DNA from: Oscillospiraceae bacterium
GTDB taxonomy: Bacteria; Bacillota; Clostridia; Oscillospirales; Acutalibacteraceae
NCBI GenBank assembly: GCA_015066095.1
Contig: SVPC01000012.1
Location: forward strand, 1 to 47,361
DNA length: 47,361 bases
Direction of reading: 5' to 3'
Below the pieces are notes generated by a model, which worked only from the letters and a program-made list of their open reading frames with translations, ran no database searches and was not told the DNA's origin. The position numbers were made by a program, and so were the translations under genes. Positions 1-47,361 of the stretch are shown here, in pieces (position 1 is the first letter of the stretch; each line of letters begins with the position of its first letter).

Positions 1-110
1 TGTGGCTATACATTTGCCCGATGTGCCACGAAAAGCGGCTTGAGCGGTGGGAGCAATCCCACGCCTAGATAGATGACCGTCCACGACAGAACTCGGCTTA
101 TCGACCGACT
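1..110 (+). ncRNA. rnpB: RNase P RNA, 3' part only
   Basis: This is the 3' end of the catalytic RNA of ribonuclease P, which trims tRNA 5' leaders. The stretch around 70-105 carries the family's nearly invariant end: AGATAGATGACCGTCCACGA, then ACAGAACTCGGCTTATCG. The 5' part lies outside the window. A terminator follows at once. The last base is approximate. Confidence 0.9.
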
Positions 111-112
111 CA

Positions 113-142
113 AAAAACTCGTTCCTTTTGGAACGAGTTTTT
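113..142 (+). terminator. Rho-independent terminator of rnpB
   Basis: A perfect stem (AAAAACTCGTTCC at 113-125 with its complement at 130-142) closes a tetraloop, and its 3' arm ends in a T run. Bases 143-245 after it are AT-rich and I see no gene there. Confidence 0.9.
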
Positions 143-245
143 TATTCAATAGATTTAAATTTTTGATAGGTTTAAATAACACAAAAAGATGTTTGATTTG
201 CACATTTATATATGTTAATTATAATTATATAATTATTATAATACC

Positions 246-274
246 TTGACTTTTAACGTTTGTATTATTACAAT
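246..274 (+). promoter_or_regulatory. Sigma-A promoter for the GH3 gene
   Basis: TTGACT at 246-251 and TACAAT at 269-274 are separated by 17 bases. This gives a 5' leader of about 45 bases before the ATG at 327. Confidence 0.55.
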
Positions 275-326
275 AAAATTGTTACTAATTGGTAGACTAT
301 TTACTCTAATTACAGGAGGAATTGTA

Positions 327-2363
327 ATGAAGAATAATATCTCTGATTATTCAAAAAAAATTAAAGAAGTCGTTTCTAAGTTGACTTTGGAGGAAAAAGC
401 TACATTACTTGTTGGCGCGGATACAATGGAAACCGCAACAATCAAGCGTTTGGGAATAAAGCCTGTACAGTTTTGCGACGGACCGCACGGTGTAAGAGTG
501 GGCGGTCAGCGAATTGGCGCCGTTTCTTTTCCTTCGCTTAGCACTTTGGGTGCTACATGGAATGAAGAGATGGGTTATAAAATGGGCACGGCTTTGGCAA
601 ACGAGTGTATGCGTTTTGGCAAGGATATGCTTTTGGGCCCCGGTCTTAATATGAAGAGAATTGACCTATGTGGCAGAAATTTTGAATATATTTCTGAAGA
701 CCCGATACATACAGGTGTTCTCGGTTCGGCTTACATAAACGGTCTGCAAGATAACGGCATAGGTGCTTGTCCAAAGCATTATGCAGTAAATAATCAGGAA
801 ACCGATAGACTTCACATTAGCTCGGAAGTTGATGAACGCACAATGCGTGAAATTTATCTCAAAGCCTTTCAGTATGTTGTTAAGCACTCCTCCCCTGCAT
901 CTATAATGTGTGCAGTAAATAAGGTTAATTCTGTTCTTTGCAGTGAAAATAAAAAGCTCTATGATATTCTTAAAGATGAATGGGGATACGAAGGCTTCGT
1001 TATGTCTGACTGGGGTTGTTGTAAGGATGCAGTAAAGTCGGTTAAAGCAGGTTTAGACCTTGCAATGCCTGAAAACCCCGATTTTGTTCCGCGACTTTTA
1101 GAAGGTGTTGCAAACGGCGAAGTTACAGAAAAACAAATTGATGATGCGGTTGAACGCTTTCTCACCTTTGTCTTGAATGTACAAAAGAAAGAGCCCACGC
1201 TTACTTCTGAAGATTGTCATAATATATGCCGCGAGATTAACGAAGAAGCAATTGTTCTTTTAAAGAATGAAAACGATTTATTACCTATAACAAAAGAAAA
1301 ATATAAGCGTATCGCTGTTGTAGGTGAGTTTGCTGAAAAACCTGTAATCAGCGGTTTTGGCAGTGCGTGTGTATATCCGGATGAAGACAAAATCGAAAGT
1401 CCGCTTAAGTATATTAAAGATTATTGCGGGGACGATATCGAGGTTGTTTATGTTCCGTTATATTCTACCGATGAATATCCCAAAAAATCGCAACTTAACG
1501 CTATGGAAGCAATGGAAACATTTGAAAGTGTCGATTTGGTGGTTATGTTTGTCGGTCGCGAAAAATCAATCGAAACCGAGGCTAGCGACAGAGTAACCTC
1601 TCATCTCAACCCCTTATTCGAATTTTTAATCAAGCGAATTTATCCGAGAAATCAGAACATTGTTTTGGTGGCGCAATCGGGCGGTGCCTTTATGCATCTT
1701 TCATGGGATCATAAAATCAAATCAATTGTTCAGATGTGGTTAGGTGGTGAAGCCGCTGGTTCTGCTATTGCAAATGTGCTTTTTGGTAAGGTTAATCCGT
1801 CGGGTAAACTTTCCGAAACATTCCCCTTGAAAACCAGAACCGATATAGATTATCCGGGTGATGGATATAAAGTGTGCTATGATGAAAAGTGGCGTATAGG
1901 TTACCGCTATTATGACCTGCATCCCGATGAAATTTGGTTCCCGTTTGGATATGGTCTTTCCTATACAAAATTTGAATATAGTAATCTTTCTATTAAAAAT
2001 ACCGAAAACGGTTTTTCAGTAGAGTGTACTGTTAAAAATATCGGCGACACAGCCGGTAAGGAAGCAGTTCAGGTATATTTCTCTGACCGTGTTGCAACGG
2101 TTTCACGCCCGACCAAGGAACTTGTGGCATTTAAGAAGACAAAATTACTTGAGCCACAGGAAGAAACTACTGTTATATTTGATATTTCCAATGACGATTT
2201 GGCTTACTTTAATACAGCATTAAACAAATGGATAACCGAACCTGGCACTTACGATATTTTGGTTGGTTCTTCATCGCGCGATATTCACTTAAAAGGCGAA
2301 TATGTATATGACACAGAATGTGAATATACATTATCTTATAATGCCGAGCAAATGATGGGTTAA
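327..2363 (+). CDS. Glycoside hydrolase family 3 beta-glucosidase-type enzyme
   Basis: A 678-residue retaining glycosidase of family GH3, probably removing terminal beta-glucosyl or xylosyl units from oligosaccharides in the cytoplasm, since no signal peptide is visible. The N-terminal TIM barrel carries CPKHYAVNNQE, and GFVMSDWG holds the nucleophile Asp at about residue 228. The alpha/beta sandwich domain follows, and the C-terminal 130 residues look like the fibronectin-III-like domain (GYGLSYTKFEYSNL onward). The ATG at 327 is chosen because AGGAGG lies at 314-319; an in-frame TTG at 246 is part of the promoter and has no ribosome site. The gene stands alone between its promoter and a shared terminator. 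Exact substrate cannot be read from sequence. Confidence 0.92.
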   Translation: MKNNISDYSKKIKEVVSKLTLEEKATLLVGADTMETATIKRLGIKPVQFCDGPHGVRVGGQRIGAVSFPSLSTLGATWNEEMGYKMGTALANECMRFGKDMLLGPGLNMKRIDLCGRNFEYISEDPIHTGVLGSAYINGLQDNGIGACPKHYAVNNQETDRLHISSEVDERTMREIYLKAFQYVVKHSSPASIMCAVNKVNSVLCSENKKLYDILKDEWGYEGFVMSDWGCCKDAVKSVKAGLDLAMPENPDFVPRLLEGVANGEVTEKQIDDAVERFLTFVLNVQKKEPTLTSEDCHNICREINEEAIVLLKNENDLLPITKEKYKRIAVVGEFAEKPVISGFGSACVYPDEDKIESPLKYIKDYCGDDIEVVYVPLYSTDEYPKKSQLNAMEAMETFESVDLVVMFVGREKSIETEASDRVTSHLNPLFEFLIKRIYPRNQNIVLVAQSGGAFMHLSWDHKIKSIVQMWLGGEAAGSAIANVLFGKVNPSGKLSETFPLKTRTDIDYPGDGYKVCYDEKWRIGYRYYDLHPDEIWFPFGYGLSYTKFEYSNLSIKNTENGFSVECTVKNIGDTAGKEAVQVYFSDRVATVSRPTKELVAFKKTKLLEPQEETTVIFDISNDDLAYFNTALNKWITEPGTYDILVGSSSRDIHLKGEYVYDTECEYTLSYNAEQMMG

Positions 2364-2404
2364 TCTGTTTAAACATTTAATATCAATTTCACATTTTAAA
2401 AATC

Positions 2405-2428
2405 AAACCCCGCCTTTCGGCGGGGTTT
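2405..2428. terminator. Bidirectional terminator between GH3 gene and prfC
   Basis: AAACCCCGCC at 2405-2414 pairs with 2419-2428 around a TTTC loop, with A and T runs on both sides. It can serve both converging genes. Confidence 0.9.
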
Positions 2429-2444
2429 TGGTTAGTGTAAATTA

Positions 2445-4034
2445 TTACTTATTAAAATCTTCTAAAATTAGTCCTTCGTTTTTATCGAGTGCCCAGTTAA
2501 TATTCCATTCGCTTGTGAAGATAAGGATGTTATTGCCCTTGAAGTCCTGTACCCATTTGGTGTCGGAGGTGAGGTTGAGTCTTTTAATGTCGATATCCTT
2601 ATTCTTAACCCAACGGATATATGAATATGGCAAATCATTACGGATGATATCAACACCATACTCGTTTTTAAGGCGATGTTCAAGCACTTCAAATTGAAGC
2701 ACACCAACAACACCTACAATAACACGTTCCATACCGGTATTTGGCTCGTGGAAAATCTGAATAGCACCTTCCTGGGCAATCTGTTCAACACCTTTTACAA
2801 ACTGTTTACGCTTTAATGAGTCTTTTTGCTCTATCATAGAAAAATGTTCGGGTGCGAAGGTGGGGATACCTTCAAATTTTACCTTATTTTTTGCTGAGCA
2901 AACAGTATCACCGATAGAGTAAATACCGGGGTCAAACACACCAATAATGTCGCCGGCGTAGGCTTCGTTTATAATTTGTCTTTCTTCTGCCATCATTTGC
3001 TGTGGTTGTGAAAGACGCACGGTTTTGCCCTGCTGTACATGGAAATAATCGGCGCCACGCTCAAACTTACCTGAGCATATACGGAAAAAGGTTATACGGT
3101 CACGGTGGTTTTTGTTCATATTTGCTTGAATCTTAAAGGCAAACGCCGAAAAGTTTTCATCAAAAGGTGAAACTTCCTGTTCGCTTGAAAGTCGCGGTAG
3201 GGGAGCAGTGGTCATTTTTAGGAAGTTTTCAAGGAAAGGCTCAATGCCAAAGTTAGTAAGCGCCGAGCCAAAGAAAACGGGGGTAAGTTCACCCTTTTGC
3301 ACTTTATCAAGGTCAAATTCGAAACTTGCTCCGTCTAAGAGTTCAATTTGGTCAACAAGTTCAGCACGTTGATATTGGCCTATAAGTTCATCCAATTTTT
3401 CTATATCGGTAATATCGCAAGGGGTGGGTTTAATTTTTTCTTGACCGCGGTGTCGTTCTGAAAATGATAAAATTTCACGCTTGTCACGGTCAAAAACACC
3501 TTTAAAACTCACACCGCAACCGATGGGCCAGTTTACCGGATATGTTCCGATACCGAATTCTTTTTCCAACTGGTCCAAAAGTTCAAACGGGTCACGTGCT
3601 TCGCGGTCGAGCTTATTAATAAATGTAAAAATCGGAATATGGCGCATAGCGCAAACCTTAAATAGTTTACGGGTTTGTGCTTCTATACCCTTTGCCGCAT
3701 CAATAACCATCACTACGCTGTCGGCTGCCATAAGGGTACGGTAGGTGTCTTCCGAGAAGTCCTGGTGTCCGGGGGTGTCAAGTATGTTTATGCAGTAGCC
3801 ATCATATTCAAACTGCATTACTGATGAGGTGATAGAAATACCGCGTTGCTTTTCAAGTTCCATCCAGTCACTTACTGCATGACGGGCGGTTGCTTTGCCC
3901 TTTACCGAACCTGCGGTTTGAATTGCACCGCCGTAAAGCAAAAACTTTTCGGTCAAGGTTGTTTTACCGGCGTCAGGGTGGGAAATAATAGCAAACGTTC
4001 TTCTTCGGCTTACTTCTTTTTGTAATTCGGTCAC
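2445..4034 (-). CDS. prfC: Peptide chain release factor 3
   Basis: RF3 is a translational GTPase that recycles release factors 1 and 2 from the ribosome after termination. The 529-residue length is normal. The G domain opens the protein with P-loop HPDAGKTT, followed by switch II DTPGHQDFSED and NKLD; the beta-barrel domain and the RF3 C-terminal domain follow. The start is a GTG at 4034, fixed by AAGGAGAA about five bases upstream. A promoter lies directly ahead of it on this strand and no partner gene is cotranscribed. Confidence 0.96.
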   Translation of the reverse strand: MTELQKEVSRRRTFAIISHPDAGKTTLTEKFLLYGGAIQTAGSVKGKATARHAVSDWMELEKQRGISITSSVMQFEYDGYCINILDTPGHQDFSEDTYRTLMAADSVVMVIDAAKGIEAQTRKLFKVCAMRHIPIFTFINKLDREARDPFELLDQLEKEFGIGTYPVNWPIGCGVSFKGVFDRDKREILSFSERHRGQEKIKPTPCDITDIEKLDELIGQYQRAELVDQIELLDGASFEFDLDKVQKGELTPVFFGSALTNFGIEPFLENFLKMTTAPLPRLSSEQEVSPFDENFSAFAFKIQANMNKNHRDRITFFRICSGKFERGADYFHVQQGKTVRLSQPQQMMAEERQIINEAYAGDIIGVFDPGIYSIGDTVCSAKNKVKFEGIPTFAPEHFSMIEQKDSLKRKQFVKGVEQIAQEGAIQIFHEPNTGMERVIVGVVGVLQFEVLEHRLKNEYGVDIIRNDLPYSYIRWVKNKDIDIKRLNLTSDTKWVQDFKGNNILIFTSEWNINWALDKNEGLILEDFNK

Positions 4035-4067
4035 AAAAATTCTCCTTGATAATTATTCAACTAAAAT

Positions 4068-4096
4068 ATATTACCACAACAATTTATATTTAGCAA
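4068..4096 (-). promoter_or_regulatory. Sigma-A promoter of prfC
   Basis: On the minus strand, TTGCTA (4091-4096) and TAATAT (4068-4073) are 17 bases apart, just ahead of the prfC ribosome site. Confidence 0.55.
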
Positions 4097-4135
4097 TAAA
4101 AATTTGAAAAACCGCATAAAATCAACAAAAAATGC

Positions 4136-4164
4136 TTGACTATTGACTTTTTTTATGCTATAAT
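4136..4164 (+). promoter_or_regulatory. Strong extended -10 promoter of the rpmG-secE-nusG-rplKA operon
   Basis: TTGACT (4136-4141), a 17-base spacer and TATAAT (4159-4164) preceded by TGC form a near-consensus sigma-A promoter, as expected for ribosomal protein genes. Confidence 0.85.
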
Positions 4165-4171
4165 GCTTTTA

Positions 4172-4359
4172 CCTCGCAAAGGGTTCTTTTTTTTTGCAAT
4201 AAGAACTCTTATGTCAAGGGCGCAAGATGTCGCGACGTGCTTTTCATTGCACCGCAAAATGTGGTGGAATGAGCGGTGTTTGAGCTTTTGACCGAGGGAG
4301 GCGTTTACTTTTACAAGAGTAAAAGCGAAAAATATTTCCGTAAAGCGGGAGGTGCCGTT
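4172..4359 (+). promoter_or_regulatory. Long structured leader upstream of rpmG, class unknown
   Basis: About 190 bases separate the promoter from rpmG. They contain several possible hairpins: GGTTCTT/AAGAACT near 4180-4210, CACCGC (4250-4255) with GCGGTG (4273-4278), and CTTTTA/TAAAAG around 4309-4326. I recognise no known riboswitch or ribosomal-protein leader class. No convincing leader peptide or terminator was seen. Confidence 0.35.
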
Positions 4360-4509
4360 ATGAGAGTTAAAATCACACTCGCTTGCACAGAATGCAAGCA
4401 ACGCAACTACAACACTATGAAAAACAAGAAGAATGACCCTGACAGACTCGAAATGAACAAGTATTGTAGATTCTGTAAGAAGCACACCCTACACAAGGAA
4501 ACAAAGTAG
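4360..4509 (+). CDS. rpmG: 50S ribosomal protein L33
   Basis: A 49-residue ribosomal protein of the large subunit. It is the zinc-binding form, with CTEC near the N-terminus and CRFC near the C-terminus supplying four cysteines. The ATG at 4360 follows GGGAGG at 4347-4352. The gene is first in the operon and secE follows after 13 bases, the usual rpmG-secE-nusG order. Zinc-binding L33 forms are often paired in Bacillota with a cysteine-free paralogue made under zinc limitation; none is in this window. Confidence 0.95.
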
Positions 4510-4522
4510 GGAGGAGAAAAGA

Positions 4523-5203
4523 ATGAAAACTTTAAATAAAATTTCTCAAATTTTAAGCGTTGTTTTCGGTCTTGGCTCACTTGTGTTATTCTTCGTCCCC
4601 TTTGCCAATGTTACGGTATCAGGAACCGGCGAACCCATTTCAATTGTTGGCGCTTCGTTGGCTTTTGGTACAAGCGTAGCCGATTCGGCGTATGATTTAA
4701 CAGTATCTTCACACATTCTCTTTGTGTTTATTGTTTCAATCATTGCCGCTTTGATGAGCGTTTTCGCTTATAAGGCAAAAGGTCTTCGTTACAGCACATC
4801 TTTGTTTGCTTTAATCTCTGCAGTTTATATGTGGGTTATCGCATTATGTGAAGATGGCAGATTCGTTGATACACAAGCAATCTCTGGTGCTACTGCAGTT
4901 GAGCACGTAAGTGTTATCTACATAGCTATTGCTATGACAACCTTTGTAGTATTTGCTATTGCTTATCTTTTCATCGACGATTATATTGAAGCTAAAGCTT
5001 CCAAGGAAAAGAAAACAATTTGCCAGAGAGTAGTTCTTTTCTTCAGAGATAATAAGAGCGAAATCAAAAAGATTTCTTGGCCTGGTCTTCGCGAAGTTAT
5101 TAAAAACACAATAACCGTTATTGTTATTTGTTTAATAATCGGCGCTTTAATTTGGCTTATAGACGGTGGTCTTGGCGCATTATTAAAGTTGATTTTAGGC
5201 TAA
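4523..5203 (+). CDS. secE: SecE translocase subunit with a long N-terminal membrane extension
   Basis: The last 60 residues are a typical small SecE: an amphipathic helix with EIKKISWPG, then one membrane span (ITVIVICLIIGALIWLI). SecE clamps the SecYEG protein-export channel. Ordinary Gram-positive SecE has about 60-80 residues; this one has 226. The extra N-terminal 165 residues hold four predicted membrane spans, roughly residues 10-32, 62-85, 89-110 and 129-152, which I cannot assign to a family. It is one uninterrupted frame with its own GGAGG (4511-4515) ahead of the ATG, followed by nusG, so position supports the secE call. A sequencing-error fusion is unlikely because only one ribosome site is visible. 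Confidence 0.88.
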   Translation: MKTLNKISQILSVVFGLGSLVLFFVPFANVTVSGTGEPISIVGASLAFGTSVADSAYDLTVSSHILFVFIVSIIAALMSVFAYKAKGLRYSTSLFALISAVYMWVIALCEDGRFVDTQAISGATAVEHVSVIYIAIAMTTFVVFAIAYLFIDDYIEAKASKEKKTICQRVVLFFRDNKSEIKKISWPGLREVIKNTITVIVICLIIGALIWLIDGGLGALLKLILG

Positions 5204-5218
5204 GATACGGAGGTAACT

Positions 5219-5749
5219 ATGGCTGAAACACAAGAAGCAAGATGGTATGTCGTTCATACTTATTCAGGATATGAAAATAAAGTAGCAACCGACTTGGCAA
5301 CTATGGTTGAAAGCCGCGGTATGCAAGATTTGATACACGATATCAAAATCCCTACCGAGATTGTTACTGAAATTAAGGATGATAAAAAGCGCGAGATTGA
5401 GCGCAAAATCTTCCCCGGTTATGTCCTTATTAAGATGATAGTTACCGATGACAGTTGGTATGTTGTAAGAAACATACGCGGTTGCACAGGTTTTGTTGGT
5501 CCGGCTTCTAAACCGGTTCCGCTGACTGACGCAGAAGTTGCCGCACTCGGCGTAGAAAAGCACAGCGTTGAAGTGGGCTATAAGGAAGGCGATAATGTTA
5601 AAATTATCAGCGGTCCTTTGGAGGGATACTCAGGTACTGTTAAAACAGTTGATACTGAAAATAACAATGTATGCGTAGTTCTCTCTATGTTCGGTAGAGA
5701 AACACCGGTTGAATTAGAACTTGACCAAATTTCTATCGAAGAAAATTAA
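5219..5749 (+). CDS. nusG: Transcription termination/antitermination factor NusG
   Basis: NusG binds RNA polymerase and couples it to the ribosome or to Rho. The 176 residues show the NGN domain (ARWYVVHTYSGYENKVATDL at the start, FPGYVLIKM in the middle) and a C-terminal KOW domain (GDNVKIISGPLEGYSGTV). Length is normal. It follows secE by 15 bases behind CGGAGG. Confidence 0.97.
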   Translation: MAETQEARWYVVHTYSGYENKVATDLATMVESRGMQDLIHDIKIPTEIVTEIKDDKKREIERKIFPGYVLIKMIVTDDSWYVVRNIRGCTGFVGPASKPVPLTDAEVAALGVEKHSVEVGYKEGDNVKIISGPLEGYSGTVKTVDTENNNVCVVLSMFGRETPVELELDQISIEEN

Positions 5750-5796
5750 TTCACAAAAGCAATTGGTTCCGACACAAATATAAATATTATGTGTCA

Positions 5797-5855
5797 CGGT
5801 GGGAGGGACGGAATATGACCGTTCCGCCAAGTGTTGTAAAAACACTGTTACCACG
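5797..5855 (+). promoter_or_regulatory. Candidate L1-binding leader upstream of rplK
   Basis: GGTGGGAGG at 5798-5806 matches the conserved 5' strand of the L1-binding stalk of 23S rRNA, and TTACCACG (5848-5855) resembles its 3' strand. GTGG (5799-5802) can pair with CCAC (5851-5854), enclosing two hairpins: GGGACGG/CCGTTCC (5805-5811 with 5819-5825) and AGTGTT/AACACT (5830-5835 with 5841-5846). L1 is known to repress its own operon by binding such rRNA mimics. The assignment rests on motif and position only. Confidence 0.6.
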
Positions 5856-5876
5856 AATAATGGAGGTGCAAATAAA

Positions 5877-6302
5877 ATGGCTCAAAAAATTTCTGGTTAC
5901 ATTAAATTGCAAATCCCTGCAGGTAAAGCTACACCAGCTCCCCCTGTAGGTCCGGCTCTCGGTCAACATGGTGTTAACATCATGGCGTTTACTAAAGAGT
6001 TCAATGAAAGAACAAAGAATGATGTAGGTCTTATTATTCCTGTAATCATAACTGTTTACGCTGACCGCTCTTTCAGTTTCGTTACTAAAACACCGCCTGC
6101 AGCTGTTCTTATTAAGAAGGCTTGCGGCATTGAAACTGCATCAGGCACACCTAACAAAACTAAGGTTGCCAAAATCACAAGAGAGCAAATTCAGAAAATC
6201 GCTGAAACCAAAATGCCCGATTTAAATGCTGCAAGTATTGAAGCTGCTATGAGTATGATAGCAGGTACAGCACGCAGTATGGGTGTTGAAGTAGTAGATT
6301 AA
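5877..6302 (+). CDS. rplK: 50S ribosomal protein L11
   Basis: L11 forms the base of the GTPase-associated stalk on the large subunit. The 141 residues begin [16 protein letters not shown] and contain the typical [19 protein letters not shown]; the C-terminal RNA-binding domain ends in [10 protein letters not shown]. The ATG at 5877 is chosen because GGAGGTG lies at 5862-5868 and because the upstream in-frame codons overlap the candidate RNA leader. The gap from nusG is 127 bases, longer than other gaps in the operon. Confidence 0.97.
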
Positions 6303-6312
6303 GTTCTCTCGC

Positions 6313-6338
6313 GTGGGAGGAGAATTCCGATTAACCAC
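6313..6338 (+). promoter_or_regulatory. Second candidate L1-binding site, between rplK and rplA
   Basis: GTGGGAGGA at 6313-6321 with TAACCAC at 6332-6338 repeats the motif seen upstream of rplK. GTGG pairs with CCAC and GGA with TCC around a GAAT loop. It lies directly ahead of the rplA ribosome site, where a bound L1 would block translation. Confidence 0.6.
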
Positions 6339-6351
6339 TTGGAGGTAAAAA

Positions 6352-7047
6352 ATGAAACACGGTAAAAAGTATAATGAAAGCGCAAAGCTTATCGAAACAG
6401 GTAAGTTTTACGATGTTAACGAAGCAGTAGAACTTGCTGTAAAGACAGGTACTGCAAAATTTGATGAAACAGTTGAAATTCATGTTCGCTTGGGTGTTGA
6501 CTCTCGCCACGCTGACCAACAGGTTCGCGGTGCTGTTGTTCTTCCCAACGGTACAGGTAAAACTGTTCGTATCCTTGTTATCGCTAAAGGTGACAAGGCT
6601 GATGCAGCTCAGGCTGCAGGTGCTGACTATGTTGGCGCAGAAGAAATGATTGCTAAAATCCAGAATGAAAACTGGTTGGATTTTGACGTTGTTATCGCAA
6701 CACCTGATATGATGGGTCTTGTTGGTCGTCTTGGTAAGGTTTTAGGTCCGCGTGGTCTTATGCCTACACCTAAGGCTGGTACTGTTACTCCCGACGTTGC
6801 TCGTGCAGTAGCAGAAGCAAAGGCTGGTAAGATTGAATATCGTCTTGACAAAACCAACATCATTCACTGCCCCATCGGTAAGGTTTCCTTTGGCTCAGAA
6901 AAGCTTCAGGAAAACTTTGACACTCTTATGGGTGCTATCATCAAAGCTAAACCTGCTGCTACAAAGGGTCAATATGTTAAGTCCTGCGTTCTCGCAACAA
7001 CAATGGGCCCCGGAATTAAGCTCAACGTAGCTAAATTCGGCAACTAA
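6352..7047 (+). CDS. rplA: 50S ribosomal protein L1
   Basis: L1 builds the mobile stalk that releases deacylated tRNA and is the usual translational repressor of its operon. The 231 residues include the L1 signature around [20 protein letters not shown]. The ATG at 6352 follows GGAGG at 6341-6345. The operon stops here at a terminator; rplJ and rplL, which often come next, are absent from this place. Confidence 0.97.
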
Positions 7048-7058
7048 TAAATCTTAAA

Positions 7059-7088
7059 GAGCATTGCAAATTGCAATGCTCTTTTTTT
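7059..7088 (+). terminator. Terminator after rplA
   Basis: AGAGCATTGC and GCAATGCTCT form a hairpin followed by a long T run. Confidence 0.85.
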
Positions 7089-7090
7089 TG

Positions 7091-7119
7091 TTGAAAAATT
7101 TCCAAAAATATGTTATAAT
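7091..7119 (+). promoter_or_regulatory. Promoter of the lipoprotein gene
   Basis: TTGAAA (7091-7096) and TATAAT (7114-7119) with a 17-base spacer and an extended -10 TGT. It overlaps the end of the rplA terminator. Confidence 0.75.
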
Positions 7120-7148
7120 ATAAAAAACGATGAAAAGAGGTTTTTTAT

Positions 7149-7619
7149 ATGAAGGTTAAAGAGTTAATATCCCTTATGTTGGTTTTTGTATTGGCTTTAA
7201 CGATGACGTTTACTCTTAGTGGTTGCAAAACTAATAATGATTTAACAATTGATAGTTATCGTTTTGGAAAAAACGGGGAAGATGATATTATCATAATAAA
7301 ATTCCATTTTAAAAATAATACCGGATATGAAACCTCTATGGATGATGAGTACATAATAAGTTTGTATCAAAATAATGTGGCATTAGATGAATACGACTAT
7401 GGATATTTTGCTGATTCCGAAGATTCCCAAACTGATGAAGATAATCTTGACTTGGAATATAATGAAGATAGTCGTTATAAGTATATCAGAGACGGCGGCG
7501 AGTATTACCCCGAAATGGCATTTTATCTTGAAGATAATGTATCAGAGATAGAAGTGGTTATAGAACCTTTTGCATCATTATTGAGTAAAGAAAGAACAGA
7601 AATAATAAAATTGAAGTAA
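7149..7619 (+). CDS. Small acidic lipoprotein, function unknown
   Basis: A 156-residue predicted lipoprotein. A basic start, a hydrophobic stretch and the lipobox LSGC at about residues 23-26 mark it for lipidation and anchoring to the outer face of the membrane. The mature part is very acidic (a run rich in Asp/Glu around residues 95-115) with mixed beta-type sequence. I recognise no family; telomeric-repeat-like and DUF-type lipoproteins of this size are common in Clostridia. It is a single-gene unit with its own promoter and terminator, and AAAAGAGG supplies the ribosome site. Confidence 0.75.
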   Translation: MKVKELISLMLVFVLALTMTFTLSGCKTNNDLTIDSYRFGKNGEDDIIIIKFHFKNNTGYETSMDDEYIISLYQNNVALDEYDYGYFADSEDSQTDEDNLDLEYNEDSRYKYIRDGGEYYPEMAFYLEDNVSEIEVVIEPFASLLSKERTEIIKLK

Positions 7620-7630
7620 AGGAAAGCATA

Positions 7631-7663
7631 AAAGCGGTAGAAGTTTTTGACTTCTACCGCTTT
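7631..7663. terminator. Bidirectional terminator between lipoprotein gene and aspS
   Basis: AAAGCGGTAGAAG (7631-7643) pairs perfectly with 7651-7663, followed by T-rich sequence; it can also end the long minus-strand block. Confidence 0.88.
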
Positions 7664-7670
7664 TCTTTTA

Positions 7671-9455
7671 TTATTCTTTTTCTTCTATAATAGATATCGC
7701 AAGGTCGGAAAGTTGAGCGCTGTCAACGGTAGATGGTGCGTTTGACATAAGTTCGCTTGAGTTTGAAACCTTGGGGAATGCGATAACATCACGCAAACTG
7801 TCGCAACCTGCCATTATCATACAAAGGCGGTCAAGACCGATACCCATACCACCGTGGGGCGGAGCACCAAATCGGAAAGCGTCGGTTAAGAAGCCAAATT
7901 TTTCGTGCGCTTGCTTTTCTGAAAGACCTAAAGCCTTGAACATTTTACCTTGAAGTTCGGGGTCGGTAATACGGATAGAGCCACTTGATAATTCAACGCC
8001 GTTAAGCACCAAGTCATAAGCCTTGGCAAATACTTTTTCGGGGGCAGTATCAAGATACTGGATACATTCATCCAAAGGCGAAGTGAATGGGTGGTGCATA
8101 GCATCCCAATTACCGGTTTCTTCGTTATATTCGAAGAACGGGAATTCGACAATCCAAAGGAAATTGAATGTATCGGGGATGATTTGGAGACGCTTTGCAA
8201 CGGTAAGACGGAGTGAGCCGAGTACAGATAAAGCGGTATTTTTGCGGTCAGCAACTATAAGCACAACGTCGCCTTTTTCGGCGCCTACACGTGTTAGAAT
8301 AGCGTTCATTTCGTCTTCGGTCATAAATTTCGAGAAAGAGCAAGTGGGCGCATCTTCAACCCAACGGATAAAGGCAAGGCCCTTAGCGCCAATGCCCTTT
8401 GCTTCTTCGGTGAGTTTATCAATTTCCTTACGGGTGTAAACACCTGCCGCGTTTTTAGCATTGATAGCCCTTACAGTACCACCGTTTTTAACGGTGTCAG
8501 AGAACACACCGAAACCGCAGTTCTCTACAATATCCGATAAATCTTTAATTTTCATATCGAAGCGTATATCGGGTTTATCCGAGCCGTAGTCATTCATGGC
8601 CTCTGTATAGGTGAGACGGGGCAGGGGTGTGGCGATATCAACATTTAAAACATCTTTAAATAGGCGCTTCATATAACCTTCAATAAGACTTAAGACATCT
8701 TCCATCTCTACAAATGACATTTCAAGGTCGATTTGTGTAAATTCGGGCTGACGGTCAGCGCGTAAGTCTTCGTCGCGGTAGCAACGGGCAATTTGCATAT
8801 AGCGGTCAAATCCCGAAAGCATTAAAAGTTGTTTATAAAGTTGGGGGGACTGGGGAAGAGCAAAGAAACTGCCCTTGTGTATACGAGAGGGAACAAGGTA
8901 GTCACGCGCACCTTCGGGTGTAGACTTGATAAGGGTGGGGGTTTCAATCTCCACAAATCCGTTTTCGTCAAAATAGTCACGAGTAACCTTTGTTACCTTG
9001 TGGCGCATCATAATATTATTTTGCAGTGTCGGACGACGCAAATCAAGGTAGCGGTATTTAAGGCGTAATTCTTCATTTGCTTTGGTATCGTTAAGAATTT
9101 CAAAAGGTGGAGTTTCACTCTTGCCTAAAATTTTAAGAGCGGTAACTTCAATTTCAATATCGCCTGTAGGTATTTCTTTATTAACGGAAGAACGCATACG
9201 AACAGAGCCTTCCGCCATTACCACAAACTCACTGCGAAGCGAAAATGCTTTATCGAAAATACTTTTTTCGGTATTATCATCAAAAGCCAACTGTACAATG
9301 CCTGTCCTGTCGCGTAGGTCAACAAATATAAGACCGCCAAGGTCACGTTGGCGCTGTACCCAACCGCAAACAGTTACATTTTCGCCTATATTTTCTTGTC
9401 TTAGCGTACCGCAGTAATGGGTGCGCTTTAATCCGTTCATTCTGTCGAGTTTCAA
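7671..9455 (-). CDS. aspS: Aspartyl-tRNA synthetase
   Basis: Charges tRNA-Asp with aspartate. The 594 residues match the bacterial class IIb enzyme: an OB-fold anticodon domain at the N-terminus, motif 2 around FTQIDLEMSF, the bacterial GAD insertion at about 300-410, and motif 3 in GLDRLCMIMAG near the C-terminus. The start is a TTG at 9455, supported by AAGGAGT about eight bases upstream; the next ATG (9440) has no such site. It follows hisS by 12 bases, a common order in Bacillota. No T-box leader precedes the pair. Whether it charges tRNA-Asn as well cannot be decided by eye. Confidence 0.97.
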   Translation of the reverse strand: MKLDRMNGLKRTHYCGTLRQENIGENVTVCGWVQRQRDLGGLIFVDLRDRTGIVQLAFDDNTEKSIFDKAFSLRSEFVVMAEGSVRMRSSVNKEIPTGDIEIEVTALKILGKSETPPFEILNDTKANEELRLKYRYLDLRRPTLQNNIMMRHKVTKVTRDYFDENGFVEIETPTLIKSTPEGARDYLVPSRIHKGSFFALPQSPQLYKQLLMLSGFDRYMQIARCYRDEDLRADRQPEFTQIDLEMSFVEMEDVLSLIEGYMKRLFKDVLNVDIATPLPRLTYTEAMNDYGSDKPDIRFDMKIKDLSDIVENCGFGVFSDTVKNGGTVRAINAKNAAGVYTRKEIDKLTEEAKGIGAKGLAFIRWVEDAPTCSFSKFMTEDEMNAILTRVGAEKGDVVLIVADRKNTALSVLGSLRLTVAKRLQIIPDTFNFLWIVEFPFFEYNEETGNWDAMHHPFTSPLDECIQYLDTAPEKVFAKAYDLVLNGVELSSGSIRITDPELQGKMFKALGLSEKQAHEKFGFLTDAFRFGAPPHGGMGIGLDRLCMIMAGCDSLRDVIAFPKVSNSSELMSNAPSTVDSAQLSDLAISIIEEKE

Positions 9456-9467
9456 GATAATTACTCC

Positions 9468-10775
9468 TTAATTAAAAATGGAATCTGTAAGATTTTTGAG
9501 TGCCGATTTATTTAAAGCCGAAAGCAGTTCTTCAGAAAGTTCCGAAAGGGCTATCTCGGTTTCTTCACCCGATTGCATATTTTTAAGTTTTGCTGTGTTA
9601 TTATTAAGTTCATCTTCGCCTAAAACAAGGGTGAATTTTGCGCCAATTTTATTGGCGAATTTCATTTGAGCTTTAAGACCTTTTGCGCATATATCTGTTT
9701 GAACCGAGAAACCGTCTTCGCGTAAAGAATTACAAAGCGCAGTGGCTTTAAGTGAAGCATTATCACCCATAGAAGCGATATAAAGGTCGCAAGTGGGGGC
9801 TTCGGGCATATCTGCGTTTTGGGCTTCGAGCACCATCATAAGTCTTTCAATACCCATAGCAAATCCTAAAGACGGGGTGGGTTGACCGCCCATTTGAGCG
9901 ATAAGACCGTCATATCTGCCACCACCGCAAACTGTACTTTGTGCGCCGATATCGCCTGAAACAAACTCAAACACAGTACGGGTATAGTAGTCAAGACCGC
10001 GTACAATGTGTGGGTTTACGGTGTAGGTAATACCTGCCCAGTCCAAATGTTTTTTGACTTCATTAAAGTGTTCTTCACACTCGTCACACAAATAGTCTAT
10101 TACCACAGGCGCGTTTTCGCAAAGTTCCTTGCAAACGGGTGATTTACAGTCGAGTATACGCATTGGGTTGCGTTCAAGACGGTCGCGACAGGTAGCACAA
10201 AGGGTATCTATATTCTTGCGGAAATAGTCCTTCAATGCTTCTTGATATTTTTTGCGGCATTCAGGACAGCCGATAGAGTTTATTTCCAAAGAAATTTTTT
10301 CAATGCCTATGTTGGTAAGTACTTGCTTTGCTAAAGAAATTACTTCAGCATCGGCATTAGGAGCGGCAGCGCCTACACATTCCACACCAAACTGGTGGAA
10401 TTCGCGAAGTCGCCCTGCTTGCGGTTTTTCGTAACGGTAGCAACCGCCGATATAACAAACCTTTAAGGGTAACGGACCGTTTGTAAGACCGTTTTCTAAA
10501 ACTGAGCGGATAACACCTGCTGTAAGTTCGGGGCGTAAGGTTATAGAACGGCCACCCTTATCATCAAAGGTATACATTTCTTTTTGAACTACGTCGGTGG
10601 TGTCACCAACGCTTCTTTTAAATACTTCGGTATGTTCAAAAACGGGCACACGAATTTCCGAAAAACCGAAAAGACGCGCGGTATCAAGCATACTGCTTTC
10701 TACAAACTGCCATTTATGAACAAAGGAAGGTAAAATATCATTAGTGCCTTTTACGGCACGGTTAATTTCTGCCAT
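9468..10775 (-). CDS. hisS: Histidyl-tRNA synthetase
   Basis: Charges tRNA-His. The 435-residue class II enzyme shows the N-terminal KGTNDILP, motif 2 FHQFGVECVG, the histidine signatures GLDYYTRTVFE and GGRYDGL, motif 3 GFAMGIERL, and a C-terminal anticodon-binding domain. It has GGAGAA before its ATG, sits 23 bases after mgsA and 12 before aspS, and is probably transcribed with both. Confidence 0.97.
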   Translation of the reverse strand: MAEINRAVKGTNDILPSFVHKWQFVESSMLDTARLFGFSEIRVPVFEHTEVFKRSVGDTTDVVQKEMYTFDDKGGRSITLRPELTAGVIRSVLENGLTNGPLPLKVCYIGGCYRYEKPQAGRLREFHQFGVECVGAAAPNADAEVISLAKQVLTNIGIEKISLEINSIGCPECRKKYQEALKDYFRKNIDTLCATCRDRLERNPMRILDCKSPVCKELCENAPVVIDYLCDECEEHFNEVKKHLDWAGITYTVNPHIVRGLDYYTRTVFEFVSGDIGAQSTVCGGGRYDGLIAQMGGQPTPSLGFAMGIERLMMVLEAQNADMPEAPTCDLYIASMGDNASLKATALCNSLREDGFSVQTDICAKGLKAQMKFANKIGAKFTLVLGEDELNNNTAKLKNMQSGEETEIALSELSEELLSALNKSALKNLTDSIFN

Positions 10776-10798
10776 AGTGTTTCTCCAATATTTAAAAA

Positions 10799-11206
10799 CT
10801 AATTATTATTAGATTTAACAATTTCGCGCCAGTCAAGGTCACCGCGTTCAAGACCATGTATCAGAATTTCGGCGGTGGCAATATTTGTGGCTACGGGGAT
10901 GTTATGAACATCGCAAAGGCGTAAAAGTGCCTGTTCATCAGGTTCGTGCGGTTTAGGATTTAAGGGATTACGGAACATTAAAAGCATATCAATTTCATCA
11001 CAGCCGATACGCGAAGCGATTTGCTGAGAGCCACCTTGTGAACCGCTTAAAAAACTGGTTATGTTAAGACCGGTAGCCTCTGCCACAGTTTTACCGGTAG
11101 TACCTGTTGCAACAAGGTCATATTTACTTAAAATACCGCAATAAGCGATACAAAATTGTGTCATAAGTTCTTTCTTAGCGTCGTGTGCGATTAAAGCGAT
11201 TGTCAT
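10799..11206 (-). CDS. mgsA: Methylglyoxal synthase
   Basis: Converts dihydroxyacetone phosphate to methylglyoxal and phosphate, a bypass that relieves sugar-phosphate stress. The 135 residues contain the family's N-terminal ALIAHDAKK, the phosphate loop SGSQGGSQQIA and RNPLNPKPHEPDEQALLRLC. The start at 11206 (MTIALIAHDAKK) is preferred over an upstream in-frame codon at 11257 because AAAGGAA lies just ahead of it and the longer form would overlap minD. Placement after minD at the end of a mre/min cluster is common in Clostridia. Confidence 0.95.
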   Translation of the reverse strand: MTIALIAHDAKKELMTQFCIAYCGILSKYDLVATGTTGKTVAEATGLNITSFLSGSQGGSQQIASRIGCDEIDMLLMFRNPLNPKPHEPDEQALLRLCDVHNIPVATNIATAEILIHGLERGDLDWREIVKSNNN

Positions 11207-11219
11207 TTTAATATTCCTT

Positions 11220-11951
11220 TCAAATTTTTTTAAGCTTAGGTAATGAAACATTTTCACCGTTAAGGCGCTTTGCTATTCTTAGAAAAGCCGACATGGCATT
11301 ACCTTTGGGTTTTAGTCTATGATTTATTGATAAAAGATTTAACTCCATGCTTCGGGGTACAATGCCTAAAAGACGCAAACCCGATTTATCAATAATGTCA
11401 TCAACAGTGTTATAAACTTTTTGTTTTGTGAGTTTATAGTCAAAGCAATTTAAGATAAGACGCGAATTTACACCAATTTCTTCTAATTTGTCTGCCACGA
11501 CCGAAGCATCACGCAAAGTAACAGGGTCGGGGAAAGCAACTGTTAGAAAAAGCGTTTGTTTGGGCAAACAGGTGTAAAGCGTAAAGTCGATACCTGCTGG
11601 GAAATCAAAAATTATAATATCATAATAATTAATGATTTTTTCAACAAAGGTTTTAAATAAATCAGGCTCTATAAGCCCTGTTTTGGTGGGAGCCGGTATA
11701 AGGTGCAAAAACGGGTTATCGCTAACTGGATATATAGAGTTAGCAATATCGTCGCTTGATAATATATCAGAAAGGTCGAAAACCACTTTTTCGTCTAACC
11801 TCAACATAACATCAAGGCAACGAAGTCCCTCATCCATATCAATAAGCAGGACCTTTTGTTTCATCTTCGAAAAGGCAGTAGCAAGTCCTACAGAAACAGT
11901 GGATTTACCAACACCGCCTTTGCCTGAAGTTACAGCAAAGATTTTGCCCAT
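11220..11951 (-). CDS. minD: MinD-like septum-site ATPase
   Basis: A 243-residue deviant Walker A ATPase with GKGGVGKST near the N-terminus and FDFPAGIDF in the switch region, best matched to MinD, which places the division septum through membrane-bound ATP cycling. The C-terminal amphipathic membrane-targeting helix is not the classic KKGFLKRLF type; the protein ends with a lysine-rich NVSLPKLKKI, so membrane binding is uncertain. The start at 11951 follows GAGGTG. It lies 54 bases after PBP2. Neither minC nor minE is beside it, which is unusual for this cluster. A generic ParA/MinD-type partner ATPase is the alternative. Confidence 0.82.
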   Translation of the reverse strand: MGKIFAVTSGKGGVGKSTVSVGLATAFSKMKQKVLLIDMDEGLRCLDVMLRLDEKVVFDLSDILSSDDIANSIYPVSDNPFLHLIPAPTKTGLIEPDLFKTFVEKIINYYDIIIFDFPAGIDFTLYTCLPKQTLFLTVAFPDPVTLRDASVVADKLEEIGVNSRLILNCFDYKLTKQKVYNTVDDIIDKSGLRLLGIVPRSMELNLLSINHRLKPKGNAMSAFLRIAKRLNGENVSLPKLKKI

Positions 11952-12005
11952 AAAGCACCTCACTTTTAAAGGATATTTTACCATAATGGTTAAAATTTGT
12001 CAAAT

Positions 12006-13985
12006 TTAATCTAAAACAATAAAGGGTTTATCTTCAGTGGTGGAAGCGTGTTCAGCAAAGAAATAAGCATCTAACATATCGCGCACAACCGAACCTGCCG
12101 AGAAGCCCGAGTCACCGTTTTCAAGTACAACCGCAATTGCTATTTCGGGATTATCAAATGGGGCAAATGCAATGAATATGCTATGGTCGGCAGCGCCGTT
12201 AATTTGGGAAGTACCTGTCTTACCGCCGACTTTTATAGGATAATCACCCAAAGCGGCACGGCCTGTACCGTCTTCTGTAACCGAAAGCATACCTTCTTTG
12301 ACTGCATCGAGTGTGCTGTCTTTGATTTTTACGGTATTTACTACTTCGGGTTTTATTACTTCGTAAACTTCGCCTATATCGTAAGAAACAATTTGATTAA
12401 TAAGACTTGCGCGGTAATGTGTACCGCCGTTTGCTAAAGTGGCGGCATAGTTGGCGGCTTGAAGCGGTGTGAATGCATTCATCTGACCGATTGCAATTTG
12501 CAAGGTTGTACCGCCCACATTATCGTTTTCGGGGTCTACAAGGATACCTTTACTGTCATCTACCTCAACCCCTGTTTTAAGACCTAAGCCGAACTGTTTA
12601 TAATACCCTGTAAGGGTGGTAGCACCAATTCTTCTACCCATCTCAAAGAAGAAGTAGTTACAACTTTTAGCCAAAGCACCTTTTAATGCAATAGGTCCGT
12701 GGTAGTGCAGACATTTAGGTGAATAGCCCTTAAAAAACTTATAAACCTGAACGCAGTTTATTTGTTCGCTTTTTTGAAGATGGTTATTTTCAATAGCGGC
12801 TATTGCAACTGCGGGTTTTATGGTAGAGCCTATGGGGTAAACGCCCTGAAAAGCACGGTTGGTAAGCGGTTTTGCAGGGTCGGATTGTAATTTTTCATAC
12901 TCTTTATTCATCTTGGCAGAGTCGTATGTGGGGTAGTTTGCCGCCGCTAAAACTTTGCCTGTATGAATATCTATAGCAACTGCACAACCTGCTTTACAAG
13001 TGCCGCCTTGTGACTGCAGTTTTCTAACCTTTTGGGAAAGTGAGTCCTGTGCTTTGCGTTGCAAATTTTTATCCAAAGACATCATAACAGTTTTACCTGC
13101 TACGGGCTCTTTGGTAACTTTACTCGAAATTATATTTCCTTTAGCATCTAAGTAATATGTGATTTCACCGTCTATACCGCGCAGATAATCTTCTGCCCAT
13201 TTTTCTATACCGCTTTTACCCACTTTGTCATCATAAGAGTAACCTTTTTCTTTATAAGTTTGCCAGTCTTCTTCAAAAATAGGGCCGACAGTACCGATAA
13301 GGTTTACTGCGAGTGTAGTATCAGCATATTCTCTGAAAGGAACAACTTCAATAGTTACACCCTTAAGTGCATAAGAACATTCCGAAATTTTACGCATAAG
13401 TTCGGTTGAAACATCTTCTGCAAAGGTGAACGGGTAGGAGATAGAAAAGTCGGCAATCTGCATACTGTACCTAACACCCATAATTTTGCGTTGTTCTGCT
13501 ATGGTGTATTTTTCCAACTCGTATTCCTTAACCATCGCATCCAAGCAGTTTTGTACTGTGGCGTAATGAGCTAATTTTAAGGTGGAAAGCATTTTATCGG
13601 TAGGCTCGTCTTTTTTAAATTTGTAAGGTGCGGTTTGTGTAATGGGTAGTTTGTCAACCCATTCTATTTTATATTCTTCGCATAGTTTTATAACCGATAG
13701 AATAGTGTCGTTTAAATTCTCGCCGATATAAGCCTTGTTGAAAACAATGTTATAACCGTCGCGGTTAATGGCGATTTTTCTGCCGTAGCAGTCAAGTATT
13801 TCACCACGCGGTGCTTTTAAAACCGCAGTGCGCGACGAAGCAGCCCCTTGTGCGTCGATGCCTGTATACTCGGCAGAATTAACCACCTGTATATAATAGG
13901 AACGAGCCGCAAAAAGGACTATGGCTATAATACACAATATTGAAAGAAAAATGTTTGTAAATTGTTTCTTTTTCTTAAAAGGCAA
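12006..13985 (-). CDS. mrdA: Penicillin-binding protein 2 (elongasome transpeptidase)
   Basis: A class B PBP that crosslinks peptidoglycan in the lateral wall with the MreBCD/RodA machine. The 659 residues start with a basic tail and one membrane anchor (about residues 10-30), then the PBP dimerisation domain, then the transpeptidase domain with S387-T-I-K, SCN and KTG (GGKTGTSQ). The start is a TTG at 13985 with AAAGGAA upstream. mreD lies 14 bases upstream. A rodA glycosyltransferase, its usual partner, is not in the window. Confidence 0.94.
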   Translation of the reverse strand: MPFKKKKQFTNIFLSILCIIAIVLFAARSYYIQVVNSAEYTGIDAQGAASSRTAVLKAPRGEILDCYGRKIAINRDGYNIVFNKAYIGENLNDTILSVIKLCEEYKIEWVDKLPITQTAPYKFKKDEPTDKMLSTLKLAHYATVQNCLDAMVKEYELEKYTIAEQRKIMGVRYSMQIADFSISYPFTFAEDVSTELMRKISECSYALKGVTIEVVPFREYADTTLAVNLIGTVGPIFEEDWQTYKEKGYSYDDKVGKSGIEKWAEDYLRGIDGEITYYLDAKGNIISSKVTKEPVAGKTVMMSLDKNLQRKAQDSLSQKVRKLQSQGGTCKAGCAVAIDIHTGKVLAAANYPTYDSAKMNKEYEKLQSDPAKPLTNRAFQGVYPIGSTIKPAVAIAAIENNHLQKSEQINCVQVYKFFKGYSPKCLHYHGPIALKGALAKSCNYFFFEMGRRIGATTLTGYYKQFGLGLKTGVEVDDSKGILVDPENDNVGGTTLQIAIGQMNAFTPLQAANYAATLANGGTHYRASLINQIVSYDIGEVYEVIKPEVVNTVKIKDSTLDAVKEGMLSVTEDGTGRAALGDYPIKVGGKTGTSQINGAADHSIFIAFAPFDNPEIAIAVVLENGDSGFSAGSVVRDMLDAYFFAEHASTTEDKPFIVLD

Positions 13986-13999
13986 TTTAAAATTCCTTT

Positions 14000-14509
14000 C
14001 TATTCTGACTTGATTTTGTTAAAGTGTCTAAATATATAATAAAAAACGATAATAAATACCGCGCTGTATATTGCGGAGGGAAAAGCGTATTTAAGAAGAT
14101 ATATAAGATTATCTTTAATGGTTACATTTGCTGTGTGGAAGAAAACCCAATGCATTACAAAATAGAAAAGTGAAACTATAAAAGATAATACAAGTGAAGC
14201 CCATATATTTTTATTAAACAGGTTATTGGATGTAAGGGATACAAATACTCCGATAAGCATAAGTAAAACTGCATTGAAACCGAAAGCGCCCAACATACAT
14301 GAATCCATAAAAATGCCACACGCAAGGCCTGTAAAGAAAGAGGCGAGTGGGGAATTAAACATCGAAAAAGCGGTGAGTATCGGAAGCACCAATAAAGCAG
14401 AAGCACCGCCAATTTTAAAGTTTAGCGAATCGGTAAAGTAGAATAATATGGACAAAAAGAAAATAAAAATGGTAAGTAATATAATTAAGGGATGACGTTT
14501 TTTATGCAT
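14000..14509 (-). CDS. mreD: Rod shape-determining membrane protein MreD
   Basis: A 169-residue integral membrane protein with about five predicted spans and the low-complexity hydrophobic pattern of MreD. Sequence alone would be weak, but position between mreC and PBP2 is diagnostic. It starts two bases after mreC ends, with its ribosome site inside mreC. Confidence 0.9.
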   Translation of the reverse strand: MHKKRHPLIILLTIFIFFLSILFYFTDSLNFKIGGASALLVLPILTAFSMFNSPLASFFTGLACGIFMDSCMLGAFGFNAVLLMLIGVFVSLTSNNLFNKNIWASLVLSFIVSLFYFVMHWVFFHTANVTIKDNLIYLLKYAFPSAIYSAVFIIVFYYIFRHFNKIKSE

Positions 14510-14511
14510 AG

Positions 14512-15372
14512 TTATTCTTCCTCGCTGTCAAGGATACTGCCCTGACCTTCAAATTCGGTAATAACCATAACATCACGCAAAGAGTCTAAATCGACAAAAG
14601 GTTTTATACTGGCATAAAGGGAAGTGTTGTATTGGTCGTTTGAAATAGTTTCAATAGTGCCTATTAAAACACCTTTTGGGAAGATGCCTTCGCCCGAGGT
14701 TATTACATAATCGCCCACAGCCACACTGCACGAACGTGAAAGATTTTGAAATTTAGTATATCCTTTTTCGGCAAGTTCTAATGAGCCATTTATTATACCC
14801 GAATCACTTGTGCGGTTATCGAGTGCACCTAATGTTAAATCGGCGCTTAAAATGGTAGTCACCTTAGATGTTGTAAGACCTACTTCGCTTATATAACCTA
14901 CAAGGCCCGCGTCGGTTATAACAGGATCATGCACGGAAATACCGTCCGAGGAGCCTTTATTTATAACGAAGCCTTTATACGGGTCGGAACTATCGCGCGA
15001 AATAAGTGTTGCGGGTGCAAACTTAAAATCGGGATTTTGGTCTTTTATTTCAAGATAGTTTTTATAAAATTCATTTTCTTTTGATATTTGTTCATAATCG
15101 GCAAGTTGGTTTCGCAGTTCATTTATTTCTGCTTCAAGTTCGGCATTTTCGAGCATTGCCTCATTACCGCCCGAAAGCGCATCAAAAAAGTCGGAAACAC
15201 CGTTTGAAATACTGGTAAACGCAGAGCGGAAGGGAGCGGTTATTGTACCTGCTATATCCGATTGAGGCGCAATAACTTTACCGATTATTGAAAAAATAAT
15301 CGAAACGGCAAAAACAACTATAAAAACTGTTAAAATTATTTTGAATTGTTTGCTTCGAAAGAAAAAACGCAT
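14512..15372 (-). CDS. mreC: Rod shape-determining protein MreC
   Basis: MreC links cytoplasmic MreB filaments to the periplasmic-face enzymes of wall elongation. The 286 residues have one N-terminal membrane span (about 11-30), a coiled coil at about 75-110 (rich in Glu, Leu and Asn heptads), and the two beta-barrel domains including GLVGYISEVG and SGEGIFPKGVLIGTI. Acidic C-terminus. It follows mreB by 16 bases. Confidence 0.95.
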   Translation of the reverse strand: MRFFFRSKQFKIILTVFIVVFAVSIIFSIIGKVIAPQSDIAGTITAPFRSAFTSISNGVSDFFDALSGGNEAMLENAELEAEINELRNQLADYEQISKENEFYKNYLEIKDQNPDFKFAPATLISRDSSDPYKGFVINKGSSDGISVHDPVITDAGLVGYISEVGLTTSKVTTILSADLTLGALDNRTSDSGIINGSLELAEKGYTKFQNLSRSCSVAVGDYVITSGEGIFPKGVLIGTIETISNDQYNTSLYASIKPFVDLDSLRDVMVITEFEGQGSILDSEEE

Positions 15373-15388
15373 TTAACTTTCTCCTATT

Positions 15389-16408
15389 TTATCTGAATCT
15401 CTTTCCTCTGCGGAAGGTGTAATTATCAAAAGCACTATCGGCTTCAAGGTGTTTAGCAGTACCAAGCACTACGCAATCAAGAGGATTTGCGGCAACAGTA
15501 ACAGGCATACCTGTTTCTTCGGCAATAAGTTCGGCAAAACCGCGAAGCAGAGCACCGCCGCCTGTCATAGTAATACCGCGGTCTATTATATCTGCTGCAA
15601 GTTCGGGAGGAGTTTTTTCAAGCGTTTGGCGTACGGTATCAATTATCTGTGAAATGGTATCTGCCATAGCAATACGAACTTCCTCTGAAGAAATGATGAC
15701 ATTTTTAGGAAGACCATCGACCTGATTTCTACCCTTTATTTCAATACTGGTTTCACCTTCGTATGGTTTGGCAGAGCCGATTTCGATTTTGATTTGTTCT
15801 GCAGTGCGTTCACCTATAAGGAGATTATGTTTACGGCGGATATAATTGATAATGGCTTCGTCAAGGTCGTCACCTGCAACGCGGATAGATTGAGCGGTAA
15901 CTATATCGCCCAAAGAAATAACTGCAACTTCACTTGTACCGCCACCGATATCTACTATCATATTACCTGCGGCATCGTGTACGGGAAGCCCCGCACCAAC
16001 AGCAGCTGCCATAGGTTCTTCTACCAAAACAATATCGGTAGCACCGGCTTGACGGGCAGCATCATATACAGCGCGGCTTTCAACTTCGGTAACACCTGCA
16101 GGGATACAAACTACCATACGAACTCTGGAGAAGAATGAGCCTTTAAGCGACTGTTTAACAAACCTTTTAAGCATTGCGGCGGTAACATCAAAGTCGGCAA
16201 TAACACCATCTTTTAAAGGGCGAACCGCTACAATAGAGCCGGGGGTACGGCCTATCATTTCTTTCGCTTCTTTACCTACTGCTCTTACAGCATCGTTTCT
16301 TATATCATAAGCCACGACTGACGGCTCTCTCATAATAATTCCTTTACCTTTAAGGCAAACGAGTGTATTGGCAGTGCCAAGGTCAACACCGATATCTGTT
16401 GTAAACAT
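15389..16408 (-). CDS. mreB: Actin-like cell shape protein MreB
   Basis: A 339-residue bacterial actin that forms membrane-associated filaments steering wall synthesis. Actin-fold ATP motifs are visible: phosphate 1 DIGVDLGTANTLV, phosphate 2 MIVDIGGGTSEVAVI, adenosine motif TMTGGGALLRG. Normal length. It starts mreBCD. MreB and Mbl paralogues cannot be told apart by eye. Confidence 0.95.
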   Translation of the reverse strand: MFTTDIGVDLGTANTLVCLKGKGIIMREPSVVAYDIRNDAVRAVGKEAKEMIGRTPGSIVAVRPLKDGVIADFDVTAAMLKRFVKQSLKGSFFSRVRMVVCIPAGVTEVESRAVYDAARQAGATDIVLVEEPMAAAVGAGLPVHDAAGNMIVDIGGGTSEVAVISLGDIVTAQSIRVAGDDLDEAIINYIRRKHNLLIGERTAEQIKIEIGSAKPYEGETSIEIKGRNQVDGLPKNVIISSEEVRIAMADTISQIIDTVRQTLEKTPPELAADIIDRGITMTGGGALLRGFAELIAEETGMPVTVAANPLDCVVLGTAKHLEADSAFDNYTFRRGKRFR

Positions 16409-16440
16409 AATCTATCTCCATTCTTTAATCTGTATAAAAT

Positions 16441-17352
16441 TTATTTTTTATCTATTGTGGGTGGTACTATAAAAGTAATTGCGTTATGGATGTTTTCAAT
16501 CGTGAATTTGCCGTCAGTTTGAGCAAATTCACCATCAAGTGTCCAAGGTATACTTTCTTCACTTTCTATAATAACCTTTGAACTTTTGAAAAACTCCATA
16601 CCCTCACGGTCAAAACTGTGTTTTAATATACCGTCTATAAGCGGTTGCAGTTTTAAGATATTTGAAGGTTTTCGTATAAGCAAACCTTCAAATAAACTGT
16701 CATTAAGTTCTACCGTAGCCTTGTTGTATTTTACAACACCGCCAACAGAGAGTGAGTTTGAAATAGCACCGAATAGAAAATCGCCCTCAATAATGCCGTT
16801 GTCGTGGGTAAGTTTCAAATGTGTTGATTTTATATTTGAAAGGCTTTTTATACCCTCAAAAAAGTAGGCGGCTTGACCTAACACATTTTTTACTTTCTGC
16901 GGTGCGGAATAAGAAGCAGATGTAAACGCACCGAAGGAAGCCGTGTATGAGAAAAACTTATCACCGAATTTTCCTATATCAAGGGGTATTTTATGGTTAA
17001 AGGTTATATCCATTGCCGCTTGTTCTATATTGCGCGATATTTTAAGTCCGCTTGACCATTCGTTAAGAGTGCCTGACGGAATATAGCCCAAAGGCATTTT
17101 GATACGCTTTTTCATAATACCAGTGATTACTTCGTTAAGTGTACCGTCACCGCCGCACACGACTATTAAATCGTAACTGTTGTCGACTAAATTTATTATA
17201 TAGTCGGTGGCATCGCCTTTAGATTTGGTAGGGTAAACCGTTATAGAGTAGTCGGCGGCAGAAAAAATCTCAACTACCTTTAACAGTTCGGTGTGCATTT
17301 TAGCGCGACCCGAACAGGGGTTTACTATAAGCAAAAGTTTTTTTTGTAACAT
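16441..17352 (-). CDS. Diacylglycerol kinase-family lipid kinase (YegS/BmrU type)
   Basis: Predicted to phosphorylate diacylglycerol or a related lipid, returning it to phospholipid synthesis. The 303 residues show the family's N-terminal LLIVNPCSGRAK, the nucleotide loop VVCGGDGTLNEVITG and GYIPSGTLNEW, and a C-terminal beta-sandwich with WTLDGE. It lies between tsaD (19 bases) and mreB (32 bases), so it may be coexpressed with envelope growth genes. Substrate is inferred. Confidence 0.9.
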   Translation of the reverse strand: MLQKKLLLIVNPCSGRAKMHTELLKVVEIFSAADYSITVYPTKSKGDATDYIINLVDNSYDLIVVCGGDGTLNEVITGIMKKRIKMPLGYIPSGTLNEWSSGLKISRNIEQAAMDITFNHKIPLDIGKFGDKFFSYTASFGAFTSASYSAPQKVKNVLGQAAYFFEGIKSLSNIKSTHLKLTHDNGIIEGDFLFGAISNSLSVGGVVKYNKATVELNDSLFEGLLIRKPSNILKLQPLIDGILKHSFDREGMEFFKSSKVIIESEESIPWTLDGEFAQTDGKFTIENIHNAITFIVPPTIDKK

Positions 17353-17371
17353 TTTTTATTCCTTATTTCAG

Positions 17372-18379
17372 TTATCTGTAGTTTATGGGTAAAGTGGCGG
17401 TTGCATTTAAAGAACTGTCACCTGTATTGCCGTCAAGATATTCGTGAATTGCTTGCGCACCAACCATAGCGGCGTTATCACCGCAGTATTTAAGCGGCGG
17501 ATAGTAAAGCGAAAGACCACGCTTTTCGCACTCTTTGCTAAAACGCTCACGCAATTCGCTATTTGCAGAAACACCGCCCGCTAACACGATTTTTTTATAT
17601 CCGAATTCTTCTGCAGCAGCAAATGTATTTTTTAAAAGCATATCGCAAACGCGCTGTCTGACAGTCGCACAAACCACGGGCACATCGACTTCTTCACCCT
17701 TTTGGTTCGCGTTATGCACTAAGTTAAGCACCGCTGTTTTAAGACCTGAAAAACTAAAGTCATATTTTCCTGTACTGACTTTTGGATAGGGTAACGGATA
17801 TTTTTTAGTATCTGCCACAGTTGCTATTTTATCAAGGTTTACACCACCCGGATATGGAAGCCCCATACAACGCGCGGTTTTATCAAAGCATTCTCCCGCG
17901 GCATCATCCTGTGTACCGCCTAAAATATTGAATTTGGTATAATCGGTAACTTCTGCTATAACTGTATTACCGCCCGAAACTAAAAGGCACAAAAAAGGCG
18001 GTTTCAAATCGGGGTGAGCAATATAATTAGCGGCTATATGTGAACGCAAATGATGAACGGGGATAAGCGGTACGCCTAAACTTAAAGCCAAGCCTTTTGC
18101 AAAGTTTACACCCACAAGCAATGCACCTATAAGACCCGGGGCAAAGGTTACTGCCACTGCGTCCATATCCGAATAGGTGAGATTTGCGTCCAAAAGCGCT
18201 TGTTCGCATACCTGTGAGATTGCCTCTGCGTGTCTGCGAGAAGCAATTTCGGGTACTACACCGCCGTATATTTTATGTTCTTCAATTTGTGTTGCAATAA
18301 CATTGGAAAGCACGGTGCGGTCTTCTACAATGGCAACCGATGTTTCATCACACGAACTTTCGATGGCTAAAATCTTCAT
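17372..18379 (-). CDS. tsaD: tRNA threonylcarbamoyladenosine transferase TsaD
   Basis: Transfers threonylcarbamoyl to A37 of tRNAs that read ANN codons. The 335 residues contain ESSCDETS near the start, the metal site HHLRSH, LVSGGNT and the C-terminal CGDNAAMVGAQA. Normal length. It directly abuts the phosphatase/RimI fusion gene. TsaB and TsaE, which bacterial TsaD needs, are not in the window. Confidence 0.97.
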   Translation of the reverse strand: MKILAIESSCDETSVAIVEDRTVLSNVIATQIEEHKIYGGVVPEIASRRHAEAISQVCEQALLDANLTYSDMDAVAVTFAPGLIGALLVGVNFAKGLALSLGVPLIPVHHLRSHIAANYIAHPDLKPPFLCLLVSGGNTVIAEVTDYTKFNILGGTQDDAAGECFDKTARCMGLPYPGGVNLDKIATVADTKKYPLPYPKVSTGKYDFSFSGLKTAVLNLVHNANQKGEEVDVPVVCATVRQRVCDMLLKNTFAAAEEFGYKKIVLAGGVSANSELRERFSKECEKRGLSLYYPPLKYCGDNAAMVGAQAIHEYLDGNTGDSSLNATATLPINYR

Positions 18380-19201
18380 TTAATCAAACCTTTTTGTCAT
18401 AATAAGGGCATCTTCTGTGGGGTTTGTGTAAAAGTTTTTACGCTTCCCCTCTGTTTTAAAGCCGTATTTTTCATAAAGTGAAATTGCAGTAAAATTGCTT
18501 TCTCTTACTTCCAGCGAAATAAAGTAAAGAGCATTATCTTTCGCAAAATCGAACAAGTGATTTAAAAGCGCCGAGCCAACACCCTGTTTTCTATAATCGG
18601 GGAAGACTGCGATATTGGTTATATATCCTTCGTCAATTATTGCTGAAATGCCCACATAACCTAAAACTTTGTTATCCTTAGTGGCTATAAAAAATTTTGT
18701 CCCTGTTTCAAAGGCATCTTTTATAGCATTTTCACTCCACGGGGTACTGAAACAAATCTTTTCTAGTTTGGCAATTTCTTTTATGTGGTCATATTGTATG
18801 GGAACTATTTCGACTGAACTTAACAGTTTGTCAAGTTCAGTTATAATTTGGTCGCGACAAGTGATATAGGTATTTAAATCTCCGCCGTAAGGGTCGCAAA
18901 TACCGTCACCCAAAACTTGTGATTTTACCCCTATGCTCTCTAAAGCGTTTTTGTGGGACGATGACATACAAATTATGCTGTCTGCCCACGAGAGCAACTC
19001 TTTAGTTAAGGGAGTAGAAGTGTGGGCAGAAATATCTATACCGATTTGGCTCATTGCAATTTTGGAATTTTCTGATACGGGTGAGCCGTCAGCATATAAT
19101 CCGCAACTTTTAGCGGTGATGTTTTTAAAATGTGTATTTGCGTAACCTTCTGCCATTGGACTACGGCAGGTGTTACCTGTACATACAAATAAAATATTCA
19201 T
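18380..19201 (-). CDS. Fusion: low-molecular-weight protein phosphatase + RimI acetyltransferase
   Basis: Two domains in one 273-residue frame. Residues 1-130 are a low-molecular-weight protein-tyrosine (or arginine) phosphatase: CTGNTCR (Cys7, Arg13) is the CX5R phosphate loop, and DPYGG near residue 107 matches the catalytic Asp-Pro loop. Residues 132-273 are a GNAT acetyltransferase like RimI, which acetylates the N-terminus of ribosomal protein S18: EKICFSTPWSENAI, the acetyl-CoA loop DYRKQGVGSALL and LEVRESNFTAISLYEKYGF. RimI next to tsaD is a standard pairing; the fused phosphatase is not. It abuts polA (stop shares one base) and tsaD. No internal ribosome site is obvious at the junction. 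Confidence 0.9.
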   Translation of the reverse strand: MNILFVCTGNTCRSPMAEGYANTHFKNITAKSCGLYADGSPVSENSKIAMSQIGIDISAHTSTPLTKELLSWADSIICMSSSHKNALESIGVKSQVLGDGICDPYGGDLNTYITCRDQIITELDKLLSSVEIVPIQYDHIKEIAKLEKICFSTPWSENAIKDAFETGTKFFIATKDNKVLGYVGISAIIDEGYITNIAVFPDYRKQGVGSALLNHLFDFAKDNALYFISLEVRESNFTAISLYEKYGFKTEGKRKNFYTNPTEDALIMTKRFD

Positions 19202-21723
19202 TAGCCTTTACTTTCTAACCAATTTTTACCGAAATTTGCATCAGCAGTAAGCGTTACGCTTAAATCTGCCGCATTTTGCATCTCGGTTGCGAGTATCTCG
19301 CACACGGTGTTTGCGTCTTTTTCTTCACATTCCACAATAAGTTCATCGTGTACCTGTAAAATAAGCCTTGCAGACGGAAGTTCTTTTTGAAGACGCTCGA
19401 AAACGCGTATCATAGCAAGTTTTATAATATCGGCGGCTGTGCCTTGAATGGGGGCATTTCGTGCTACGCGTTCACCAAAAGCCCGAAGCATACCGTTAGA
19501 ACTTGTAAGTTCGGGTATTGGGCGGCGTCTGCCAAAAAGGGTGGTAACATAACCGTTTTGTTTGGCTTCGGCTATGGTATCTTCCATATATTTTGCAACC
19601 GAAGAGTAAACCGATAAATAAGATTTTATATAACTATCGGCTTCTTTGCGTGTTACGCCTATATCTTTAGCAAGTGAAAAAGCACCTATACCGTAAACTA
19701 TACCAAAGTTGACCGCTTTCGCACGGCTGCGCATAACGGGAGTAACCATATTGGTAGGCATATTGAAAACCTGTGCGGCGGTTGCGGTGTGAATATCGGT
19801 GCCGTCCTTAAAAGCCGAAATCATATTTTGGTCATTTGCCATACTGGCAAGTACGCGAAGTTCAATTTGTGAATAGTCGGCATCTACTAAAACTTTGCCG
19901 TCTTCCGCTACAAAAAACTCGCGCAGACGTTTTCCTTCTTCAGTTCTTACAGGAATGTTCTGTAAATTGGGTTCTAATGAACTTATACGGCCTGTACGCG
20001 CTTCAGTCTGGTTAAAGGTGGTGTGAATTCTGCCGTCATCGGCAATACATTCTTGCAAACCGTCGGTATAGGTAGATTTAAGTTTAGCAAGTTGCCTATA
20101 TTCCAACAACAACGAAACTGCAGGGTGCAAACTTTTAAGTTCTTCTAAAACTTCTGCATTGGTGCTGTAACCGCTTTTGGTCTTTTTCTTTGCAGGAAGC
20201 CCCAATTTTTCAAACAATGCAACACCCAATTGTTTGGGAGAGTTAAGATTAAACTCATAACCCACAAGTGAATAAATTTCATTCTGAATTTTGTTAATAC
20301 GGCTTTCAAGTTCTTCGCTCATATTTTTAAGACCTAAAGCGTCAACCTTAAAGCCTACGTTTTCCATATCTCCTAAAACCTTTGCCAAGGGTAATTCGAT
20401 ATTCATAAAAAGGTCGTACTGACCGCTGTTTTTAAGTTCTGTCTCTAATTTTTGGCACACATCCCAAAACAGACAAGCATTTTCGATAATAGGGTCTGCT
20501 TCCCCCTCAATTTGGGGTAGCACAGCGCCATATTCGGCGATGAGTCTGTCGGGCGCATAACTTGATGCAGATGGGTTGCAAATATATCCTGCAAGCATAG
20601 CATCAAAAACCACATTTTTAATATCCGGGTTTTGCTTGTAAATCTTTTTATAATCGTAAACTGTTTTTTCAATATCGGGGTTACTTTCAATATCGCGTAC
20701 AGTTTCATAATCGCAAGTGAACACATAACCGCCGCTTACCACTGCATATTCGCCGTCTTCTTCATAAATGGTTGCGGTATTTTCTAAAAGTGGGAGGGCG
20801 GTAACTGTCAATTTTGCTGTCGGGGCAGTGGTTTCAATCGGTTTTGTGTTGTCGGGTTTAAGCCCCATTTTTTCGAGCAATTTAAAAAATTCCAACCTTG
20901 TCATAAGACGGGCAAGTTCTTGCTCATTTACAGGTTTGTTTTTATAGTCTTCGATATTTTTATTTATGGGAGCTGTTTTACAAATAGTACCGAGTTTTCT
21001 GCTTAAAAAAGCAGACTCTTTATCGGCTATGAGTTTGTTTCTCACACCGTCTTTAATTTCAATGGTGTCAATGTTTTGGTAGATATAGTCGATATTATTA
21101 AAGCGGCTTATAAGGTCGGTAGCAGTTTTTTCGCCAACGCCTGCAACACCGGGTATGTTATCCGACGAGTCACCCATAAGGGCTTTAAGTTCTATCATCT
21201 GTTCGGGGGATAGACCATATTTTTCATTAAGTGCCGTTTTATCGTAATTTATAATTTCGGGCTTACCCATTTTGGTAGCAGCCAGTAATACGCGTGTTTT
21301 GTCAGAAATCAGTTGTAAAGAGTCGCGGTCGCCTGTGGAAATAACACATTCATTACCGCTTTGTTCACAAAGACACGCCAAAGTACCCAAAATATCGTCT
21401 GCTTCATAGCCCTCACACTCAATACAGGTGTAACCTGCTAATGTTAGCCATTCTTTTAAAATAGGCATCTGACTGCGAAGTTCATCAGGCATACCTTTTC
21501 TGCCTGCTTTATATTCACTGTACATTTCGTGACGGAATGTGGGGGCTCTAAGGTCAAACGCAACAGCCACACCGTCGGGGGTTTCCAACTCTTCCAAACG
21601 GTGTAAAATGTTTATAAAGCCATATACACCATTGGTGTACTGACCGTCTTTTGTGGTTAAAAGTTTTATACCGTAAAAAGCACGGTTTATAAGACTGTTA
21701 CCGTCTATCGCAAGAAGTTTCAA
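19201..21723 (-). CDS. polA: DNA polymerase I
   Basis: Fills gaps and removes RNA primers in replication and repair. Domains: 5'-3' exonuclease/flap domain (1-290, with SGDRDSLQLI), a middle 3'-5' exonuclease-like domain (300-460) that lacks the catalytic Asp/Glu pattern and is probably inactive, and the family A polymerase domain (motif A VDADYSQIELR, motif B RAKAVNFGIVYG, motif C QVHDELIVEC). I prefer the TTG at 21723, giving MKLLAIDGN, because GGGGGA lies six bases ahead; the ATG at 21738 has no ribosome site and its own codons supply that G run. First gene of a twelve-gene same-strand block. Confidence 0.96.
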   Translation of the reverse strand: MKLLAIDGNSLINRAFYGIKLLTTKDGQYTNGVYGFINILHRLEELETPDGVAVAFDLRAPTFRHEMYSEYKAGRKGMPDELRSQMPILKEWLTLAGYTCIECEGYEADDILGTLACLCEQSGNECVISTGDRDSLQLISDKTRVLLAATKMGKPEIINYDKTALNEKYGLSPEQMIELKALMGDSSDNIPGVAGVGEKTATDLISRFNNIDYIYQNIDTIEIKDGVRNKLIADKESAFLSRKLGTICKTAPINKNIEDYKNKPVNEQELARLMTRLEFFKLLEKMGLKPDNTKPIETTAPTAKLTVTALPLLENTATIYEEDGEYAVVSGGYVFTCDYETVRDIESNPDIEKTVYDYKKIYKQNPDIKNVVFDAMLAGYICNPSASSYAPDRLIAEYGAVLPQIEGEADPIIENACLFWDVCQKLETELKNSGQYDLFMNIELPLAKVLGDMENVGFKVDALGLKNMSEELESRINKIQNEIYSLVGYEFNLNSPKQLGVALFEKLGLPAKKKTKSGYSTNAEVLEELKSLHPAVSLLLEYRQLAKLKSTYTDGLQECIADDGRIHTTFNQTEARTGRISSLEPNLQNIPVRTEEGKRLREFFVAEDGKVLVDADYSQIELRVLASMANDQNMISAFKDGTDIHTATAAQVFNMPTNMVTPVMRSRAKAVNFGIVYGIGAFSLAKDIGVTRKEADSYIKSYLSVYSSVAKYMEDTIAEAKQNGYVTTLFGRRRPIPELTSSNGMLRAFGERVARNAPIQGTAADIIKLAMIRVFERLQKELPSARLILQVHDELIVECEEKDANTVCEILATEMQNAADLSVTLTADANFGKNWLESKG

Positions 21724-21770
21724 ACTTTTGTCCCCCATTTATATTATATATAAATAACAATACATAATAA

Positions 21771-21799
21771 ATTATACCACTATTTAATCAATATGTCAT
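21771..21799 (-). promoter_or_regulatory. Promoter of the polA-to-aspS gene block
   Basis: Minus strand ATGACA (21794-21799), 17-base spacer and TATAAT (21771-21776) preceded by TGG. No convincing terminator was seen between polA and aspS, so much of the block may start here. Confidence 0.65.
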
Positions 21800-21845
21800 C
21801 ATATTTTTTACAATTTTTTAATTTTTTTTAAATTAATTAATGCGC

Positions 21846-21895
21846 TTTTTTAATAATGCATACAGCAAGTGTTGGTTGTGAGCATTATTAAAAAA
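21846..21895. repeat. Long AT-rich inverted repeat
   Basis: TTTTTTAATAATGC can pair with GCATTATTAAAAAA across a 22-base loop (about 21846-21859 with 21882-21895). It abuts the degV terminator and might be an extra terminator or a structured RNA. Confidence 0.5.
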
Positions 21896-21922
21896 TCCCG
21901 TTACGGTTGTAACGGGATTTTT
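21891..21922 (-). terminator. Terminator of degV
   Basis: AAAAATCCCGTTAC (21891-21904) pairs with 21909-21922 around a four-base loop; symmetrical A/T flanks make it work on either strand. Confidence 0.88.
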
Positions 21923-21939
21923 AGTATCTAAATTTAAGT

Positions 21940-22776
21940 TTAAAATTTTTCAAAACCTATAAGCATTCCGCCTTTTTCGGCGTAAAAACTGCAAAGTGCT
22001 CCTGCGTTATAAATTTCGATATCGGCATTTGGGATTTTAGTTATAAGTAAGGCTTTTAGTTGTTCTGCGGCTTCCGTATTAAAGCAGTTAGAAATGCGGA
22101 TTTTGCCGTTTTTACAACCTTCTTGTTGTATGTAATCGGCAATAAATTTTACAGCCTTTTCCTGACCGCGGCATTTGCTTAACTGTTCCAAATCACCTTT
22201 ATCACTTGCTTTGCCTACAACTCTTATTCCTAAAAGTCCGGCGGCTTTTGCGGCAAGCGAACCTACTCTGCCGTTATTGGCAAGATTTCTCATAGATTCG
22301 AGCATAAACAAAAGACCTGTAGATTGCATATATTGGTCTATTTTTTGACAAATTTCATCGAAAGAAAGACCATCGCTTATATATTCGGCAAGTTTTTCTA
22401 TAATAAGCCTTAATTCGGGCCCTGCCGAAAGTGAATTTATCACATAAACATTTCGGTCGGGGTGGGTTTCTAAATATAATTCTTTAGCGGCAAGTGCGGC
22501 GTTATAACTGCCTGAAAGGGTGGCGGTTATGCATACGCAAAAAATATTTTCACTGTCACCAAAAGCCGAAAGCCAATCTTCGGGGTTGGGGCAGGATGTT
22601 GAAGATTTTCCCTTATAGCCTTGCAGAAAATCTACCATGCCCTTAACATCTAATTCGGGGGTGTCGGTAAATTCTTCCTCTGTGGTTATGATTTTAAGGG
22701 GAGCGAATGCAAAGGGAATAGCATCTATTTCAAATGTATCAGCAGACGAGTCTGCCACTATTTTAAATTTTTCCAT
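21940..22776 (-). CDS. DegV family fatty acid-binding protein
   Basis: DegV/FakB-type proteins bind a single fatty acid and, with the kinase FakA, present it for phosphorylation and entry into phospholipids. The 278 residues begin with the family's KIVADSSAD (usually TDSTSD), have the lipid-domain SGSYNAAL and a conserved ESMRNLANNGRVG. It is monocistronic with its own promoter and terminator; no fakA is nearby. The ligand is unknown. Confidence 0.92.
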   Translation of the reverse strand: MEKFKIVADSSADTFEIDAIPFAFAPLKIITTEEEFTDTPELDVKGMVDFLQGYKGKSSTSCPNPEDWLSAFGDSENIFCVCITATLSGSYNAALAAKELYLETHPDRNVYVINSLSAGPELRLIIEKLAEYISDGLSFDEICQKIDQYMQSTGLLFMLESMRNLANNGRVGSLAAKAAGLLGIRVVGKASDKGDLEQLSKCRGQEKAVKFIADYIQQEGCKNGKIRISNCFNTEAAEQLKALLITKIPNADIEIYNAGALCSFYAEKGGMLIGFEKF

Positions 22777-22810
22777 TTTTTACTCCTTGGGGTTTAAATT
22801 TGCTCTTTCG

Positions 22811-22839
22811 AGTATAACTGTCTTATATTAATAATTCAA
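22811..22839 (-). promoter_or_regulatory. Promoter of degV
   Basis: Minus strand TTGAAT (22834-22839) and TATACT (22811-22816), spacer 17. Confidence 0.6.
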
Positions 22840-22951
22840 TCTACTAAGTAAATTTAATGTATACTGAAGAAAAATTCCACTCTACTCATGGTGGAAAAAC
22901 GTTTAATAATCAATAATTTTGACGGTTTCACGGTTTTTCAAATATATGTGT

Positions 22952-22980
22952 GAATATTATGAAAATAAAAATCATACAAT
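22952..22980 (+). promoter_or_regulatory. Sigma-E (mother-cell) promoter of spoIIID
   Basis: GAATATT at 22952-22958, a 14-base spacer and CATACAAT at 22973-22980 match the Bacillus subtilis sigma-E consensus closely. A small TTCCAC/GTGGAA hairpin lies upstream at about 22875-22896; nothing else is apparent in 22840-22951. Confidence 0.8.
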
Positions 22981-23007
22981 TAAATAGTCCATTTTGGAGT
23001 TGATTGT

Positions 23008-23256
23008 ATGAGTAAAACCGTGCTTAAAAGAGCCGAGATGTTAGGCGAGTATATTTTAGATACAGGGGCGACGGTACGCGCCACGGCCAAGGTATTTAAA
23101 ATAAGCAAATCTACTGTACATAAAGATGTTACCGAGCGGCTTTCTTACGATAATCCGCAACTTTACCGTCAAGTAAAGGCGGTGCTTGAAAAGAATAAGC
23201 AAGAGCGTCACATCCGCGGTGGTATGGCGACCCGTAAAAAATATAAAGGTATATAA
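23008..23256 (+). CDS. spoIIID: Sporulation transcriptional regulator SpoIIID
   Basis: A DNA-binding protein made in the mother cell that modulates the sigma-E regulon and the switch to sigma-K. The 82 residues are close to the family length and carry the helix-turn-helix ATVRATAKVFKISKSTVHKDV and a basic C-terminal helix (KKYKG end). The ATG follows GGAG, and the sigma-E promoter upstream fits its known role. It stands alone. Confidence 0.96.
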   Translation: MSKTVLKRAEMLGEYILDTGATVRATAKVFKISKSTVHKDVTERLSYDNPQLYRQVKAVLEKNKQERHIRGGMATRKKYKGI

Positions 23257-23259
23257 AAA

Positions 23260-23287
23260 CAGACTCATACCGTTTGGTGTGAGTCTG
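23260..23287 (+). terminator. Hairpin after spoIIID, possible terminator
   Basis: CAGACTCATAC pairs with GTGTGAGTCTG (one G-T pair). The T run is poor. A second hairpin, TAGGC (23357-23361) with GCCTA (23372-23376), is followed by TTTT and may be the real stop. Confidence 0.5.
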
Positions 23288-23373
23288 TCTGATTATATAA
23301 CAAAAGAAAAAGTTATATTGTCGCTCATGCCGCGACGGGCACGCCCAATCTTTAAGTAGGCGAAAAGATTTGC

Positions 23374-24171
23374 CTATTTTATAAAAGATGCCACTTTTTT
23401 AATGCTTTGATATGCCTTTTCTAAAAATTCGTGTGGGGTTAAATTTTTATAAAGTTCGTTACCGGTATATTTGTTTTCGGTAAATACTTCAAGCATTAAA
23501 GAGCCTTTATAACCGCTTTTTTTAATGTGTGGCATTGATTTTTCGTAATCAATTTTGCCATCAAAAGGCAATAAATGAAGGTCACCGCCGCGTTTACAGT
23601 TGTTATCGTGTATATGGGTGCAAAGCAGTCTGTCACCGTAAAGTGACATATATTCTATACCCTGTGTAAAGCAGTTTTCGTGACCTATATCCCAACAAAA
23701 ACCAACGTTTTTATTTTGTTTAAATGTATCCATAGCCCATGATAGAAATTCGGGCACACGCAAATTTTCAAAGGCGATATTTACGTTTTTATTAAGGCCG
23801 TGTTCTACAAGTTTGCGAAAACGGTTTTTCCCCAGTTCACTCATAGGAGGTGGGTTGAAACCCGCAGAAATATGTACTACTGCGGTGGGGACATTTGCAT
23901 CACTGCAACAATCTATACAATAAAGCAAACTGCCAAAAAGTTCTTCACCTTCTATTCCGTCGCGCCATAAACTGTTAGTACCTGCAAATGGTGCGTGAAC
24001 AAAGGAATATTCTAAATTATAAAGGGCGCAAAGTTCTGCAATATGGCATAAATCGGTAGTATAGGTCATATCGGTAAAAGTTGCGTCAAAGCCCAATTCT
24101 TTGATGGTTTTTAAATATTCTTTTGGGGATAGACCATCTATTGACTCTAAATTTATGCCTAATTTATGCAT
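23374..24171 (-). CDS. Sugar phosphate isomerase/epimerase-like TIM-barrel protein
   Basis: A 265-residue protein of the xylose isomerase-like/AP endonuclease 2 fold. Metal-ligand-type motifs are visible: FENLRVPEFL with Glu, CWDIGHEN (Asp/His), HIHDN (His) and LEVF (Glu). Members isomerise or epimerise sugars, or act on inositol derivatives; the substrate cannot be told. The start at 24171 (MHKLGIN) is chosen for AAAGGGG upstream rather than the longer frame that begins at 24246 and runs into the divergent promoter. It is a lone gene diverging from the T-box operon. Confidence 0.82.
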   Translation of the reverse strand: MHKLGINLESIDGLSPKEYLKTIKELGFDATFTDMTYTTDLCHIAELCALYNLEYSFVHAPFAGTNSLWRDGIEGEELFGSLLYCIDCCSDANVPTAVVHISAGFNPPPMSELGKNRFRKLVEHGLNKNVNIAFENLRVPEFLSWAMDTFKQNKNVGFCWDIGHENCFTQGIEYMSLYGDRLLCTHIHDNNCKRGGDLHLLPFDGKIDYEKSMPHIKKSGYKGSLMLEVFTENKYTGNELYKNLTPHEFLEKAYQSIKKVASFIK

Positions 24172-24239
24172 TTTAATACCCCTTTGTGCTTTATATAAGG
24201 TAATTATATCGCTCAATGGCGAAAAAATCAACAAAATAG

Positions 24240-24268
24240 TTGACAAAAAGACAAAATAGTGATATAAT
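24240..24268 (+). promoter_or_regulatory. Perfect consensus sigma-A promoter of the first T-box unit
   Basis: TTGACA (24240-24245), 17-base spacer, TATAAT (24263-24268). Such a strong promoter is typical where control is exercised afterwards by a riboswitch. Confidence 0.9.
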
Positions 24269-24289
24269 TACCAAAAATCAAATTTTAAA

Positions 24290-24540
24290 TGCTTTGACGA
24301 AGACGGTTTGGATATTTTGTTTTCAGAGAGTCGGCGGTTGCTGTGAGCCGATAGCGGGAATCCTCATAACCCATCCCTTCCGAGCAGAAAAGCTGAAACA
24401 ACAGTAGGTTTTTCCGTGATTGCTGCGTAAAGGCATAGGAATTGTTAGATTCCAAGAGTGGCAGTTTTACTGCAATTTGAGTGGTACCGCGAGTGTTTAT
24501 TATCACCCGTCTCAAAGCGATTTGAGATGGGTGTTTTTTA
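24290..24540 (+). promoter_or_regulatory. T-box riboswitch 1, predicted specifier AUC (Ile)
   Basis: A tRNA-sensing leader. Visible parts: Stem I base GAAG (24299-24302) with CTTC (24377-24380), the AGAGAG and GGCGGTTGCTGTGAGCCG Stem I elements, a small stem GCAGT/ACTGC, and the T-box GAGTGGTACCGCG (24479-24491). TTTGAG (24476-24481) can pair with CTCAAA (24511-24516) as antiterminator; otherwise CTCAAA joins the terminator (24504-24533, then a T run). The UGGU bulge complements an ACCA tRNA end (A73). Reading the specifier loop as CATCC gives AUC, isoleucine; this triplet is my inference. Confidence 0.92.
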
Positions 24541-24571
24541 TTGAATTTGAAAATGAAAGGGAGTAATTATT

Positions 24572-26839
24572 TTGACTACCAACACCGCAAAAGAACAGTT
24601 ATTGGAAATTGCTTCACGTATTAAGGAGTTGCGCGAAATTATGGGTTGGACTACTGCCGAAATGGCACAAAAAACCCAAGTAAGCGAAGAACAGTATATT
24701 ATATTCGAAAGTGCAAATGCAGATATTCCCTTTTCCTTTATTCATAAGTGTGCTTTGGCTTTTGATGTAGAACTTACCGAACTTTTGGAAGGTAGAACTG
24801 CAAAACTTTCTACCTATACTGTAACACGCAAGGGTAAGGGTCAGAAAACCGCTAAAGAAGACGGTATCGACATTACAAACTTAGCGCCTAAATTCCGCGA
24901 TAAAATAGCTGAGCCGTATTTTGTAAGATACGAATATTCTGCCGCTCAGCAAAATAAACCTATTCATCTTTCAACCCACTCAGGACAGGAGTTTGACTTT
25001 ATTTTAAGCGGCTCTTTGAAGGTACAAATCGGTGACCATACTGAAATTTTACACGAAGGTGACAGTATTTATTACAACTCGTCAATACCCCACGGTATGA
25101 TAGCGGTCGATGGCGGAGAATGTGTGTTCTGTGCGGTGGTTTTACCGGGTGAAGAAGTTAAGGAAGAAAGCGTTAGACGTAGCATTGCTTCGGCTAAAAC
25201 AAGCGAAAAACTTGTTTGCGAAAAGTTTGTTGAAACCGAAGAAGATGAAAGCGGCGCATTACAGAATATCAGTTTCAAAAATACCGATGTTTTTAACTTC
25301 GGTTTTGATGTAGTAGACGGTATTGCTGATAAATATCCCGAAAAACTTGCTATGCTTCACGTGGATAAAAACAAGGTAGAACGTCGCTTTACTTTTAAGG
25401 ATATCAAACGCGCGTCTAACCAATGCGCTAACTATTTTACATCGCTTGGTATCAAGCGTGGCGACAAAGTAATGCTGGTGCTTAAACGCCATTATCAGTT
25501 CTGGTTTAGTATGATAGCGCTTCATAAAATCGGTGCGGTGGCAATTCCTGCTACAAACCAACTTAAAGACCACGATTTTGAGTATAGATATAAGGCAGCG
25601 GGCGTTAGCGCTATAATCTGTACTGCCGACGGTGATACTGCCGAAATTGCAGAGCGCGCAGCCAAAAATTGCGAAGGTGTTAAAAATCTTATAATGGTTG
25701 GCGGCAAACGCGACGGTTGGCACGATTTTGATAGCGAATATAAATTGTTTAGCGGTAAGTATGACCGACCCCAAAATGCTTCCGCAGGTGACGAAACTGC
25801 GCTTATGTTCTTCACCTCGGGTACAACAGGTAACCCCAAAATGGCAGCTCACAAGCATACTTATGCTTTGGGTCATTTTGTAACCGCTAAATATTGGCAT
25901 TGTTGTGAGCGTGATGGTTTGCATCTTACCATTTCTGATACAGGTTGGGGCAAATCGCTTTGGGGTAAACTTTACGGCCAGTGGCTTTGCGAGGGTGCAG
26001 TTTTTGTTTACGATTTTGATAAATTCGATGCCGACGATATTTTGCCAATGTTTGCAAAATACAACATCACCACTTTCTGCGCACCGCCTACAATGCTTCG
26101 TATGCTCGTAAAGGGCGATTTATCCAAGTATGATTTATCTTCTATTCACCATATGACTACCGCAGGCGAGGCCTTAAATCCTGAAGTTTATCGCCAATTT
26201 GAAGAAGCTACAGGTCTTCAAATAATGGAGGGCTTTGGTCAGACTGAAACCACACTTACTATCGCAAATCTTTGTGGCACAACACCGAAAATCGGTGCTA
26301 TGGGTAAGGCTTCTCCACAGTATGATGTTGATATCGTTGACCTTGACGGCAACCCTGTGGCAGATGGTGAGGTTGGCGAAATTGTTATAAGAACAAGCGA
26401 AAATGTACCTTGCGGACTTTATAAAGAATATTATCTCGATGATGAGAAAACCAAAGAGGCTTGGTACGACGGTATGTACCACACAGGCGATACTGCTTGG
26501 CGTGATGAAGACGGCTATTTCTGGTATGTCAGTCGTATCGACGATGTTATTAAGTCTTCGGGTTACCGCATCGGACCGTTTGAAATTGAGAGCGTTATTA
26601 TGGAACTTCCCTATGTATTGGAATGTGGTGTTTCTGCCGCTCCCGATGAGGTTCGCGGTCAGGTTGTAAAGGCAAGTATTGTGCTGACAAAAGGCACCGA
26701 GGGCACTGAAGAACTTAAAAAAGAAATTCAGAATTATGTTAAAACTCACACTGCGCCCTATAAGTATCCGCGTGTAATTGTTTTCCACGATGAATTACCA
26801 AAAACTATAAGTGGAAAAATTCAACGTAATAAATTATAA
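24572..26839 (+). CDS. HTH-cupin-acyl-CoA synthetase fusion, paralogue 1
   Basis: A 755-residue three-domain protein. Residues 6-68 are an XRE-type helix-turn-helix, though its recognition helix (VSEEQYIIFES) is acidic, so DNA binding is doubtful. Residues 110-200 are a cupin (THSGQEFDFILSG, GDSIYYNSSIPHGM). Residues 225-755 are an AMP-forming acyl-CoA synthetase: TSGTTGNPKMA loop, GFGQTETT, YHTGDTAWRDEDGYFW, and catalytic Lys in SGKIQRNKL. Context suggests activation of a branched short-chain acid such as 2-methylbutyrate. The TTG start at 24572 is set by AAAGGGAG eight bases upstream. Its T-box implies induction by amino acid shortage. Closest relative is the next gene. Confidence 0.88.
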   Translation: MTTNTAKEQLLEIASRIKELREIMGWTTAEMAQKTQVSEEQYIIFESANADIPFSFIHKCALAFDVELTELLEGRTAKLSTYTVTRKGKGQKTAKEDGIDITNLAPKFRDKIAEPYFVRYEYSAAQQNKPIHLSTHSGQEFDFILSGSLKVQIGDHTEILHEGDSIYYNSSIPHGMIAVDGGECVFCAVVLPGEEVKEESVRRSIASAKTSEKLVCEKFVETEEDESGALQNISFKNTDVFNFGFDVVDGIADKYPEKLAMLHVDKNKVERRFTFKDIKRASNQCANYFTSLGIKRGDKVMLVLKRHYQFWFSMIALHKIGAVAIPATNQLKDHDFEYRYKAAGVSAIICTADGDTAEIAERAAKNCEGVKNLIMVGGKRDGWHDFDSEYKLFSGKYDRPQNASAGDETALMFFTSGTTGNPKMAAHKHTYALGHFVTAKYWHCCERDGLHLTISDTGWGKSLWGKLYGQWLCEGAVFVYDFDKFDADDILPMFAKYNITTFCAPPTMLRMLVKGDLSKYDLSSIHHMTTAGEALNPEVYRQFEEATGLQIMEGFGQTETTLTIANLCGTTPKIGAMGKASPQYDVDIVDLDGNPVADGEVGEIVIRTSENVPCGLYKEYYLDDEKTKEAWYDGMYHTGDTAWRDEDGYFWYVSRIDDVIKSSGYRIGPFEIESVIMELPYVLECGVSAAPDEVRGQVVKASIVLTKGTEGTEELKKEIQNYVKTHTAPYKYPRVIVFHDELPKTISGKIQRNKL

Positions 26840-26856
26840 TATATATAATAAATATA

Positions 26857-26885
26857 TTGACAATTTACCATTGTTGTGATATACT
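26857..26885 (+). promoter_or_regulatory. Promoter of the second T-box unit
   Basis: TTGACA (26857-26862), 17-base spacer and TATACT (26880-26885) preceded by TGA. The 17 bases after the paralogue 1 stop lead straight into it. Confidence 0.85.
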
Positions 26886-26894
26886 AAACGGGTT

Positions 26895-27158
26895 AAAAGC
26901 GTTGACGAAGAGTGCACAATTTTTCGTATATCAGAGAAATGACGGTCGGTGCGAGTCATTTATACGGGTTTTGTGTTGTAACTTCTGAGCTGAGGGGAAG
27001 AACGCGAAAGTCAGTAGAACCCCTTCGTGATTGCTGCGTAAAGGCATAGGAATTGTTAGATTCCAAGAGTGGCGGTCAGCACCGCAATTTGAGTGGTACC
27101 GCGGGTATAGATTAAGTTCAATGCTCGTCTCAAAGTCATAACTTTGGGACGGGTTTTG
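26895..27158 (+). promoter_or_regulatory. T-box riboswitch 2, predicted specifier GUA (Val)
   Basis: A second tRNA-sensing leader. Stem I: GAAG and CTTC at the base, GCACAA/TTGTGT, CGTATA/TATACG and ATGAC/GTCAT above. T-box GAGTGGTACCGCGG at 27091-27104; antiterminator TTTGAG (27088-27093) with CTCAAA (27129-27134); terminator CGTCTCAAAG/CTTTGGGACG then TTTT. GCGGT/ACCGC before the T-box covaries with GCAGT/ACTGC in leader 1. A 48-base block (27026-27073) is identical to 24415-24462. Placing the specifier at the same offset as in leader 1 gives GUA, valine; TGT or TTG are other readings. UGGU again selects an A73 tRNA. Confidence 0.92.
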
Positions 27159-27210
27159 TTATTTCGTCCCACTAAACTCTATTTAAAAAAGAGGATGACG
27201 GAGGAAGAAA

Positions 27211-29505
27211 ATGGAACAGATGAAAGAACTTGATTTTAAAATCAAGGAAATAGCAGGTCGTATACGCGAATTGCGTGAAATTGAAAATTTAACAGTGGCC
27301 CAAATGGCTCAAAAAACCGGTGTAAGCGAACAAGAATATCTTGCTTGTGAAATGGGTGAAAGTGATTTACACTTTGCCTTTATTTACCGTTGTGCGAATG
27401 CATTCAATGTCGATGTTACCGATATTATCGAAGGTTACAGTCCTAAACTTAAGTCATTTACTGTAACACGTCGCGGTGAAGGTCAGCGTATTGAAAAGGC
27501 GCATGGTATGACCTATTACAATTTGGCATCCGCCTTTAAAAATAGAATTGCCGAGCCGCTTTATGTTAAAAGCGTTTACAGCGAAGAACTACAAAACAAA
27601 CCTATCGAGTGTACAACCCATTCAGGTCAGGAATGTGACCTTATAATTTCGGGTCACTTGAAGGTTCAAATTGGTAACCATACTGAAGTTTTGGGCCCTG
27701 GCGACAGTATTTATTTTGACTCTAATACACCTCATGGTATGATTGCTGTCGGCGGTGAAGATTGTACTTTCTATGCGATTGTTCTTAACCCAACGGGTGA
27801 GCCTATTCCCGAGCTTGAGCCTGATAAAAAGGTTGACAGCAAGGTATCTGCCCGTGTTCGCAAAGACCGAAAAGAGCGCATTTATAGTAATTACATAGAT
27901 ATCAAAGAAAACGAGAATGGTACACCAACTTCGATTACCTTCAAAAACACCGAAAAGTTTAACTTTGCATACGATTTGGTGGATGTATTGGCTGAAAAAG
28001 AGCCCCAAAAACTTGCTATGCTTCATATTTCCAAGGATGGTACAGAGCGCCGATTAACCTTTAAGGATATCAAAAAGGCTTCTAACCAATGTGCTAACTA
28101 CTTTAAGTCTTTGGGAATTAAAAAAGGCGATAGGGTAATGCTTGTGCTCAAACGTCATTATCAGTTCTGGTATTGTATGATGGCTCTTAATAAGTTGGGT
28201 GCTGTTGTTATCCCTGCTACAAATCAGTTGCAGGAGCACGATTTTGAGTATAGATTTAAGTCTGCAGGTGTTACCGCTATTGTTTGCACTGCGGACGGTG
28301 AAACCGCCGAGCAGGTAGATATAGCAGCCCAAAAGTGCGATTGTCTTAAACATAAATTGATTGTAAACGGCAAACGCGACGGTTGGCGTGATTTTGATGA
28401 GGAATATCCGCTTTATTCTACCCACTTTAAGCGTACTGAAGATTCACCTTGCGGTGATGACCTTATGCTTATGTACTTTACATCGGGTACAAGCGGTTAT
28501 CCCAAAATTGCAACACATACATACAAATACCCCTTAGGTCATTTCCATACTGCCAAGTATTGGCATGATGTTGACCCCGAAGGTTTACACTTTACTATAT
28601 CCGATACCGGTTGGGCAAAGGCTATGTGGGGTAAGCTTTACGGTCAATGGTTGTGTGAAGCCGCTATCTTTGTTTATGATTTTGACCGTTTTGACGCGGC
28701 TGAAATATTGCCAATGTTTGCAAAGCATCAGATTACTACTTTTTGTGCACCGCCCACAATGCTTCGTATGCTTATTAAACAGGATATTTCTAAATACGAT
28801 TTATCTTCGGTTAAGCATATGACCACAGCAGGTGAGGCTTTAAACCCCGAGGTTTACCGTCAGTTTGAAAAGATTACAGGTCTTCAGATTTTGGAAGGCT
28901 TCGGTCAGACCGAAAGTACGATGATTATCGGTAATATGACAGGGGAACCGCACAAAATCGGCTCTATGGGCAAACCCGCTCCAATTTATGATGTTCACAT
29001 TGTAGACCCCGATGGCAACGATGTTGACGCGGGTGAAACAGGCGAAATTGTTATTGATATAAGTCGCGGTCTTCCTTGCGGTCTTGCTATTGGTTACTAC
29101 GGTGACGAAGAGAAGACAAAAGAAAACTGGCACGACGGCTTCTATCATACAGGTGATACCGCTTGGTGCGATGAAGATGGCTTCTACTGGTATGTTGGCA
29201 GAATAGATGATGTTATCAAGTCTTCCGGCTACCGTATAGGACCATTTGAAATCGAAAGCGTTATTATGGAACTTCCATATGTACTCGAATGTGGTGTTTC
29301 TGCCGCTCCCGACGAGGTACGCGGTCAGGTAGTAAAAGCAAGTATTGTACTTGTAAATGGCACCGAGCCGAGCGAAGAACTTAAAAAAGAAATTCAAACC
29401 TATGTTAAGGATAGAACCGCACCTTACAAGTATCCGCGAATTGTAGAATTCCGCGAAAGCTTACCTAAAACTACAAGCGGTAAAATCCAGAGAAATAAAT
29501 TATGA
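27211..29505 (+). CDS. HTH-cupin-acyl-CoA synthetase fusion, paralogue 2
   Basis: A 764-residue paralogue of the preceding fusion with the same order: helix-turn-helix (about 12-72), cupin (about 115-205, TTHSGQECDLIISG), AMP-forming acyl-CoA synthetase (about 230-764; TSGTSGYPKIA, GFGQTEST, YHTGDTAW, SGKIQRNKL). Both proteins are almost identical over the stretch from IDDVIKSSGYRIGPFEIE to the C-terminal third, while the linkers and cupin differ, as expected after tandem duplication and change of specificity. Predicted to make isobutyryl-CoA or a similar branched acyl-CoA. GGAGG precedes the ATG. Its stop overlaps the next start by four bases (ATGA), so it is tightly coupled to the downstream genes. 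Confidence 0.88.
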   Translation: MEQMKELDFKIKEIAGRIRELREIENLTVAQMAQKTGVSEQEYLACEMGESDLHFAFIYRCANAFNVDVTDIIEGYSPKLKSFTVTRRGEGQRIEKAHGMTYYNLASAFKNRIAEPLYVKSVYSEELQNKPIECTTHSGQECDLIISGHLKVQIGNHTEVLGPGDSIYFDSNTPHGMIAVGGEDCTFYAIVLNPTGEPIPELEPDKKVDSKVSARVRKDRKERIYSNYIDIKENENGTPTSITFKNTEKFNFAYDLVDVLAEKEPQKLAMLHISKDGTERRLTFKDIKKASNQCANYFKSLGIKKGDRVMLVLKRHYQFWYCMMALNKLGAVVIPATNQLQEHDFEYRFKSAGVTAIVCTADGETAEQVDIAAQKCDCLKHKLIVNGKRDGWRDFDEEYPLYSTHFKRTEDSPCGDDLMLMYFTSGTSGYPKIATHTYKYPLGHFHTAKYWHDVDPEGLHFTISDTGWAKAMWGKLYGQWLCEAAIFVYDFDRFDAAEILPMFAKHQITTFCAPPTMLRMLIKQDISKYDLSSVKHMTTAGEALNPEVYRQFEKITGLQILEGFGQTESTMIIGNMTGEPHKIGSMGKPAPIYDVHIVDPDGNDVDAGETGEIVIDISRGLPCGLAIGYYGDEEKTKENWHDGFYHTGDTAWCDEDGFYWYVGRIDDVIKSSGYRIGPFEIESVIMELPYVLECGVSAAPDEVRGQVVKASIVLVNGTEPSEELKKEIQTYVKDRTAPYKYPRIVEFRESLPKTTSGKIQRNKL

Positions 29506-30164
29506 TTTATAAAAGAGTAACCCTTTTGTGCGGTCATTATGGCAGCGGTAAAACCAATGTTGCCGTTAATATGGCATATGACCTTAAAAGTCAGTACGCG
29601 GATGTGGTTATAGCCGATTTAGATATCGTAAACCCTTATTTTCGTACAAAAGACAGTAAGGATGACCTTGAACAAAGAGGTATAACCCTTATTTCGTCAG
29701 AGTATGCAGGTACTAATGTCGATATCCCTGCAATGCCGCAACAAATGTATATGATAACCGATAATAAGAATTTACACGCGGTAATAGATGTGGGCGGTGA
29801 TGACCGCGGTGCTTTGGCACTTGGCAGAATTGCCCCTGCTATAATGGAAGAAAATGATTACGAAATGCTTTTTGTAATTAACTGCTTCCGTCCGCTAACG
29901 AGAGATGCCGAGTCTACACTCGAAGTGATGCGTGAGATAGAGGACGCGTGTAAAATTAAATTCACTGCTATAGTGAATAATTCTAATTTAGGTAATGAAA
30001 CAAAAATGGAGGATGTTTTGAATTCTCTGCCTTACGCCGATGAGGTTTCCCGTCTTACCGGACTTCCTGTAAAGTGTACCTGCATATACAGTGCGCTTTA
30101 TGAAGAGGCAAAGGAGAAAATTGAAAACTTATTCCCCCTGAATTTACAAAGAAAAATCAATTAA
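29502..30164 (+). CDS. P-loop ATPase of the MinD/CobQ type, operon-associated
   Basis: A 220-residue SIMIBI-class NTPase. Walker A is HYGSGKTN, followed by VIADLDIVNPYF and DVGGDDRG, which resemble the switch and Walker B parts of ArsA/MinD/CobB-like proteins. I recognise no named family. Translationally coupled to the synthetase before it and 13 bases from the ferredoxin after it, so it probably serves this pathway, for example in metal or cluster loading of the oxidoreductase or control of the synthetase. That role is a guess. Confidence 0.75.
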   Translation: MIYKRVTLLCGHYGSGKTNVAVNMAYDLKSQYADVVIADLDIVNPYFRTKDSKDDLEQRGITLISSEYAGTNVDIPAMPQQMYMITDNKNLHAVIDVGGDDRGALALGRIAPAIMEENDYEMLFVINCFRPLTRDAESTLEVMREIEDACKIKFTAIVNNSNLGNETKMEDVLNSLPYADEVSRLTGLPVKCTCIYSALYEEAKEKIENLFPLNLQRKIN

Positions 30165-30177
30165 AGGAGTGTTTTAT

Positions 30178-30384
30178 ATGGCTAAATTAACCTTTAAAAC
30201 AGATAAATGTAAGGGCTGTGGCCTTTGTGTAGATGTTTGCCCTAAAAAAGTTTTGATTTTAAGTCCCGATAAAATCAACGCAAAGGGTCACCACCCCGTA
30301 GAAGCAGCAAACGAAGCCGACTGTATTGGATGTGCATTTTGCGCTACTATGTGTCCGGACTGTATTATTACTGTAGAAAGGTAA
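30178..30384 (+). CDS. 2[4Fe-4S] ferredoxin subunit of the 2-oxoacid oxidoreductase
   Basis: A 68-residue iron-sulfur protein with two four-cysteine motifs, CKGCGLCVDVCP and CIGCAFCATMCP, each able to ligate a [4Fe-4S] cluster. In four-subunit 2-oxoacid:ferredoxin oxidoreductases this is the delta subunit that carries electrons between the TPP centre and free ferredoxin. The ATG at 30178 follows AAAGGAGTG; an in-frame TTG at 30169 is ignored. A structured 143-base gap separates it from vorB. Confidence 0.92.
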   Translation: MAKLTFKTDKCKGCGLCVDVCPKKVLILSPDKINAKGHHPVEAANEADCIGCAFCATMCPDCIITVER

Positions 30385-30488
30385 AGGTTTAGTAAAATTG
30401 CCCGCAGCACCGCTTTTGTTCGGGGCAGTACTCGAGGTACGGTACCACTCACTGCAAACGGCACTGTGAACAATTTTCTTTAAACCTT
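30384..30488 (+). promoter_or_regulatory. Structured intergenic RNA element, class unknown
   Basis: AAGGTTTA (30384-30391) pairs with TAAACCTT (30481-30488), and AAAATTG (30394-30400) with CAATTTT (30471-30477). Inside this long closing helix lie TGCCC/GGGCA (30399-30403 with 30423-30427) and CAGT/ACTG around GGTAC/GTACC (about 30426-30454). There is no T run, so it is not a simple terminator. It might set the ratio of ferredoxin to the large subunits by mRNA processing or stability. Confidence 0.4.
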
Positions 30489-30527
30489 ATTTGTGTTTTT
30501 CAACATAGAAAGGAATGATTTTTTAAA

Positions 30528-31589
30528 ATGGCAGATAAAGTTTTAATGAAAGGTAACGAAGCTATTGCCGAAGCCGCTATTCAAGCAGGCTGCCGTCATT
30601 ACTTTGGTTATCCTATTACTCCCCAAACTGAAATTGCCGCTTATATGGCAAAAAGAATGCCCAAAATCGGCGGATGCTTTTTACAGGCCGAAAGCGAAGT
30701 TGCCGCTATAAATATGGTTTATGGTGTGGCTTCTACAGGCTATCGCGTAATGACTTCTTCTTCAAGCCCCGGTATATCCTTAAAGAGTGAAGGTCTTTCT
30801 TACCTTGCAGGTGCAGATTTACCGGCACTTGTTATAAACGTACAACGCGGCGGTCCGGGTCTTGGCGGTATTCAACCCTCACAGTCTGACTATTATCAGG
30901 CCACAAAAGCAGGTGGTCACGGTGACTTTAGAATGCTCGTTTTAGCGCCTGCATCTGTACAGGAAATGGCAGACCTTACTGTTAAAGGCTTTGACCTTGC
31001 TGATAAATACCGTATGACTTCTATGATTTTGGCAGACGGTACTATGGGTCAGATGATGGAACCCGTATCTTTGGATTACGAGGCTTCAAAGCCTGTAGAA
31101 AAGCCTTGGGCTACCACAGGTACCAAGATGGAAAGAGAGCATAACATTGTAAACTCACTTTTCTTGCAACCTGATGAACTTGAAAAATCTAATAACGAAC
31201 GTTTTGAGCGTTATAAGTACATAGAAGAAAACGAAGCAATGTATGAAGAATATATGATGGATGATGCTGAGATTTGCATCACCGCTTTTGGTATTGCTTC
31301 TCGTGTTGCTAAAAATGCTATTGTGGAAGCCCGTAAAAAGGGTATAAAGGTTGGTATGATTAGACCTATCACCTTGTGGCCTTTCCCCAACAAGCCTTTT
31401 GAAAAGACTATCGGCAAGATTAAGACCTATATCTCGGTTGAGCTTTCAATGGGTCAGATGATTGACGATGTTAAACTCGCAACAAAGTGCAACGGCGAAT
31501 ATGTACTTTGCAATCGTGTTGGCGGTATGATTCCGTCACCCGAAGAGGTACTTGCCGCAATAGAAAAAGCAAACGGAGGTAACAAATAA
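30528..31589 (+). CDS. vorB: Branched-chain 2-oxoacid:ferredoxin oxidoreductase, alpha subunit VorB
   Basis: The 353-residue alpha subunit, with pyrimidine-binding domain and C-terminal transketolase-like domain, of a CoA- and ferredoxin-dependent 2-oxoacid oxidoreductase. Typical stretches are GCRHYFGYPITPQTEIAAYM, ESEVAAINMVYG, SSSPGISLKSEG and RGGPGLGGIQPSQSD. Most similar in pattern to VorB (2-oxoisovalerate type), though 2-oxoglutarate enzymes are close relatives. The reaction is reversible; reductive carboxylation of an acyl-CoA gives the 2-oxoacid. Its TAATG stop/start overlap couples it to vorA. Confidence 0.9.
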   Translation: MADKVLMKGNEAIAEAAIQAGCRHYFGYPITPQTEIAAYMAKRMPKIGGCFLQAESEVAAINMVYGVASTGYRVMTSSSSPGISLKSEGLSYLAGADLPALVINVQRGGPGLGGIQPSQSDYYQATKAGGHGDFRMLVLAPASVQEMADLTVKGFDLADKYRMTSMILADGTMGQMMEPVSLDYEASKPVEKPWATTGTKMEREHNIVNSLFLQPDELEKSNNERFERYKYIEENEAMYEEYMMDDAEICITAFGIASRVAKNAIVEARKKGIKVGMIRPITLWPFPNKPFEKTIGKIKTYISVELSMGQMIDDVKLATKCNGEYVLCNRVGGMIPSPEEVLAAIEKANGGNK

Positions 31590-32338
31590 TGGTAGTTTTT
31601 GAAAAACCACACGCATTATCAGATGCACCGCTTCATTACTGCCCCGGTTGTACTCACGGTATAGTTCACCGTCTTGTTGCCGAGGTTATGGACGAATTGG
31701 GTATAGAAGGCAAAACCGTTGGTATAGCACCTGTTGGTTGCTCGGTTATGGCTTATAATTATTTTAATTGTGATATGATAGAAGCAGCTCACGGCAGAGC
31801 ACCCGCTGTTGCTACAGGCGTTAAACGCGCGCTCCCCGAAAATGTAGTATTTACATATCAGGGTGACGGTGACTTGGCTTCTATCGGTATGGCTGAAACT
31901 GTACACGCAGCTGCAAGAAATGAAAATATCACAATTATCTTTATCAACAACGCAATTTATGGTATGACAGGCGGTCAGATGGCTCCTACATCTTTACCCG
32001 GTCAGGTAACTCAAACCTCTCCTTATGGACGCGACACTGACCATTGCGGTTTCCCGATTAAGGTTTGCGAAATGCTTTCCGAGATTGAGGGTGCGGAGTA
32101 TTTAGAACGCGTTGCCGTTAACAATGTAAAGAATGTTAAGAACGCTAAAAAGGCTATCAAAAAGGCTTTCCAAAACCAGATTGACGGCAAAGGCTTCTCT
32201 TTGGTAGAAGTTATTTCAAGTTGTCCTACAAACTGGGGTCTTACACCTCAAAAAGCACTTGAATGGATAGACGAAAAAATGATTCCTTATTATCCTTTGG
32301 GTGTTTATAAGGACCGTAGCGCAAAGGAGGCAGAATAA
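31589..32338 (+). CDS. vorA: 2-Oxoacid:ferredoxin oxidoreductase, beta (TPP-binding) subunit
   Basis: The 249-residue thiamine-diphosphate-binding subunit. It begins with the family's HYCPGCTHGIVHRL and holds the TPP motif GDGDLASIG running to NNAIYGMTGGQ. It carries out the carbon-carbon chemistry together with the alpha subunit. One-base overlaps with both neighbours show strict translational coupling. Confidence 0.92.
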   Translation: MVVFEKPHALSDAPLHYCPGCTHGIVHRLVAEVMDELGIEGKTVGIAPVGCSVMAYNYFNCDMIEAAHGRAPAVATGVKRALPENVVFTYQGDGDLASIGMAETVHAAARNENITIIFINNAIYGMTGGQMAPTSLPGQVTQTSPYGRDTDHCGFPIKVCEMLSEIEGAEYLERVAVNNVKNVKNAKKAIKKAFQNQIDGKGFSLVEVISSCPTNWGLTPQKALEWIDEKMIPYYPLGVYKDRSAKEAE

Positions 32339-32871
32339 TGGCTACTACACAGTATTTATTTGCAGGCTTCGGCGGTCAGGGTATACTCTTCTCGGGTAAA
32401 TTTTTGGCTTATAAAGGTCTTACTGAAGATAAACAGGTTAGTTGGCTTCCGTCATACGGCCCCGAAATGCGCGGCGGTACAGCAAGTTGCAGTGTTATTT
32501 TAAGTGACAGCCCCGTAGGTTCTCCCATCGTTTCTAAACCCGATGTTTTGGTTGCTATGAATCTTCCGTCACTTGATAAATATGAAGATTCGGTTGTATC
32601 AGGCGGTACAATTTTTGTAGACTCGGCTCTTATCGAGCGTAAAGTAAAGCGCGATGATGTTACCGTTCATTATATCCCTGCAACCAAACTTGCAAGTGAT
32701 AACGGTATGCCTACTTTGGCTAATATGATTATTGTTGGCAAAATCCTTAAAGAACTTGGCGGTTATAATGAAGAAACTGTTAATGCCGCACTCTCAAAGG
32801 TTATTTCTGCTAAACGTGCTGATATGCTTGAAATCAACAAAAAAGCAATGAGTATCGGTGCTAATAATTAG
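32338..32871 (+). CDS. vorC: 2-Oxoacid:ferredoxin oxidoreductase, gamma subunit
   Basis: The 177-residue gamma subunit, opening with [17 protein letters not shown] and continuing with [17 protein letters not shown], both standard for this subunit, which contributes to CoA and inter-subunit binding. It completes the four-subunit enzyme with the ferredoxin, vorB and vorA. Confidence 0.92.
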
Positions 32872-32882
32872 GAGATGTTATT

Positions 32883-33947
32883 ATGGAAATTAAAATAACA
32901 AAAGCTGCCGTTTTAAAAGAAAAACCCGACAGCAGTACATTGGGCTTTGGTAAAATTTTTACCGACCATATGTTTATGATGGACTGGAATAAGGAAAAGG
33001 GTTGGTATAATGCCCGTATAGTTCCTTTTGAAAATATTTCGCTTCATCCTGCTTCCACTGTTTTGCACTATGGTAGCGAAATTTTTGAAGGACTTAAAGC
33101 ATACCGCCGTAAAGACGGCAAGGTGCAAATGTTCCGCCCAATTGAAAATATCCGCCGTATGAACCGCTCGGCAGAGCGTCTTTGTCTTCCCCAAATCCCC
33201 GAAGATTTGGCAATGGAAATTCTTGAAACATTCGTATCATTAGAGCAAGACTGGACTCCATCGGCAGAGGGTACATCACTTTATCTTCGTCCGTTTATGT
33301 TTGGTAACGACGAGTCTTTGGGTGTTCACACAGTGCATAATGCTACTTATGTAATTATCGCTTCACCCGTTGGCAGTTATTATGCAGAAGGCATCAATCC
33401 TGTTAAGATTATGATTGAAGATGAGGATGTCCGCGCAGTACGTGGCGGTACAGGTTACGCTAAATGCGGCGGTAACTATGCGGCTTCCAACCGTGCGGGT
33501 GAACGTGCCGCTAGGCTCGGCTATTCACAGGTTTTGTGGCTTGACGGTGTAGAACGTAAATATATTGAAGAAGTAGGCGCTATGAACGTTATGTTCAAAA
33601 TCGACGGAAAAATCGTAACGCCTATGCTCTCAGGTTCAATTCTTCCAGGTATTACACGTATGTCTTGTATCGCAGTTCTTAAGGAAAAAGGCTTTGAAGT
33701 TGAAGAAAGACTTTTAAGCATTGATGAGTTGGCTGATGCTTTAGAAAACGGCAAACTCGAAGAAGCTTGGGGATGCGGTACCGCGGCAGTAGTATCTCCT
33801 ATTGGCGAACTTTGCTATAAAGGTGTTAAATACCCTGTAAACAATGGCGAAATCGGTGAGGTTACTCAAATGCTTTACGATACCTTAACAGGTATTCAAT
33901 GGGGCAAAATTGAAGATACATTCGGTTGGATAAAGCCTATAAAATAA
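32883..33947 (+). CDS. ilvE: Branched-chain amino acid aminotransferase
   Basis: A 354-residue PLP fold-type IV transaminase that interconverts Val, Leu or Ile and their 2-oxoacids with glutamate/2-oxoglutarate. Class IV motifs include LHYGSEIFEGLKAYRRKDG near residue 60, KCGGNYAASNRAGERA with the Schiff-base Lys, EEVGAMNVMF, and GCGTAAVVSPIGEL near the C-terminus. It starts 11 bases after vorC behind GGAGATG and ends the operon at a terminator, which supports a final transamination step in making branched-chain amino acids. Confidence 0.95.
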   Translation: MEIKITKAAVLKEKPDSSTLGFGKIFTDHMFMMDWNKEKGWYNARIVPFENISLHPASTVLHYGSEIFEGLKAYRRKDGKVQMFRPIENIRRMNRSAERLCLPQIPEDLAMEILETFVSLEQDWTPSAEGTSLYLRPFMFGNDESLGVHTVHNATYVIIASPVGSYYAEGINPVKIMIEDEDVRAVRGGTGYAKCGGNYAASNRAGERAARLGYSQVLWLDGVERKYIEEVGAMNVMFKIDGKIVTPMLSGSILPGITRMSCIAVLKEKGFEVEERLLSIDELADALENGKLEEAWGCGTAAVVSPIGELCYKGVKYPVNNGEIGEVTQMLYDTLTGIQWGKIEDTFGWIKPIK

Positions 33948-33961
33948 TAAAAATATAAAAC

Positions 33962-33990
33962 AACCCCCGAAGTTTAAAACTTCGGGGGTT
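33962..33990 (+). terminator. Terminator of the branched-chain operon
   Basis: AACCCCCGAAGT (33962-33973) pairs with ACTTCGGGGGTT (33979-33990), followed by TT. It can also end the small convergent gene on the other strand. Confidence 0.9.
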
Positions 33991-33995
33991 TTAAA

Positions 33996-34148
33996 TTATT
34001 CAATCTCTTCTGCTTCTTCAGCATCACATTCAAGATAATCGCCTTTAATGCGGTTTTTGTTTTTAATTCTGTCGATAATGGCAAGTGCGCCAACTACTGC
34101 ACCAAAGAGTGCAAGTAAAGAAACTGTGATTTTCAAAAAGTTTTTCAT
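33996..34148 (-). CDS. Small single-span membrane peptide, 50 residues
   Basis: Read from the sequence: MKNFLKITVSLLALFGAVVG begins the peptide, followed by a basic patch (DRIKNKNRIK) and an acidic tail (ECDAEEAEEIE). One membrane span at about residues 5-25, N-terminus probably inside by the positive-inside rule being ambiguous here. AAAGGCGG lies ahead of the ATG and a perfect promoter stands 40 bases upstream. I recognise no family. Confidence 0.75.
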   Translation of the reverse strand: MKNFLKITVSLLALFGAVVGALAIIDRIKNKNRIKGDYLECDAEEAEEIE

Positions 34149-34188
34149 AAGTATATCCGCCTTTCAAAGAATTTTAATGTTCATATTT

Positions 34189-34217
34189 ATTATAACAATA
34201 TTTTCTCTCAATGTCAA
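34189..34217 (-). promoter_or_regulatory. Consensus promoter of the 50-residue membrane peptide gene
   Basis: Minus strand TTGACA (34212-34217), 17-base spacer, TATAAT (34189-34194) preceded by TGT: a perfect sigma-A match. Confidence 0.85.
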
Positions 34218-34234
34218 TATAATGGTTATAGTAA

Positions 34235-34413
34235 GTCGAAATAGCTTGACTTTATGCTATTTCGACACAATATCTTTGATATTGTGCCAAATTTTTATAA
34301 AAAATTTGGACTAACCCATTGTAATGTATGTAGAGCATAATTAAATTTTTTCAAATTTAATTATGCAAAAGCCGATAAAATCGGCTTGTCGGAACGCTTT
34401 TTAGCGTTTCGAC
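34235..34413. repeat. Array of six consecutive hairpins
   Basis: Within 179 bases lie six inverted repeats: 34235-34245/34256-34266 (11 bp), 34266-34274/34278-34286 (9 bp, CACAATATC), 34287-34296/34300-34309 (10 bp), 34335-34348/34353-34366 (14 bp), 34369-34376/34380-34387 (8 bp) and 34388-34398/34403-34413 (11 bp with one G-T). All but the last are perfect. The outermost ends, GTCGAAA and TTTCGAC, are complementary. The last two could terminate cls on the minus strand, but the rest is unexplained. Confidence 0.85.
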
Positions 34414-34428
34414 ATTCTATAATCATTA

Positions 34429-35991
34429 TTACATTAGTGGACCAAATATATGCAGAATTGCCTGTTTGAGACGGGTTTTAATAGGTCTTTTTTCCCATTT
34501 TTTAAGGTCAATTTCTTGTGATACCGATAAAATCTCGCGAAAATGTTGTTTTATATTTAGCGCGGTCTCTTTATTGGAAAGCCACACACCACATTCAAAG
34601 TGGAAAACAAAACTGCGGTAGTCCATATTTACAGAGCCGACTGTAGAGATAATATCGTCTGACAAGAAAACTTTGGAATGTATAAAACCGGGGGTATATT
34701 CATAAATTTTAACGCCGGCTTGTAAAAGTTCAAGGTAATTATACTGTGTTACATTGTAAACATACTTTTTATCAGGTATGTGGGGTGTAACGATACAAAC
34801 TTCAACTCCTGCCTTTGCCGCCATACAAAGTGCAGTGGTCATCATATCGTCAATTATAAGGTAGGGCGTCATAATATAAACATATTTCTGAGCCGAGTTT
34901 ATAATCTGCATATAAATACCTTCGGCAGGGTTGCGAAGATTAAGTGGACCGTCGCAGTAGGGAATAGCAAAACCGTCGTCAGCAATATATGAGTCTTTAA
35001 TATGTGTCTGCATATCAATAGGTTTGCCTGTAATAAAATCCCACATAGTGCAGAACATATAAAGGAAACTTTTTACAGCATTACCTTTAATGATTATACC
35101 GCTATCCATCCAATGTCCGAAACGCTTGTGACGGTTGATATATTCATCGCCGATATTTATACCGCCTGTAAAGGCTATCTCACCGTCGATAACCACAATT
35201 TTACGGTGGTCACGGTTATTCTGGAAGGTGGTCATTATAGGTGAAATAGGATTAAAAACCGCAACCTTTATACCGTTGCGTTTTAGTTTGGTTACAAAGT
35301 TTTTGCGTTGGCGTTTAATAGAGCCAAAGTCGTCAAAAATTATCTTAACCTCTACACCGCGTGCGGCTTTCTCTTTTAAAATAGTATAGATTTCTTCCCA
35401 CATATAACCTTCGGCAAGAATAAAAAATTCGATATAAATATAGTGGGTTGCGCGTTCTAACTCTTCTAATAGGCGGGAGAAAAACCGCTCACCCGACGGT
35501 AAATATTCGGCCGATGTGTTGTCATAAAGCGGGAAAGAAGACTCTCCCGTTAAATAATCGGCTTGGCGTGAGTGCATTAAATCGGAATATTTAAGCTTTT
35601 CATTGGCGTTTTCACTGCCTTTTAAATAGGGCATGTAGCGTGCGTTACAAGCCGCCATTTTTTTGTGCGAGTGGGGCAGAACTCGTCCACCGCCCCATAG
35701 AACATATACCGAAATGCCAAAAATGGGTAAGATAAGAATAAAAATAATCCAGACAATTTTATGGTCGGGGTTACCACGCTTATTGATTATATAAACGGCG
35801 GTGATAGCACCTACAAGGTTAGAAATGGTGAAACCCCAGACAGAATAAAGACTGGCTTCAAATGCCATATATAATAAAAATGCAAGTTGCAACAGTACAA
35901 GCAAGACAGAAATTATAATACGGTTTTGTATTCTTAAACCGCGGTTGTGCTGCACTTTCAAGTTGTGGTGTGAGGGATTACGTTGCTTCAT
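34429..35991 (-). CDS. cls: Cardiolipin synthase
   Basis: Joins two phosphatidylglycerol molecules into cardiolipin at the membrane. The 520 residues have two N-terminal membrane spans (about 28-50 and 58-90, LLVLLQLAFLLYMAF onward), then two phospholipase D HKD motifs: HRKIVVIDGEIAFTGGINIG and HSKVFLSDDIISTVGSVNMD. Normal length. It is alone on the minus strand with its own promoter, diverging from ymfF. Confidence 0.95.
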   Translation of the reverse strand: MKQRNPSHHNLKVQHNRGLRIQNRIIISVLLVLLQLAFLLYMAFEASLYSVWGFTISNLVGAITAVYIINKRGNPDHKIVWIIFILILPIFGISVYVLWGGGRVLPHSHKKMAACNARYMPYLKGSENANEKLKYSDLMHSRQADYLTGESSFPLYDNTSAEYLPSGERFFSRLLEELERATHYIYIEFFILAEGYMWEEIYTILKEKAARGVEVKIIFDDFGSIKRQRKNFVTKLKRNGIKVAVFNPISPIMTTFQNNRDHRKIVVIDGEIAFTGGINIGDEYINRHKRFGHWMDSGIIIKGNAVKSFLYMFCTMWDFITGKPIDMQTHIKDSYIADDGFAIPYCDGPLNLRNPAEGIYMQIINSAQKYVYIMTPYLIIDDMMTTALCMAAKAGVEVCIVTPHIPDKKYVYNVTQYNYLELLQAGVKIYEYTPGFIHSKVFLSDDIISTVGSVNMDYRSFVFHFECGVWLSNKETALNIKQHFREILSVSQEIDLKKWEKRPIKTRLKQAILHIFGPLM

Positions 35992-36033
35992 TTTGGGGCT
36001 CTCCTTTCTTAAAAAATATGCCTTATAGTAAAT

Positions 36034-36062
36034 ATTTTACCACATAAATGTTATTTTTGCAA
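36034..36062 (-). promoter_or_regulatory. Promoter of cls
   Basis: Minus strand TTGCAA (36057-36062), spacer 17, TAAAAT (36034-36039) preceded by TGG. Confidence 0.6.
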
Positions 36063-36069
36063 TTAGTAG

Positions 36070-36098
36070 TGGAAAAAATATCTAATATGTGGTATAAT
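36070..36098 (+). promoter_or_regulatory. Promoter of the ymfF-ymfH-lgt-folD operon
   Basis: Extended -10 TGG-TATAAT (36093-36098) with a weak -35 TGGAAA (36070-36075), spacer 17. It sits just beside the divergent cls promoter. Confidence 0.6.
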
Positions 36099-36130
36099 TA
36101 CAAAGAATATATTACTAACGGAGCGATGAA

Positions 36131-37414
36131 ATGTCGAATAAAATTATTTCTTTAGGCAACGGTGTAGAAGGTCTTTTTATCCAAAACCATAGGTTTAATA
36201 CTACATCGGTATCATTTAATTTTTATTTGCCGATGCATAAAGCCACAGTAGCAGATAATGCTTTGCTGCCTTTTGTGTTGACTTCTTGCAGTAAAGATTA
36301 TCCCGATTTTACGGCGCTTAATCTAAAACTTAATAAACTTTACGGTGCAAGGCTTGATGCAAGTTGCGAAAAATTTGGCGACTGTCAGTTGCTTTGTATG
36401 CGCATTTCGGTTATTGATGATAAGTTTTCTTTTGATAGCGATTCCCTTGTTAAACAGGCTAGTGAATTACTAATGAATCTTATTTTTAATCCTAACACAC
36501 AAGACGGCGCGTTTTGTGACAGTGATGTAAATCGTGAAAAGCGTAAAGCGATTGAACATATTAAGGGTGAGATTGCCGAAAAACGCGTTTATGCTAAAAA
36601 CCAACTTATATCCGAAATGTTTAAAGAAACTCCGTACGGTATACCTAAATGCGGTACTGTTGAGGATGTAGAGGCTATTACTCCTAAAAGTTTATATACT
36701 GCATGGCTTAATATGTTAAAGACTGCCTTTGTTCGTGTACATGTTGTCGGCAATGCGGTACCCACAGGCCTTTTTGAAGGAATAAAGGAAAAATTCCAAC
36801 AAATAGAGCGTCAGAATATTACCGATTGTAAAATTTGCAAAGCTACAGTACCTGCTAAAAAGGTGAACACCGTTTTTGAAAAAATGGATGTAAAGCAGGG
36901 CAAGATTGTTATGGGCTTTTCAAGTGAAATGTACGGCGATGATGATTTATCACTTCCGCTTATGGTTATGTGTGATATTTTCGGCGGCGGACCATATTCA
37001 AGGCTTTTTTCCAACGTGCGTGAAAAGATGAGTCTTTGTTATTATTGCGCCGCTTCATCGGTGCGTTATAAAGGCTTTTTGACAGTAGATTCAGGTGTTG
37101 AAACCGAAAATGCGCAAAAGGCTATTGATGAAATTTTAAATCAACTTGAAATAATGAAAAAGGGCGAGTTTTCGCAAAATGAGTTTGATTCTTCCATAAA
37201 GAGTATTTGCGATTCGCTTAATACTTATTATGACAGTCAAAATTCGTTAGATTTGTGGTATGCTTTAAAGATAAATAATCAGAACCTATACAGCCCTGAG
37301 GATATTATCGAAAAAATTAAGCAAATCACAAAAGAAGATGTTGTATATGCCGCAAAAGGTGTTAATCTTCACACCATTTATAAACTTTTGCCTAAGGAGG
37401 GTGTAATATGTTAA
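36131..37414 (+). CDS. M16 peptidase-like protein, inactive type (YmfF family)
   Basis: A 427-residue protein of the insulinase/M16 fold. It lacks the HxxEH zinc motif where its partner has one, so it is probably the non-catalytic half of an M16 pair; FGGGPYSRLFSNVREKMSLCY is the typical C-terminal half-domain segment. Matches Bacillus YmfF, whose cluster has been linked to elongation factor P modification. Its stop overlaps the start of the active partner by seven bases. Confidence 0.88.
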   Translation: MSNKIISLGNGVEGLFIQNHRFNTTSVSFNFYLPMHKATVADNALLPFVLTSCSKDYPDFTALNLKLNKLYGARLDASCEKFGDCQLLCMRISVIDDKFSFDSDSLVKQASELLMNLIFNPNTQDGAFCDSDVNREKRKAIEHIKGEIAEKRVYAKNQLISEMFKETPYGIPKCGTVEDVEAITPKSLYTAWLNMLKTAFVRVHVVGNAVPTGLFEGIKEKFQQIERQNITDCKICKATVPAKKVNTVFEKMDVKQGKIVMGFSSEMYGDDDLSLPLMVMCDIFGGGPYSRLFSNVREKMSLCYYCAASSVRYKGFLTVDSGVETENAQKAIDEILNQLEIMKKGEFSQNEFDSSIKSICDSLNTYYDSQNSLDLWYALKINNQNLYSPEDIIEKIKQITKEDVVYAAKGVNLHTIYKLLPKEGVIC

Positions 37415-38676
37415 GAGAAACTATACACGGCGATATTGGTGAAAGTTATGTAAAGGCGGTTCATTCTTCGGGTCTTAAAATTTATATTCTCGAAAAACCG
37501 CAGTATAATTCTTGCTATGCTATATTCGGCACCAAATATGGCTCTATTGATACTTGCTTTTCGGTAGACGGCGAGAAAACACAGGTGCCTGAGGGTATCG
37601 CGCATTTTCTTGAACACAAACTTTTTGAAAGTGAAGACGGTGACGCATTTTCAAAATATGCTAAAACAGGCGCGTATGCTAACGCGTTTACATCTTTTGA
37701 TAAAACCTGTTATTTATTCTCTTGCTCTAATATGTTTTATGAGAATTTGGAGATATTACTCGATTTTGTACAATCTCCTTATTTCACCAAGGCTACTGTG
37801 GAAAAAGAACAGGGAATTATCGGTCAAGAAATAAGAATGTATGACGACAGCCCTGCTTGGCGTGTTATGTTTAATATGCTACTCGCTATGTATCAAAATC
37901 ACCCTGTAAGAATTGATATTGCAGGTACTACCGAAAGTATAGCACAAATAGATGCCGAACTGCTTTATAAGTGTTATAATACTTTTTATAACCCGTCTAA
38001 TATGTTTTTGTGTATTGCGGGTAATGTTGAAACCGAGAAAATACTCAAAATGGTAGAAAGCGCTATAAAGGTTGATAATCCTATTGAGATTGTGCGTGAA
38101 AAACCGCAAGAACCCCAAGAGGTACCTAAAAGTGAGGTTAGCCAATCTTTGGCGGTAGCACAACCTATGTTCTGCTACGGTTATAAACTTGATGCACAAA
38201 AAATGCCTTCGGTTAAAGATAGAGTATGTATTGAAATTTTGCTTGAAATAATCGCAGGTGACTGCTCACCGCTTTATAAAAAGCTTATGAACGAAGGTCT
38301 TATAAATGATGATTTTTCGTTTGAGCATTTTTGCGGTGAAGGTTATAATGCGGTCATTTTTGAGGGTGACTCGTTCGACCCTAAAGCAGTAGCCGAGGGA
38401 ATATCTGCTGAGGTTGAGCGCATAAAACAAGATGGAATAAACAAAAAATTGTTTAGTGCTGTCAGGAGTGGTCTTTATGGTAACGCAATTCGCAGTTTTA
38501 ACAGCGTAGAAAGTATTGCTATGCAGTTTGTCGATTGCGCTATGAACGATTACAGTCTGTTTGATGAGATAAAATATCTTAAATCTGTTACAGCAGAAGA
38601 TGTTATGAAAAGAATAGCAGCGTTTGATAACAGCAAAACCGTTTTGTCTGTTATAAATCCGCTTGGAGATGAGTAA
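37408..38676 (+). CDS. M16 zinc peptidase (YmfH family)
   Basis: The catalytic partner: HFLEH at residues 66-70 is the inverted zinc motif with Glu69 as base, and a downstream Glu (in EQGIIGQEIRMYDD) can be the third ligand. Length 422 residues. No signal peptide is visible, so it is likely cytoplasmic. Paired with the inactive homologue just upstream, as in Bacillus ymfF-ymfH; the natural substrate is unknown. Confidence 0.9.
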   Translation: MLRETIHGDIGESYVKAVHSSGLKIYILEKPQYNSCYAIFGTKYGSIDTCFSVDGEKTQVPEGIAHFLEHKLFESEDGDAFSKYAKTGAYANAFTSFDKTCYLFSCSNMFYENLEILLDFVQSPYFTKATVEKEQGIIGQEIRMYDDSPAWRVMFNMLLAMYQNHPVRIDIAGTTESIAQIDAELLYKCYNTFYNPSNMFLCIAGNVETEKILKMVESAIKVDNPIEIVREKPQEPQEVPKSEVSQSLAVAQPMFCYGYKLDAQKMPSVKDRVCIEILLEIIAGDCSPLYKKLMNEGLINDDFSFEHFCGEGYNAVIFEGDSFDPKAVAEGISAEVERIKQDGINKKLFSAVRSGLYGNAIRSFNSVESIAMQFVDCAMNDYSLFDEIKYLKSVTAEDVMKRIAAFDNSKTVLSVINPLGDE

Positions 38677-38678
38677 TT

Positions 38679-39542
38679 ATGTATAATGTTACTATTTTTG
38701 GAATAGATATAACGCTTGACCCTGTTGCCTTTACTTTGGGCGGTTGGAAGATTTATTGGTACGGTATTATAATAGCACTCGGTTTTTCACTTGCTATTAT
38801 TTACGGCTTTAAAAATGCGGAACGCCTAGGAATAAATAAGGATAAAATGCTTGATATAGTGTTGGTTGTAACACCTATTGCTATTCTTTGCGCCCGTACT
38901 TATTATGTTATTTTTGACGGCAGAGACTGTGACAGCATAGCCGATTTCTTTGGTTTTGGCGATTCGTCGGGCTTCTCGGGTCTTGCCATTTACGGCGGTG
39001 TAATAGGCGCGTTTGTTTCGGGCTTTATTATGTGTAAATTGCGTAAGGTCAAGTTTAGTGATATGTTTGATTTGGCGGCATTGGGCTTTCTTATCGGTCA
39101 AGGTATCGGCCGTTGGGGTAATTTTATAAACCAAGAGGCATTTGGCGATTTCACAGGCAGTAGCTGGTGGGGTATGCAAAGCAATAAAACCATAAGCTAT
39201 ATGGGTGGCGAAGGGCTAGTTCACCCTTGCTTTTTGTATGAGTCCCTTTGGTGCGCTTTAGGTTTTGTACTTATACATTTTCTAAGTAAAAAACGCCGTT
39301 TCAGCGGTGAGGTATTTTTGATGTACACTGCTTGGTATGGCTTTGGCAGAGGTTTTATAGAACTTTTACGCACCGACAGTCTTATGTGGGGTGAAATCAG
39401 AGTTTCTTCTTTGTTGGGCTTTGTTGCTTGTATCACAAGCGTTATACTTATTATTGTTTTGCGTAACAAATACAAGCCCGAAGGTGAATATGTTTCGGTG
39501 TTTAGTGAAAATTTGGAGGAAACAGAAAATGAGATTGATTGA
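38679..39542 (+). CDS. lgt: Prolipoprotein diacylglyceryl transferase
   Basis: Moves diacylglycerol from phosphatidylglycerol to the lipobox cysteine, the first step of lipoprotein maturation. The 287-residue membrane protein has about seven spans and the Lgt signature GRWGNFINQEAFG; the GRGFIELLRTDS segment is also typical. It starts two bases after ymfH and overlaps folD by 14 bases. The lipoprotein at 7149 would be a client. Confidence 0.95.
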   Translation: MYNVTIFGIDITLDPVAFTLGGWKIYWYGIIIALGFSLAIIYGFKNAERLGINKDKMLDIVLVVTPIAILCARTYYVIFDGRDCDSIADFFGFGDSSGFSGLAIYGGVIGAFVSGFIMCKLRKVKFSDMFDLAALGFLIGQGIGRWGNFINQEAFGDFTGSSWWGMQSNKTISYMGGEGLVHPCFLYESLWCALGFVLIHFLSKKRRFSGEVFLMYTAWYGFGRGFIELLRTDSLMWGEIRVSSLLGFVACITSVILIIVLRNKYKPEGEYVSVFSENLEETENEID

Positions 39543-40374
39543 CGGAAAAATCATTTCGGCCAGTGTTAAAGAACGCGTAAAGGACGAAGTTGCAATACTC
39601 AAAGAGCAAGGAATAACCACAGGTCTTGCGGTAATTATTGTGGGTGAAGACCCTGCTTCAAAGGTGTATGTTGCTAATAAGAAAAAGGCTTGTGAGGCTT
39701 TGGGCATCATTTCAGAAGAATATGCTTTACCCGAAAACACAACACAAGAAGAACTTTTAAAGCTTATTGACGAACTTAATAACAAGGCTTCTATTAACGG
39801 TATTTTGTGTCAGTTGCCGTTGCCAAAGCACCTTGACGAACAGGCTGTAATCAATGCCATTTTACCCGAAAAGGATGTGGACGCATTTCATCCGCAGAAT
39901 GTTGGTAAAATAATGCTTGGCGATTATGATTTTGTACCTTGCACCCCTGCCGGTATTATGGAAATGCTTCAATATGAAAATATAGATATTAGTGGCAAAA
40001 CTTGTGTGGTAATCGGTCGTTCTAATATAGTAGGCAAACCTATGGGTATGCTTTTACTCCATAAAAACGGTACTGTTACTATTTGCCATTCGCGTACTAA
40101 AGATTTGGCTTCGGTTTGCAAAGAGGCAGATGTCCTTGTTGCCGCTGTGGGCAGACCTAATTTTGTTACTGCCGATATGGTTAAAGAGGGTGCGGTGGTA
40201 ATCGATGTAGGTATTAACCGTGTCGACGGTAAACTCGTGGGCGATGTTGATTTCCAGAATGTTAAAGACAAATGCTCGGCAATTACTCCCGTTCCGGGTG
40301 GGGTAGGTCCTATGACCATTGCAATGCTTATGCAAAATACACTTACCGCCGCTAAAAAACAAAACAAAAGGTGA
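39529..40374 (+). CDS. folD: Bifunctional methylenetetrahydrofolate dehydrogenase/cyclohydrolase
   Basis: Interconverts 5,10-methylene-, methenyl- and 10-formyl-tetrahydrofolate in one-carbon metabolism. The 281 residues start MRLIDGKIIS and contain the catalytic YVANKKKACE, the substrate loop GILCQLPLPKHL, the NADP loop GRSNIVGKPMG and PVPGGVGPMTIAML. The ATG at 39529 is chosen for TTGGAGGA upstream and for the family N-terminus; the frame itself is open from 39391 inside lgt. Overlap with lgt implies translational coupling. Confidence 0.96.
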   Translation: MRLIDGKIISASVKERVKDEVAILKEQGITTGLAVIIVGEDPASKVYVANKKKACEALGIISEEYALPENTTQEELLKLIDELNNKASINGILCQLPLPKHLDEQAVINAILPEKDVDAFHPQNVGKIMLGDYDFVPCTPAGIMEMLQYENIDISGKTCVVIGRSNIVGKPMGMLLLHKNGTVTICHSRTKDLASVCKEADVLVAAVGRPNFVTADMVKEGAVVIDVGINRVDGKLVGDVDFQNVKDKCSAITPVPGGVGPMTIAMLMQNTLTAAKKQNKR

Positions 40375-40379
40375 TGTTA

Positions 40380-40994
40380 GTGATTAAAAAGACAATTTGC
40401 CTGCTTGTGCTGTGTTTACTGTTTGTATTTAATGTGACGGCAACAGATGAGTTTTTTATATTTGGTGAGCAAACCGACAAGGTTGCAAAGGTTTTGGGTA
40501 TGAGTGAAGAGAAAGTAGAAACCTATTGCACGGAAAATAAAATTACCTATCTTGCAGTGAATAAGGATAATACTAAGCAGATAAGGAAAACCGAGTTTTC
40601 GGATGAGTTTTCCAAGAAAATAGTTGATATATCTGTGCTCAGTGACCAAGAAATATTTGAGTTTTCATCCCTTATTTCTACTTTTGAGTCGGCAAAAGGC
40701 GAGATTGTAGAACAGGATGGTATGAAATTTTTAAAGGTCGAGCTTGAAACGACAGATAGCGGCGGGAAATATTATCTAACCCAGTATGTTACAGTTTGCG
40801 ATTCGCAAAAAATGGCACTCACATTTTATACCGCCGACGGGCAAGATAAGAGTTATATAGATGAAATTTTTGCACAGCAGTTTCCCGAAAAAACCAACTA
40901 TAAACCTTACATTATAATAGGTGTAATTGTGTTTACGCTTATAGGTGCAGTGGTTGCGGTGCTTATTATAAAAGAACTCCGCCAAAAATCTTAG
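40380..40994 (+). CDS. Unknown membrane-anchored extracytoplasmic protein
   Basis: A 204-residue protein with a signal peptide (KKTICLLVLCLLFVFNVTAT) and a C-terminal membrane span (about residues 176-198) ending in a basic tail, so the central 150 residues should face outside. No family recognised. The GTG at 40380 fits AAAGGTG seven bases upstream better than the ATG at 40374. It sits between folD and ypeB and might be sporulation- or envelope-related by position only. Confidence 0.65.
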   Translation: MIKKTICLLVLCLLFVFNVTATDEFFIFGEQTDKVAKVLGMSEEKVETYCTENKITYLAVNKDNTKQIRKTEFSDEFSKKIVDISVLSDQEIFEFSSLISTFESAKGEIVEQDGMKFLKVELETTDSGGKYYLTQYVTVCDSQKMALTFYTADGQDKSYIDEIFAQQFPEKTNYKPYIIIGVIVFTLIGAVVAVLIIKELRQKS

Positions 40995-41011
40995 GGTGAC
41001 AGATTCAAGTT

Positions 41012-41042
41012 TGAATACTTTGGCTAAATTAAAGCCTTACAA
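41012..41042 (+). promoter_or_regulatory. Possible sigma-G-like promoter of ypeB
   Basis: TGAATA (41012-41017), 18 bases, CTTACAA (41036-41042). The -35 fits sigma-G/F, the -10 only partly. Weak call; ypeB is forespore-expressed in Bacillus. Confidence 0.25.
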
Positions 41043-41085
41043 ATATTTTGTTAAATTTTGTAAATACTCCTATTGGGTGATGTTT

Positions 41086-42405
41086 ATGAAAAGACGAAAT
41101 ATTGTAAGGCTTGTTTCTTTTTTATCGGCGGTTATAGTCGCGCTTTCGGGTGTAATAATCAAAAGTTATCAAAAAAACCGCAGTTTAAGTCTTCAAATAA
41201 GTAATAATTATTCTAAAAGTATGAACGATTTTTCGGCTTCGCTTAACAATATTGCATTGTTGCTTAAAAAGACGAGTTATGCCACCACGGCAGGGCAATT
41301 GTCGCGCTATGCGGCGGAACTTCTAACCGAAGCGGAGATAACTAAAACCGCAATAGCGCAACTGCCGTCGGCTTCGCATCTCGATTCGCTCAACAGGTTT
41401 TTGTCGCAAGTGGGTAACTATGCTTTTGCGGTATCGTTAAAACTTCACGGCGGCGAACAATTACCACACGATTTTGCAAGTAATATTATAAAATTAAGTG
41501 ATACCGCGCAAAAAATTTCGCAAATAGTCAGTACTGCGCAAATAAATTACGATAACCCCGATTATTGGAGTGAGGAAATAGACCAGCAGATAGACCAAAA
41601 TGTAGATGAGAGTCTGAGCGTTTCCTTGCAGGAAATAGAGGGCGAGTTTGACGATTATCCCACCCTTTTGTATGACGGACCGTATTCCGACCACATAACA
41701 CAAAAGGAACCTACTATGCTACAAGATAAAACGCCTGTAAGCCAAACCGAAGCATTAGAGACCGCTTGTAAATTTTTGGATGTGTCGTCTGCTGATTTAA
41801 AGTTTGCTGATGAACAACACGGGAAAATAGAAGCATACCGTTTTGGTAACGACGGTACGGATATTACGGTCAGTAAGGTGGGCGGTTATGTTATGTATAT
41901 GCGTAAAAACCGCCAAATAGAAAACAGTAAAATCTCTTATAAACAGGCAATTTCTGCCGCTAAAAAGTTTTTAGAAGAACACTCGCTTAATAACTTTTCT
42001 GAAAGTTATTATTTTATAGACGAGGGTGTGTGCGTAATAAACTTTGCTTTTGTGGATGGTGAAACAATATGCTATACCGACCTTATAAAGGTGGGTGTAG
42101 CAATGGATACAGGTGAAGTTATGCTATATGAATCAATGGGTTATCTTTCAAACCATCAAGACCGCGCATTTTTGTCGGCAGAGTATACACCCGAACAGGC
42201 AAGTGAAAATGTGAGCGAATATCTAAAAATTTTAAAGACTTCTATTGCGCTTATACCAACACGAAAGGGAAACGAAGCTCGTTGTTACGAGTTTTCGTGT
42301 ATCGACGGCGAAACAGAGGTTTTGGTGTATGTAAATGTCGCCACACTTGAAGTAGAGGAACTTTTTATTCTTCTAAAAAGTGACGGCGGAACGTTGGTCA
42401 AATAA
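41086..42405 (+). CDS. ypeB: Germination protein YpeB
   Basis: YpeB stabilises the cortex-lytic enzyme SleB in spores. The 439 residues have an N-terminal membrane anchor (about 8-26), the helical domain typical of YpeB (SLNNIALLLKKTSYATTAGQ), and C-terminal PepSY-like repeats (ISYKQAISAAKKFLEEH; FVDGETICYTDLIKVGVAMD). I choose the ATG at 41086 because GGGTGA stands just ahead; the frame is open from 40996. Unlike Bacillus, no sleB lies beside it. Confidence 0.9.
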   Translation: MKRRNIVRLVSFLSAVIVALSGVIIKSYQKNRSLSLQISNNYSKSMNDFSASLNNIALLLKKTSYATTAGQLSRYAAELLTEAEITKTAIAQLPSASHLDSLNRFLSQVGNYAFAVSLKLHGGEQLPHDFASNIIKLSDTAQKISQIVSTAQINYDNPDYWSEEIDQQIDQNVDESLSVSLQEIEGEFDDYPTLLYDGPYSDHITQKEPTMLQDKTPVSQTEALETACKFLDVSSADLKFADEQHGKIEAYRFGNDGTDITVSKVGGYVMYMRKNRQIENSKISYKQAISAAKKFLEEHSLNNFSESYYFIDEGVCVINFAFVDGETICYTDLIKVGVAMDTGEVMLYESMGYLSNHQDRAFLSAEYTPEQASENVSEYLKILKTSIALIPTRKGNEARCYEFSCIDGETEVLVYVNVATLEVEELFILLKSDGGTLVK

Positions 42406-42410
42406 AAAAG

Positions 42411-42441
42411 AAGACATCCTTTTTTTGAAAAAGGATGTCTT
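42411..42441. terminator. Bidirectional terminator between ypeB and lysA
   Basis: AAGACATCCTTTTT (42411-42424) pairs perfectly with 42428-42441, with A and T flanks. Confidence 0.9.
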
Positions 42442-42453
42442 TTACATATAAAT

Positions 42454-43749
42454 TTATACATCTAATGCGCATACATCAGTAAAGGTTTCGCGTTTTACGG
42501 CGATATAATCGCCTTTATCACCGAGCATTACAATGGGCGGACGGGGGACACGGTTATAGTTAGATGCCATTGAGTAGTTATAAGCGCCGGTTGTGAGTAC
42601 CGCCAAAATCTCGTTACGCACAGGTTTTGGTATCATTACATTTTCTTGCAGAATATCGCCCGATTCACAGCATCTGCCCGCAATTGTGGCGCAAAAATCT
42701 TTTGGTGTATTTGCGCGAGAAGCCAACATTACAGTATAGGGTGACTCGTAAAGGGTATAACGCGGGTTGTCAGTCATACCGCCGTCTATAGACACATAGT
42801 TTTTATAACCTGTAATCTCTTTGACAGAGCCTATGCTATAAAGTGTCATACCTGCATCGGCAACAATGCTTCTGCCCGGTTCCATAGCGATTTTGGGAAT
42901 ATCAATTCCTAAAAAACTGCATTGGATGTTGAGGATTTTTGAAATTTCCTCAATTTTTTGGGTATAGTCTATTTCGGGATGTTGTTCCAAATATTTTACG
43001 CCAAAGCCACCGCCTAGATTTAAAATCTCGCATTTATAGCCTAAATCACGCTCAATTTCGGCTATAAATGTGAGCATAAGCTCCGAAGCGGTTGCAAAAG
43101 GCTCACTTTCAAAAATTTGGGAGCCGATGTGACAATGAAAACCGCAAAGCGAAATGTTGGGCAGCTTTAAAATCATTTCTACTGTATTTTTTGCCTGACC
43201 TGTTGTAATGGCAATACCGAATTTTGAGTCAACATTACCTGTCGATATTTTTTGATGGGTATGGGTGTCAATTCCAGGTGTTACACGAAGCAAAATCTTT
43301 TGTGTGATGCCTTTTTCTTTAGCGATTTGGTTGATAGCAAGAAGTTCATCTTCGCTGTCTGCCACAAAATAGCCTACGCCGTTATCCATAGCAAATTCTA
43401 TGTCGCTATCGGTCTTATTATTGCCGTGAAAAAAGCAGTAGGACAACGGAAAATCTACCGATTTTGCGGTATAAATTTCCCCGCACGATACCACATCAAT
43501 ATTCATTTTTTCTTCTTTTAAAATACGGTAAATTTGCTTACACGAAAGAGCTTTACTGGCAAACTCGGGGTTAGAGCCTTGTGGAAAATATTTTTCGAAA
43601 GCGGCTTTATATTCCCTTATATGCTCACGTATTTTGTTTTCATCCATTAAATAAAGCGGTGTACCGTATTTCTCGGCCAATTCCACCGTATCGTACCCTG
43701 CAAAGGTAAGATGTCCCTTTTCATTTACACCAATATTATCACAAATCAT
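42454..43749 (-). CDS. lysA: Diaminopimelate decarboxylase
   Basis: Decarboxylates meso-diaminopimelate to lysine, the last step of the pathway. The 431-residue PLP fold-type III enzyme shows the Schiff-base region FASKALSC, the HIGSQIF segment, the phosphate loop GGGFGVKY, EPGRSIV and the C-terminal GRCCESGDIL. It overlaps the dapA stop by one base (TAATG), so both are read from one mRNA under the lysine riboswitch. Confidence 0.96.
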   Translation of the reverse strand: MICDNIGVNEKGHLTFAGYDTVELAEKYGTPLYLMDENKIREHIREYKAAFEKYFPQGSNPEFASKALSCKQIYRILKEEKMNIDVVSCGEIYTAKSVDFPLSYCFFHGNNKTDSDIEFAMDNGVGYFVADSEDELLAINQIAKEKGITQKILLRVTPGIDTHTHQKISTGNVDSKFGIAITTGQAKNTVEMILKLPNISLCGFHCHIGSQIFESEPFATASELMLTFIAEIERDLGYKCEILNLGGGFGVKYLEQHPEIDYTQKIEEISKILNIQCSFLGIDIPKIAMEPGRSIVADAGMTLYSIGSVKEITGYKNYVSIDGGMTDNPRYTLYESPYTVMLASRANTPKDFCATIAGRCCESGDILQENVMIPKPVRNEILAVLTTGAYNYSMASNYNRVPRPPIVMLGDKGDYIAVKRETFTDVCALDV

Positions 43750-44636
43750 TAAATTTTAATTCCGTTCTTTCTCATTTCTTCAAACAAAACTGCGCGGTGG
43801 TCGTCTTCCATAGTGGTAAGCGGTAAGCGGAGATAATCTTCACAAAAGCCCATTTTAGCCATAGCCGCCTTTACGGGAATGGGATTAACCTCGCTGAAAA
43901 GGGCATCAACAAGCGGAATAAAGTCAAGCTGCATTTTAGCAGCTGCCTTAACATCACCTGCAAAAAATGTTTCGCACATTTTTACTGTTTCTTTGGGTAA
44001 AAGGTTAGATAATACCGAGATACAACCCTTACCGCCTAACGACATAATGGGGATAATCTGGTCGTCATTACCAGAATAAATATCAATTTTATCACCGCAA
44101 AGCTGTGCGGTTTTAGCGATTTTGGAAATATTACCGCTAGCAGCTTTAAGGGCTACAATATTGGGATGCTCTGCCAAAACGGCAACAGTTTCAGGCTCAA
44201 TAGCCATACCTGTTCTTGAAGGCACATCATAAAGAATTACGGGCACGGTCGATTCGTCTGCAATAGCGGTGAACATTTTAATAAGTCCTTTTTGAGTTGC
44301 CTTATTATAATAAGGTGTTACAACCAAAACCGCATCTGCACCTGAACGACAGGCGCAACGGGTCAAATCAAGCGCATAGTTGGTGTCATTAGAGCCTGTG
44401 CCTGCAATAACAGGCACTCTGCCATTTACGTGCTTTACCGCAAAGTCAATAGCATCACGGTGTTCGTCATCGCTAAAAGTAGAAGCCTCGCCTGTGGTAC
44501 CTGCTACAACAAGCGCGTTAATACCTTGTTCTATTTGCCAGTCAATAAGTTTACCAAAAGCTTCATAGTCAATACCGTTTTCGGTAATGGGTGTGATAAG
44601 GGCGGTTGCAATGCCCTCAAATACTGTCTTTTTCAT
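43749..44636 (-). CDS. dapA: 4-Hydroxy-tetrahydrodipicolinate synthase
   Basis: Condenses pyruvate with aspartate semialdehyde, the first committed step to diaminopimelate and lysine. The 295-residue class I aldolase has VVAGTTGEASTFSDDEH, YDVPSRTGM and the Schiff-base Lys in VALKAASGNI. GGAGGAATT precedes the ATG. It heads the dapA-lysA transcript behind a lysine riboswitch. Confidence 0.96.
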   Translation of the reverse strand: MKKTVFEGIATALITPITENGIDYEAFGKLIDWQIEQGINALVVAGTTGEASTFSDDEHRDAIDFAVKHVNGRVPVIAGTGSNDTNYALDLTRCACRSGADAVLVVTPYYNKATQKGLIKMFTAIADESTVPVILYDVPSRTGMAIEPETVAVLAEHPNIVALKAASGNISKIAKTAQLCGDKIDIYSGNDDQIIPIMSLGGKGCISVLSNLLPKETVKMCETFFAGDVKAAAKMQLDFIPLVDALFSEVNPIPVKAAMAKMGFCEDYLRLPLTTMEDDHRAVLFEEMRKNGIKI

Positions 44637-44660
44637 AATAATTCCTCCAAAAAATACAAT

Positions 44661-44890
44661 AAAAAATAGCCGATTGCTCGGCCACCAAACATCAAGAAAA
44701 CAACAGAAAATAAGCGTTCTTTATGTTGATAGCACTCCGCAAATGCGACAGTAAGCCGAATATTATTCCGTCTTACCAGAGTAGCGTCTGCCGACAACCC
44801 TCTTCGGCGGTTGCTCCTTTCGGTTTTGGCTTTTTACTGCCGTAATTAACATCCAAAACTTACTGATAACGCACCGCGCCTCTATCTTAC
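44661..44890 (-). promoter_or_regulatory. Lysine riboswitch with terminator, controlling dapA-lysA
   Basis: On the minus strand the L-box core is clear: AGAGGCGCGGTGCG and CAGTAAG near 44860-44884, the P3/P4 part with GCCGAAG, ACTCTGGTAAGACGG, CTTACTGTCGCA, and GGAGTGCTATC at 44728-44738 closing P1 with GATAG (44882-44886). The expression platform is TGGCCGA/TCGGCTA (44667-44684) followed by a T run (44661-44666): lysine binding should favour termination. Confidence 0.92.
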
Positions 44891-44896
44891 TAATAT

Positions 44897-44925
44897 ACTT
44901 TAGCACAATAAATCTTTTTTGTCAA
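44897..44925 (-). promoter_or_regulatory. Promoter of the lysine riboswitch transcript
   Basis: Minus strand TTGACA (44920-44925), spacer 17, TAAAGT (44897-44902) preceded by TGC. Confidence 0.75.
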
Positions 44926-45043
44926 GAGCGTAATTTTTGTGCATATTGTAAAAAATTAAAAAAATAATAAAAAAAAGTAGATTTTGCTATATGTTTGTGG
45001 TAAAATAAACTGTAATCTTAATTATAGATAAGAGGGACTTTGT

Positions 45044-46234
45044 ATGGAAAGAAAAGTTGGTACAGTTTCCAGGGGTATCCGTTGCCCCATTATACGTGAA
45101 GGTGATAATTTGGTTAAAATTGTTACCGAAAGCGTAATTGAAGCAGCCGAGAGTGAGGGTTTCTCACTTCGCGACCGTGACGTTGTGGCTATGACCGAGT
45201 CTATTGTTGCTCGTTCACAGGGTAATTATGCTACGGTTGAAGCAATAGCTAAAGATGTTAAGGCAAAGTTTGGCGATAATACTATTGGTGTTATTTTCCC
45301 GATTTTATCACGTAACCGTTTTGCAATCTGCTTAAAAGGTATCGCAAAGGGTGCAAAGAAAATTGTTTTAATGCTCGCTTATCCTTCGGACGAAGTTGGT
45401 AACGAACTTGCCGATTGGGACAAGCTTGATGCTGCAGGCATTAACCCTTATGCAGATGTTTTGTCACTTGAGCGTTATCGTGAAGTTTTTGGCGTTCATC
45501 CGCTTAAGTTTACAGGTGTAGACTATGTGGGCTATTATAAAGAGCTTATTGAAAGCTGCGGCGCAGAAGTAGAAATTATTTTCGCTAACCAAGCAAAGGC
45601 TATACTCGACTATACCGATTGCGTTCTCGCTTGTGATATTCACACCCGCGCACGTACAAAGCGTCTTTTGAAAGAAGGCGGCGCTAAAATCGTTTACGGT
45701 CTCGATGAAATTTTGACCGAATCTGTAGACGGCAGCGGATATAACACAAAGTTTGGTCTTTTGGGTTCTAATAAAGCAACCGAAGATTCTATTAAACTTT
45801 TCCCAAATGAATGTAAAGATTTAGTACTTGAAATTCAAAAGGAATTTTTGGCAAAAACCGGTAAACATATTGAGGTTATGGTTTATGGAGACGGTGCGTT
45901 CAAAGACCCACAGGGTAAGATTTGGGAACTTGCAGACCCTTGTGTTTCTCCTGCATTTACCGATGGTCTTATCGGCACACCTAACGAACTCAAACTTAAA
46001 TACTTGGCAGATAATGATTTTAAAGATTTGTCGGGTGAAGAATTAAAGGCTGCAATTTCTAAGAGCATTAAGGAAAAGGAAGGCAACCTTGTAGGTAATA
46101 TGGCAGCTCAGGGTACTACACCTCGTCAACTTACCGACCTTATAGGTTCACTTTGTGACTTGACAAGTGGCTCGGGCGATAAGGGTACACCTGTAATACT
46201 TGTTCAGGGTTATTTCGATAACTATACTAATTAA
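45044..46234 (+). CDS. Coenzyme F420-0:glutamate ligase-like protein
   Basis: A 396-residue protein of the CofE-like family: GIRCPIIREGDNL near the start, RDVVAMTESIVARSQGNY and a C-terminal DLTSGSGDKGTPVILVQGYF. True CofE adds glutamates to coenzyme F420 in methanogens and actinobacteria. No F420 genes are seen here and the organism type is not known to make F420, so it may ligate an amino acid to another cofactor or peptide. A weak extended -10 promoter (TGG-TAAAAT at 45001-45006) precedes it and guaA follows 13 bases later, suggesting cotranscription. Confidence 0.8.
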   Translation: MERKVGTVSRGIRCPIIREGDNLVKIVTESVIEAAESEGFSLRDRDVVAMTESIVARSQGNYATVEAIAKDVKAKFGDNTIGVIFPILSRNRFAICLKGIAKGAKKIVLMLAYPSDEVGNELADWDKLDAAGINPYADVLSLERYREVFGVHPLKFTGVDYVGYYKELIESCGAEVEIIFANQAKAILDYTDCVLACDIHTRARTKRLLKEGGAKIVYGLDEILTESVDGSGYNTKFGLLGSNKATEDSIKLFPNECKDLVLEIQKEFLAKTGKHIEVMVYGDGAFKDPQGKIWELADPCVSPAFTDGLIGTPNELKLKYLADNDFKDLSGEELKAAISKSIKEKEGNLVGNMAAQGTTPRQLTDLIGSLCDLTSGSGDKGTPVILVQGYFDNYTN

Positions 46235-46247
46235 GGGGGATTTTGAA

Positions 46248-47249
46248 ATGACAAGTAATGTACGTCCCGAGAATATGGAGCGCATTACAACCAAGGCTTT
46301 GGCAGATGCATTTATAGAAGAACAAATTGCCGAAGTTCGCGCTCAAGTTGGCGATAAGAAAGTTTTACTAGCTCTCTCCGGCGGTGTTGATTCATCGGTT
46401 GTTGCTGCACTTCTTATTAAGGCTATTGGCAAACAACTCGTTTGTGTTCACGTGAACCACGGTCTTATGCGTAAAAACGAAAGCGAAAATGTTATAAAAC
46501 TTTTCGAGGGCGAACTTGACGCTAACCTTATTTATGTAGATGCTACTGACCGTTTTCTTGATTTACTTGCGGGTGTCAGTGACCCCGAAAAGAAGAGAAA
46601 GATTATCGGTAAAGAATTTATAGAAGTTTTTGCTGATGAAGCCCGTAAATTAGAGGGTGTTTCTTACTTGGCGCAGGGTACTATTTACCCCGATATTCTC
46701 GAAAGTATTAAGCAAGCCGAGGGTAAAAAGGCTGTTAAATCGCACCATAACGTTGGCGGTTTGCCTGAAGACCTTAAGTTCCAGCTTGTAGAGCCTATTA
46801 AACTCTTGTTTAAGGACGAAGTTCGTGTTGTGGGAGAGGCATTAGGCCTTCCGCACGAGATGGTTTATCGTCAACCGTTCCCAGGCCCAGGTCTTGGTGT
46901 TCGTTGTCTTGGTGCTATCACTCGTGATAGGCTTCACGCTCTTCGCGAGGCTGATGCAATTTTGCGTGAAGAGTTCGATAAAAACGGCCTTGCCGGTAAG
47001 GTTTGGCAGTATTTTGTTGTAGTGCCCGATATCAAGAGTGTTGGCGTTAAGGACGAAAGCCGCTATGAAGGCTGGCCCGCAATCATCCGAGCGGTAAACA
47101 CTACCGATGCTATGAGCGCTACTATTGAAGAAATTCCTTATTCTGTACTCCACAAGATTACCGACCGTATCACCAATGAAGTGGAAGGTATCAACCGTGT
47201 ACTTATGGATTTAACACCCAAGCCGGTTGGCACAATCGAGTGGGAATAA
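46248..47249 (+). CDS. guaA: GMP synthase, ATP-pyrophosphatase subunit without glutaminase domain
   Basis: Adenylates XMP and aminates it to GMP. The 333 residues hold the PP-loop LALSGGVDSSVVAALL, YLAQGTIYPDILES, and the dimerisation domain RQPFPGPGLGVRCLGAI ending KPVGTIEWE. The amidotransferase half found in most bacterial GuaA is missing. The start at 46248 has its own AAGGGGGA, so it is not a truncated remnant but the split, archaeal-like arrangement; it would use ammonia or a separate glutaminase subunit. That subunit is not in the window. Confidence 0.93.
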   Translation: MTSNVRPENMERITTKALADAFIEEQIAEVRAQVGDKKVLLALSGGVDSSVVAALLIKAIGKQLVCVHVNHGLMRKNESENVIKLFEGELDANLIYVDATDRFLDLLAGVSDPEKKRKIIGKEFIEVFADEARKLEGVSYLAQGTIYPDILESIKQAEGKKAVKSHHNVGGLPEDLKFQLVEPIKLLFKDEVRVVGEALGLPHEMVYRQPFPGPGLGVRCLGAITRDRLHALREADAILREEFDKNGLAGKVWQYFVVVPDIKSVGVKDESRYEGWPAIIRAVNTTDAMSATIEEIPYSVLHKITDRITNEVEGINRVLMDLTPKPVGTIEWE

Positions 47250-47259
47250 AATAAATAAT

Positions 47260-47293
47260 GCCCGAAAGCCTTGAAAATACAGGGTTTTCGGGC
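47260..47293 (+). terminator. Terminator after guaA
   Basis: GCCCGAAAGCC (47260-47270) pairs with 47282-47293, followed by a T run. The remaining 60 bases to the window edge hold no gene I can support. Confidence 0.88.
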
Positions 47294-47361
47294 GTTTTTG
47301 TTTTGTCAGCGTACCACATTCGTACCATTATTCGCTATCACCCCGCTATCATAGCACATAT

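Follow-up and report, generated by a model that had tools for sequence, protein, structure and literature searches.

Does a gene cluster that joins two acyl-CoA synthetases, each behind a T-box leader, to an oxidoreductase of branched 2-oxoacids and a branched-chain aminotransferase degrade branched-chain amino acids, or does it build them from branched fatty acids? The cluster lies in a 47,361-nucleotide contig of an Oscillospiraceae bacterium (SVPC01000012.1, assembly GCA_015066095.1; the window), and an earlier note had proposed that it may make branched-chain amino acids by running the oxidoreductase in the CO2-fixing direction under amino acid shortage. That interpretation is partly supported by our analysis. 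We consider it probable, at roughly 85%, that the locus is the isoleucine and valine part of a three-arm regulon in which short branched fatty acids serve as precursors of branched-chain amino acids.

Organization of the locus

The genes follow the order T-box 1, ACS1, T-box 2, ACS2, P-loop ATPase, 2[4Fe-4S] protein, VorBAC and IlvE (Table 1), a composition read earlier from the sequence alone and confirmed here. In the comparison with other genomes that the earlier note had suggested, this order downstream of T-boxes recurs in many relatives. The note's picture of one T-box-controlled operon held for the T-box control but not for the single unit, as there are two T-box units in series with VorBAC behind the Val T-box. 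At the 3′ end, the terminator scan flagged the hairpin after IlvE for the minus strand alone; read along the plus strand, the palindrome is followed by TTAAATTAT, and the hairpin probably acts in both directions. Three features went beyond the earlier description, namely the HTH and cupin N-termini of both synthetases, a promoter belonging to T-box 2 itself, and a small palindromic insert. A BTnc005 sRNA match at 33884-33993 (32.9 bits against a gathering score of 174.8) was taken as chance.

Table 1 Features of the isoleucine and valine locus, in window coordinates
Feature	Position	Strand	Basis
Promoter P1 (TTGACA-17-TATAAT)	24240..24268	+	12/12 consensus match, TG before second hexamer; best in region
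T-box leader 1	24285..24517	+	Rfam RF00230 103.7 bits, E 6.2e-22
T-box 1 specifier AUC (Ile)	24373-24375	+	read by position
T-box 1 terminator-like hairpin	24504..24533	+	terminator scan
ACS1	24572..26839	+	HTH, cupin and AMP-forming acyl-CoA synthetase by Pfam
Promoter P2 (TTGACA-17-TATACT)	26857..26885	+	11/12, spacer 17, TG before second hexamer; second best
T-box leader 2	26893..27135	+	Rfam RF00230 93.0 bits, E 8.1e-20
T-box 2 specifier GUA (Val)	26978-26980	+	read by position
T-box 2 terminator-like hairpin	27123..27154	+	terminator scan
ACS2	27211..29505	+	HTH, cupin and AMP-forming acyl-CoA synthetase by Pfam
P-loop ATPase, conserved	29502..30164	+	CbiA match weak, 25.2 bits, cutoff 25.4
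2[4Fe-4S] ferredoxin-like subunit, 68 residues	30178..30384	+	two CxxCxxCxxxCP motifs, read from sequence
Palindromic insert, small	30385..30515	+	inverted repeat AAGGTTTA..TAAACCTT, by eye
VorB (2-oxoisovalerate:ferredoxin oxidoreductase)	30528..31589	+	NF005507 537 bits, cutoff 399
VorA (TPP subunit)	31589..32338	+	TPP_enzyme_C 81.3 bits, cutoff 21.9
VorC (gamma subunit)	32338..32871	+	POR 114.2 bits, cutoff 27.4
IlvE branched-chain aminotransferase	32883..33947	+	NF009897 477.9 bits, cutoff 307; TIGR01123 396 bits, cutoff 250
Terminator-like hairpin 3′ of IlvE	33962..33990	+	13-pair palindrome

T-box leaders and their specifiers

T-boxes switch genes on when the cognate tRNA is uncharged, and antitermination by uncharged tRNA is predicted at both leaders, where the terminators are in place. 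Both carry GUGGUACC, which supplies the UGGN bulge. T-box 1 lies above the RF00230 gathering score (93 bits) and T-box 2 only just at it, and a scan of the whole window at gathering scores returned T-box 1 and a lysine riboswitch only. Promoter-like sites were not more numerous than chance (27 found against a mean of 23.5 in shuffled sequences), and P1 and P2 are the top two of the 27, each immediately 5′ of one T-box.

The specifiers read isoleucine and valine, and none reads an unrelated amino acid, the outcome that had been named as a refutation; in both leaders they agree with the downstream function, itself predicted. The same rule, applied by eye in the window's genome, gave UGG for the leader preceding trpB and AAC for one that lies upstream of asnA. 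Among 80 named relative loci, an Ile specifier preceded ACS1 in all 67 T-boxes found (none was found before ACS1 in the other 13), and a Val specifier preceded ACS2 in 43/43, with no T-box found before ACS2 in 10 of 53 loci. Specifier codons vary synonymously among relatives (GTA/GTC and CTC/CTG). Only 4 of the relatives' T-boxes, from 3 of the 20 loci scanned, reached the gathering score; the others were found by motif. For 6 of 110 Ile and Val specifiers (8 of 132 with Leu) the script gave a wrong reading or none, and these were read by eye. Named loci overlap in species with a second set of loci; specifier counts were kept separate, and both sets were used in the tree described below. Two synthetases, L068 and L069, are exceptions in that they are nearer ACS2 by BLAST yet follow an Ile T-box; both are single and lie away from the oxidoreductase.

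Two clades of acyl-CoA synthetase

All 59 synthetases behind Val T-boxes fell into one clade (support 0.999, 69 tips) with zero Ile-T-box members, and specifier type required one Fitch change on the tree. A single position of the 526 in the catalytic domain is near-fixed on both sides (over 85% on each, crossing under 5%): in the motif DTGW-x-K, Gly is present in 100/101 Ile-T-box rows and Ala in 69/69 Val-clade rows. The source proteins conform, with Gly460 in ACS1 and Ala469 in ACS2, which itself belongs to the Val clade. The proteins fit the MacsMa type of acyl-CoA synthetase, with AMP-ligase motifs and the catalytic Lys; the P-loop-like and SGK motifs are kept throughout a 14-row alignment.

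Enzymes for 2-methylbutyrate and isobutyrate are the closest relatives of both proteins, in line with the branched substrates proposed earlier. The nearest PDB chain is, by a wide margin, 3etc, MacsMa of Methanosarcina acetivorans (614.6 bits, the runner-up scoring 331.5), whose 580 residues align from query position 203, so it is too short to hold the fused HTH-cupin part. To our knowledge, MacsMa is not associated with a T-box. Its favoured substrate is 2-methylbutyrate (PMC10455477). MbcS (NF047394) was the top NCBIfam match, at 440.3 and 439.2 bits, far under the cutoff of 850, so ACS1 and ACS2 are classed as MbcS relatives and not as MbcS. In Staphylococcus aureus, MbcS has a Km below 10 uM for 2-methylbutyrate and isobutyrate, which it activates for use in fatty acid synthesis, and isovalerate is a poor substrate (PMC10026030). 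ACS1 is predicted to be a 2-methylbutyryl-CoA synthetase serving an isoleucine arm, and ACS2 an isobutyryl-CoA synthetase serving a valine arm.

Oxidoreductase, aminotransferase, ATPase and insert

VorB and IlvE score above their NCBIfam cutoffs, at equivalog level for IlvE, and the genes for VorA, VorC and the ferredoxin-like subunit are adjacent to vorB. VorA and VorC were named by Pfam and position and are under all NCBIfam cutoffs among the matches listed. The complex is predicted to act on branched 2-oxoacids or on the corresponding CoA esters. In relatives, too, the ferredoxin-like gene adjoins vorB; vorB was missing from the fetched stretch in 22/80 named loci and 15/40 others, for which contig ends are partly responsible.

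The ATPase has the conserved motifs GHYGSGKTN, DxDIVNPYFR and GGDDRGA and a SIMIBI-like fold. Its best PDB structure matches were SRP GTPases and HypB at a TM of about 0.5, too weak for a role to be assigned from the fold, and a PDB sequence search gave two matches only (E 0.29 and 0.69). The insert between the ferredoxin and vorB genes, which has one other, diverged copy in the genome (72%), is not thought to be part of the system. A minus-strand T-box had been considered there for its GGTACC motif, and Rfam gives none.

A separate leucine arm

Of the three branched-chain amino acids named in the earlier note, valine and isoleucine are covered by this operon, but leucine has its own Leu-T-box operon with another synthetase. 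This third T-box, elsewhere in the genome, drives a LeuA homologue and a TIM-barrel/synthetase fusion. A Leu specifier preceded the LeuA-like gene in 22/22 T-boxes found (none was found in 7 of 29), and in 35 of the 80 named loci these genes share one stretch with the isoleucine and valine genes. Among the latter is the single named record that carries no metagenome-assembly or uncultured label, Erysipelotrichaceae bacterium NK3D112, whose stretch holds all three arms, although its ACS1 had no T-box found in front of it. The fusion's synthetase probably activates isovalerate; its best PDB relatives were fatty acyl, feruloyl and malonyl synthetases, which were uninformative about the substrate.

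It is unlikely that the LeuA-like gene encodes a working isopropylmalate synthase, with an aconitase and an isocitrate dehydrogenase on contig C19 replacing LeuCD and LeuB. Such a route could draw on an intact LeuA_dimer allosteric domain (115.4 bits, cutoff 24.9) and on an aconitase-family protein and an isocitrate/isopropylmalate-type dehydrogenase, one of each having been found in the genome. However, of TLRDGEQ and HxHND, which we take to be the LeuA metal and catalytic motifs, HxHND is missing in 36/36 LeuA-like proteins and TLRDG is found in none, 28 of the 36 rows extending to that motif; the Pfam match begins only at profile position 18; and the C19 aconitase-family protein is an aconitate hydratase by NCBIfam, over cutoff. 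Since this sole aconitase-family protein found is an aconitase and the Leu T-box heads another operon, we think it unlikely that this genome makes leucine through LeuABCD or from the Ile/Val operon alone. Across genomes the leucine arm occurs together with leuC in 40 of 114.

Missing matches to classical pathway genes

A check of the genome for ilvBNCD, suggested earlier, agreed with a biosynthetic role. No matches to ilvC, ilvD or leuC were found in the window's genome, which is 95.5% complete, nor any recognisable ilvB, the AHAS model giving only weak fragments (29 bits against a cutoff of 538). Among 295 genomes of the order Oscillospirales, ilvC was present in 11/85 with a fused best synthetase and at least 2 hits, the 11 being counter-cases, compared with 131/210 others (Fisher p 1.6e-15); within families the odds ratio was 0.13 (p 8e-9). 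Here, fused denotes a best E of at most about 1e-255 (108 genomes), a class inferred from coverage in which the second hit may be unfused. With at least 2 synthetase hits of any kind, ilvC was found in 18/125 compared with 124/170 (p 1.2e-24; within families, odds ratio 0.10, p 1.4e-12). The within-family tests covered 287 of the 295 genomes in 20 families, excluding six singletons and two genomes of unseen family. For one search feeding the 2×2 tables, a best E < 1e-100 (167 genomes) was used instead of the curated cutoff, which 162 exceeded; the table totals agree with separate tallies of 194, 142 and 114. The window's own family counts 26 genomes, of which 6 have two synthetase hits; these are precisely the 6 without ilvC and without leuC. 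In the whole sample 28/295 had neither a synthetase hit nor ilvC.

These contrasts bear on the degradative alternative, in which IlvE and VorBAC would oxidise valine and isoleucine in a Stickland-like manner, yielding acyl-CoA plus reduced ferredoxin, while recovery of the acids would fall to the synthetases. Both VorBAC and IlvE can run in either direction, and enzymes of this kind are known to serve amino acid fermentation in other anaerobes. Against this, Ile and Val T-boxes should turn the genes on during shortage of those very amino acids, ilvC is mostly absent where tandem synthetases occur, and AMP-forming activation costs ATP, which would be odd in a degradative route; we regard this alternative as very improbable. 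Equally hard to sustain is a supply of primers for branched membrane fatty acids, with VorBAC and IlvE running from amino acids, a role that the MbcS likeness and the substrates of MbcS would suit. Making primers calls neither for one T-box each for Ile and Val nor for an oxidoreductase and an aminotransferase in common, and this role leaves the ilvC anticorrelation unexplained.

Proposed pathway and its relation to known systems

In the biosynthetic reading that we prefer, short branched fatty acids released by neighbouring organisms would be the starting material. Uncharged tRNA-Ile would let T-box 1 permit ACS1 expression and conversion of 2-methylbutyrate to its CoA ester, and uncharged tRNA-Val would act likewise through T-box 2 on ACS2, giving isobutyryl-CoA; the same Val unit would supply the shared VorBAC, ferredoxin-like subunit, ATPase and IlvE. 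Ferredoxin-linked VorBAC would then reductively carboxylate the esters to 3-methyl-2-oxopentanoate and 2-oxoisovalerate, which IlvE would aminate to isoleucine and valine, and the unlinked leucine operon would feed the same enzymes, probably from isovalerate. We infer the CO2-fixing direction of VorBAC and these substrates. With VorBAC behind the Val T-box, isoleucine shortage alone should mainly raise ACS1. More tentatively, and at somewhat short of even odds, the LeuA relic might be a non-catalytic leucine-sensing subunit of the isovalerate synthetase and the HTH-cupin parts might sense their own enzyme's substrate or product, so that three tRNAs would command three isoacid enzymes sharing one oxidoreductase, with control at both RNA and protein level in each arm.

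T-box ilv/leu operons of Bacillales and Clostridia (RF00230) share the promoter, T-box, terminator, branched-chain specifiers and role in branched-chain supply, whereas here fatty acid activation and reductive carboxylation replace ilvBCD/leuABCD and each arm has its own T-box. MbcS shares activation of the two acids but serves membrane fatty acids. Allison, Bryant, Peel and Robinson reportedly described isoacid carboxylation to leucine, valine and isoleucine in rumen microbes in older biochemical studies. The overall chemistry reported there is the same as that predicted here, and the genes, tRNA control and arm split appear to set this locus apart. The novelty does not lie in the chemistry: biochemical knowledge of the conversion of 2-methylbutyrate to isoleucine, isobutyrate to valine and isovalerate to leucine in rumen microbes goes back to the 1960s-70s (PMC7356843). 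It lies in the gene set, together with the tRNA control and the fusions. No description of this gene set was found in the open-access literature, and subscription papers may contain one; term look-ups in two T-box surveys and the T-box database paper gave no description of it and no occurrence of oxidoreductase or isovalerate. Nor was a genome-level account of the bacteria and genes behind isoacid use found in open-access literature.

If the proposed pathway is correct, the tandem synthetase and T-box signature would identify isoacid users by sequence alone, and an old nutritional trait of rumen microbes would gain a gene basis testable gene by gene. The analysis also points to likely substrates for two synthetase clades and reveals a LeuA homologue that is conserved although its catalytic motifs are missing. 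In rumen fermentation, branched short fatty acids are named as precursors of valine, isoleucine and leucine (PMC7356843); several rumen methanogens are listed as needing them or being stimulated by them (PMC10658910), and they are under test as feed supplements. The host bacterium is probably an animal-gut inhabitant.

Architecture and predicted control of the operon

The stretch at 24240-33990 of the window comprises two promoter-T-box units in tandem on the plus strand, the first gene of each encoding a fusion of HTH, cupin and AMP-forming acyl-CoA synthetase domains (ACS1 and ACS2). In unit 2, ACS2 is followed by genes for a P-loop ATPase, a 2[4Fe-4S] protein, the 2-oxoisovalerate:ferredoxin oxidoreductase subunits VorB, VorA and VorC, and the aminotransferase IlvE. 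The earlier note had placed each synthetase behind a T-box, and both leaders indeed reach the Rfam gathering score. A terminator hairpin closes each of the two T-boxes, so transcripts from promoter 1 should read past T-box 2 only when uncharged tRNA-Val is present, and the shared oxidoreductase and aminotransferase would thus be Val-controlled in the window's arrangement. In some one-synthetase relatives (e.g., loci L049 and L052) an Ile T-box precedes these genes; at L066, which also has one synthetase, the oxidoreductase lies behind an Ile T-box and IlvE is absent from the stretch.

Features of the operon and of the separate leucine operon
Feature	Position	Strand	Remark
Unit 1 predicted promoter	24240-24268	+	
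Unit 1 T-box	24285-24517	+	At or above Rfam gathering score
ACS1	24572-26839	+	Unit 1
Unit 2 predicted promoter	26857-26885	+	
Unit 2 T-box	26893-27135	+	Only just at Rfam gathering score
ACS2	27211-29505	+	Unit 2, first gene
Hairpin past IlvE	33962-33990		Unit 2 end
Leu T-box operon	L083 1822-6586, contig C27		LeuA-like gene, 829-residue TIM-barrel/synthetase fusion, amidohydrolase

An alignment of 36 sequences, averaging 53% identity per column, shows the P-loop ATPase to be conserved across the set, and its predicted fold is confident (pLDDT 89.8), that of a SIMIBI-type P-loop protein with distant structural matches to SRP GTPases and HypB; our guess is a role in maturation or gating of the iron-sulphur oxidoreductase. 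An insert of ~130 bases between the ferredoxin and vorB genes (30385-30515) carries long inverted repeats with a GGTACC core and has one further copy, on contig C10 (72% over 93 bases). Elsewhere in the window, a lysine riboswitch aptamer lies on the minus strand at 44722-44892 (80.7 bits).

T-box specifiers in the window and its relatives

The specifier was read at a fixed place, as the codon one base 5′ of the stem I strand whose end directly precedes GAGC. This gave AUC (24373-24375) for T-box 1 and GUA (26978-26980) for T-box 2, that is, Ile and Val and not an unrelated amino acid. Applied by eye in the window's genome, the rule gave two fitting controls: UGG for a T-box preceding trpB and AAC for one that lies upstream of asnA.

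The rule was then run by script on 120 loci, with T-boxes sought up to 400 bases before ACS1. The gene order listed in the earlier note recurred in many relatives. Among the 80 named loci, the best of at least 593 matching stretches, a T-box was found before ACS1 in 67/80 (all Ile), before ACS2 in 43/53 (all Val; GTA 37, GTC 6) and before the LeuA-like gene of the leucine operon in 22/29 (all Leu; CTC 17, CTG 5); 8 of these 132 specifiers (L097, L100, L109, L113, L117, L134, L136, L170) were amended or filled in by eye. The 40 other loci, which overlap the named set in species, gave 31/34 for ACS1 (all Ile), 22/27 for ACS2 (20 Val, 2 Ile) and 6/8 for the LeuA-like gene (all Leu, one of them, L061, by eye). 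Both Ile exceptions before ACS2-type genes (L068, L069) are lone synthetases distant from the oxidoreductase. Only 4 T-boxes, in 3/20 relative loci, reached the Rfam gathering score, so most of the counted T-boxes depend on the motif and stem I.

Lone HTH-cupin synthetases stand behind an Ile T-box at L068, L069, L072-L076 and L079 and behind a Val T-box at L071; VorB is absent from the fetched stretch at all of these, and the host genomes include some with and some without ilvC.

Predicted substrates of the synthetases

The direction of the operon and the substrates of its synthetases are predicted. The closest solved structure is 3etc (614.6 bits; runner-up 331.5), an enzyme that favours 2-methylbutyrate (PMC10455477). 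The top NCBIfam match is MbcS, yet under cutoff; MbcS has Km values under 10 µM for 2-methylbutyrate and isobutyrate and over 500 µM for isovalerate (PMC10026030), and this poor use of isovalerate fits with another synthetase serving the leucine arm.

A tree of 191 synthetases places every one of the 59 Val-T-box members in a single 69-member clade (support 0.999) containing no Ile-T-box member, a pattern reflecting few evolutionary events, not 59, because gene and T-box are co-inherited. Six positions separate the types (>85% on both sides, <5% crossing), five N-terminal (59, 96, 99, 111, 116) and one among the 526 of the catalytic domain. Since these differences cluster in or beside the HTH-cupin part, they suggest that this part binds different ligands in ACS1 and ACS2. 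The catalytic-domain separator, Gly460 (Ile type) or Ala469 (Val type) in DTGW-x-K, aligns with the Val of DPGWVTG in an acetyl-CoA synthetase and presumably lines the acyl pocket. Ala in place of Gly would make that pocket one methyl group smaller; isobutyrate has one carbon fewer than 2-methylbutyrate.

Standard branched-chain pathway genes

A check for ilvBNCD, suggested in the earlier note, found no match to the KARI or dihydroxyacid dehydratase models in the window's genome (95.5% complete) and only 29 bits to the AHAS model (cutoff 538), while each model matched in 14/14 control genomes. Across the 295 genomes of the window's order, ilvC was present in 11/85 with a fused-type best match and at least two synthetase matches vs 131/210 others (Fisher p = 1.6e-15). 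Stratification by family, which is less than a full phylogenetic test, gave an odds ratio of 0.13 (p = 8e-9), indicating that the avoidance is not merely shared descent at family level. Within the window's family, ilvC was missing in 6/6 genomes with two synthetase matches and in 0/20 others. Counter-evidence comes from 11 genomes with both tandem synthetases and ilvC, and from 28/295 with neither a synthetase match nor ilvC.

Distribution

Where the titles of the 80 named records (best of at least 593) give a source, it is mostly herbivore gut; they name Clostridia, Oscillospiraceae, Ruminococcaceae, Ruminococcus and a few others, and the sole record among them not labelled metagenome-assembled or uncultured is L148, Erysipelotrichaceae bacterium NK3D112. 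The synthetase matched at 1e-100 in 194/295 genomes of the order and at 1e-230 in 11/398 of a phylum-wide draw, the window's genome counted. Six loci have internal stops (L179-L184). In the two examined in the correct frame, L179 and L182, the HTH-cupin and synthetase are adjoining genes with a stop codon at the junction, so the fusion unites what at least two relatives keep as a gene pair. The chemistry and the T-box control element are already known; among the open-access papers searched we found no description of a gene set that is dedicated to this route, is controlled tRNA by tRNA, carries fused regulatory domains and has a separate leucine arm.

The proposed leucine arm

The module that the earlier note proposed for branched-chain amino acids would cover Val and Ile; Leu has a separate operon behind the third branched-chain T-box of the window's genome (specifier CUC). 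Part of this operon shares a stretch with the Ile/Val synthetases in 35 of the 80 named loci (best of at least 593), either upstream or downstream of them. The LeuA-like protein retains the leucine-binding domain; HxHND is absent in 36/36 (one shows HxH elsewhere), as is TLRDG (motif region covered by 28 rows). It is best read as a retired enzyme retained as a leucine sensor, and the synthetase of this operon would act on isovalerate.

The TIM-barrel/synthetase fusion occurs in 114/295 genomes, with leuC in 40/114 of these vs 127/181 without the fusion, a weaker association than that of ilvC. Among 74 genomes with tandem synthetases and no ilvC, the leucine arm is present in 67 and leuC in 12, and both are missing from 4.

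A xylose-isomerase-like TIM barrel gene, divergent from the window's operon (23374-24246, minus strand), belongs to the same family (PF01261) as a domain of the fusion. At the low end of L061 and L062, the LeuA-like gene lies on the minus strand, divergent from the adjoining Ile/Val operon, with Leu specifiers CTC (by eye) and CTT, respectively.
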